Program-made: the position numbers and the translations under genes | In this document: piece by piece, positions 1 through 39,630 of the stretch | Layout: every line of letters begins with the position of its first letter | How positions within the stretch are numbered: position 1 is the first letter of the stretch | From: Gemmatimonadota bacterium | GTDB lineage: Bacteria > Latescibacterota > UBA2968 | DNA: 39,630 nucleotides | Reading direction: 5' to 3' | Assembly (NCBI GenBank): GCA_009838845.1 | Contig: VXRD01000116.1 | Coordinates: forward strand, 1 to 39,630 | The notes under the pieces: model-generated | Database searches by the model: none | What the model saw: the letters and a program-made list of their open reading frames with translations, nothing else | Told to the model about the DNA's origin: nothing

Positions 1-1
1 C

Positions 2-907
2 CGCCCACACCCCCCACCACCCCCACCCTATCCTTCGCCAGCGCCAGTCGCGTTCCACCCCCCCGGCCTCGGCGGACGAGGGGGACGAGGGGGACGACTA
101 CAAAACATACAACAACGCATTACCCGGAATCTGGAGGCTCTACAAGGCGGACGAGGACAAGGAGGTCGAGGAGGGCGAGGGGGACGAGGCGGTCGAGGAG
201 GACCACCGATCAACGGCAAGACAATGGATATGGCGAGAATTGATGAGGTCGTGCGATTGGGAGACATTGAGATTTGGGAAGTGCATAATCGCGGCGGTCA
301 GCCTCACCCTTTCCACCTCCATCCGGTCCAGTTTCAAATTCTCGACCGCAACGGCCAACCATCCACCAGTGCCGACCTCGGCTGGAAAGACACAGTCCTG
401 GTGCCTCCAGGTGATCTCGTTCGGATCATCATGGCCTTCGATCGATATGCTGATCCTCAGGTACCATACATGTACCACTGCCACATCCTGGAACACGAAG
501 ACAACGGGATGATGGGACAGTTCCTGGTTGTGGAAGAGCCAGAGCAACTCAGCCTGATCACTGGCAAGACAACCGTCGTCACATTCATCACTGGCGTTCA
601 ATGCGGGCATTGTTACGAGCACGCGCGTTTGTTCGACGAGGTGCTTCGGGAGAACGACATCAACCTGGTGATCATCACGCCAGAATCCGAGCCGGACCAG
701 GAGAGAGTTGCTGTGCTGTCATCGAGCCTAATCTCTGACACTGCTGGCAAATGGGCAGGCTGGTTTGGAATGGCCCACACCGGCCCAACGCACGGCACAG
801 TCCTGCTGGATACGACCGGCGAGGTCGTCTGGAAGTCCACAGCCCCCGAACCATACATGGATGTCCAAAATCTCGTGAACCGTGCGAAAAATCTGCCGGG
901 CAGATAA
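2..907 (+). CDS. Multicopper oxidase, C-terminal part, fused to a thioredoxin-fold domain (5' end outside window)
   Basis: The frame is open from base 2 to the TAA at 905-907, so the gene starts before the window. A Gly/Arg-rich segment (about residues 24-68 of the visible part) precedes a cupredoxin domain with the copper motifs HPFHLH and YHCHILEHEDNGMM, typical of the third domain of CotA/CueO-like laccases. Such enzymes oxidise phenols, bilirubin-like compounds or metals and pass four electrons to O2. After the usual end of an oxidase (about residue 180) another ~120 residues follow with VTFITGVQCGHCYEH, a thioredoxin/peroxiredoxin-like strand plus a CGHC site. The oxidase call rests on the copper motifs and is firm; the redox role of the C-terminal domain is inferred. 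The signal peptide and first domains are not visible. Confidence 0.88.
   Translation, partial: RPHPPPPPPYPSPAPVAFHPPGLGGRGGRGGRLQNIQQRITRNLEALQGGRGQGGRGGRGGRGGRGGPPINGKTMDMARIDEVVRLGDIEIWEVHNRGGQPHPFHLHPVQFQILDRNGQPSTSADLGWKDTVLVPPGDLVRIIMAFDRYADPQVPYMYHCHILEHEDNGMMGQFLVVEEPEQLSLITGKTTVVTFITGVQCGHCYEHARLFDEVLRENDINLVIITPESEPDQERVAVLSSSLISDTAGKWAGWFGMAHTGPTHGTVLLDTTGEVVWKSTAPEPYMDVQNLVNRAKNLPGR
71..203. repeat. Gly/Arg-coding low-complexity repeat
   Basis: Short G-rich units of the type GGNCGAGGN recur in two blocks (71-98 and 146-203) separated by about 47 bp. In the oxidase frame they give GGRGGRGGR and GGRGGRGGRGG. The blocks flank a short non-repetitive peptide (LQNIQQRITRNLEALQ). Simple repeats like this can change length by slippage. 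Confidence 0.8.
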
Positions 908-997
908 TGATAACTTTATCTTCGGCTTGCTGTTGCGCCTTTTGATATGTAAGTTGTGTGCAAAAAATAGATGGGTATGGCAAACAGGGAGAACGCA

Positions 998-1774
998 ATG
1001 AAACTCACCACTGAACAAATCCGTGAATTTTACCACCGGGGGTATGTCAAAATCCCCGGTGCGATCTCAAAATCAATGGTTGACACGGCTCGTCAAGCGA
1101 TCAACTATTCCATCGGCACACTCAGCCCGAAGGGTCTGAATTTGGCAAAGCACCACGGTGGCGGTGAGGTCGTCAGCAACCTCAATAGCAGCCCAATGAT
1201 CAAGGATCTGTACCACAAAAGCCCTGTCATTTCTCTGACTGAATCTCTACTGGGCAAAGGAAATCTTAAAACTCCCATTGGCAGGACAACTCCCGCCTCA
1301 CGTTTTCCCAATGTCCTGGGCAAAGCACCGCCCGAACCGACCGGTCACATCGATAATATGGGCAATGGGAGAAATGGCAAACCAAAAGGCTCCTATCACC
1401 GGGGCTTTACTTGCTTTGGCATCATCTATCTCGCCGATGTACCCGAGCCCTATAGTGGAAATTTCACAGTCTGGCCCGGGTCCCATCACGTCTATGAAGA
1501 CTATCTCAATAAGAAGGGCGTTGAAATTCTCTCCAATGGACAGCCACGTATTGACCAGCCCGAGCCACCGCACATGATCACCGGTCAGGCAGGAGATCTC
1601 ATTCTCGCTCATTTTTTGGTGTATCACTGCGCCAGCCCCAATGCTTCTCCCAATATTCGCTATGCCACAATTGCCCGCATGAGCCATATTGATTGTGCAA
1701 AAAACGGCAACGACTGCTTCACCGACATCTGGCGAGAATTTTCCTGTGTCCGCGAAGTGATGGGTATTGACTGA
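998..1774 (+). CDS. PhyH-like Fe(II)/2-oxoglutarate dioxygenase
   Basis: 258 residues, a usual size for the phytanoyl-CoA dioxygenase (PhyH) family, which hydroxylates small organic substrates using Fe(II), O2 and 2-oxoglutarate. The iron triad is visible as H117-x-D119 (GHID) and H210 (VYHCASPN); R221 fits the 2-oxoglutarate carboxylate ligand. The start is placed at 998 because AGGGAG lies at 986-991; an in-frame ATG at 971 has no such site. The gene sits 90 bp after the oxidase and 32 bp before the propeller hydrolase, so these three may be cotranscribed. The substrate cannot be told from sequence; family members act on substrates as different as acyl-CoA, ectoine and alkyl sulfates or phosphonates. 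Confidence 0.88.
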   Translation: MKLTTEQIREFYHRGYVKIPGAISKSMVDTARQAINYSIGTLSPKGLNLAKHHGGGEVVSNLNSSPMIKDLYHKSPVISLTESLLGKGNLKTPIGRTTPASRFPNVLGKAPPEPTGHIDNMGNGRNGKPKGSYHRGFTCFGIIYLADVPEPYSGNFTVWPGSHHVYEDYLNKKGVEILSNGQPRIDQPEPPHMITGQAGDLILAHFLVYHCASPNASPNIRYATIARMSHIDCAKNGNDCFTDIWREFSCVREVMGID

Positions 1775-1806
1775 GAACATCAGGCCACTGACGTGAAGGA
1801 GATGGT

Positions 1807-2859
1807 ATGACAGCAAAAACCCTGATTGACTACTTCCTTCCCATGGAGCCTCGGGGACCTCTGGTCTCCGAAAGAGTCTGGGGCGATCCAAATGTGTTGC
1901 CGCGCGACATCCACAACGGGCTGGAAGATGTCAGGCTGGAGAACTGGTGCTACTGGGACGGTAAGATTGTGAAGGACAATGAAGGGCGCTATCACATCTA
2001 TGCCAGCCGCTGGCATCACGCCTTTACGCACCGCACAGGCTGGAAAGAAGACTCAAAAGGCATACACGCTGTCAGCGATCACGTTATGGGCCCCTATGAA
2101 GACAAGGGCCTCCTCTGGCCCCACTGGCAGGGCGGCAAGGGACACAATGTGATCGGACTGAGGATGCACGACGGTCGGTACGCCACGGTGACAAGCGAGA
2201 TTACCCATGGGGAGGTCTTTGTTTCCGAATCGCCAGACGGCCCGTTTGAACTACTCGGCAGGATCAAGGTAGATTTCAACGGATTTGATCCGGCACTTGC
2301 CCGCTATGAAAGGAACGGCCGCATGGCCAATGTCAAAATCCTGCTGCGACCAGAGGGGAGATACATGATTGTCCCCCGGTCCACTGCTACCCTGATCAGC
2401 GAAAGCGGCATTCTGGGGCCTTATAAGATCATGAGCGATCGGTTGTACGATAAATATCCAGAGTTGCCTCAGACGCGGAATGAGGACCCCACTGTCTGGT
2501 ACAGCGGCGGCCTGTATCACATTGTGTACAACCATTGGCCTACCGGAATATCTTATCACTTTACGTCCGAAGATGGTATTCATAACTGGACGTATCGGGG
2601 CGTTGCCTTCCGCAAAGAGGCCATGGTATTTCGCTATACAGATGGAACTGTAAACCACTGGGAGATGGTGGAGCGTCCGACCGCATATGTCGAAGACGGC
2701 CACGTCACGCACTTCATCTTCTCGGTCATTGATGTGAAGAAAGCGGAAGATCTGGGAAACGATAATCACGCCAGCAAGATTGTCGTCGTGCCGTTCGACG
2801 GAGCGTCGTTTGATCGAGACATGCAGGAAATTGTGGCGGCTGAAAAGGCAACGGGCTAA
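1807..2859 (+). CDS. Five-bladed beta-propeller glycoside hydrolase-like protein (GH43/GH117 type)
   Basis: 350 residues without a signal peptide. Repeating blade-type segments (WCYWDGKIVKDNEGRYHIYAS, NEDPTVWYSGGLYHIVYNHW, RPTAYVEDGHVTHFIFS) are characteristic of the GH43/GH62/GH32/GH117 propeller superfamily, whose members cleave arabinosides, xylosides, fructosides or anhydro-galactosides. Acidic residues in ENWCYWDGK and RNEDPTVWY are candidates for the catalytic set, but I cannot assign them without a structure-based alignment. GAAGGAGA (1794-1801) is a good ribosome-binding site for the ATG at 1807. The gene converges with the beta-helix gene, the two stop codons being only 3 nt apart. 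The superfamily is fairly secure; the exact family and substrate are not. Confidence 0.75.
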   Translation: MTAKTLIDYFLPMEPRGPLVSERVWGDPNVLPRDIHNGLEDVRLENWCYWDGKIVKDNEGRYHIYASRWHHAFTHRTGWKEDSKGIHAVSDHVMGPYEDKGLLWPHWQGGKGHNVIGLRMHDGRYATVTSEITHGEVFVSESPDGPFELLGRIKVDFNGFDPALARYERNGRMANVKILLRPEGRYMIVPRSTATLISESGILGPYKIMSDRLYDKYPELPQTRNEDPTVWYSGGLYHIVYNHWPTGISYHFTSEDGIHNWTYRGVAFRKEAMVFRYTDGTVNHWEMVERPTAYVEDGHVTHFIFSVIDVKKAEDLGNDNHASKIVVVPFDGASFDRDMQEIVAAEKATG

Positions 2860-2862
2860 AAG

Positions 2863-4197
2863 CTATTTTCCCGAATTTGAGGCTCTCCTGGGTTCAATAG
2901 GGATACCCCGGTCAGCCTTCCATTTTCTGAGGGCTTGTCCCCATTTGCCCGGTCTGGCGTCTTCTGGGGTCAGGATCTTCTTATCAGCGTTGTACTTAAA
3001 TCCCTCAAGAGTCACGTTCTCGATATCGACGCGATATGTCCCATTTGTGTAATCCTTTACCGCCCCGATCGATGGCCCATCAAAGAATTTTGTGACCTTT
3101 CTTAGCCTCAGATCATCGTAGTATTCTTCCGGGATATTCATCATTTCGTGTGTTTTTACCTGCGCATCTTTCCCAAAAATCGCGTGAATATTTTTGATGG
3201 AACACCCATCGGCAAAGCGTCCGGGTTTTGCGTCGGGATTTCTCGCCTGTTCGGCCTTCTTGACGTTCCCCCTGCCTATGGTGACCGCATATGTACTGCT
3301 TTGGGACGTGACACCATCGACATGAACCAATCCATTGTTCGCGCTGTGAGGTCCAAGCATGACAGCACAGCGGCCATTTTCAGAGGTGATGTTTCTGGCT
3401 GTAATGTCATAAACTGCCGTGTGATCTCCCACAGCACCCGTTTCCAGTCTCAGGGTGACGCCTCCCTTTGCGTAAAGATCTTCGAAGTGCAACGATTGTG
3501 CGCCGTGTAACTGGACGAGTCCATATCCCGGGCTGGCGTTGAAGATGCGACAATTTCGGATGGTTCCATCAGTAGCGCGAGAGATCTCCCAATGTTTCAC
3601 ATTTTCGTTGCGCGACCGTGTAGGAGTCATCGTCAACCCACAATAGACCGTGAAGTTATCTTTTATATCGAGATCGGAGATGAGGAAATTTCTGACCATT
3701 CTGCACAAGACGGTGCGGATGCCCTCTTCTTCCCGCCGCTCCCGGTCGGAATAATCGACGATGAACCGTCCGCCGAGTCCCCTAATGCTGACGTTCTCAA
3801 TAAATTCATTTCCCCTTTGCTTAGGTCCCCTCCCGGATGTATCCTCATAGTCCAGGATGAAAATAACGGTTTTTGTACCTTCTGGCCAATAGGGCTTGAT
3901 GACTGTATCTTTTTCGATCAACAGGTGTACATTCGATTTGAGATAGACTTTTGCAAAACGATAGGTTCCTTTCGGAATAATAAGCCGTCCACCGCCTGCG
4001 GCTGCGACGTCGTTGATCGCCTTCTGCAAAAGCGCACTCTGGTTGGTTTTTGCATCGTCATCGACCAGGCCGTAATCGGATTTGAGGTCTTGCACAAAGC
4101 TATTTGTATCCATGGCCTCCTGGTATCTGGCGCTGACCGTTGTGACCCCTGAGATAAGCGTGAGGGTCATGAGACCGAGTATCAGGGTGAGCTTCAT
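2863..4197 (-). CDS. Secreted pectate-lyase-like right-handed beta-helix protein
   Basis: 444 residues. A classical signal peptide (MKLTLILGLMTLTLISG, cleavage near VSA|RYQ) indicates export. The N-terminal block DDAKTNQSALLQKAINDVAA followed by GGGRLIIPKGTYRF is the entry of the Pectate_lyase_3/GH28 beta-helix fold, and later segments (IENVSIRGLGG, FEDLYAKGG, IENVTLEGF) are helix coils. These proteins cleave or bind acidic polysaccharides such as pectin or sulfated or uronic glycans. The start at 4197 is supported by AAGGAGA at 4204-4210. It is the last gene of the minus-strand run, 22 nt behind the sulfatase gene, and the only one of the twelve with an obvious signal peptide. I do not see a clear catalytic signature that separates lyase from hydrolase. 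Confidence 0.8.
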   Translation of the reverse strand: MKLTLILGLMTLTLISGVTTVSARYQEAMDTNSFVQDLKSDYGLVDDDAKTNQSALLQKAINDVAAAGGGRLIIPKGTYRFAKVYLKSNVHLLIEKDTVIKPYWPEGTKTVIFILDYEDTSGRGPKQRGNEFIENVSIRGLGGRFIVDYSDRERREEEGIRTVLCRMVRNFLISDLDIKDNFTVYCGLTMTPTRSRNENVKHWEISRATDGTIRNCRIFNASPGYGLVQLHGAQSLHFEDLYAKGGVTLRLETGAVGDHTAVYDITARNITSENGRCAVMLGPHSANNGLVHVDGVTSQSSTYAVTIGRGNVKKAEQARNPDAKPGRFADGCSIKNIHAIFGKDAQVKTHEMMNIPEEYYDDLRLRKVTKFFDGPSIGAVKDYTNGTYRVDIENVTLEGFKYNADKKILTPEDARPGKWGQALRKWKADRGIPIEPRRASNSGK

Positions 4198-4219
4198 AAT
4201 AGATTCTCCTTGTTTTATA

Positions 4220-5617
4220 TTAGTGTTCGGTGGTTTTTTGAGAATTCCCTGTCGGGTATGGTTCCGCATTGTGTTTTGGCAACCAGGATGACAGTTCTTG
4301 TTTGACCGAAACATACGCTTCCCGATCTGCCAGATTGTGGAACTCTTGCCCATCGTTTTGATGGTCGTATAATTCTTCCGAGCCATCCTCATATCGGATA
4401 TAACGCCACCTATCCGATCTTATTGCATGATTATTGAATCCCTGTGTACAGACCACTGCGCGATGGGTCTCTTCCTCTGGGTTATGCAGCAAAGGGACCA
4501 GACTCACGCCATCAAAATCTCCTGATATTTTACCGCCTGACAATTCGATCAGTGTAGGATAAATATCGAGCAGGCTGACAGCCTGTTTGCAGACCTTGCC
4601 CGAAGCAATCTCTCCAGGCGCAACGATGATCATCGGTACCCGCGTGGTCTGCTCCCACAATGCAAATTTCTCCCAATGCTCCTTTTGCCCCAGATGATAC
4701 CCATTGTCTGACCACAAAACAACAATAGTATTTTCGGCGTGAGGTCCATTTTGAAGTGCAGCTAATAGACGCCCAACCATGTCGTCGGTAAAACTGACAG
4801 CCGCATGATATGCCTGAACAGCCTCTTTCCATTTGTCATTTTCAACCATCCATTTGTGCCATGTACGCCTGACCATAGCCTGACCCGCTTCTGGCACATC
4901 ATCCAGATCATTTTCAAGAACCTCAGGTACTGCAACTTCGTCATAGGGATGTCTCTCGAAATATTTTTCTGGCACATACCAGGGAATATGCGGTCGATAG
5001 ATCCCCGCGGCCAGAAACAAAGGCTGACCATGGTCTTGAGACAGTTGTTGCTCTGCCCACGACACGACTTTGGCATCGGCCATTTCTCCAGTTTCAATAT
5101 CCAATGCCGCCCAATCAAAATATCCGCGATAAAACTTTTTGCTCCCATTTACAGGCCAAACATCTGGCGCGACTTCTTGAGGCATTTGACGGTCTTTTGA
5201 TGGAAAGTATTCGTCCCAGGGGCGGGGATCAAGATATCCCTCATACATCTTTTCGCTCAGGGTCGCCCCGTGGTACACCTTTCCGCCACCAAGGGTTTTG
5301 TACCCCTTGTCCTTAAAATATTGAGGCAGTGTAACCCTATCTTTCAGGCTCTTACATTTTCTCCAATCCTGCCTGTTGAGATACACGCCCGATGTCGATG
5401 GAGCCAACCCGGTCATCACACTTACACGTGAAGGATTGCAGGCAGGAGCTGCGCAATGTGCATTGGTAAAATACACGCCCTTTTGGGCAAGCGCATTCAT
5501 ATTGGGAGTGTGAACAGAAGTTTCTCCATTCATCGCATCGGGACAACCGCATAAATCGTCAATGGCGATAAAGAGCACATTGGGTTGATTGCTTTTATTT
5601 TCTTTGATGTCTGCCAT
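4220..5617 (-). CDS. S1-type sulfatase, iduronate-2-sulfatase-like
   Basis: 465 residues. Type I sulfatases hydrolyse sulfate esters using formylglycine made from the Cys of C-x-P-x-R; here C60 in CNPSR. Metal ligands are suggested by the IAIDD segment (D20, D21) and by WSDNGYHLGQKEHWEK. The segments LPQYFKDKGYKTLGGGKVYH and NGYHLGQKEHW resemble the iduronate-2-sulfatase branch. There is no signal peptide. An ATG at 5635 (overlapping the upstream gene by 11 nt, with AAAGGA before it) is a real alternative to 5617. The gene is coupled to the preceding sulfatase and followed after 22 nt by the beta-helix gene. A sulfated sugar substrate is likely; which one is not determinable. Confidence 0.9.
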   Translation of the reverse strand: MADIKENKSNQPNVLFIAIDDLCGCPDAMNGETSVHTPNMNALAQKGVYFTNAHCAAPACNPSRVSVMTGLAPSTSGVYLNRQDWRKCKSLKDRVTLPQYFKDKGYKTLGGGKVYHGATLSEKMYEGYLDPRPWDEYFPSKDRQMPQEVAPDVWPVNGSKKFYRGYFDWAALDIETGEMADAKVVSWAEQQLSQDHGQPLFLAAGIYRPHIPWYVPEKYFERHPYDEVAVPEVLENDLDDVPEAGQAMVRRTWHKWMVENDKWKEAVQAYHAAVSFTDDMVGRLLAALQNGPHAENTIVVLWSDNGYHLGQKEHWEKFALWEQTTRVPMIIVAPGEIASGKVCKQAVSLLDIYPTLIELSGGKISGDFDGVSLVPLLHNPEEETHRAVVCTQGFNNHAIRSDRWRYIRYEDGSEELYDHQNDGQEFHNLADREAYVSVKQELSSWLPKHNAEPYPTGNSQKTTEH

Positions 5618-5624
5618 GAACTGC

Positions 5625-6995
5625 CTAATCCTCATCGTGTCCTTTGAATCCCATAGATGGATCGAGAATCTCGCCTTCGCGAACCGGTGTATGAGCGTCC
5701 CCGGCATACTGCGTCATCTTCTCGAGGATGTCAGGATACTGAGCAGCGACATCGTTCAGTTCTTCAATATCTGTGCTCAAGTCATACAACTCAAACGGCC
5801 CGTCTTTATCTGGTCTCACGGCTTTCCAACTCCCCATACGAACAGCGCAACTTTTCCGATCCTCCCAGTACAGGTACTCGTGCTGCTCCTGCTTGCGCTC
5901 GGTCTCACCATGCAATGTGGGCAAGATTGAAATGCCGTCGATATCAGACCCAATCTTCGCCCCCGTCAGTTCCGCCAGAGTAGGCATCACATCGGGAAAG
6001 TATCCCAGGTGCTCAGAAAACGTTCCTGGCTCGATCTGACCCGGCCACCGGACGATGAAGGGAACCCGTAGCCCGCCTTCATAGAAATTGCCCTTGCCCC
6101 CGCGGAAGCGTTCGCCCGTCCCGGGATTCAGATTGGGGGCAAAAAAGCCATGTGGATGGTTCTCGTTTGCGAAATAAGGAGCGCCACCATTGTCGCCACA
6201 AGCAAAGATGATGGTCTTCTCGTCAATCTTCAACGCCTTCAGCAGATCCATGATCTCACCGATCTGGCGATCAGCCATTTCCATCATCGCGGCGTACATC
6301 TGTGTATCGTAAGGTCCTCTCTGGTTCGTGGCATCCCATTTCACGTCCTTGTACTTCTGCCAGGCCGGATCCGATTCGGGCATCATCCACTGGCCGTGCG
6401 GAGGCGTCCACGGAAGATAGGCAAAGAACGGACGATCTTTATTCTCTCGTATGAACTTCAGCCCTTCTTCATAGATGAGGCCATGGGAGAACACCTCGCC
6501 AGTGTGGAAACCACCTGTATTCCCCTCCAGATACATCTTCTCGCTGTTGCGGAGAAGGTATCTCGGGTAGTACGTGTGTGCATGCACCTGATGATAATAA
6601 CCGAAGAAAGTATCAAAGCCGTGTTTCTCTGGCACGCCCGTTGTCCCGGCATCGCCCAGGCCCCACTTGCCGAAACCGCCAGTCGCGTAGCCCTCGGCTT
6701 TGAGCATTTCAGCGATCGTCATATCATCTGTACGCAGTGCCAGACCGCCGCCATTTGCGCGGATTGTTGTGTGACCCGTATGCCGACCTGTCATCAGCGC
6801 ACAGCGGGTCGGAGCACAGACATTACCTCCCGCAAGCATTTGAGTAAACTGGATGCCCTCAGACGCCATCTTGTCGATATTGGGCGTCTGAAGAATGGGA
6901 TGACCCATGGCGGACCACTCAAAATATCCCCACTCATCCAGCATGATATAGATGATATTCGGCTTCTCAATGCCTGCGATGTTTTGTTTTTCCAT
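5625..6995 (-). CDS. S1-type sulfatase (arylsulfatase A-like)
   Basis: 456 residues. C60 in CAPTRC followed by ALMTGRHTGH is the formylglycine motif. The first metal motif reads LDEWGY, with Glu where most family members have the second Asp, a conservative change. FACGDNGGAPYF provides the later Asp/Asn ligands and GGKGNFYEGGLRVPFIVRW is the conserved substrate-side block. No signal peptide: the protein begins directly with KPNIIYIMLDEW. AAGGGAG lies upstream of the ATG at 6995. It stands between the GH32-like gene (29 nt) and the iduronate-sulfatase-like gene in the same transcription unit. The two adjacent sulfatases belong to different subfamilies and so probably attack different positions of one substrate. 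Confidence 0.9.
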   Translation of the reverse strand: MEKQNIAGIEKPNIIYIMLDEWGYFEWSAMGHPILQTPNIDKMASEGIQFTQMLAGGNVCAPTRCALMTGRHTGHTTIRANGGGLALRTDDMTIAEMLKAEGYATGGFGKWGLGDAGTTGVPEKHGFDTFFGYYHQVHAHTYYPRYLLRNSEKMYLEGNTGGFHTGEVFSHGLIYEEGLKFIRENKDRPFFAYLPWTPPHGQWMMPESDPAWQKYKDVKWDATNQRGPYDTQMYAAMMEMADRQIGEIMDLLKALKIDEKTIIFACGDNGGAPYFANENHPHGFFAPNLNPGTGERFRGGKGNFYEGGLRVPFIVRWPGQIEPGTFSEHLGYFPDVMPTLAELTGAKIGSDIDGISILPTLHGETERKQEQHEYLYWEDRKSCAVRMGSWKAVRPDKDGPFELYDLSTDIEELNDVAAQYPDILEKMTQYAGDAHTPVREGEILDPSMGFKGHDED

Positions 6996-7024
6996 TGCCC
7001 TACTCCCTTCAGATCATTTCTTTA

Positions 7025-8524
7025 TCACCAGGGATTCGTCGCATCCATCTCCCACTTCACGATGTCGCTCACAACGATGGACCCATCCGAAGAGAACACC
7101 CGAACCTGATCACTATCCTCTCGCGTTGGGTACACCCTCTGAACCATACAAATCTGAGAATTGACAAAAATCTCCACCACCGATCGGTCAACAAACACAT
7201 GGAAATGCAACGGTCCTCCGCTTCGCGGCTCGAATGGCACGACCTGCTTCAACGTGGGATATTCGAGGTCATCTGCAAGACTCGCATTCGAAAAATTGAT
7301 GACAAATTCCTTCTTTGTCCCATCGTAGGAGGTGACGGTCTCCTCCGCACAGTCGGGAGAGCAAAACAGCTTGAACCCAAATGTGTTTGTATTTCCAGGA
7401 TCAATGGCAAACTTCAATTCCATACAGGTACCGCTCAATTCTTCCAAAGCGATATCCTGCCCTACCTCTACCCGCACCGAATCGATGGAACGCTCGTCGT
7501 ATCTCAATCTCTGAAGCTCCTCAACCGGACGAATTTCAAGACGGTTATCCGCATCGGGAATAAAATGCCAAGGCAGCGTCATGATGCTGCCCCATCCGTA
7601 CTTTGACGTACTCCTCCCCTCGCGGATCCATCCCCAGAAAATCCTCCGACCGCGCTCGTCAATCAGGGTTTCTGGTCCAGCAAGAAGACCGCCGAGATAG
7701 CTCAGCTGACCGTTCTCCTCAGGGTAGAATTGCTCGTTTTCATATCGGCCGATGTAATACTGACATTTTGAGAATGGCAGGTGGGTATGCATCACCAGCA
7801 TATACCGATCGCCAAACGGAAAGAAATCCGAACAAGCGCAGTCCTCGATCTCCTCCGTCCACTTTCGATCCGACTTGTAGAAAGGTCCAACGTATTCCCA
7901 ATTTCTCAAATCCTTCGACTTGAACAGACTTGTGCAATCCCCTTCATATCCGGGCCGGTGGTTCTTGTTTCCGATCAGAGCGTAGTACGTATCCCCTTCC
8001 TTCCAACCACTCGGATCAAAGATCACGCATTCCGGATAGGGCGCGTCTGGCTCCAGTATGTTCGTCACGCGGTTCCAGCCAGCATCAATGGGAATAACTG
8101 GATTCTCATCGAGCGGAACCCAATGGTCAAGCTGATCATCGTAACACTGGTAAATGCATATCCCTTTGCGCGGCATATTGGTGATAATCGTCGGTACCTC
8201 ACATCCTTCCATCGCATCACCACTGTTAAAATAATCCCCCTTTTTGCCTTCAAGCGGCTCTCGCAGAGATGCTTTGTGGTAGGTCCAGTGAAGAAGGTCC
8301 CGGCTCGAAATGTGCTGCCAACTGGAAAAATCCCTCTCACCGGATCCATTTGCAATCTTCTGGAGGTATCCGATATGGTATCGCCCCTTCCAGTAAATCG
8401 CGCCATTTATGTCATTCCATCGACCTTCTGGAGGCAAAAAATGGTATCGCGGGCGGTGTCGATCGGCAACCATCTTTTCCCTGGATTCATAGACCTCCAT
8501 CAAAAAATCGTCATAATTTTGCAC
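7025..8524 (-). CDS. GH32-like beta-fructosidase-fold hydrolase
   Basis: About 499 residues. The propeller begins with HFLPPEGRWNDINGAIYW, a variant of the GH32 WMNDPNG motif that keeps the nucleophile Asp (D38). The usual RDP triad is IFDPSGW (D170). Where GH32 has ECPDFF with the acid/base Glu, this protein reads DCACSDFFPFG, placing Ala at the Glu position, with acidic residues just upstream (EEIED). The C-terminal beta-sandwich is clear: FVDRSVVEIFVN. Members hydrolyse fructans or sucrose. I place the start at the GTG 8524 because AAAGGAGA (8529-8536) sits 4-5 nt ahead of it; the in-frame ATG at 8539 has no such site. There is no signal peptide. Fold assignment is firm; activity may be non-standard. 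Confidence 0.85.
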   Translation of the reverse strand: MQNYDDFLMEVYESREKMVADRHRPRYHFLPPEGRWNDINGAIYWKGRYHIGYLQKIANGSGERDFSSWQHISSRDLLHWTYHKASLREPLEGKKGDYFNSGDAMEGCEVPTIITNMPRKGICIYQCYDDQLDHWVPLDENPVIPIDAGWNRVTNILEPDAPYPECVIFDPSGWKEGDTYYALIGNKNHRPGYEGDCTSLFKSKDLRNWEYVGPFYKSDRKWTEEIEDCACSDFFPFGDRYMLVMHTHLPFSKCQYYIGRYENEQFYPEENGQLSYLGGLLAGPETLIDERGRRIFWGWIREGRSTSKYGWGSIMTLPWHFIPDADNRLEIRPVEELQRLRYDERSIDSVRVEVGQDIALEELSGTCMELKFAIDPGNTNTFGFKLFCSPDCAEETVTSYDGTKKEFVINFSNASLADDLEYPTLKQVVPFEPRSGGPLHFHVFVDRSVVEIFVNSQICMVQRVYPTREDSDQVRVFSSDGSIVVSDIVKWEMDATNPW

Positions 8525-8543
8525 ACAATCTCCTTTCATCCTG

Positions 8544-9665
8544 CTATCCGATTGCCCAATTCGGGCCGTTCACAGGCTCCAATTGCCCGCTATCAGCAGA
8601 ACGGATTCCAGCATCCACAATGGCCGTTGCATCGAGATTCATGCCTACCTGCAGCGTTTCATGCAGAGGATCACCCGTGTCCAGATGGTGAATTAATTCC
8701 TCGGATATCTGACGACGTCCCTGGGGCAGCCTCTCGCACGAATAGGTGGCACTCTCACCGGCCTCTACCTGGACAGTTGGCTTGCCCCTACCTCCCCCTA
8801 CCACCAACGTGCCTTTCGTCCCATATACGATCGGACCATTCGGTACTCCCTGATGCCTGGTAGTCCAGGTTCCCTCAAACACGCCCATTGCACGCGAGAA
8901 CCGGACGATCATCACGCCGTTGTCGTCTGCGTCACCCCACGGGCTATTCAAGTTCGCTCGCATTCCGATTGCTGACACGCCAGGTTCACCGATATACCAT
9001 CGCGCGACAAGGGCTCCATAGGAACAGAAGTCCAGCATCGCACCCCCGCCATCCGACGCGCGATGCCACCAGGTAGCGCCCAACTCCCGTTCGGTCATCG
9101 CTTCCGCACCTCCGCTCACGCCTGCGTGACTAACACCTGCCCCGAGCGGTCCGCGGTGACCACCCCGCCAACGAACTTCGAGTACGCGGCCGATCACGCC
9201 TTGATCAATCAGCTCTTTGGCCTTTCTCGCAGCAGGACGCCACGTAATCGGCCAATTCACCGCCATTGTCACCCCTGCAGCTTCGCAAGCGCGGGCCATC
9301 TGCAACGCATCAGACATCGACATTGCCATCGGTTTCTCTACGCATACCTGAGCATTCGCCTGCGCGCAGGCGGCCACCACTTCCGGGTGGCGCGCATTTT
9401 CGGTCGTGCAGATTGCGATGTCGAGCGCTTCCTTCGCCAGCATCTCTCGATAATCTTCGTACGCCTTCGGTATCCCTATCGTGTTCAGCGCGTTTTTCAT
9501 GTTCCACCCACGAGTGTACGGCGCGTCGCGCAACTCGGGAACCGTCGGCACGGTATCCGCGCAGGCCACCATGTCAACCTGCGAGTGTTGTGCAAACAAC
9601 GCGGCAACATTGTTGACGTGCATATGTGCAAAACCGATCACGCCGACCCGGTATGTATGGCTCAT
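8544..9665 (-). CDS. Gfo/Idh/MocA family NAD(P)-dependent oxidoreductase
   Basis: 373 residues. The N-terminal Rossmann fold starts with YRVGVIGFAHMHV, a looser version of GxGxxG, and E110-K111-P112 in CVEKPMAM is the family's conserved EKP motif. The C-terminal alpha/beta domain includes WWHRASDGGGAMLDFCSYG, the substrate-binding block. Such enzymes oxidise or epimerise sugars, inositols or sugar acids. AGGAGAAAGGAT precedes the ATG. It is 19 nt upstream of the GH32-like gene, so it probably handles the sugar released by the neighbouring hydrolases. The specific sugar cannot be read from sequence. Confidence 0.9.
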   Translation of the reverse strand: MSHTYRVGVIGFAHMHVNNVAALFAQHSQVDMVACADTVPTVPELRDAPYTRGWNMKNALNTIGIPKAYEDYREMLAKEALDIAICTTENARHPEVVAACAQANAQVCVEKPMAMSMSDALQMARACEAAGVTMAVNWPITWRPAARKAKELIDQGVIGRVLEVRWRGGHRGPLGAGVSHAGVSGGAEAMTERELGATWWHRASDGGGAMLDFCSYGALVARWYIGEPGVSAIGMRANLNSPWGDADDNGVMIVRFSRAMGVFEGTWTTRHQGVPNGPIVYGTKGTLVVGGGRGKPTVQVEAGESATYSCERLPQGRRQISEELIHHLDTGDPLHETLQVGMNLDATAIVDAGIRSADSGQLEPVNGPNWAIG

Positions 9666-9719
9666 ATCCTTTCTCCTGTTGGCACCTGGTTACGCCTGTA
9701 ATGAAACGAAATGCTTTCC

Positions 9720-9746
9720 TTATCCGCGAATCGGTCCCGGATTTGG
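9720..9746 (-). pseudogene. Probable 3' remnant of a PhyH gene
   Basis: Between the sulfatase stop (9759) and the oxidoreductase start (9665), the minus strand reads PNPGPIRG followed by TAA. The 14-nt core TCCGGGACCGATTC is nearly identical to the 3' end of the intact PhyH gene at 13527-14318, which encodes CSYPGPIR-stop, and to the scar at 18298-18370. Upstream of the fragment the frame is closed by TAG and TGA. Only nine codons remain, so the call rests mainly on the shared DNA. Confidence 0.4.
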
Positions 9747-9758
9747 CTATCACTTCGA

Positions 9759-11468
9759 TTAGATCGATAAACAACAGATCCTTAGATAATAGACCCCACA
9801 TAGCACCTCATCGTCCTTATCACAAAAAACAGAGCGTATAGTCGTTTTGCCCTTTTCCAGGCTCAAAGTAGCACTTACAGTTGCGTCGTTCGGCCCAACC
9901 GCAATCTCTCTATTCTGTCCCTCCACGGCGAGTATTGCCTTCGTTATCGGCAAGCTTATACCTTCTGGAAAGATGTCATCTTCCGCTCGGTATTCATCCA
10001 ATCCGCCTGCGATGGCGGTCTCTGCTTCAGGCGGCCAGCGACGCATCTCAAAGGTGTACTCACCTGCTTTCTCGATTTCAATGTGCCAGTCGCCAAAGAT
10101 GCGAGCTCCCTGGCGAACAGAACGCTGAGGCGTATTATTTACCTCACCTTCGTAATCATCCCAGTCAAAGAGACACAGATTGACAACTTGCGTGCTCTTT
10201 CCGCCCACAGGAAACGCGTTGACCCGCTGAATGCTCGGCTCAACGGAATGCCACCATGCTTCATAGTGTTTGCTCAACTCGACCACAATGTCAGGATATT
10301 CATTCGAAATGTCATTCTCCTGCGCAGGATCGTTTTCGATGTCGTATAATTCTTTCCCGGAAATAAGTCTCCAATTCTGCCAGATAACGCACGCATCACC
10401 TTTTTGCGGCACAGGGGGACGCCTGGTGAACTGGACCACGAGTTTACGCTCATTGAGAGCCTTGCTCTCACCGCCCAGAAGAATCGGACTCAGGTCCATA
10501 CCATCGCAATAGAAATCTTCAGGTGCATCCAACCTGCACAGGGTCATTAATGTGGGTAGAATGTCCTGAACTTGCGTCACTTGCACCAGATCCTGTCCGG
10601 GTTTGAGGTTCCCCTTTTGCCAGCGGATAAAACTCGGGACGCGATGACCGCCTTCGAAAAGCGTGCCCTTGCTGCCCCGCATACCTGCATTGTAGTATTC
10701 CACACCTGCCGTACCGCCATTGTCGGTCATGAACATCAAGATCGTATTCTCTTTCAGCTCATTCTCTTCCAGGAACTCGTCTAGCCGAGTGATATTCTCA
10801 TCTATATTGGTAATCATACCAAAAAAGCTGGAAAGTTTATGTCCCAAATGCCGATACGGTTCACGGTATTGGTCGGGAACATAGTGAGGACCATGAGGAC
10901 AATTTGTAGGAAGGTAGAGAAAGAATGGAGCCGAAGCCTCGCGGCATTCCTCTATAAAGGCAATGGCTTCACGAAACCACACATCGGTGCAATACCCCTT
11001 AAATTGTCTCACCTCGTCTTTATCCCAATAGTGATCATCGAAATAGTCGTTGTTCCAGTAATCTGGTGTCTGCGTAATGGCCGCACCTTTGTGATGGATC
11101 GACGCATCAAAACCGCGATCATGTGGACGAAAGGGATAATTGTCGCCGAGATGCCATTTTCCAAAATGCCCGGTCCGATAACCACTATCCCTGAAAATGT
11201 CGGCCATCGTTGGGATCTCAGGAAAAATGCATTCATGCCCATAAGCCCAGGAGTATGCACCGTTGCGCAAAGCATCACATCCCGTAAGCAACTGACTGCG
11301 CGTAGGCGTACAGATCGGCGCCACATGGAAATTTTCCAGGCGGACACTTTCTTGACGTAGCTTGTCCATAGATGGCGTTTGAAGTTCTGGATTCCCATGG
11401 CAGGACAAGTCACCGTAGCCTTGATCATCGGTGAGAAGAATAATTACGTTTGGTCTATTCTCTTTCAC
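9759..11468 (-). CDS. S1-type arylsulfatase with an extra C-terminal beta-rich domain
   Basis: 569 residues, about 100 longer than its neighbours. C53 in CTPTR is the formylglycine site; LLTDDQGYGD and MFMTDNGGTAG supply metal ligands; GSKGTLFEGGHRVPSFIRW is the conserved block. The sulfatase core ends near residue 430 (DIVVELSKHYEAWW). The remaining ~130 residues (FGDWHIEIEKAGEYTFEMRR, LPITKAILAVEGQ, VSATLSLEKGKTTIRSVF) look like a beta-sandwich, perhaps carbohydrate-binding. Translation begins with GTG at 11466-11468, with GGGAG upstream; no ATG fits the conserved N-terminus. There is no signal peptide. It follows the PhyH gene after 26 nt. Confidence 0.9.
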   Translation of the reverse strand: MKENRPNVIILLTDDQGYGDLSCHGNPELQTPSMDKLRQESVRLENFHVAPICTPTRSQLLTGCDALRNGAYSWAYGHECIFPEIPTMADIFRDSGYRTGHFGKWHLGDNYPFRPHDRGFDASIHHKGAAITQTPDYWNNDYFDDHYWDKDEVRQFKGYCTDVWFREAIAFIEECREASAPFFLYLPTNCPHGPHYVPDQYREPYRHLGHKLSSFFGMITNIDENITRLDEFLEENELKENTILMFMTDNGGTAGVEYYNAGMRGSKGTLFEGGHRVPSFIRWQKGNLKPGQDLVQVTQVQDILPTLMTLCRLDAPEDFYCDGMDLSPILLGGESKALNERKLVVQFTRRPPVPQKGDACVIWQNWRLISGKELYDIENDPAQENDISNEYPDIVVELSKHYEAWWHSVEPSIQRVNAFPVGGKSTQVVNLCLFDWDDYEGEVNNTPQRSVRQGARIFGDWHIEIEKAGEYTFEMRRWPPEAETAIAGGLDEYRAEDDIFPEGISLPITKAILAVEGQNREIAVGPNDATVSATLSLEKGKTTIRSVFCDKDDEVLCGVYYLRICCLSI

Positions 11469-11494
11469 GCCTAAAGCTCCCTAAAACGGTTCTT

Positions 11495-12178
11495 TCAATG
11501 CTTTTCTACAGGTGGCCACAAATGCGTCGACAACCCGCGCCTGGGTTCATCTGTTGTATTCCCACTCGTATAATGCAGGGTCCGCCCGTGGTGAAAGGTT
11601 GCATCACCCGGTTCATACTCTACCACCACGGCCTGGCTTTCGTCCACAATCACTTCCAGTGCATTGTTAATCGGATTTTTGTGTTTCGCACTGATGTGTT
11701 CTGCAATCCCATTCAAGTGACTGCCGGGAATAAACTGTAAAGACCCCATTTCCTTTGTCGCCTTAGACAAAGCCAGCCAGCACGTCAGCGCCCGATGGTT
11801 CGCTTCACCCGGCCAACCATATCCCGCATCCTGGTGCCACAATAATTCCACCTGAGAGTGAGGTGGTTTGTAAATTAACTGATCGTACCGATAGTCAATA
11901 TCCTCACCCAGCAACTCCTTTCCTATCTGCACAATGCGCTGTCGATATTCATGACCTTCCCACCCAGGTATCCTCAATGAAGGATTGCCAAGTTGCAGCG
12001 TCTTACCCGGTGCAATGCGGTCCTTCCAGGCCGGCACATCAAACTCATCACGAGTCGCCCGATCATAATCTCGTGCCAGTCCAGCAACCATCTCTTCATG
12101 AATCAGGTGCCGCACCACAACAAACCCATCGCGATGAAAAATATCGATCTGCTCCTGCGTCAGAATTCGCTCTGACAT
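11495..12178 (-). CDS. PhyH-like Fe(II)/2-oxoglutarate dioxygenase
   Basis: 227 residues, at the short end for PhyH. Iron ligands are H115-x-D117 (LLWHQDAGY) and H202 (RTLHYTSGN); R213/R214 are candidates for 2-oxoglutarate binding. MGSLQFIPGSH is the conserved strand before the distal half. I chose ATG 12178 rather than the in-frame GTG at 12187, because AAAGG would be only one base from the GTG but about ten from the ATG. It is the second of three consecutive PhyH genes, each from a different subfamily judging by the different residues around the iron ligands. The substrate is unknown. Confidence 0.88.
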   Translation of the reverse strand: MSERILTQEQIDIFHRDGFVVVRHLIHEEMVAGLARDYDRATRDEFDVPAWKDRIAPGKTLQLGNPSLRIPGWEGHEYRQRIVQIGKELLGEDIDYRYDQLIYKPPHSQVELLWHQDAGYGWPGEANHRALTCWLALSKATKEMGSLQFIPGSHLNGIAEHISAKHKNPINNALEVIVDESQAVVVEYEPGDATFHHGRTLHYTSGNTTDEPRRGLSTHLWPPVEKH

Positions 12179-12206
12179 ACCTATCACACCTTTCTCAAAG
12201 ATATCA

Positions 12207-12225
12207 CATAGATCATGATTCTATG
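12207..12225. other. 19-bp inverted repeat between two PhyH genes
   Basis: CATAGA-N7-TCTATG with a nearly symmetric centre (TCATGAT) lies in the 53-bp gap between the PhyH stop at 12232 and the next PhyH start at 12178. No T-run follows on the minus strand, so it is more likely an operator or an mRNA-processing hairpin than a terminator. Confidence 0.35.
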
Positions 12226-12231
12226 GTTCTG

Positions 12232-13419
12232 TCATCTGGCAGACTCGCCCCGGCTGCGTTCCCATTCCTCAACGCTCATGTCCCCGGCGACGATGTGGCT
12301 ATTGTCGCCGATGCGGTCTGGATGGCGCAGTTCCGGTTGATCCACAAACCTGGCGCGCAACGCCTTGTGTTGGTTCTCTGGCTGTAGCACATCCTCCTCG
12401 CCCTCGGCGAGGTGCCGATACAGCAGCTTCAGCTCCGGGGAGAACCTGGCGAAAACCTCTCGCGGCACGTAGGTCCTTAGTGTGTGGCCGCCCGAGTGCA
12501 AGTTGCCAAACTCATTCCCAGACAGCCACCAGGGCGCATATCGGCACACCACCGCCGTGCGCTCGTGTTCGCTCTGGTTAAGCCCGGTCGAGTGCCAGCT
12601 TCTTGTGTCCTGCATAAAAACCGAGCCCGCCGGGGCAGAGACCTGAAATTCTCCTGGAATTGGCGCGCGCGCGTCGATACCGTCGTCGGGACCTCGCGGG
12701 TTGCGCGGGTCTTTGTGCGACCCCGGCACGATCCACGTGCCGCCGTTGAACGGGGTCACGTCTTCAGGCCCGAGGTACCAGACCGTGGATAGTGCCATGC
12801 AAACGTCGGGGAAGGGCTGGGCGACTGCGCCGCAGTGCTTCCAGGGATGTTCGCTGTTTGGCCCATACGCGCTCAGATCGTGTGGCCAGTCAGAATGCCA
12901 ACCGCGGTGCTTAAGTTGCTGCTCGGATAGCGGTTTCTTCGCCGGTCGCGACGACTTGTTGACCTCCGTCTGCATAATACGGATGTGCGTATCGAGCATG
13001 GCTCTGGCAACCCGCAGTACGCGAGGCTCCGCGAGGTACTCGGCGAAGGTCTCGCACCGCGCGATATCGCACAGCTCGGCGTGCGGTGCCATCGGCGGCC
13101 GCACCGGGTCCAGGCGCCATCTTTCAAAGCGCTCAGGGCTGTCGTCGATCTTGGCCTGGGGGTCTCTCTGACGCTCTATCTCTATGCGCTTGCGGCGCTC
13201 CGCCTCTCGGTCCTGTTCCAACAGTTCGCGACCCCGGTGTACACTCTCGCGCACCGCGTCGATCTGATCTTTGGGAATCACCCGATCGATGACGCAGAAA
13301 CCCTGGGTTCGCAGCGATTGCACATACCCCTCAATCTCTGCATCGCCCCCTTTGGGAATGCCCGTGCCGATGGAGTAGGGGACGCGCAGCCGCTCATCTA
13401 AATTTAAGTGTTTTGACAT
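12232..13419 (-). CDS. Long PhyH-like dioxygenase
   Basis: 395 residues, the longest PhyH here. A charged stretch (EQDREAERRKRIEIERQRD, about residues 68-86) may form a coiled coil before the oxygenase core. Iron ligands are H175-x-D177 (GWHSDWPHDL) and H276 (SWHSTGLN). The tail RYAPWW, VPREVFARF, PELKLLYRHLAEGEE closely parallels the PhyH at 17300-18163, so the two are paralogues. Base composition is visibly more GC-rich than the flanking genes, a hint of separate origin. The ATG at 13419 has only a weak ribosome-binding site (GTGAG). The substrate is unknown. Confidence 0.87.
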   Translation of the reverse strand: MSKHLNLDERLRVPYSIGTGIPKGGDAEIEGYVQSLRTQGFCVIDRVIPKDQIDAVRESVHRGRELLEQDREAERRKRIEIERQRDPQAKIDDSPERFERWRLDPVRPPMAPHAELCDIARCETFAEYLAEPRVLRVARAMLDTHIRIMQTEVNKSSRPAKKPLSEQQLKHRGWHSDWPHDLSAYGPNSEHPWKHCGAVAQPFPDVCMALSTVWYLGPEDVTPFNGGTWIVPGSHKDPRNPRGPDDGIDARAPIPGEFQVSAPAGSVFMQDTRSWHSTGLNQSEHERTAVVCRYAPWWLSGNEFGNLHSGGHTLRTYVPREVFARFSPELKLLYRHLAEGEEDVLQPENQHKALRARFVDQPELRHPDRIGDNSHIVAGDMSVEEWERSRGESAR

Positions 13420-13526
13420 AATCAACTCACTGGTTTAAGGATTAAAAAAAGCTGTGGCAGATGTATAATCTTCTTGTTCGGCCATATTTGGTTCTCTGGT
13501 TGAAAATGAAAAACTGGAGATGTGGC

Positions 13527-14318
13527 TCAACGAATCGGTCCTGGATAAGAACACGCCATCCCATTGCGGATGAGCATTCCCCGATCGGCCTGATTCGCCT
13601 TTTCAGCCATCTCTTCGCGAAACGTGATCATAACACCGCCCCATCGCGTGCGATCGCTCGGATTCGGTGGACTCATATGCCACATATGCGCATGCCAGAC
13701 CACCGCATCGCCCGGTCCCAAGGGCACAGGTTCAGGCGTCTTATCCTTCAAAAGCTCACGCGGAATCTCTGGGTGCAACCCATCATACTGCACATGTTCA
13801 ATCACGTCGCCTTTGTGGGCGCCTGGCATCACATGCAAACACCCATTCTCCAGATCGACAGTCTCCAGAGCCACCCAACAATTAAAATGTTCGCGCTTGT
13901 GTGGCCTGATGCCACGCGAGGCATCGCGCTCCCACAACCAAATGTCCTGGTGCCAGGGAACCGATTCGCCGATTCGAGCCTGCTTCGTAAAAAAACGCGT
14001 GCCTTGCACGCGAACATTCTCACCCAGAAAACGTTGGTTCATTGCAATCACATTCTCTGCTGTCAACCACTCCTCCCAAAGCACCCGGCTATGAAGGTCC
14101 CGATCGCCCACAGCCCATACCGCCGCATCACCGTCAACACCTGTGTCATCCGCGCGATCAGTGGTCAATCTGAATCCTTCCGGCTTTTCTGCGATGACCC
14201 GTTCAAGTTCACTTCGCACGGCCTCAACTGCTTGGGCTGAAATCAGATTTCGAACCACAAAATAACCGCGATCTTCAAACTGCGCCTCTGCATCTTCGGG
14301 GATATAAAACTCACTCAT
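13527..14318 (-). CDS. PhyH-like Fe(II)/2-oxoglutarate dioxygenase
   Basis: 263 residues. Iron ligands H123-x-D125 (PWHQDIWLWE) and H214 (HMWHMSPPN) are intact, and R223 or R225 fits the cosubstrate ligand. ENGCLHVMPGAHKG is a typical PhyH core block. AGGGAGGAG ahead of ATG 14318 is a strong ribosome-binding site. The protein ends with CSYPGPIR; almost the same 3' DNA survives as an isolated remnant at 9720-9746 and inside the scar at 18298-18370, so this subfamily once had more copies here. It follows the sulfatase gene after 83 bp. Confidence 0.9.
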   Translation of the reverse strand: MSEFYIPEDAEAQFEDRGYFVVRNLISAQAVEAVRSELERVIAEKPEGFRLTTDRADDTGVDGDAAVWAVGDRDLHSRVLWEEWLTAENVIAMNQRFLGENVRVQGTRFFTKQARIGESVPWHQDIWLWERDASRGIRPHKREHFNCWVALETVDLENGCLHVMPGAHKGDVIEHVQYDGLHPEIPRELLKDKTPEPVPLGPGDAVVWHAHMWHMSPPNPSDRTRWGGVMITFREEMAEKANQADRGMLIRNGMACSYPGPIR

Positions 14319-14401
14319 GTGCTACTCCTCCCTGGCGGTTGTACCATCTACAAGGGTATCCTAACTGTCACGAATTTACTCGCCCAAATTCTATTCTTTC
14401 T

Positions 14402-15796
14402 CTATTCCGACATATCATACAACGCGACGATATAGGGATGGTTGGGATCGTACGTCGTGAGTGGCTTAGGATTTTCCACCCGACCACAGGGACGTTGGTT
14501 CGCACCGGTAACGCCCGTGATGTCGTCGCCCAAATCCACACGGGCTGATTCCGCTGCATCTTCGAGCTTCTGAACCACGTCAGGAAGTTCGTCGTACTTA
14601 TTATCCGTCTCTCCGATGTCGGCATCCAGATTGTACAACTCTTTAAGATGGAGATGCAGCTTATAGTCGCCACTCCGTATCGCATCAAGATTGCCCTCCT
14701 TGAAGTACAGAAATTTTTTGTATCCGGATGATGCGCCAGCTTCCTGCGTCATGAGCCCCAGTATCGTATGACCATCTCGAATGACGCCATCTTCAATATC
14801 GGCTCCAGTTATGTCAGCGAATGTCGGCAGGAAATCCATCATGGTGCTGATTTCGTTACAGGTCGTGCCTGCAGGAATTCGTGCAGGCCATTTCATAATG
14901 CAGTTCACCCGCTGACCGCCTTCCCATGTCGATCCCTTGAATCCACGCAAGGGTGTATTAACGCTCTTGCTCGCGCCACCATTATCGGATACAAAGATAA
15001 TGAGTGTATCGTCCGTCAATCCGCACCGTTCGAGCTCGTATTCGAGCATCGCCAAACTCCAGTCAATATGCGCAACTGCTGCACCGAGGACGCCGTTCTC
15101 AGATTGTTTTTCGAAGACTTCCGGTACGAACAATGGGTTGTGTACATAGGTATGCGCGAAATAGAGAAAAAACGGCCGACCAGCGTTTTCTCGGATGAAC
15201 GTCACGGCCTCCTCGGTATATCGTTCCGTAATGGAGGTCTGATCGGGCTGTTCCTGTACCACCACGCTATCTCGCATGAGCGGAAGAGGAACCTCAATAT
15301 GTTCTGCCCACGCGACTCCGGGCCTCCGGGTTTGAAGCCCCATGTCGTTGCTATACGGTATCCCAAACCAGGAATCGAAACCATAATGAGCAGGTAAAAA
15401 CTCAGGTTGGTCTCCCACATGCCACTTTCCGATGACTTTTGTTGTGTACCCACCCTCCTTCAACACCGACGCAATCGTCTTCTCCCGGGGGTTCAACCCC
15501 TCTGCCTGCCCAGGAAACAACACCCCACGTTTTTCGATGACCTCTCCTGAACCATCGATTTTGCGAACGTCGAAAGCATGCATGTTGAGCCTTCGAGGGT
15601 ATGAGCCAGCCAGCATAGCAGCTCTGGAGGGGGTGCATACTGGAGCGGCAGCGTAGAAATCGGTAAAACGTATGCCTTGTTCGGCCAACCGGTCGAGCGC
15701 CGGTGTCTTGTTGAGCGTTGATCCATAACAGCCGATATCGGCGTAGCCCAGGTCGTCGCAATTTATGAGGATGATGTTCGGATTCTTTTTTGACAT
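14402..15796 (-). CDS. S1-type sulfatase (arylsulfatase A-like)
   Basis: 464 residues. C54 in CTPSRAAMLAGSYPRR is the formylglycine motif; LINCDDLGYADIG and FVSDNGGASKS carry metal-binding Asp/Asn residues; GFKGSTWEGGQRVNCIMKWP is the conserved block on the substrate side. There is no signal peptide. GGAG lies 7 nt ahead of the ATG. It lies between another sulfatase (59 bp away) and a PhyH gene, the recurring pairing of this locus. Family membership is firm; the sulfated substrate is not identifiable. Confidence 0.92.
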   Translation of the reverse strand: MSKKNPNIILINCDDLGYADIGCYGSTLNKTPALDRLAEQGIRFTDFYAAAPVCTPSRAAMLAGSYPRRLNMHAFDVRKIDGSGEVIEKRGVLFPGQAEGLNPREKTIASVLKEGGYTTKVIGKWHVGDQPEFLPAHYGFDSWFGIPYSNDMGLQTRRPGVAWAEHIEVPLPLMRDSVVVQEQPDQTSITERYTEEAVTFIRENAGRPFFLYFAHTYVHNPLFVPEVFEKQSENGVLGAAVAHIDWSLAMLEYELERCGLTDDTLIIFVSDNGGASKSVNTPLRGFKGSTWEGGQRVNCIMKWPARIPAGTTCNEISTMMDFLPTFADITGADIEDGVIRDGHTILGLMTQEAGASSGYKKFLYFKEGNLDAIRSGDYKLHLHLKELYNLDADIGETDNKYDELPDVVQKLEDAAESARVDLGDDITGVTGANQRPCGRVENPKPLTTYDPNHPYIVALYDMSE

Positions 15797-15855
15797 GCTT
15801 CACTCCAAGCAGGTTGGTATGACAAGAAACAGGTATGTCAGAAACGACCTTTCCA

Positions 15856-17148
15856 TCATTCCGTTACACCTTTTTTAAAACTGTCTAAGGTTTCACGGAG
15901 TTCTTTCACAACTTCAGGATGATCGTCTGCGACGTTGTTTTTTTCGCCAATGTCGCGATCCAGGTCGTATAACTCCAGGCCATTGGTTCCAAAATCCATC
16001 AGAAATCGATGGTCTTGTTCTGGTTTGCGCCCAGGAAGCAGCAGCTTCCACTTTCCCTTTCTAATACCGACGCCCATATTGGCATCGCCATCTCCCACCT
16101 GATCATAGATAAAGGTTTCTCGGCCTTCTTCGGCCTGTCCCAGGAGCAATGCGGTTTGATCAATGCCGTCAATCACGCGATCCGTCGGTGGTTTGGTACC
16201 TGATAGTACAGTAAAAGTCGGCAGGAAATCAATCGTGGCCCAGAGCGCATCCGAGGTGCGCCCAGCCGGGACTTTACCCGGCCATCGGACAATACAGGGC
16301 ACACGAGATCCGGCTTCATAAGCTGATCCCTTACCGGCGCGCAACGGCCCGGGATCGCCCCAAAAGATAGAACCCTCTGGATGGCCTTTCTTGTTTTCAT
16401 AGTACTTGGATTGGCACCACGGTCCGTTATCCGTAGTATAGATCACCAGTGTGTTGTCGCGCAATCCCAGCGCGTCCAGCTTGTCGAGCAAACGTCCGGT
16501 CTCATGGTCTAACTCTTCAACCACATCCCCATATAGCCCACCAGCCGATTTTCCCTTAAACTCAGGAGATGCATCGATGATCGTGTGTAACATCGTATGC
16601 GCCAGATAGAGCACAAACGGTTTATTCGGATCTCGGCGATTCTCCAGAAAATCAATCGCTTTATCGGTGTACAGGCGAATCGTACAGCTCATGTCTTCAG
16701 TTTCACCAACCGCTTTGTTATTCTCGTGAAACTTTATAAATCCGTTGTCGTTTGCGCCAAGAGTACCGTAATAATAATCAAACCCCTGAGCGTTCGGCAT
16801 GCGCTCGATAATTTCCTTCCGGTTCGAGACGTCCCACTTACCTATACAAACCGTCTGGTATCCTGAAGGTTTCATCAACTCGGCAAAGGTGATCTCACTG
16901 GCGGGCATCCCCCAGCCCTTGCTGCGGACCGGATAGCGACCAGTGAGCAATGCCGACCGCGATGGACCGCACACCGGCTGGGCGTAAAAGCTGGTGAAGC
17001 GCGTGCCCTCCTTCGCCAGTTGATCCAGACGCGGTGTCTTGTTCTTTTTGTTTCCAAAACAGCCCAGATCCGCATATCCCTGATCATCGGTAAAAATAAT
17101 CAGAATATTCGGCCGTTCTTTGATATCGTCATCTATCGACTTACTCAT
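15856..17148 (-). CDS. S1-type sulfatase
   Basis: 430 residues. C60 in CGPSRSALLTGRYPVR is the formylglycine site, IIFTDDQGYADLGCFG is the first metal motif and YTTDNGPWCQSKYY the later one. The protein begins MSKSIDDDIKERPNIL, without a signal peptide. AAAGG lies about 10 nt ahead of the ATG. A 151-bp gap separates it from the upstream PhyH gene, the longest gap inside the twelve-gene run, and contains a 10-bp palindrome (ATCACGTGAT, 17256-17265); a secondary promoter there is possible but I see no consensus boxes. Confidence 0.92.
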   Translation of the reverse strand: MSKSIDDDIKERPNILIIFTDDQGYADLGCFGNKKNKTPRLDQLAKEGTRFTSFYAQPVCGPSRSALLTGRYPVRSKGWGMPASEITFAELMKPSGYQTVCIGKWDVSNRKEIIERMPNAQGFDYYYGTLGANDNGFIKFHENNKAVGETEDMSCTIRLYTDKAIDFLENRRDPNKPFVLYLAHTMLHTIIDASPEFKGKSAGGLYGDVVEELDHETGRLLDKLDALGLRDNTLVIYTTDNGPWCQSKYYENKKGHPEGSIFWGDPGPLRAGKGSAYEAGSRVPCIVRWPGKVPAGRTSDALWATIDFLPTFTVLSGTKPPTDRVIDGIDQTALLLGQAEEGRETFIYDQVGDGDANMGVGIRKGKWKLLLPGRKPEQDHRFLMDFGTNGLELYDLDRDIGEKNNVADDHPEVVKELRETLDSFKKGVTE

Positions 17149-17255
17149 CTGATAAACCTTTCTTTTTGCATCTGTGGTTGTGCAAAATATGGGATTGCCC
17201 CTTTCTGCCGTGGTTTAAGGACCAGTGCAGATCCGTTGTATCGCTTGTGCATCGC

Positions 17256-17265
17256 ATCACGTGAT
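17256..17265. other. Short palindrome in the PhyH-sulfatase gap
   Basis: ATCACGTGAT is a perfect 10-bp palindrome in the 151-bp gap between the PhyH stop and the downstream sulfatase start. It could be a regulator site; nothing else in the gap is recognisable. Confidence 0.25.
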
Positions 17266-17299
17266 ACACTTGGAATCGCACATTGTGAGTGGCTGGGGA

Positions 17300-18163
17300 T
17301 TAATATCGCTGAATAGGATTCGCCTCCCCCTCAACCCGATGCTTATACAGCAACTTTACTTCCTCAGGAAACCTTTCATAAATCTCCCTCGGCACCATTG
17401 CCTGATTACGCCCCCCAAATTCCAGATTCATCCACCATGGCGAATACCGCGTCAGCATCGTCACTCGCGGTTCATCGCTCGGATTATTTCCCGCCGTATG
17501 CCAGATTCGACTATCGATCATCACGACACTCCCTGCTTTTCCTTCCAGCTGAATCTCGCCCGGGATCGATTGCTTGATCGGAATATCATCGTGCACTTCT
17601 GGCGGATTGCGCGGGTCCAAGTGACTCCGCGGATTCCGCAAATCCCGATGACTGCGAGGCACCACCCAGGTGCCACCATTCTCTGGTGAAAAATCCGACA
17701 ACATCCATAATGCCGTAATCCCTGCCACCACATTGGGAAACGGCATTATAAAAGCACCTGCCCGTTCTCGGTCTGTCAAATCGTGTGGAAAATCTGAATG
17801 CCACCCCCGGTGACCCATCTTTCGCTCACCGGGTTGCCGTGTCTTAAACTCCGTCTGTGCAATACGTATGTGATGCGGATCCAACAGTGCCTTTGCAATG
17901 CCCACCACGCGTTCATCGCCAAAATAAGCTGCAAGACCGGGAATAAACGAAACTGCATTTCTATGAGGTTTGCCCTCTGCGTCAGATTGAAACACAAGTG
18001 AACCACCGATCTCTTCATAATACTTCAGCCCATTTTTATGACCCTCCTGCACATGATCACAAAGAGAATCGACCTGATCCTCAGGAATCACCCCTTCGAC
18101 CAAACACCAGCCCTCTGCTTTCATTTGCTCAACATGAGATTCGATTATTTCAGATACAGACAT
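17300..18163 (-). CDS. PhyH-like dioxygenase, first intact gene of the minus-strand run
   Basis: 287 residues. Iron ligands are H122-x-D124 (GWHSDFPHDL) and H222 (IWHTAGNN), with R233 a likely 2-oxoglutarate ligand. The tail RYSPWWMNLEFGG, VPREIYERF, EEVKLLYKH marks the same subfamily as the gene at 12232-13419. The start at 18163 is chosen because CGGAGG sits about 6 nt upstream. The promoter at 18399-18427 and the deletion scar at 18298-18370 lie ahead, so this gene was probably second in the transcription unit before the deletion. Confidence 0.9.
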   Translation of the reverse strand: MSVSEIIESHVEQMKAEGWCLVEGVIPEDQVDSLCDHVQEGHKNGLKYYEEIGGSLVFQSDAEGKPHRNAVSFIPGLAAYFGDERVVGIAKALLDPHHIRIAQTEFKTRQPGERKMGHRGWHSDFPHDLTDRERAGAFIMPFPNVVAGITALWMLSDFSPENGGTWVVPRSHRDLRNPRSHLDPRNPPEVHDDIPIKQSIPGEIQLEGKAGSVVMIDSRIWHTAGNNPSDEPRVTMLTRYSPWWMNLEFGGRNQAMVPREIYERFPEEVKLLYKHRVEGEANPIQRY

Positions 18164-18297
18164 AACATCCTCCGTAGTTTTGCAGCTTTCCAAAATCGTT
18201 TGTCTCTGTATCTTGCCCCAAAGCTAAATCGGTAAATTTATCAATTGGTCTTTGCATAGTGATTACTCTTTAAAGAATTTTTGTGATGAATCGCTCT

Positions 18298-18370
18298 TTA
18301 TTTGCGAATCGGTCCCGGATACGGACACGCCTTCCTATTAAACGGGCGACCGAATCGCTGTCTCATTCAT
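18298..18370 (-). pseudogene. Deletion scar of a PhyH gene (start and 3' end joined)
   Basis: AGGAGG (18381-18386) precedes ATG 18370, a well-formed translation start, but that frame stops after ten codons (MNETAIRSPV). In the overlapping frame from ATG 18366 a 22-codon frame runs to TAA at 18298 and ends KACPYPGPIRK. That tail matches the last residues of the PhyH gene at 13527 (MACSYPGPIR) in protein and DNA. The simplest reading is an internal deletion that kept the 5' and 3' edges of a PhyH gene. A functional 22-residue peptide is a less likely alternative. Confidence 0.55.
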
Positions 18371-18398
18371 TTTATCTTTTCCTCCTCTTTTCTTTTAA

Positions 18399-18427
18399 AT
18401 GATTTGAGAAGCATACTCGTCTGTCAA
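18399..18427 (-). promoter_or_regulatory. Putative sigma70-type promoter of the minus-strand run
   Basis: TTGACA (18422-18427, read on the minus strand) and AATCAT (18399-18404) are separated by 17 bp. The -35 box is perfect, the -10 matches 4 of 6. It stands 12 bp before AGGAGG of the scar and would transcribe towards the twelve-gene run. Confidence 0.5.
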
Positions 18428-18504
18428 GAGTATTCGCCAGGCCCACTCTGAACCGGATCGCCCCCTATCCTTTCCAGAGTACTGGGAACACGGGTTGGCA
18501 TCTT

Positions 18505-18521
18505 CTGGTCTAATTAACCAG
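18505..18521 (+). promoter_or_regulatory. Possible operator of the dehydratase gene
   Basis: CTGGT-N7-ACCAG, followed 14 bp later by TATAAC (18536-18541). TGGT/ACCA half-sites occur in GntR-family operators, but the 7-bp spacing is not diagnostic and no regulator gene is nearby. Confidence 0.3.
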
Positions 18522-18562
18522 GATGTACCCAATGTTATAACACCCTTCAGGAGAACATCACC

Positions 18563-19660
18563 GTGCAAATTACAGATGTAAAAACAACCGTTCTGTCGAT
18601 GCCTCATCTATCAGGCATCCAGGACGCCACCATTCGTCACCTTGAACAGGGCAGAACGCAGTGCTTTGTCCACATCGTCACCGACGAGGGACTGGAAGGG
18701 TTGGGCACCGGAGGAGGCGCACGGGCTGCCCGTGAGATCATTGAAGGGTCGCTCAAACCCATTCTGGTGGGTCAGGACCCACTCAACATCGAACAGTTGT
18801 GGGACGACATGTTCTGGCGCATACGCGGTGTGGGCCGCAAAGGCCTGGCCTTTTGCGCCCTTTCAGCAGTCGATATTGCCCTGTGGGACTTGAAAGCCAA
18901 GTATTATCAAACCCCTCTCTACAAACTGCTCGGCCCTTATACGGACACCGTCCCAGTTTACGGTAGCGGCGGTTGGACCCACTTCAGTGTAGATGAATTA
19001 ATTGCCGAACAGGCCAGCTATGTAGAACGCGGCATGAAGTCCGTGAAAATGAAGGTCGGCAAAGATTTTGGTCAAAGTGAGGGTGAAGATGTGGCGCGAC
19101 TATCTGCGGTGCGGAAAGCACTGGGCGATGACATAGAGATTCTCATCGACGCAAACAATGGGTACTACGCCAAACAAGCCATTCGCATGGCCCAGACGTT
19201 TGAGGAATACAACATCGGCTGGTTTGAAGAACCCGTGCTGGCTGATGACATCGAAGGCCTGGCCGCCATTGCTCATGCCACCGCGATTCCCATCGCAACC
19301 GGCGAACACGAGTACACCAAATACGGCTTTAAAGACCTCATCGCCCGGGGCGGAGCGGATATCGTCCAACCTGATGTAGGTCGGGTCGGCGGCATCACCG
19401 AATGGATGAAAGTCGCGCATTTGGCCCACGCCTTCAACCTGCCCGTTGCGCCACACGCCTACCAGCTCATCCACCTGCACCTGGCTTGCGCGACCCCAAA
19501 TCTGCGAATTGTGGAATACCTCGGCATGGTGGAAGAAGCCGACCGGATAACCTACACAGAATTTTCTGAGCCGGTCAATGGCGTCTGGTCACCCAATCCC
19601 GACAAACCGGGTCTGGGCCTGGAACTGGACCCTGAGGCGGTGAAACAATACGCAGTATAG
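18563..19660 (+). CDS. Enolase-superfamily (mandelate racemase/muconate-lactonizing type) sugar-acid dehydratase
   Basis: 365 residues, normal for the family. The barrel residues are complete: K162-M-K164 (VKMKVGK), metal ligands D196 (ILIDANNGY), E222 (WFEEPV) and E248 (ATGEHEY), then D271 and H298 (APHAY) as the Asp-His dyad. These enzymes abstract the proton alpha to a carboxylate; with this residue set a sugar-acid dehydratase or racemase is expected. Translation starts at GTG 18563, with AGGAGA at 18548-18553; no ATG matches the conserved N-terminus. It converges with the sulfatase gene at 19688 and is transcribed away from the twelve-gene run. The substrate acid is unknown. Confidence 0.92.
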   Translation: MQITDVKTTVLSMPHLSGIQDATIRHLEQGRTQCFVHIVTDEGLEGLGTGGGARAAREIIEGSLKPILVGQDPLNIEQLWDDMFWRIRGVGRKGLAFCALSAVDIALWDLKAKYYQTPLYKLLGPYTDTVPVYGSGGWTHFSVDELIAEQASYVERGMKSVKMKVGKDFGQSEGEDVARLSAVRKALGDDIEILIDANNGYYAKQAIRMAQTFEEYNIGWFEEPVLADDIEGLAAIAHATAIPIATGEHEYTKYGFKDLIARGGADIVQPDVGRVGGITEWMKVAHLAHAFNLPVAPHAYQLIHLHLACATPNLRIVEYLGMVEEADRITYTEFSEPVNGVWSPNPDKPGLGLELDPEAVKQYAV

Positions 19661-19687
19661 ATCAACAAGAATCACCGATTTCGCTAT

Positions 19688-21073
19688 TTACGGCGCAATC
19701 GGCTCGGGAAAATTGAATCTCACCCAATGCCATTGGAACATATCATTGGTCGCGTCATTCCATCCCAACAAACGACCTTTCATATTCTCTAACACATCGG
19801 CGCACATCGGGTCATCAATCCGATTATTCATCTCCGCGGGATCGGCTTCGAGGTCATATAATTCATCCAGGTCGTGAGGTGTATATACGTATTTCCATTT
19901 CTCTGTCCGCACCATTCGCTGCGAGCTATAGCCCCACACCTCACCGTGGCTTTCGCAATACACACTGTCTGCCCAATCATCGGGATCATCGCCATTTACA
20001 AGCGGCACCAAACTCCTCGCATCCAATCCATCGGGCAATTTCCCACCACCCCATTCGACAAATGTAGGCATCAAATCCATCAGCCGAACAAATTGCGATA
20101 CATTGCGACTTACACCCCCCGGCACTTTCATCAGCAATGGAACCCGAAACACCTCATCGTACATTGTACCCGATTTTTCAAAATGCTTGTGACTGCCCGT
20201 GGCATCACCGTGATCTGTGCTAAAAAGGAATATCGTATTATCCTCAATCCCACATTCCCGTATCGCATCCAGCATGCGCCCCACGCATGTATCAATCAGA
20301 GACACATCGCCGTAATATTTGGCAACCACCTGTCGCCACCACGCCCAATCTTTATCTTGAAGATTCCATTCTCGATGTTTGCGCAAATGAGCCGCGGGTT
20401 TGCCTTCAAAAGATTCGTCAAAATTTGGCCAGGGCGGAATGGATTTGGGATCGTACATCGACGCATAAGGCTCTGGAACAATATTGGCAAAATGAGGTGC
20501 TGTTGCATCAATTCGCAAAAAAAACGGCTTGTCTCCTCCTGCCCGTTCGCGCAACATCTCGATCCCACAATCCGTCACCGTCCACGTTTTATACTCTTCT
20601 GGCGACATCTCACCTGTACCCGCCACGGGGAAAGAACTTCCGGGAAACTCAACCGTCAATTCTGTACCAGGGACTATTTTCCCGCGTCCCCCTCTCCCCA
20701 TCTTATGCCGATCAAAGCCGTATTCCTCAGGTCCAATATCTTGATGGACATGCCACTTCCCCGCATAATCCAGCACATACCCTGCCTCTTTGAGCAAACG
20801 GCTAAACGTCGGCACATCTGTTGACAATCCCCTATTCCACGCAGGCGCGATATGCGTATTGAGCATCACCCCGTGATTGTGCGGATAAAGACCGCTCATC
20901 AAAGAAGCGCGTGCAGGAGAACAAACAGGGCTTGTGGTATATGCCTGATCAAATCGCACACCTTCCTCTGCGAGTTGATCCAGATTGGGCGTCTGACAAA
21001 TCTCATTGCCATAACACCCCAACGCATCGCGTCTCAACTGATCCGTAAGAAACAAAACAATATTGGGCGCCAT
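19688..21073 (-). CDS. S1-type sulfatase (choline-sulfatase/arylsulfatase-like)
   Basis: 461 residues. C51 in CSPARASLMSGLYPHNHGV is the formylglycine site. The first metal motif is LTDQLRRDALGCYG, with DQ in place of DD, as in the choline-sulfatase-like branch; FSTDHGDATGSHKHFEKSG supplies the later ligands. There is no signal peptide. AGGAGGG before ATG 21073 decides the start over the in-frame codon at 21106. It has its own promoter (21122-21150) and is divergent from the 21263-30184 operon, with which it probably shares regulation. Its C-terminal residues MFQWHWVRFNFPEPIAP are not informative. Confidence 0.92.
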   Translation of the reverse strand: MAPNIVLFLTDQLRRDALGCYGNEICQTPNLDQLAEEGVRFDQAYTTSPVCSPARASLMSGLYPHNHGVMLNTHIAPAWNRGLSTDVPTFSRLLKEAGYVLDYAGKWHVHQDIGPEEYGFDRHKMGRGGRGKIVPGTELTVEFPGSSFPVAGTGEMSPEEYKTWTVTDCGIEMLRERAGGDKPFFLRIDATAPHFANIVPEPYASMYDPKSIPPWPNFDESFEGKPAAHLRKHREWNLQDKDWAWWRQVVAKYYGDVSLIDTCVGRMLDAIRECGIEDNTIFLFSTDHGDATGSHKHFEKSGTMYDEVFRVPLLMKVPGGVSRNVSQFVRLMDLMPTFVEWGGGKLPDGLDARSLVPLVNGDDPDDWADSVYCESHGEVWGYSSQRMVRTEKWKYVYTPHDLDELYDLEADPAEMNNRIDDPMCADVLENMKGRLLGWNDATNDMFQWHWVRFNFPEPIAP

Positions 21074-21121
21074 AATCCCTCCTGTCGTATGGCCTTTTGC
21101 CGACATTCGATCTATCGGTCT

Positions 21122-21150
21122 TATCTACAATGTTCGAGAGAGCGTGTCAA
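21122..21150 (-). promoter_or_regulatory. Sigma70-type promoter of the sulfatase at 19688-21073
   Basis: On the minus strand TTGACA (21145-21150), a 17-bp spacer and TAGATA (21122-21127): a perfect -35 and a good -10. Transcription would start near 21115, about 40 nt before the start codon. This is the best promoter in the window. Confidence 0.65.
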
Positions 21151-21196
21151 GGAGAATGCTCAGAACAAATAATTGGTAATATTCTTGAACGCTTGA

Positions 21197-21234
21197 TTTA
21201 CGTACATTTGTAAACTAAATTGCGGTGGACCGCA
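21197..21234 (+). promoter_or_regulatory. Two inverted repeats ahead of the 21263-30184 operon
   Basis: TTTAC-N8-GTAAA (21197-21214) and TGCGGT-GG-ACCGCA (21221-21234) lie 30-65 bp before the dehydrogenase start. The second has perfect 6-bp arms and is the more convincing regulator site. I could not place a clear -35/-10 pair for the plus strand around them. Confidence 0.4.
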
Positions 21235-21262
21235 CTGGCAGACAATTCTTAAGGAGAAGATA

Positions 21263-22270
21263 ATGAGATCAGTAATCTGTGTTCACGAACGCTTTGACGC
21301 CTCCTGGCCCTTTGTGGCCGACCACCGGAACCGCCGCTGGCAGGAATCGGGAGACTGCGAACTCTATCGCACCGAGGCATCTGGGGCTCGAGCGCCACAG
21401 ATGGTGGAGAATCCTTCATCGGTACATCGGCTCGTCCTCCTTGGCCTTCCGGCGGACACTGAGGACCTTGAGCCATTTTCTGGTCTTGAGGAACTCTACC
21501 ACGATGCCGCAGGCCAATCAAACGCTGGCCTCGATGATGCACACGCCCGTGGGGTGAACATAATTCGCCCTCGTGGTGCCATTCAATGGGGACAAACAGT
21601 TGCCGAGTTTGCGCTCGGACTCACAATAAGTGCATTGCGACGGATACCACAGACCTACGTGGAGATGATGGAGAGCCACGAGACATGGCAATACAAACCG
21701 GACGTTGGCAAACCCGGACAAAGGGGTGCCCAATTTGGCGACGACCCACGCTTTGTGAGCGGCACCATTGCAGGGAAGCGAGTACGCGTCGTTGGCATTG
21801 GTAATATTGGAGGACGGTACGCTTCATGGTGTTCGAACATGGGAGCAGATGTGGCCGTCTGGGATCCATTTGCTCCGGAGGCATCGTTTACGCTCGCCGG
21901 AGTCAGGCGATGCTTCGATCTCTCAGAACTCGTGAAAGACGCCGATATTTTTGCGCCCATGGTCCCCCTGAAGGAAGATACGCGTGGGCTGGTTGGCCCG
22001 GAGGCCATTCGCACATTACCGCATCAATCGCTCGTCGTTCTGGTGACACGCGCAGCGATCTGCGACACCGAAACACTGTATCATCGGGTCCTCAATGACG
22101 AACTCTCTCTGGCCGCAGACGTCTGGGACATTGAACCGGTGCGTTTGGATTCTCCACTGCTTGGCCGCCACAATGTGGTCCACACGCCGCACAATGCCGG
22201 GCGCACGATTGATGCAAATCACGCGCGGGCAGACGATGCAATAAACCGGTTTCGACCGCGTAGCTCGTAA
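21263..22270 (+). CDS. D-isomer-specific 2-hydroxyacid dehydrogenase
   Basis: 335 residues. The NAD-binding Rossmann motif is VVGIGNIGG (about residues 177-184). The catalytic Arg-Glu-His set of the family is visible as R263 (VTRAAICD), E291 (WDIEPV) and H310 (HTPHNAG). The family reduces 2-oxoacids or oxidises 2-hydroxyacids with NAD(P)H. AAGGAGAAGATA is a strong ribosome-binding site. It is first in a six-gene operon, 29 nt before the GH2-type gene, and probably processes an acid formed by the enolase-type enzymes. No signal peptide. Specific substrate unknown. Confidence 0.9.
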   Translation: MRSVICVHERFDASWPFVADHRNRRWQESGDCELYRTEASGARAPQMVENPSSVHRLVLLGLPADTEDLEPFSGLEELYHDAAGQSNAGLDDAHARGVNIIRPRGAIQWGQTVAEFALGLTISALRRIPQTYVEMMESHETWQYKPDVGKPGQRGAQFGDDPRFVSGTIAGKRVRVVGIGNIGGRYASWCSNMGADVAVWDPFAPEASFTLAGVRRCFDLSELVKDADIFAPMVPLKEDTRGLVGPEAIRTLPHQSLVVLVTRAAICDTETLYHRVLNDELSLAADVWDIEPVRLDSPLLGRHNVVHTPHNAGRTIDANHARADDAINRFRPRSS

Positions 22271-22299
22271 GCCGAATAGAAAAAGGAACTTTTTAACAC

Positions 22300-25137
22300 A
22301 TGAAACAAACCCATTCACTCGACGGAACCTGGCAGGTTATTTACGATCACGACAACAAGGGCCGCACGCTCAACTTACAGCATCGCGAAAATTTCTACGC
22401 CTGCGCAGACTTAGAGCAAATAACCGTTCCCGCATGTCTCGAAGAATTCAAACAAGATTATGAAGGTGTCGCCTGGTACGGCAAGACATTTACGCTCCCC
22501 AAAGACTGGCGGGGAAAAACCATCCGCCTGCATTTTGAAGCAGTCAACTACCGCGCAGAAATCTGGGTCAACGGCGAAGCCGCTGGCGCGCACGAAGGCG
22601 GATACATCGGCTTTGAACTCCTGATAGACGACCTCTTAACCGAAGGCGAAAACTTCATCGCCGTTCGCGTCATCACGCCCCTTATCCTCCAAGACGTAGT
22701 CATTGATGGCATAGGCCGCGATGACATGCCCCACTGGCGCGGCGCAATCGCTGGTGGCATCTGGCAATCGGTTTCCCTCATCGCTACGGGTCCTGTGTAC
22801 GTTGACGACACATTCGTTACATCCGACATCCACACGGGCGAAGTCAATATCGCCACCACATTTCAAAATCGGGATTTGAGAATACAACCCGCGACCATCA
22901 CCTGGTCAATCACCGAATACAAAAGCGACACACAGGTCGCCTCCGGTGAAAAAACGCTCAACCTGAATCCCGGCACAAGTCACCACGAAGAAATATTCAC
23001 CATCCCAAACCACAAACTCTGGCAACTCGACGAACCCAATCTCTACGTCGTCACCACCACAGTCGCCCTTGAGGGCGAAACCTCAGATATTGAACAAACG
23101 CGCTTCGGCTTCCGAAAATTTACAGCCAAAGGCAAAAACTTCTACTTAAACGGTGAAAAAATCATCCTCAAGACCACCTTCAACGAAGCCTTCTATCCAC
23201 ACTCCCTCGCATACCCACGCGACCTCAGTCTTTTAAAAAGAGAATTCGAACTCATCAAAGACGGCAACATCAACATGATCCGCCCGTGGCGCAAACCCCA
23301 ACCGCCAATCGTATATGATCTCGCAGACGAAATGGGCGTCCTATTTGTGGGCGCACTCCCCGTCGAATGCATGGACAACTGGCCCCAGATCACCCCATAT
23401 ACCCAACAACGCATCGAAAATGAAGCCACGGAAATGGTCAAACGCGATCGCAACCACCCCTCCATCGTCATCTGGGAAATGTTTAACGAAATCATGCGCG
23501 ACGGCCTCAAACGCCTCAAACACAGCGTGTCCTTAAAAGCGCGTGAATGCGACCACACCCGCATGATCATCGATGAAGCAGGCGGATTTGCCGATGGATG
23601 CAGCATTTACCTCCCCGGATCCTACGAACCCACTGTCATCAACGATGTACACAACTATCCCGGCACACCCTTTGCCCAAAGAAGTTACGACAATTTGCTC
23701 GCACTGGGCAAAACCGAGGCGCAACTAAAAGAAATGGGATTGGAAATCGCCCAGTTCACCAACAGCAAAATCAAACCTGACCTGCTCACCAATATCTCAG
23801 AACTCGGGTATGGCAGTATTCCCGACCTCGAAGCAAATTTTGAACAATACAAAACAGAAGGCAATCCAATCACGCCAGATTACCGCATGCACGAACGCCT
23901 CCTCAATTCGTACCTCTCGGTCTTTCGCGAAACAGGAACAGATCAAATCTTTCCCAACTTCCACACCTTTGTACAGGCCTGCCAGGAAATCCACGCCACT
24001 GGCAACAAACTCATGACCGAAGCCTGCCGCATCAATCCCGACATCGCGGGTATCGGCATCCACGCACTCAACGACGGCGACTGGGTCCTCGGTGCTGGCT
24101 TAATCGACAATTTCCGCAATCCCAAAGAACCCTATTACGCCATCAAAGAAGTATTTGCTGACTGTTATATCGCCATTCGCCCCGGCAAACAAAATGTCTA
24201 TGCAGGCGAAACCGTTCAGATCCTGCTTACCACTGTCAATGACAAAAACGATCTATCGGGCACACTCTCCCTTCGCGTTACAACAAACGACGGACAGAAT
24301 CTTCTCGGCATAAACGAACAAATAACAATACCTGCAGGCATCACAGACCTGGCGACCTACGAAGTCAACACCCGTGGCATTGAAGGTCTATGCCAGATCG
24401 AAGTGACATTCACATCTGACGACACAGAACCCATCAAAAATCAATCCGGCATCTACATCCTCGACAAAAACAAATCCGCCATTCCAGATGTACCCATAGC
24501 GACAATCGACCTCAACGGCGCACTCGGCAGATACCTTTCCAACACCACCGACTTCGTCACTCACTCTCCCACAAACCAACTCGCACTCATCAACCTTCAG
24601 GGCTGGAACGGCACACCCGATACCCGCTTCGCCGATCTCGCCACATGGGTTAAAAACGGCGGCTCAGCACTCTTCCTCAACCAGCCAGCCATGCACCTTC
24701 TCCAAATGGCACCGGGAAAAAGCCGCATGTCTCGCCACATCGACAAAGACATTTTCTTCCCATTCCCAATATCTCTCTACTCCGGCAAAGGATTATGGAC
24801 GCCGTGCAGTCATGTCGTCAAAGACCATCCCTTCTACGATGGCTTGCCCTCAAATTGCCTGATGGGACAGGAATATCAAAACATCTCCTCTCAGTGGTCC
24901 GTTGTAGAACCAAAAACAGACTGGATATGCGGCAACATCACCTACGACTGGTATGCGGGCCTCAAGCACAAACAAAACTACATCGGCGTCACAGAAGCCT
25001 TTCACGGTGCTGACCTCACACAAATCGCTCACGGCAATGGCAAATACATCCTTTGCACTCATCGCATTGTCGAAAACCTGGGCACAGACCCGGTAGCGGA
25101 TCGTTTACTGAGCAACATGCTCAAGACCCTCCTGTAA
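22300..25137 (+). CDS. GH2-type glycoside hydrolase (beta-galactosidase/glucuronidase-like)
   Basis: 945 residues. Domain order: N-terminal jelly roll (residues ~1-160, AVNYRAEIWVNGEAAGAHEG), Ig-like sandwich (~165-265), TIM barrel (~270-620), then about 320 residues of beta-sandwich and a Rossmann-like region (LINLQGWNG, WVKNGGSALFLNQP) reminiscent of the glutamine-amidotransferase-like domain of some beta-galactosidases. E397 in WEMFNE is the acid/base; E501 in ISELGYGS is the probable nucleophile. There is no signal peptide, so it likely acts on imported oligosaccharide. The ribosome-binding site is poor (AAGGA about 13 nt upstream). Codons strongly favour C at the third position, unlike the following sulfatase. 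Confidence 0.88.
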   Translation: MKQTHSLDGTWQVIYDHDNKGRTLNLQHRENFYACADLEQITVPACLEEFKQDYEGVAWYGKTFTLPKDWRGKTIRLHFEAVNYRAEIWVNGEAAGAHEGGYIGFELLIDDLLTEGENFIAVRVITPLILQDVVIDGIGRDDMPHWRGAIAGGIWQSVSLIATGPVYVDDTFVTSDIHTGEVNIATTFQNRDLRIQPATITWSITEYKSDTQVASGEKTLNLNPGTSHHEEIFTIPNHKLWQLDEPNLYVVTTTVALEGETSDIEQTRFGFRKFTAKGKNFYLNGEKIILKTTFNEAFYPHSLAYPRDLSLLKREFELIKDGNINMIRPWRKPQPPIVYDLADEMGVLFVGALPVECMDNWPQITPYTQQRIENEATEMVKRDRNHPSIVIWEMFNEIMRDGLKRLKHSVSLKARECDHTRMIIDEAGGFADGCSIYLPGSYEPTVINDVHNYPGTPFAQRSYDNLLALGKTEAQLKEMGLEIAQFTNSKIKPDLLTNISELGYGSIPDLEANFEQYKTEGNPITPDYRMHERLLNSYLSVFRETGTDQIFPNFHTFVQACQEIHATGNKLMTEACRINPDIAGIGIHALNDGDWVLGAGLIDNFRNPKEPYYAIKEVFADCYIAIRPGKQNVYAGETVQILLTTVNDKNDLSGTLSLRVTTNDGQNLLGINEQITIPAGITDLATYEVNTRGIEGLCQIEVTFTSDDTEPIKNQSGIYILDKNKSAIPDVPIATIDLNGALGRYLSNTTDFVTHSPTNQLALINLQGWNGTPDTRFADLATWVKNGGSALFLNQPAMHLLQMAPGKSRMSRHIDKDIFFPFPISLYSGKGLWTPCSHVVKDHPFYDGLPSNCLMGQEYQNISSQWSVVEPKTDWICGNITYDWYAGLKHKQNYIGVTEAFHGADLTQIAHGNGKYILCTHRIVENLGTDPVADRLLSNMLKTLL

Positions 25138-25156
25138 CCAAATGAAAGGAATTCCC

Positions 25157-26587
25157 ATGAGTAATGAGAAACGCCCAAATATTCTGTTCGTATTTTCTGA
25201 TCAGCAGCGTTACAGCGCGCTGGGTGCGAATGGCAATGACATAATCCAAACGCCTGTTTTGGATGCGATGGCAGCTGAAGGAATGGTATGTGACAATATG
25301 TTTTCCAACCACCCTCTGTGTTCGCCATACCGAGCGATTTTGTTAACCGGTCGGTATGGTTGGCAAAATTTGGTGATTGATAATGAGTACAGTCCGCGAC
25401 GAGATATCCCAACCTTGCCAGGCACTTTGCGCGAGTATGGGTATGGCACTGCGCACGTGGGTACATGGCATCTGGGTAAAGGGCCGTACGGCGACGACAA
25501 TCGATACGGGCTGGATTATCTTGCGGCGCTGGCAGGCGGGAGAGGACGGGGAGCCTACTTCGACAGAACCTATTACGAAAACGATGAGGGTCCGAACTTT
25601 TACGGAGGCTGGGCTCCAACGAACGAAACGGATTTGGCTATTCAATTTATGGAAAAACACCTGGATGCTCGAACAGACGATCCATTTGCCGTCTTTGTGT
25701 CCTGGCGACCTCCTCACTGGCCATATATGCAGTATCCCGACGAATATAATATTTATGATCCTGCGGACATGGATGTGCCGGGTAATGTACCAGACGAGAT
25801 GAAAGCATGGGCACATGAGGAACTCGCAGACTATTACGGGTGTTGTACAGGACTTGATGCAGAGATGGGGCGATTGTTGGAAGCGCTGGATCGTTTAGGG
25901 GTCAGGGACAATACAATTGTCTGTTATACATCAGATCATGGAGACCACCTTTCAAGCCATGGGTATGGCAAACCCAGTAGTCGCTGGTTGGACGAGTCGA
26001 TGCGGGCTTCAAAAGCAACACCTTATGAAGAATCTTGCCATGTGCCGTTTGTGGTGCGTTGGCCCGATGCTATTGAAGCTGGTACGCGAACGGATGCCTT
26101 CTTTGGTGCGATTGATATTGTACCTACATTGCTTGGTGCTTGTGGCGTGCCGCTGCCAGAAGGTTTGCAAGGGCGAGATATTTCGAGCGTATGGCAAGGT
26201 GGCGAAGCACCTGCAGATACGGAGTTAACGCCTGGTGGATCAGAGTCTGTCTATTTGCAGAATATGGCACACGGTTGGCCCAATCGCGACGGTTGGGTTG
26301 GGCGCTGGCGCGGTGTGCGTACCGAACGCTATACCTATGCGCGTTGGTTTGCTAATGAGCGAGGCCCCTGGCTGTTTGACCGGCAGGAAGATCCGCTCGA
26401 AATGGTTAACCTGGCGAATTCTGCTGAAGCGCGGCCAGCACTTCAAGAAATGGAAGAAAGATTGCATCGTTGGATGGAAGGTACAAAAGATCCATTTGAA
26501 TACGGCAGGCGTGGCCCCCGTGGCTTTTTGGAATTGGGACAGGAGTTTGCGGATCCGGATAAGTATCCTGGCTGGGGCGTTGCATAA
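25157..26587 (+). CDS. S1-type sulfatase with CSPYR motif
   Basis: 476 residues. C55 in CSPYRAILLTGRYGWQN is the formylglycine position; Tyr in the fourth place is less common but allowed in C-x-P-x-R. FVFSDQQRYSALGANGN and YTSDHGDHLSSHGYGK carry the metal ligands. ATG 25157 has AAGGA 7 nt upstream; an earlier in-frame ATG at 25142 overlaps that site. There is no signal peptide. Its codon use (many G- and T-ending codons) differs from the C-ending style of the genes on both sides, suggesting a separate origin and later insertion into the operon. It follows the GH2-type gene after 19 nt. Confidence 0.92.
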   Translation: MSNEKRPNILFVFSDQQRYSALGANGNDIIQTPVLDAMAAEGMVCDNMFSNHPLCSPYRAILLTGRYGWQNLVIDNEYSPRRDIPTLPGTLREYGYGTAHVGTWHLGKGPYGDDNRYGLDYLAALAGGRGRGAYFDRTYYENDEGPNFYGGWAPTNETDLAIQFMEKHLDARTDDPFAVFVSWRPPHWPYMQYPDEYNIYDPADMDVPGNVPDEMKAWAHEELADYYGCCTGLDAEMGRLLEALDRLGVRDNTIVCYTSDHGDHLSSHGYGKPSSRWLDESMRASKATPYEESCHVPFVVRWPDAIEAGTRTDAFFGAIDIVPTLLGACGVPLPEGLQGRDISSVWQGGEAPADTELTPGGSESVYLQNMAHGWPNRDGWVGRWRGVRTERYTYARWFANERGPWLFDRQEDPLEMVNLANSAEARPALQEMEERLHRWMEGTKDPFEYGRRGPRGFLELGQEFADPDKYPGWGVA

Positions 26588-26614
26588 TTGACAAATGGTA
26601 GAAAGGAATCACAA

Positions 26615-27781
26615 ATGCGAATAGAACAAATCGACGCCTATGTCGTCAAATTACCCCGTCCCAATATCGCTGAAAATATTCCCGATTATGTGCGTCCTCG
26701 CAAATCGCTCTCCTACGACACAGCACCTCCCATTGACGACATGGCAGCTGCGCGTTATGCCGAAGCCCTCTTTGTCAAAATCACCGCCGACAATGGCCTT
26801 GTCGGATGGGGCGAAGGCCAATCCCTGCTCGTTCCCGAAGCCACCAAAGCAGTCGTAGATCGCCTGTTTGCCCCCATACTCATCGGCGAAAATCCGCTCG
26901 CCCGCGAAAAGCTCTACGACCTGACCTACGGCACCATGCGCGGTCGAGGTTACCGCTCGGGTTATCTTGCGGCTGCCCTTGCGGGCATCAACAATGCCCT
27001 CTGGGATCTATCGGGCAAAGCCCTCGACGTACCCTGCTACGTCCTCCTCGGTGGTCCCTACCGCGACAAAGTGCGTATCTACAACAACATTCATGGCCCC
27101 ACACCCGAAGTCGGTGTTGAGCAAGCCCTCAAAGCCGTTGAAATGGGTTACGACGCAGTCAAATATCACCTCAATCGGCCCTTGAAAAATGCTGTTGCCG
27201 TCGTAGAAGCCACACGCGAAGCCGTTGGTCCCGACGTCGATATCCTCGTCGATCTCACCTGGCACTACGACGTACCCGGTGCAATTGCCCTGGGCAAAGA
27301 ACTCGAAAAATTCGACGTCTTCTGGCTCGAATCGCCCGTACCCAGCGAAGACCTCCGCCGCCATGCCGAAGTGCCGCGCGACCTCACCCTGCCCATCTGC
27401 ATCGGCCAGGAATATTACAACGCCTATCAATTCCGCGCTGTTCTGGAAGCACATGCCGCCGACATTCTCCTGCCCGACCTCGCGCGAACAGGTATCACGG
27501 GCAGCCAACGCATCGCCCACCTCGCCGAAACCTTCGACATCCCACTCGCCCCAGCCGTCGGCGCGGGCAACGTCCTTTCAACCGCTGCGCAACTCCAGCT
27601 CTCGGCAGGCATCCTCAACTTTGTCATCATGGAACACTTCGACCAGAGCTTCCAGTTAAAAAGCGATCAAATCCTCAAACACTCCCTCACCCGAAATGGC
27701 AGCTATCTCGAACTGCCCGATCGCCCGGGACTCGGCATTGAAATCGACGAAGAAAAATTGATGCAGTACGCAGTAAAATAA
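26615..27781 (+). CDS. Enolase-superfamily protein with altered acid/base residues
   Basis: 388 residues. Metal ligands D213 (ILVDLTWHYD), E239 (FWLESPVPSED) and E266 (IGQEYYNAYQF) are intact and fix the superfamily. The usual Lys-x-Lys reads K183-Y-H185, and the segment that carries the dyad His in mandelate-racemase members (PHA) reads LAPAVGAGNV. The chemistry therefore cannot be the standard His/Lys two-base mechanism; a dehydration with a single Lys or His is possible. ATG 26615 is preceded by AAAGGA; an in-frame TTG at 26588 is not supported. It lies 13 nt before a PhyH gene and probably shares a pathway with it. Confidence 0.9.
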   Translation: MRIEQIDAYVVKLPRPNIAENIPDYVRPRKSLSYDTAPPIDDMAAARYAEALFVKITADNGLVGWGEGQSLLVPEATKAVVDRLFAPILIGENPLAREKLYDLTYGTMRGRGYRSGYLAAALAGINNALWDLSGKALDVPCYVLLGGPYRDKVRIYNNIHGPTPEVGVEQALKAVEMGYDAVKYHLNRPLKNAVAVVEATREAVGPDVDILVDLTWHYDVPGAIALGKELEKFDVFWLESPVPSEDLRRHAEVPRDLTLPICIGQEYYNAYQFRAVLEAHAADILLPDLARTGITGSQRIAHLAETFDIPLAPAVGAGNVLSTAAQLQLSAGILNFVIMEHFDQSFQLKSDQILKHSLTRNGSYLELPDRPGLGIEIDEEKLMQYAVK

Positions 27782-27794
27782 AACAGGAGCAAAA

Positions 27795-28541
27795 ATGCCC
27801 AAAAATCTCGATTATAAAAAAATCACGACCGATCTCGATGAAGTGGGATTCCACATCATTCCTTCGGTCATCCCAGAAGAAAAAGCCGATGAAGCACGAG
27901 GTATTCTTGAGCAACTCCTCAAAGAAGAAGCCACCGAGCAATCGCTTGCAGCCAAAACGCAGCGCGTAGGGCGCATCGCCGTCAAGCACCCCATCTTCCT
28001 CGAACTCATGTCCCACCCGACCATCGTAGCCCTGTGGCGCAAATACCTCGGCGACGACATGGTCTGCTCCACCTGGTCTGGCAATACAGTCTATCCGGGC
28101 GCAGACAGTTTTGGCTGGCATTCAGACTACCCTTATTGGTCTGTGCAACCGCCCTGGCCACCCGGCCGTCTCGCAGGTCAAACCATCTGGCTTCTGAACG
28201 ATCTCACCGAAGAAAACGGCGCAACCGCCATGCTGCCCCAAAGCCACCTGAAAGGCGAACCGCCACCGCCCGAACTCAAAAGCCAGTGGATCGACGGCGG
28301 TAAAATCCTCACCGGCAAACGCGGAAGCGCCATTGTCATGCACGGTGCCTGCTGGCATACAGCTCGCCCAAACCAAACCGACGAAATTCGATCTGTTCTC
28401 CTCGGCATGTATATGCGCCCCTGGTTCATCCCACAAGAAGACATGCGCGGCCAACTGGCAGAGTTAGAAAACCCCTCTGACTTAGTACGCCACCTTATGT
28501 GCGCCAATCAACGGGCGCCGAGTAATGTTGGCGCAAATTAA
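27795..28541 (+). CDS. PhyH-like Fe(II)/2-oxoglutarate dioxygenase
   Basis: 248 residues. Iron ligands are H109-x-D111 (GWHSDYPYW) and H188 (ACWHTARPN), with R199 (DEIRSVLL) as a likely 2-oxoglutarate ligand. ENGATAMLPQSHLKG is the conserved core strand. CAGGAG precedes the ATG at a good distance. It is wedged between the altered enolase-type gene (13 nt) and the gamma-glutamyltransferase-like gene (26 nt). The PPWPPGRLAGQTIWLLND segment is shared with PhyH groups common in uncultured marine bacteria; its substrate has not been established. Confidence 0.9.
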   Translation: MPKNLDYKKITTDLDEVGFHIIPSVIPEEKADEARGILEQLLKEEATEQSLAAKTQRVGRIAVKHPIFLELMSHPTIVALWRKYLGDDMVCSTWSGNTVYPGADSFGWHSDYPYWSVQPPWPPGRLAGQTIWLLNDLTEENGATAMLPQSHLKGEPPPPELKSQWIDGGKILTGKRGSAIVMHGACWHTARPNQTDEIRSVLLGMYMRPWFIPQEDMRGQLAELENPSDLVRHLMCANQRAPSNVGAN

Positions 28542-28567
28542 TGAAATAACACAGGAAAAAAACGAAT

Positions 28568-30184
28568 ATGACTGAGGGACAAGAAGTTACCAGCACGACA
28601 GGAGCAGTTGCAGCCGGGCCTCCAGAGGCGGCAAGAGTCGGTGCGAGAATACTCGAACAGGGCGGCAATGCCTTTGATGCAGCGGTGGCGACCAGTATGG
28701 CATGCTGCATGTTACAGCCCCAATCTACGGGTGTGGGAGGTTATGTACTGTGTGCCGTGATCCTGGAAGGCGCCACAGGCAAAGTCTGGTCGATAGACGC
28801 CAATTCAATTTCGCCCAAAGCGGCTCACGAACACATGTACACCATCCTGCCCGCGCGAACCCCCGGAGGCATCAATGAAAAAGAATACAACTGCAGCGTA
28901 AAGGACAATGCCAACGTCCATGGTCCTCTCGCCATTGGTCCCCCGGGTATGATGGCAGGCATGGGCACCATTTGGGAAAAGTGGGGAAAACTCAAATGGT
29001 CCGATGTGGTAGCACCATCGCTGAAGCTACTCGAAGATGGTTTTCCCTTTGGCTCTACTGCAGGTGCGATCAAAAATCTCCAGAACGTGATCCGCAGATT
29101 TGAAGCAACAGAAAAACACCTGATGCCCGAAGGACGTGTCCCGACACCAGATGATATCTGGCACCGCCGCGATATGGAAAAAACCCTTGCAAGAGTTTCA
29201 GAAGCCGGATGGCAGGATTTCTACACGGGGGAAATCGGCAACAAAATGGTGGATCACGTTCAAGCCACTGGCGGTATTTTGACAATGGAAGACATGGCTG
29301 CCTTCAAACCAGGCGTGACCGAACCATATACCACGACCTATCGCGAGGCATCCATACATGGTGCGATTTTGCCCAACGGCGGATTGTCCAGCTTGCAACT
29401 GCTCAACATGTGGGAATGCTTCGATCCCCTACCGGAAGACACGGTCGAGTACTGGCACCGACTCGCCGAGCTTCTCAAGCTGGTCTGGCGGGATCGCCTT
29501 CTCCATCTCGCGGATCCAAACCATGTGGATGTACCGATCGAGCGACTCCTGAGCAAAGATTATGCAGCCGGTCGCGTGGAAACACTGCGCCAGTTTCCGA
29601 ATGCGGTAGATCAGCTTGTGCCACCGCCAATGGGTGATTCAAATGATGGTACGCTCCACGTCTCTTCCGCAGATGCCGAAGGAAATGTGGCGGCCGTAAC
29701 AATTTCTCAAGGTGGCGCTTTCGGCTCCCTTGTTACGGTACCCGATACAGGCATCATTCTGGGACATGGAATGTGCAGATTAGATCCCAGACCCGGTCGC
29801 AAAAATTCCGTGGCTTCGCTCAAGCGACCGCTGAACAACACAGTTCCGCTCATCATTCAGCTTCCAGATCGGGATGTGGCGATTGGAATGCCAGGCGGCA
29901 GGCGTATCATCTCTGTGAACGCGCGTGCGGCCCAAAAAATCGTCGATTACGGCGCAACATCCTTCGAGGCTGTCAGTGGTCCAAGGATGCATATACAAAC
30001 CCACGAGCCGGTAAGTGTGACCCGTGCCTTGCCCGATGATATTGTGAATGGATTGATCGAAATGGGCCACGAAATCACATCTGTCAACAGTCTGGGTGGG
30101 GGGATCCACTGCGCGGAGTTTCTAAAAGCAGAAGAAACCGTCCGGGCAGGCGGCAATACATGGTCGGCGGGAAGCGATTCATAG
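28568..30184 (+). CDS. Gamma-glutamyltransferase-like Ntn hydrolase
   Basis: 538 residues, standard for gamma-glutamyltransferases, which self-cleave at a Thr and use it to attack gamma-glutamyl bonds. ILEQGGNAFDAAVAT is the family's N-terminal block and T362 (DGTLHVSS) is the expected nucleophile and cleavage point. Two substrate-recognition parts differ: the Arg-containing FREMAP motif of E. coli GGT reads DANSISP, and the SSMSP loop reads NNTVP, while MPGGRR keeps the oxyanion glycines. No signal peptide is present although most bacterial members are periplasmic. It may therefore act on another amide, as cephalosporin-acylase-like relatives do. It ends the operon, 18 nt before the convergent RecQ-type gene. 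Confidence 0.88.
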   Translation: MTEGQEVTSTTGAVAAGPPEAARVGARILEQGGNAFDAAVATSMACCMLQPQSTGVGGYVLCAVILEGATGKVWSIDANSISPKAAHEHMYTILPARTPGGINEKEYNCSVKDNANVHGPLAIGPPGMMAGMGTIWEKWGKLKWSDVVAPSLKLLEDGFPFGSTAGAIKNLQNVIRRFEATEKHLMPEGRVPTPDDIWHRRDMEKTLARVSEAGWQDFYTGEIGNKMVDHVQATGGILTMEDMAAFKPGVTEPYTTTYREASIHGAILPNGGLSSLQLLNMWECFDPLPEDTVEYWHRLAELLKLVWRDRLLHLADPNHVDVPIERLLSKDYAAGRVETLRQFPNAVDQLVPPPMGDSNDGTLHVSSADAEGNVAAVTISQGGAFGSLVTVPDTGIILGHGMCRLDPRPGRKNSVASLKRPLNNTVPLIIQLPDRDVAIGMPGGRRIISVNARAAQKIVDYGATSFEAVSGPRMHIQTHEPVSVTRALPDDIVNGLIEMGHEITSVNSLGGGIHCAEFLKAEETVRAGGNTWSAGSDS

Positions 30185-30202
30185 ATTTAAAGCGCTTCGA
30201 GA

Positions 30203-32575
30203 TCAGGTCCTGGCGGATGAACCAGAATCCAATTGACCCTGCTTGTGGGCATGAAAATTTCGCCCGTGTTTTTGGCAATAATCACAAATGATAGGCAAAA
30301 AGACATCGGCATATTTCTTAAGTTTCACAGGACCGACACCTGAAACCTGTCCGAATGCTTCCACCGATTGTGGTAATTGGGCAGCCATTTCTCGCAACGT
30401 CCTGTCGTGAAAAACAACGAACGCTGGTACGTGTTCAGCTTCCGATAACTCTCTGCGTTTAGTGCGAAGTTGCTCGAAAAGTTCATGACTATATTCGTTT
30501 GATTCTTCGGATGTTGTATCACAAACAGGTTCTTCAGTTATATGATCTGCCGAATCCACTGGAAATCCCCAAAACTGCATTTTGCCTCTGATCACCTCAC
30601 GCCCATCATGCCTCAGCTTGAGACTGCCGTGTTGTAGATCGCGATTGAGAAGCCCATGTTGGAGGAATTGTAGTACCAGATTTTTCCATTGTGTTTTGTC
30701 ATATTCCCTGCCAGTGCCATAGGTGGAGAGTTGGTGGTGTCGGTTCTTAACAACCTTCTTTGCTTTTGAACCGAGTAATACATTGATAATATGCTCTACA
30801 CCGAAAATTTGCTTTGTTTCGATAACAGAAGAGAGGAATTTGCGAGCCGGATCTGTTAGGTCAACTCGCTCCATTTCCGCCTGACGACAGTTATCACACA
30901 TTCCACAATTCTGTTTTTCATAATGCTCTCCGAAATAAGCTAATAATCCTTTGCGGCGACACGCTGCAGAAGTTACCCAATCAACAAGCGTCTGTAATCG
31001 TTTCAAAGCTCCTTCTCGCTCAGATGGCGCACCTTGATCTATGAAATATTTGATGGTGTCAACATCACCGTGATTGAACAGTAAAAGGCAATCCGCGCGA
31101 TGTCCATCCCGACCAGCCCGCCCAATCTCCTGATAGTAAGACTCAGGTTCCTTTGGCAATCCTATATGTAGTATAAAACGTACATCTTCTTTATCAATCC
31201 CCATTCCAAAAGCTATTGTTGCGACTATCACCTGGGTGCCCCCATTGATGAAAGCTGCCTGATTCTGCTTACGGGTTTCGCTATCCAGGTCTGCATGATA
31301 GGGAAGTGCCGAGATCCCACGTTCAACTAAATTGCGAAACAGCGATTCAACTTGTTTCTTCGTCTGGCAGTAGATGATACCGGATTCATCACAATGGGCA
31401 TTGAGAAATGCAAGCGTCTGCTGTAGCACCACCTCTTTTAATTCAATTCCCATGAAGAGATTTTCCCGGTCAAAACTGGCAATGAATTCATTTTTCGCCT
31501 GAATTTTGAGCAATTGTTTGATGTCCTGTTGAACCCGTGGAGTAGCAGTAGCTGTCAGCGCGACGCAGACAGCGTTCCTGAATCGTTCACGAACGGAAAC
31601 CAGTTGTCGATACTCTGGACGAAAATCGTGGCCCCACTGTGAAATACAGTGTGCTTCATCAATTGCAAGGCAGGCTACATGTGACTCATCAAGCATCAAC
31701 AAAATCTCAGGCCGCAGGAGCGTTTCAGGAGCGACGTAAAGTAGCTTAATTTCACCCCTTTTGACACGCTGCATTGTGGCAACATATTCACGCTGGCTAA
31801 GGGTACTGTTGAGAAAAGCGGCGCAAACATCCCGCTGTTGCAACTGCATCACCTGGTCTTGCATAAGCGAAATCAACGGAGATACGACAACCGTTACGCC
31901 ATTGAAGATAAGGGCGGGCAGTTGATAGCAGAGCGACTTCCCACCTCCCGTTGGCAGAACGACCAGCGCATCGTGCCGGTTGAGAATGTGGCTGATTATT
32001 GTCTCCTGCAAAGGTCGGAACTGTTCATATCCAAAAACGTCTTTGAGCACCTCTTGGGCTGACAGAAACATTTGTCCTTTTGTCAGACGCTCAATAACGT
32101 CATCCTGCATCTGCTGCTCGTCGTTTTCATCAATATGAATCACAGGGAGGTCCTGTGCCGTGAGCGATGCTCCGATGAGTTTGCTTCGATGGCAGTGTTC
32201 CGGCTTTCCTTCGCTACACATGAGAGCAATACATTGTTGTTGAGCAAAGGCTGTTTGGAGACGTTCAAGTCCCCTCTGATAGACTTCGGTATCCTTTACC
32301 TTTTCGTAATCTACCTGCCCTTTCTCATCATAACAAGTTTCGTCGTCGGGATGTCCGCCCAACGTGTCGCCCATGAACACATATCGAATCCGGTACTGTT
32401 GCAGCTTCTCCTCCAGTGCCTCTTTGGAAAATTCGGGTTTATAGCGAGAATAGGGAGTTGAGCGCACATCAATAAGGTAGGCAATTTCATGTTGTTGTAG
32501 TACTTCGATGAATTGCTCAATGGAACGGCTACCGTAACCGATGGTGTAAATTGGGATGGATGATATTTTTTTCAT
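30203..32575 (-). CDS. recQ: DUF488-RecQ helicase fusion
   Basis: 790 residues. Residues ~8-150 form a DUF488 domain (TIGYGSRSIEQFIEVL, DVRSTPYSRY, MCSEGKPEHCHRSKLIG), normally a stand-alone protein of uncertain function. A complete RecQ helicase follows: Walker A PTGGGKS (208-214), DEAH box (306-309) and ISQWGHDFRPEY, helicase motif VI QEIGRAGRDG, a zinc-binding set (AACRRKG to CGMCDNC), winged helix, and an HRDC domain near the C-terminus (~690-770). RecQ enzymes unwind DNA 3' to 5' in recombination and repair. The ATG is one base behind the stop of the Rpn-type gene and lacks its own ribosome-binding site, so translational coupling is expected. The helicase assignment is firm; what DUF488 adds is unknown. 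Confidence 0.95.
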   Translation of the reverse strand: MKKISSIPIYTIGYGSRSIEQFIEVLQQHEIAYLIDVRSTPYSRYKPEFSKEALEEKLQQYRIRYVFMGDTLGGHPDDETCYDEKGQVDYEKVKDTEVYQRGLERLQTAFAQQQCIALMCSEGKPEHCHRSKLIGASLTAQDLPVIHIDENDEQQMQDDVIERLTKGQMFLSAQEVLKDVFGYEQFRPLQETIISHILNRHDALVVLPTGGGKSLCYQLPALIFNGVTVVVSPLISLMQDQVMQLQQRDVCAAFLNSTLSQREYVATMQRVKRGEIKLLYVAPETLLRPEILLMLDESHVACLAIDEAHCISQWGHDFRPEYRQLVSVRERFRNAVCVALTATATPRVQQDIKQLLKIQAKNEFIASFDRENLFMGIELKEVVLQQTLAFLNAHCDESGIIYCQTKKQVESLFRNLVERGISALPYHADLDSETRKQNQAAFINGGTQVIVATIAFGMGIDKEDVRFILHIGLPKEPESYYQEIGRAGRDGHRADCLLLFNHGDVDTIKYFIDQGAPSEREGALKRLQTLVDWVTSAACRRKGLLAYFGEHYEKQNCGMCDNCRQAEMERVDLTDPARKFLSSVIETKQIFGVEHIINVLLGSKAKKVVKNRHHQLSTYGTGREYDKTQWKNLVLQFLQHGLLNRDLQHGSLKLRHDGREVIRGKMQFWGFPVDSADHITEEPVCDTTSEESNEYSHELFEQLRTKRRELSEAEHVPAFVVFHDRTLREMAAQLPQSVEAFGQVSGVGPVKLKKYADVFLPIICDYCQKHGRNFHAHKQGQLDSGSSART

Positions 32576-32576
32576 A

Positions 32577-32876
32577 TCACGTCGTTGAATCTAACATGCG
32601 TTCAAATTCATCAAGATTGGACACTTGTATCGCCGCGCGGTGCAACTGCTTGAGGCGTTGTAAATCTTCAATAGCTGAAATGCGAGCAGATAAGGGATCT
32701 GCCTGGCGGAGATCAAATCGGATCTCCAACACGTCGAGGAGGTCTTCAATAGCGCGTTCTCTACCCCCTTGCTCAATGCCCTGCTCAATGCCTTGCTCAA
32801 TGCCTTCCTCAAAAGCTTCCTCTCTACTTTGCTGGGTAAGGGATTGAAAAAGTGATGATTCGCGCAAGATGTCCAT
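32577..32876 (-). CDS. Probable nested in-frame gene: C-terminal part of the Rpn protein (RpnS-like)
   Basis: Inside the Rpn-type gene, AAAGGAGGG (32881-32889 on the minus strand) stands 4-5 nt before an in-frame ATG at 32876. Independent initiation there gives a 99-residue protein, MDILRESSLFQ to the shared C-terminus, lacking the nuclease domain. E. coli rpn genes are known to express such short C-terminal products from within the long gene, and these block the toxic full-length nuclease. The sequence shows the ribosome-binding site and frame; expression and antitoxin function are inferred. I see no convincing internal promoter. Confidence 0.55.
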   Translation of the reverse strand: MDILRESSLFQSLTQQSREEAFEEGIEQGIEQGIEQGGRERAIEDLLDVLEIRFDLRQADPLSARISAIEDLQRLKQLHRAAIQVSNLDEFERMLDSTT

Positions 32877-33515
32877 GATGCCCTCCTTTAATATGATATC
32901 AGAAATGGTTTCAGAAGCATATACTAACTCGCTCAACGCCACCATGCCTGCGAGATAATCGGCTCTGGATGACCGAGCGATGGGGCGCGTCCGAGCCGTA
33001 TGAATACACTGATGCAACCACACATCCGAGGCCATCCCTTCAGGTGGCTTCATCAATGGCGTGAATGGGATCAGACCCGATTGCCCCGATTCGAGGACAC
33101 GCTCGCCTTCTATCTCAATCAGTCTGATCACGCGATACCGAATCGTGATTTCGTAGTGGAGATGCTCCTGGACATAGTACCCGGTATCGCGTTGCCCCGC
33201 ATTGGGACGCAGGTAGATGACATTGGAATAAATCGGCAGACCGTGATGCTCAATGGCACGTCCGATATAGCCCGCCATGCGGCGTGGCATGGGTGGATTG
33301 GTGCTGTCAGTCGTTTGAAACTCGTTGTGGACCAATACCTCCTCGTCACCCATACGCACGCGAATCAGGCTATCGGTTTGGCGTGCTTCAACAGTGTATT
33401 GCTCTGTGTCAATGACAGCAAGAACTTCAATGTCCTCGCTCCCGAGGGTGAAGCTGGCAAAGTCGTCGGGATATTTCTGAATCAGGTGTTTGGATATCGT
33501 ATCGAATTCTGCCAT
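32577..33515 (-). CDS. Rpn family recombination-promoting nuclease/PD-(D/E)XK transposase-like protein
   Basis: 312 residues from MAEFDTISKHL. An N-terminal PD-(D/E)XK-type nuclease domain is indicated by EVLAVIDTEQYTVEARQTDS and by EVLVHNEFQTTDS, which hold the acidic residues of the family, then RMAGYIGRAIE. The C-terminal third has three GIEQ units, frequent in Rpn/DUF4351 relatives. In E. coli these proteins raise RecA-independent recombination, cut DNA and have been linked to phage defence. The start is uncertain: neither ATG 33515 nor the in-frame TTG at 33575 has a ribosome-binding site. It is cotranscribed with the RecQ fusion (1-nt gap). A nested gene lies in its 3' part. Confidence 0.82.
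   Translation of the reverse strand: MAEFDTISKHLIQKYPDDFASFTLGSEDIEVLAVIDTEQYTVEARQTDSLIRVRMGDEEVLVHNEFQTTDSTNPPMPRRMAGYIGRAIEHHGLPIYSNVIYLRPNAGQRDTGYYVQEHLHYEITIRYRVIRLIEIEGERVLESGQSGLIPFTPLMKPPEGMASDVWLHQCIHTARTRPIARSSRADYLAGMVALSELVYASETISDIILKEGIMDILRESSLFQSLTQQSREEAFEEGIEQGIEQGIEQGGRERAIEDLLDVLEIRFDLRQADPLSARISAIEDLQRLKQLHRAAIQVSNLDEFERMLDSTT
32769..32804. repeat. Three 12-bp tandem units in the Rpn gene
   Basis: Three near-identical copies of YTGCTCAATGCC encode the repeated GIEQ peptide (EEGIEQGIEQGIEQGG). The unit is 4 codons, so copy changes keep the frame and would affect both the full-length and nested products. Confidence 0.85.
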
Positions 33516-33650
33516 GTGAGATGTCTGGTCTGAGGGTTGGTCGTATTTTGGACAAACGCAACAATCAGAACTCAAGCAAATATCAGGCCAATGTCACAGA
33601 ATCGCACGACAAATGGTATGGACAGCATCAAATACCCTTATTATGCCTTC

Positions 33651-33679
33651 AATATGCTGTATTGCGCCCTTTTTTTCAA
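33651..33679 (-). promoter_or_regulatory. Possible promoter of the Rpn-RecQ unit
   Basis: On the minus strand TTGAAA (33674-33679), 17-bp spacer, CATATT (33651-33656). The -35 matches 5 of 6 and the -10 matches 4 of 6. It would leave a leader of about 130 nt before ATG 33515. Confidence 0.35.
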
Positions 33680-33870
33680 CTTGAATTTAAGGATTGTCTA
33701 TTTGGCTCAGAACAGTCTCTGCACATTTTGAGCGATGAATGGGCGGTAATGTGAAAGATATGTACCACTTGCCCATCTGTCCGCCGCGCTGTAAAACGCT
33801 CAAATGAACTGCTACGCAGTTGTACATCGTTCACTTGCGTTTTTTTGTGGTTGATTGCGTAAGTCCGTTT

Positions 33871-33907
33871 TTAAAAAAGAATACGCCGCGCAAGTTGGCG
33901 CAGCGTA
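33871..33907 (-). terminator. Rho-independent terminator after the exported-sulfatase unit
   Basis: On the minus strand a 10-bp stem (TACGCTGCGC / GCGCGGCGTA, one G-U pair) with a 6-nt loop is followed by ATTCTTTTTT. It lies about 90 nt past the stop of the sulfatase at 33998 and insulates that unit from the Rpn-RecQ unit. Confidence 0.7.
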
Positions 33908-33997
33908 GCGTGTTAGCTTGTCTTTTAATGGCATAAGGACGCTTTAAAGGCGTTGACGCAATACCTATGATAGATGAAGTGGATAGAAGGACAAAGA

Positions 33998-35422
33998 CTA
34001 CTGCGTTCTTCTCCTCCGATTATTTCTCCCCCTTCGCCCGCCGACCGGCCAACTCGGATCGTAATACGGATTGGGCTGGGGCATTTGGGCATCAACAGAT
34101 ACTAAATATTCATTCAGTCGGTCGTGCAATTTCTCAACAACTTCTGGTTTACGATCTGCTAAGTCATTCTCCTCACCTATATCCTTACTCAGATCAAACA
34201 GGTGCAATTTATCTGTCTCATAAAGTTTGATCAGCTTGTAATCGCCCAACATGATTGCCGAATGTGGGCCATCCCCACTTTGATAATGCGGAAAATGAAA
34301 CACAAGCTCCTCACGAGGTCTCTCCACCACACCCTCGCCACCAGATAATAACGATGTGATACTCCCCCCCTCAATACCCACTGGCAACGGCGGGCTCACG
34401 CCTCCCAGTTCGCAAAGCGTGGGAAATAGATCAAAACCGACCACGCGTTCATCACAAAACGTATTTGGCTCTATACCAGGTCCCTGGATGATCAATGGCA
34501 CGCGAATGCCTCCCTCCCACAAAGACCCTTTTCCACCGCGCAACATACCCCGACCTCTTCCGCCAGCACCATTATCCGACATGTAAATCAGATACGTGTG
34601 ATCACCTATGCCGAGTTTCTCAACTTGATCCATGACCATACCCACACCTGTGTCGAGATCTTCAGTAATGGCTGCACGGTTGATCTCTCGATAGCTGCGC
34701 CCTCTCAGTCGATTTTCATATGCCTGCCGCGTACTTGCCAGTGCATTCTGAGGATAGTGCAGGGCATAATAAGATAGCTGAATAAAGAACGGCTTACCGG
34801 CTTTCGTATTCTCTTCCATAAGCGCATTCGCACGTCTGGACATACCGAAAATATCCACCGGATTGGGATCGACATGAGGCGCCGCATCCTGATTCCCCGT
34901 ATTTCCATCGTGTACGTCATACCCGTGATTTCCAGGACCACCACCACCGAGATGCCATTTGCCATAATGTGCCGTAGCATAACCAGCCTGTTTCAACATT
35001 TCGGCAATCGTCGTCTCACCTCTGGCAAGATTTCTGCCATGTATCGGCGGGACGAGTTTATGGTTCTCCGCGGCACCCTGGAGAGGGGCTACCGTTGTCC
35101 AGTGGTTCTTTGCCGGACTCTTGCCCGTTTGAAGGCTGCATCGCGTTGGCGCACAGACGGGTGCAGGCGAATAAGCACCCGAAAAACGCATGCCCTGTTG
35201 TGCCAATTTCTCGAGATTAGGCGTCTGATAAAAGTCGCTCCTTGAGCCAGCAACTGCATCGTGCATCTGCACCGAAAGGCCATCCCACCCCTGATCGTCA
35301 GAAACCATAAAAATAAAATTGGGTTGTTTGGAACGCTTAGAAGTAATTTGACCAAACGCATTGGCCACCGCCACCCCACAGACACCAGCACCGACGACAC
35401 CAAGAAACTCTCTACGCTTCAT
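33998..35422 (-). CDS. Tat-exported S1-type sulfatase with Arg-rich tail
   Basis: 474 residues. The N-terminus MKRREFLGVVGAGVCGVAVA is a twin-arginine signal, so the folded, formylglycine-bearing enzyme is exported. C90 in CAPTRCSLQTG is the catalytic motif; VSDDQGWDGLSVQMHDA and YMSDNGAGGRGRG carry the metal ligands; GGKGSLWEGGIRVPLIIQGP is the conserved block. It is highly similar, in DNA too, to the sulfatase at 38001-39569, but it lacks that protein's EF-hand tail and instead ends VGGRRGRNNRRRRTQ. GGAGGA precedes the ATG. It is last in a four-gene unit closed by the terminator at 33871-33907. Confidence 0.94.
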   Translation of the reverse strand: MKRREFLGVVGAGVCGVAVANAFGQITSKRSKQPNFIFMVSDDQGWDGLSVQMHDAVAGSRSDFYQTPNLEKLAQQGMRFSGAYSPAPVCAPTRCSLQTGKSPAKNHWTTVAPLQGAAENHKLVPPIHGRNLARGETTIAEMLKQAGYATAHYGKWHLGGGGPGNHGYDVHDGNTGNQDAAPHVDPNPVDIFGMSRRANALMEENTKAGKPFFIQLSYYALHYPQNALASTRQAYENRLRGRSYREINRAAITEDLDTGVGMVMDQVEKLGIGDHTYLIYMSDNGAGGRGRGMLRGGKGSLWEGGIRVPLIIQGPGIEPNTFCDERVVGFDLFPTLCELGGVSPPLPVGIEGGSITSLLSGGEGVVERPREELVFHFPHYQSGDGPHSAIMLGDYKLIKLYETDKLHLFDLSKDIGEENDLADRKPEVVEKLHDRLNEYLVSVDAQMPQPNPYYDPSWPVGGRRGRNNRRRRTQ

Positions 35423-35443
35423 TGGTCCAATTCCTCCATAACA

Positions 35444-36601
35444 CTACTTTACGGTATATCTCACAATCACTTCATTGTCCAAAATGAGATTCGACGACCA
35501 TATAAATTGTGCATCGTATTCCGGGTCATCAAATAGATCCGTAAAATTTGTATATGCGGGTTTATTGTTCACACCAACTGTCGCATTTGTATAAGTATAG
35601 GCTTGTGGCCAGGCTGAATCATCAAAGTCACTATCGTACCAGTTAGATGGGACGGGATAGTGCATTGCGTAAAATTGACTGCCATCATTTGTACCCCGCG
35701 TGTCACAGTCGCCGGACAAATGCTCAGTTTCCTTCTCGACAATACAGCTCAAATCTCTAATGGGTGCAATATAGAAAGTCTGCGCTTTCCATTGATCATT
35801 TGTAATTGCAATAGTATTTCCATTGGCATCGTGAAAACTCGCGACCAAACCACCATCTCCCGGATGGTGTAAAAAATTGCGATTAGCTTCTGTACCAAGC
35901 CCCAAATTCTCTTCCCAATCAACCAGCTTCATTGCAATCGTAAATGGCCGCTTAACCTTAAACCGAACCATGCTCGAATTAAACGGGGTGAACGGAACTG
36001 CATCAACCGCGATCAAGATACCGTTCACATACAATTCAAAGTAATTGTCAGCAAAGATATATCCCGTAATCGTCTCACCATCTTGATCGATCTCTACGAC
36101 TGGTACAGCCGACAAATTGAGAACACTACTATTGGAAGTGAAAACACCTGTGCATTGGTTATACATATCCGATGCATGTCTCGCGGTTGTGTATTGCGTC
36201 TCGGCAGGCATAATCCACACATTGCCATCGTCAGATGTAATTGTCCCCACACTACTTATACGCCCCCCGGGACAATCGAGTAAATTGGAAATAGTTTGCG
36301 TTGCAAAACCCTGAGTACTAACACCTCGAACAGTATCAGAGGCGGGCTGTCCAAATGCAGTGGCAAAAATTAAAAAATCTCCAAAATCTACAGTTCCACT
36401 TGCGTCCAGATCGTAAATCGCATTTTGCCCAACTGCCGATTGTCCAAATACAGCTACAAAAAGTAGAAAATCGGCAAAATCGACCTTGCCATCGCCATCA
36501 AAATCGGTCAGTGACGCTTTCAAAGTGATTGGGCTAAAAATACAAAATAAAGCGAGGACCGCACCCAAAGCCCATTTTGATTTTAATAATTTTAAAAACA
36601 T
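35444..36601 (-). CDS. Secreted protein with two EF-hand (dockerin-like) repeats and a galactose-binding-like region
   Basis: 385 residues. A signal peptide (WALGAVLALFCIFSPITLKA) is followed by two repeats, DFDGDGKVDFADFLLFVAVFG (about 33-53) and DLDASGTVDFGDFLIFATAFG (about 64-84), each a calcium-loop-plus-helix unit like half a dockerin. The rest has no family I can name with confidence; FADNYFELYVNGILIAVD and WSSNLILDNEVIVRY resemble galactose-binding jelly-roll domains, and several Cys residues suggest disulfides. GGAGGA about 12 nt ahead supports ATG 36601. It lies between the YHYH gene and the Arg-tailed sulfatase. Likely a surface binding component; function unknown. Confidence 0.75.
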   Translation of the reverse strand: MFLKLLKSKWALGAVLALFCIFSPITLKASLTDFDGDGKVDFADFLLFVAVFGQSAVGQNAIYDLDASGTVDFGDFLIFATAFGQPASDTVRGVSTQGFATQTISNLLDCPGGRISSVGTITSDDGNVWIMPAETQYTTARHASDMYNQCTGVFTSNSSVLNLSAVPVVEIDQDGETITGYIFADNYFELYVNGILIAVDAVPFTPFNSSMVRFKVKRPFTIAMKLVDWEENLGLGTEANRNFLHHPGDGGLVASFHDANGNTIAITNDQWKAQTFYIAPIRDLSCIVEKETEHLSGDCDTRGTNDGSQFYAMHYPVPSNWYDSDFDDSAWPQAYTYTNATVGVNNKPAYTNFTDLFDDPEYDAQFIWSSNLILDNEVIVRYTVK

Positions 36602-36650
36602 GATGTCTGTCGTCCTCCACACGAATATTGTTCAATTTATGAATACCAGA

Positions 36651-37967
36651 TCAGTAACGGCTCGGTGGACGCCTTCTAAAACCCGGGCCGCCGGGAGGTC
36701 GGCCGGCTCGACGTTGCCTGAACGAAGGATCTGGCGTCCCCCATACACAGCGAGGCATGTACGGGTAGTCATCGGTAAGATAGTAATGGTATATGCCTTC
36801 TGGAAACTCGGGCGTAATCCCGAACCGCCCATTGCATTGGTCGAGGTCACCCGATCCCTCGACAAATTGCCAATCTTCCCGAAACGTGCCGTCGTATTCT
36901 CCCCCGGGTCCACTTTCGCGCGTCCCCGAGCGCAATTTCCAACTTCCCTCAGGAGCATTGGGTCCGCTGGCGACATAGACCGGAAAACCGTCGGCAGCAT
37001 AGCCTACCAACACCATCTCCTCGCTCTCCGTCCCACTTGTGATTTCATTTACCAAGCTGTGCGGTACGCCATGGTAGTGGTAAATACCCGTTGGCTGAAC
37101 GTGCGCGTTATTGCAATCTGTACCCAGCCATTCAAACCGCGCATTGCCGCTCAATCGACGCGCCATACCCGGAGTCAGCGCCTCGTAATTCCACTGCCGC
37201 TGGTTGCGATAACTCTCCGCAGTATCGCGTTCGAGTTTGATACCCTCGAGCGTGATGCCAAATACAGCCATTTCGGTAGGCGTGTCCGTCTTTTCGGGAT
37301 AGCGGGGAATGCGCCAGGTTTGCGGCACCGACCAAATCATGTTCGGATTGCCCCGATTGGGAAATATTCCCGTCGCATGGGCGGGAATGCCATTGGTCGT
37401 GTATTCGATGGTATTTTCCAAAACACGGGTCTGAACCTCTGGCACCTCTACTGGATCCTGGTTACACTCCCAGCCAACCTTCGGTGAAAAATCTGCCACA
37501 AGCGTCAGGTCGGCGGGATTTTGTTCCGGTACGTACACTTCAATCCAAACCGTATCCGATGCTTGTTGACCCGAATTCATCTCGGCACGCACTTCAAATA
37601 GCAATGTCTCCGCACTGCTGACATTGACAGGAACGCTAACAGTCGTCTGGAGCGCATTGGGCGAACTGATCGCCGCCGACGCCCCTTGCACTTGCCGCCA
37701 CACCACACGGGCACCCGGACCATTGGTAAGCGTGGCATTGAGATCCACCTGTGTACCTGGAAGCACGATCCGACCATAGCCTGCCTCTACGGATAACGCA
37801 CTCAGGGTATCCGGCATTTCGGGTGGACACGTTTGGCCGAATTGGGCAGCCAACACCAGAAAGTCAGAAAACCCTACCTCGCCATCCTTATCCAAATCCG
37901 CACTGCACGCATTCGCTTCCAAAGCGCCTAACAAACACGCGACAATCGCAAACCCGACAACTCTCAT
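36651..37967 (-). CDS. Secreted YHYH-domain protein with one EF-hand repeat and an Ig-like domain
   Basis: 438 residues. Signal peptide (FAIVACLLGALEANA|C), one EF-hand repeat (DLDKDGEVGFSDFLVLAAQFG, about 24-44), a PKD/Ig-like domain (about 62-150, LPGTQVDLNATLTNGPGARV), then a YHYH domain (about 165-420) with PTGIYHYHGVPHSL and EGIYHYYLTDDYPYMPRCVW. YHYH proteins are widespread and exported but have no established function; the His/Tyr/Cys pattern suggests a metal site. The C-terminus is rich in Arg, Gly and Pro (FRQRRAGRPPGGPGFRRRPP). AGGAGGT ahead of the ATG is the best ribosome-binding site in this unit. It sits between the EF-hand sulfatase and the EF-hand binding-type protein. Confidence 0.85.
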   Translation of the reverse strand: MRVVGFAIVACLLGALEANACSADLDKDGEVGFSDFLVLAAQFGQTCPPEMPDTLSALSVEAGYGRIVLPGTQVDLNATLTNGPGARVVWRQVQGASAAISSPNALQTTVSVPVNVSSAETLLFEVRAEMNSGQQASDTVWIEVYVPEQNPADLTLVADFSPKVGWECNQDPVEVPEVQTRVLENTIEYTTNGIPAHATGIFPNRGNPNMIWSVPQTWRIPRYPEKTDTPTEMAVFGITLEGIKLERDTAESYRNQRQWNYEALTPGMARRLSGNARFEWLGTDCNNAHVQPTGIYHYHGVPHSLVNEITSGTESEEMVLVGYAADGFPVYVASGPNAPEGSWKLRSGTRESGPGGEYDGTFREDWQFVEGSGDLDQCNGRFGITPEFPEGIYHYYLTDDYPYMPRCVWGTPDPSFRQRRAGRPPGGPGFRRRPPSRY

Positions 37968-38000
37968 AAAGTAACCTCCTGTATAAACAGATATTTATTT

Positions 38001-39569
38001 TTAATTTCCTGAACTTCCAAAATCTTGTACAAACCTCAAAAAATCGGCAAAATCCACACGCCCGCTATTATCCAGATCAAACCGAGTCTCTTCCGACCCA
38101 TAAGCTCTGGCAAATTCGAGAAAATCCACAAAATCAATTTGTCCATCGCCATTAAAATCACTTGATTTGCCTGGTCCATAATTGGGATTCGGCACGGGCA
38201 ACTGAGCGTCAACAGATACCAGATACTGTTCGAGGCGTTCGCGCAGGCGCATCGCCTCTTCTCCCATATCTTTGGACAAATCATTTTGTTCCCCGATATC
38301 ATTGGCCAAATCGTATAATCGCACGTCATCGGTCTCGTAAAACTTGATCAACTTGTAATCGCCTAATATAATTGCCGAATGCGGTCCATTATCCTCACTT
38401 TGATAATGCGGAAAATGAAAGACCAATTCCTCACGAGGTCTCGCAACCGCACCCGACCCACCAGATAATAACGACGCGATACTCCCTCCCTCAATACCCG
38501 CTGGCAACGGCTGGCTCACACCACCCAATTCGCAAAGTGTGGGAAACAGATCAACACCGACCACGCGTTCGTGACAAACTGTATTTGGCTCTATCCCAGG
38601 CCCCTGGATAATCAATGGCACGCGAATACCCCCCTCCCACAGAGAACCCTTCGACCCGCGCAACACACCCAGACCGCCTCCAACGGCTCCATTATCTGAC
38701 ATGTAAATCAGATATGTATGATCACCAATACCGAGTTTCTCAACTTGATCCATGATCATACCCACACCCGTATCCAGGTCTTCTGTAATCGCCGCGCGAT
38801 TGACATTCCGATGGACGCGCCCTCTCGGCCGATTTAAGTATGCCTGCCGCGTGCTTTCCAGCGCATTCCGGGGATAGTGCAGGGCATAGTAAGACAACTG
38901 GATAAAAAACGGCTTGCCCGCTTCTGTATTCTCCTCCATAAACGCATTGGCACGCCGGGACATACCGAATATATCTACAGGATTGGGATCGACATGACGA
39001 GCTGCATCCCTGTTACCCGTATTTCCATCGTGTACGTCATATCCGTGGTTTCCCGGTCCACCACCACCGAGATGCCATTTGCCATAATGTGCCGTGGTAT
39101 AACCGACCCGTTTCAACATTTCAGCAATGGTCATCTCACCATTGGAAAGATTTCTACCATGCATCGGCGGGATGAGTTTACGGCCGTCTGCGGCAGTCAG
39201 GATAGGGGATGCCTTTGTCCAGCGATTCTGTGCCGGACTCTTGCCTGTTTGCAGGCTGCATCGCGTTGGCGAACAGACGGGCGAAGGCGAATAAGCAGCC
39301 GAAAAACGCATGCCCTGCTGTGCGAGCTTCTCGAGATTGGGCGTCTGATAAAAATCGCTCTTTGAACCGGAAATCGCATCGTGCATCTGCACCGAAAGCC
39401 CGTCCCACCCCTGATCGTCAGAAACCATAAAGATAAAATTGGGTTGTTTTTGTGCGCCAACAGGAACATCCAGCCCCAGGACAAGTGCACCCATTGTGCC
39501 AAGACCGGCCAGGTGAATAAAATCCCTTCGGTCAATAGAAACAGGCAATTTGTGTGTTTGTCTGGTCAT
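38001..39569 (-). CDS. Tat-exported S1-type sulfatase with C-terminal EF-hand (dockerin-like) pair
   Basis: 522 residues. SIDRRDFIHLAGLGTMGALV is a twin-arginine signal peptide (RR at 14-15). C99 in CSPTRCSLQTG is the formylglycine site; VSDDQGWDGLSVQMHDA and YMSDNGAVGGG give metal ligands. After the sulfatase domain come two repeats, DFNGDGQIDFVDFLEFARAYG (from about 471) and DLDNSGRVDFADFLRFVQDFG (from about 500), built like a dockerin pair and probably calcium-binding. It is the first gene of the four-gene unit, 33 nt before the YHYH gene. The ATG has only a weak ribosome-binding site (ATAGGT). The substrate is unknown; the tail suggests docking to a partner or the cell surface. Confidence 0.94.
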   Translation of the reverse strand: MTRQTHKLPVSIDRRDFIHLAGLGTMGALVLGLDVPVGAQKQPNFIFMVSDDQGWDGLSVQMHDAISGSKSDFYQTPNLEKLAQQGMRFSAAYSPSPVCSPTRCSLQTGKSPAQNRWTKASPILTAADGRKLIPPMHGRNLSNGEMTIAEMLKRVGYTTAHYGKWHLGGGGPGNHGYDVHDGNTGNRDAARHVDPNPVDIFGMSRRANAFMEENTEAGKPFFIQLSYYALHYPRNALESTRQAYLNRPRGRVHRNVNRAAITEDLDTGVGMIMDQVEKLGIGDHTYLIYMSDNGAVGGGLGVLRGSKGSLWEGGIRVPLIIQGPGIEPNTVCHERVVGVDLFPTLCELGGVSQPLPAGIEGGSIASLLSGGSGAVARPREELVFHFPHYQSEDNGPHSAIILGDYKLIKFYETDDVRLYDLANDIGEQNDLSKDMGEEAMRLRERLEQYLVSVDAQLPVPNPNYGPGKSSDFNGDGQIDFVDFLEFARAYGSEETRFDLDNSGRVDFADFLRFVQDFGSSGN

Positions 39570-39630
39570 TTTTTACCTATCCGGTGGATCGGTTACTCTC
39601 ATCGGTCCTAAATCATTAGACATGTATCTC

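What the first reader, a model, noticed from the sequence alone, without database searches (positions are those of the whole stretch)
2..907. Multicopper oxidase fused to a CGHC thioredoxin-fold domain
The laccase-type copper motifs are followed in the same open frame by ~120 residues with a CGHC site in a thioredoxin/peroxiredoxin-like context. Such a fusion would join a four-electron O2-reducing enzyme with a thiol redox or copper-delivery function. I do not know of this as a described laccase architecture.
Basis: partly seen in the sequence, partly recalled or inferred. Interest (0 to 1): 0.5.

Follow-up and report, generated by a model that had tools for sequence, protein, structure and literature searches.

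The report
Copper oxidase with inserted thioredoxin domain
In one genus of uncultured Latescibacterota bacteria a membrane-anchored copper oxidase has gained a whole thioredoxin-like domain just before its end, which may let one protein handle both copper and thiols.

Summary
The window's first ORF (2-907, +) is the 3' half of a CueO-type multicopper oxidase (MCO) followed in frame by a Redoxin/thioredoxin-fold domain with CGHC. A contig edge cuts it; the 5' half ends another contig of the same genome. Full-length versions (about 650-690 aa) occur in 6 more genomes of the genus, one a single contig; the MCO was not found in the other 4. The domain did not join end to end: a 324-bp in-frame block sits about nine codons before the ancestral stop, shown by DNA homology on both sides with an unfused Binatota MCO (86% identical). 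Fused rows form one clade among unfused relatives. Both Cys are invariant in 7 of 7, dN/dS is 0.21, and His fills the position that is cis-Pro in thioredoxins and Arg in peroxiredoxins, which might permit metal binding. Most likely the domain serves its own oxidase as a thiol-reductase or copper-handling module, like the separate CutG/CopG or TlpA/Sco proteins; this is inferred. Models of the domain are of low confidence, though nearly all listed fold matches are thioredoxin-fold. Literature listings showed no such MCO. New variant of a known kind.

The parts
2..907 (+). 3' part of the MCO-redoxin gene, cut by the contig edge; stop at 905-907
   Evidence: full-length relatives of 654-693 aa; 5' half on G000:C67
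1..66 (.). contig-edge bases whose translation does not match relatives, probably assembly noise beside the GC-rich repeat
   Evidence: by eye
71..205 (+). Gly/Arg-rich (RGG-like) tract before the Cu-oxidase_2 match, variable in length among relatives; roughly where CueO has its Met-rich insert (recalled)
   Evidence: position relative to CueO chains
206..535 (+). Cu-oxidase_2 (third cupredoxin domain)
   Evidence: E 2.4e-27
305..322 (+). HPFHLH copper-ligand motif
   Evidence: sequence; its three His invariant in the 30 rows of A2, which holds L018 and not the window
476..511 (+). HCHILEHEDNGM: T1 Cys, T3 and T1 His, axial Met (ligand roles recalled)
   Evidence: sequence; His, Cys and Met invariant in the 30 rows of A2
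554..877 (+). 324-bp in-frame insert coding the redoxin/thioredoxin-like domain (borders uncertain by about a codon)
   Evidence: flanks align with unfused L022 on both sides; Pfam Redoxin
602..613 (+). CGHC active-site motif (CEHC in 3 of 7 rows)
791..793 (+). His codon at the position that is cis-Pro in thioredoxin/TlpA types and Arg in peroxiredoxins
   Evidence: H in 3 of 33 rows (2 fused, L120), P in 15, R in 15; invariant in 7 of 7 fused rows
878..904 (+). ancestral C-terminal tail of the MCO (NRAKNLPGR), homologous to HRTKNLPGN of L022
   Evidence: 29 of 36 bases identical from window 881 on, across the stop codon
971..1774 (+). next gene, 267 aa; PhyH-like by eye only
   Evidence: the G007 orthologue has no Pfam hit at E 1e-5 or better

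Best explanation
A membrane-anchored, probably periplasmic CueO-type multicopper oxidase into which a redoxin domain was inserted in frame about nine codons before the stop, most simply in the ancestor of one Latescibacterota genus. Shown: fusion, insertion point, intact copper-ligand motifs, conserved CxHC, purifying selection, His at the cis-Pro position. Inferred: export and topology, and that the C-terminal domain works in cis on the oxidase beside it, keeping the T1 Cys and substrate copper in the right redox state and/or binding copper (two Cys plus a nearby His) and passing it to the MCO. It would do in one chain what separate TlpA/Sco or CutG/CopG thioredoxin-fold proteins are proposed to do for other periplasmic copper enzymes.
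For: Fusion intact in 7 of 11 genus genomes. Insertion flanks. Fused rows form one group, 100/100, among unfused relatives. MCO body: Cu-oxidase_3 5.1e-33 and Cu-oxidase_2 4.3e-30; best Foldseek matches are bacterial MCOs of CueO type (8z59, 7.5e-49; CueO 6evg, 1.6e-47); HWHG, WYHPHPHG, HPFHLH and HCH...M present in L018. Outside the N-terminal hydrophobic segment L018 has only the T1 Cys and the CxHC pair. dN/dS 0.21 for the redoxin, 0.13 for domain 3. His at the cis-Pro column; the Trx-fold atlas says cis-Pro may prevent metal binding and that Arg sits there in peroxiredoxins (PMC2757866, passages). Precedents: cutO/cueO clustered with copG/cutG in several genomes, CopG a Cu-binding thioredoxin-like protein (PMC7558416 section 6.5); CutO activity about 50% without CutG (PMC8456105, passages); TlpA reduces ScoI and COX II (PMC6696091, passages), before metallation according to PMC7558416 (passages).
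Against: No biochemical data. No copper-handling family among the ten G007 neighbours scanned, two of which had no family at all, so no genetic link to copper beyond the MCO itself. The domain lacks the CxxxC of Sco and the CxCC of CopG, and its His is not in Sco's His column in my alignment but about two residues away. CutG's Cu-binding motifs were dispensable for CutO activity (PMC8456105), and the review reports only a small effect of deleting cutG (PMC7558416). Close relatives do without the domain (76 of 80 loci), and 10 of 11 genus genomes carry a separate Sco. The fold model of the domain is poor (pLDDT 52).
Confidence: 0.45

Rival explanations
1. A copper-based sulfhydryl oxidase: the redoxin collects electrons from protein dithiols and passes them to the T1 copper, so the MCO reduces O2 while disulfides form, the way QSOX joins a thioredoxin domain to a flavin oxidase.
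For: Both domains in one chain with no second hydrophobic segment between them in a Kyte-Doolittle scan, and no Cys outside the N-terminal segment besides T1 and CxHC. QSOX is a known Trx plus sulfhydryl-oxidase fusion (PMC3616962, abstract start in a search listing).
Against: No shuttle Cys pair near the T1 site. The redoxin is placed with low confidence, so no geometry can be read. I know of no MCO doing this (recall).
Confidence: 0.15
2. The domain is a peroxiredoxin-like peroxide scavenger that protects the oxidase from leaked H2O2.
For: Pfam Redoxin and AhpC-TSA families.
Against: Peroxiredoxin marks absent: Cys at the column where the 15 Arg-type rows have Thr or Ser, and His in place of the Arg.
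Confidence: 0.08
3. The domain is a passive attachment or partner-binding module; the CxHC is a structural disulfide or vestigial, and the insertion is near-neutral.
For: Found in one genus only; the MCO was not found in 4 of 11 genus genomes; the residue between the Cys varies G/E.
Against: Both Cys and the His invariant in 7 of 7 rows; dN/dS 0.21.
Confidence: 0.25
4. Assembly or chimera artefact.
For: The window's copy is broken at a contig edge in a GC-rich repeat.
Against: The join lies well inside contigs in the relatives, one a single contig, with synonymous divergence (mean dS 0.16) between copies.
Confidence: 0.01

Closest known systems
CueO/CutO-type multicopper oxidases
   Same: Three cupredoxin domains, full set of copper-ligand motifs, MCOs of this type are the best structural matches.
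   Different: N-terminal hydrophobic anchor, Gly/Arg-rich tract instead of a Met-rich one, extra C-terminal redoxin.
CutO with operon-encoded CutG/CopG (thioredoxin-like copper protein)
   Same: Pairs an MCO with a periplasmic thioredoxin-fold protein (PMC7558416, PMC8456105).
   Different: Separate proteins; CopG uses CxCC and Met; here Redoxin family, CxHC, one chain.
TlpA/ResA and Sco proteins
   Same: Thioredoxin fold with a Cys pair; among the better fold matches of the low-confidence model.
   Different: TlpA/ResA have cis-Pro, Sco has CxxxC; here CxHC with His at the cis-Pro place; not stand-alone.
TPR-redoxin protein L120 (genome G110, phylum of the Acidobacteriota locus L026)
   Same: Nearest relative of the inserted domain found by profile search (E 4.0e-7): shares GxQCxHCxE, His at the cis-Pro column and P[FY]MD.
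   Different: 25% identical; joined to TPR-like repeats (by eye), not to an MCO.
QSOX
   Same: Trx domain plus an O2-using oxidase in one chain.
   Different: Erv sulfhydryl oxidase in eukaryotes (listing); flavin, no copper (recalled).

Membership tests
Three-domain multicopper oxidase (CueO/laccase type) | Cu-oxidase_3, Cu-oxidase and Cu-oxidase_2 domains | tested here: met
   on L018: 5.1e-33 and 4.3e-30; the middle domain 20.4 bits, just under its cut-off of 21, but an MCO fold over the whole body
Three-domain multicopper oxidase (CueO/laccase type) | T1, T2, T3 copper ligand motifs | tested here: met
   on L018; invariant His/Cys columns
CueO proper | Met-rich insert in domain 3 (recalled) | tested here: not met
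   tract is Gly/Arg-rich
CueO proper | Cuprous oxidase activity | not testable with these tools
   needs protein
FtsP/SufI | loss of copper ligands (recalled) | tested here: not met
   ligand motifs present
Redoxin/AhpC-TSA (Pfam) | score over Pfam Redoxin cut-off | tested here: met
   27.3 (window), 29.9 and 34.3 (L018, whole and domain) against 26.6; AhpC-TSA passes its cut-off of 26 only for the two isolated domains (28.8, 28.7)
Peroxiredoxin | Thr-x-x-Cys site with conserved Arg | tested here: not met
   Cys at the Thr column, His at the Arg column
TlpA/ResA thiol-disulfide oxidoreductase | CxxC | tested here: met
   CGHC/CEHC
TlpA/ResA thiol-disulfide oxidoreductase | cis-Pro | tested here: not met
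   His
Sco1/SenC | CxxxC and distant His, SCO1-SenC profile | tested here: not met
   CxxC; no SCO1-SenC hit listed at E up to 1; His about two residues off the Sco His in alignment
CopG/CutG | CxCC plus two Met | tested here: not met
   no CxCC
QSOX | Erv flavin sulfhydryl oxidase domain | tested here: not met
   no such Pfam hit listed

The most novel reading that the evidence does not exclude
A self-contained copper sulfhydryl oxidase or self-metallating oxidase: the inserted redoxin, with CxHC and His in place of cis-Pro, forms a copper/thiol site that exchanges electrons and copper directly with the T1 centre of the MCO in the same chain, so that O2 reduction is coupled to thiol chemistry.
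Probability: 0.2. Interest if true: 0.7.

Novelty: new variant of a known kind. Interest (0 to 1): 0.42.

Why it matters
It would put a thioredoxin-fold domain and the copper enzyme it may serve on one chain, making the poorly understood thiol and copper steps of MCO maturation testable with a single protein. It is also a clean case of domain gain by insertion inside a gene's last codons, with close unfused relatives still present in other bacteria.

Tried and rejected
Assembly artefact: rejected. Operon origin (a downstream thioredoxin gene fused by loss of the MCO stop): not supported, because the ancestral MCO tail lies after the domain, and none of 10 ORFs beside unfused relatives (from L022, L023, L024, L026, L028, L032, L035) hit a redoxin family; two of the ten hit nothing, and one of those two (L022:3120-4118) may be a wrong frame.

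Donor search: the inserted domain alone found no other full copy in 64 Latescibacterota genomes (besides the seven fused copies only a 22-residue remnant in G004), none in 297 genomes of the phylum of L022 (the tool warns that an empty answer without a known positive shows nothing), one distant relative in 396 genomes of the phylum of L026, and no plasmid match. In the 14 genomes of the nearest relatives there was one hit at E 0.017, inside a 1019-aa frame that looks unrelated. The donor stays unknown. L120 itself has weaker relatives in 9 more of 41 genomes of its class (E 1e-12 or better); I did not check their His column.

Other MCO-redoxin fusions: with a profile of domain 3 plus redoxin, 118 of 396 genomes of L026's phylum matched, and no row printed ran past position 131 of 227 (the match list was cut). 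I fetched 20 of the longer-frame MCOs from it and read their tails by eye: short, Ig-like or Cys-rich, none thioredoxin-like; three more with very long frames likewise. This was reading, not a domain search. Most other phyla were not surveyed, so such fusions elsewhere are not excluded.

A PDB profile search with the domain alignment gave seven weak hits (E 0.83-0.88), pyrophosphatase/phosphoglucomutase chains, taken as chance. A haloarchaeal plasmid redoxin related to L120 (L171) has Arg at the column by eye, as a peroxiredoxin does. My first script to test the His column kept only 2 of 30 loci because its filter was too strict; the second kept 30 of 30. A link through neighbouring FGE/sulfatase genes was considered and left as an aside: adjacency may be chance.

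Full report
What is there. The first ORF of the window (2-907, +) is open at the contig edge and codes the third cupredoxin domain of a multicopper oxidase followed without a break by a redoxin domain with CGHC. The window is contig C116 of a 172-contig genome. The missing 5' half (94% identical to the relative L018) ends three bases before the end of contig C67 of the same genome. Both contigs stop in the GC-rich repeat that codes a Gly/Arg-rich tract.

The whole protein. Six more genomes of the genus (G001, G002, G003, G007, G009, G010) carry the full gene in one frame, with 91-96% identity over the 227 residues compared; counting the window's genome, 7 of 11 genus genomes. The other four (G004, G005, G006, G008; 91-99% complete) gave no match to the MCO part (a query for the first 394 residues of the same protein did match in the five carriers tested). 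G004 keeps a remnant of the 3' end, 55-70 bp. Named records place the genus in Candidatus Latescibacterota; one of the four is titled Gemmatimonadota. L018 (654 aa) has one N-terminal hydrophobic segment by a Kyte-Doolittle scan, four copper-ligand motifs, and only four Cys: one in that segment, the T1 Cys and the CxHC pair. No signal-peptide or topology program was run; export is inferred. AlphaFold2 gives most of the MCO body high confidence, and the best PDB matches are bacterial MCOs of CueO type.

How the domain got in. The closest unfused MCO (L022, Binatota, 86.5% identical to L002) ends EEPEQLS-HRTKNLPGN-stop. The window reads EEPEQLS-[108 residues]-NRAKNLPGR-stop. At DNA level the 36 bases from the tail of L022 across its stop codon match the window from 881 on at 29 of 36; the same place in the other fused loci compared gives 25-28, and the best other place among 211,454 compared gives 22. 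So a 324-bp in-frame block (window 554-877, borders uncertain by about a codon) lies inside the end of an older MCO gene. In a 23-row tree (21 of the 80 loci plus L002 and L004; the window row left out because truncated) the six fused rows form one group with 100/100 support, inside unfused MCOs of Binatota, Myxococcota and Acidobacteriota (97/95 for the fused rows with L022, L023 and L035; drawn with a midpoint root, and the program warned of long branches among the distant rows). One insertion is the simplest history; a gain in an ancestor shared with L022 followed by exact loss in L022 is not excluded, since the order of L022, L023+L035 and the fused clade is unresolved. Bin names of several of these records suggest sponge metagenomes; that is recall, not checked.

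What the domain is. Pfam Redoxin is passed. The isolated-domain model is poor (mean pLDDT 52, pTM 0.53), and the same region is mostly under 50 in the full model, but the order of elements is that of a thioredoxin fold, and nearly all of the 50 rows listed by each program are named thioredoxin-fold proteins: TlpA/ResA types, Sco, peroxiredoxins, glutathione peroxidases, thioredoxins (Foldseek best E 2.4e-4; VIA-align Z up to 7.5, and the tool notes that Z under 8 may mean only a common arrangement). The nearest sequence relative found is the redoxin end of a TPR-like protein in genome G110, of the phylum of L026. In an alignment of 33 rows (2 fused, L120, 30 loci) one column holds Pro in 15 rows, all with Cys or TGA at the first active-site place, Arg in 15 rows, all with Thr or Ser there, and His in the two fused rows and L120. 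The thioredoxin atlas describes cis-Pro there as possibly preventing metal binding, and Arg in peroxiredoxins (PMC2757866, passages). Sco's copper His falls about two residues away, so this is at most an analogous site. Selection is purifying (dN/dS 0.21 over 21 pairs of 7 sequences).

How it most likely works. The oxidase part should be an ordinary extracytoplasmic MCO; its substrate is unknown, and the CueO-like Met-rich insert is missing. The attached dithiol domain most likely serves the same chain: reducing the T1 Cys before copper entry, or binding and handing over copper. Precedents are separate proteins: TlpA and Sco for cytochrome oxidase (PMC6696091, passages) and CopG/CutG beside CueO/CutO (PMC7558416 section 6.5; PMC8456105 passages). 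Against it, mutating CutG's metal motifs did not significantly lower CutO activity there; the ten neighbours scanned in G007 are a sigma-54/Reg_prop regulator, an FGE-type protein, a pectate-lyase-like protein, sulfatases, PhyH proteins, a GFO/IDH oxidoreductase and two without a family, none of them a copper family; and a separate Sco exists in 10 of 11 genus genomes. All function statements are inference.

Novelty. Four full-text searches of the open library listed no paper whose title or abstract start describes an MCO with a thioredoxin or redoxin domain; two searches showed only 15 of 141 and 10 of 737 papers. Of the three papers I looked at passages of two (PMC11561398; PMC7558416) and did not open the third (PMC9029284) or the six. 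A paper on sponge-associated Latescibacterota holds no 'copper', 'laccase' or 'thioredoxin' in its main text (PMC12993501, term search). The library lacks most subscription journals, and domain-architecture databases could not be queried, so such fusions may be known or exist elsewhere. I rate it a new variant of a known kind.

Noticed in passing
L132 (G000:C142:1898-2212) and 11 other loci: Redoxin genes of the phylum have an in-frame TGA at the first active-site Cys (mostly GYW-TGA-PHC): 12 of 30 aligned loci, which suggests selenocysteine-containing redoxins.
   Followed up: partly
L017 (G004:C1), L015, L016, L012 against L011: Gene order and orientation around the MCO differ among species of the genus; G004 lacks the MCO but keeps 55-70 bp of its 3' end.
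   Followed up: partly
window 71-205; L018-L021 domain 3: The Gly/Arg-rich tract differs in length between relatives, and the window's assembly breaks in it; related unfused MCOs have mostly shorter Gly/Gln/Arg versions.
   Followed up: partly
L024, L026, L028: Unfused MCOs of Acidobacteriota also sit beside sulfatase genes, while L022, L023 and L035 sit beside ApbA-type reductases.
   Followed up: no
L011:3745-6921: 1058-aa single-chain regulator joining propeller repeats (Reg_prop, Y_Y_Y) to a sigma-54 activator domain, upstream of the MCO.
   Followed up: no
window 2863-6995: Pectate-lyase-like and sulfatase genes on the minus strand: a sulfated-glycan region (ORFs; families from the G007 orthologues for the first two; the third a sulfatase by eye).
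   Followed up: no
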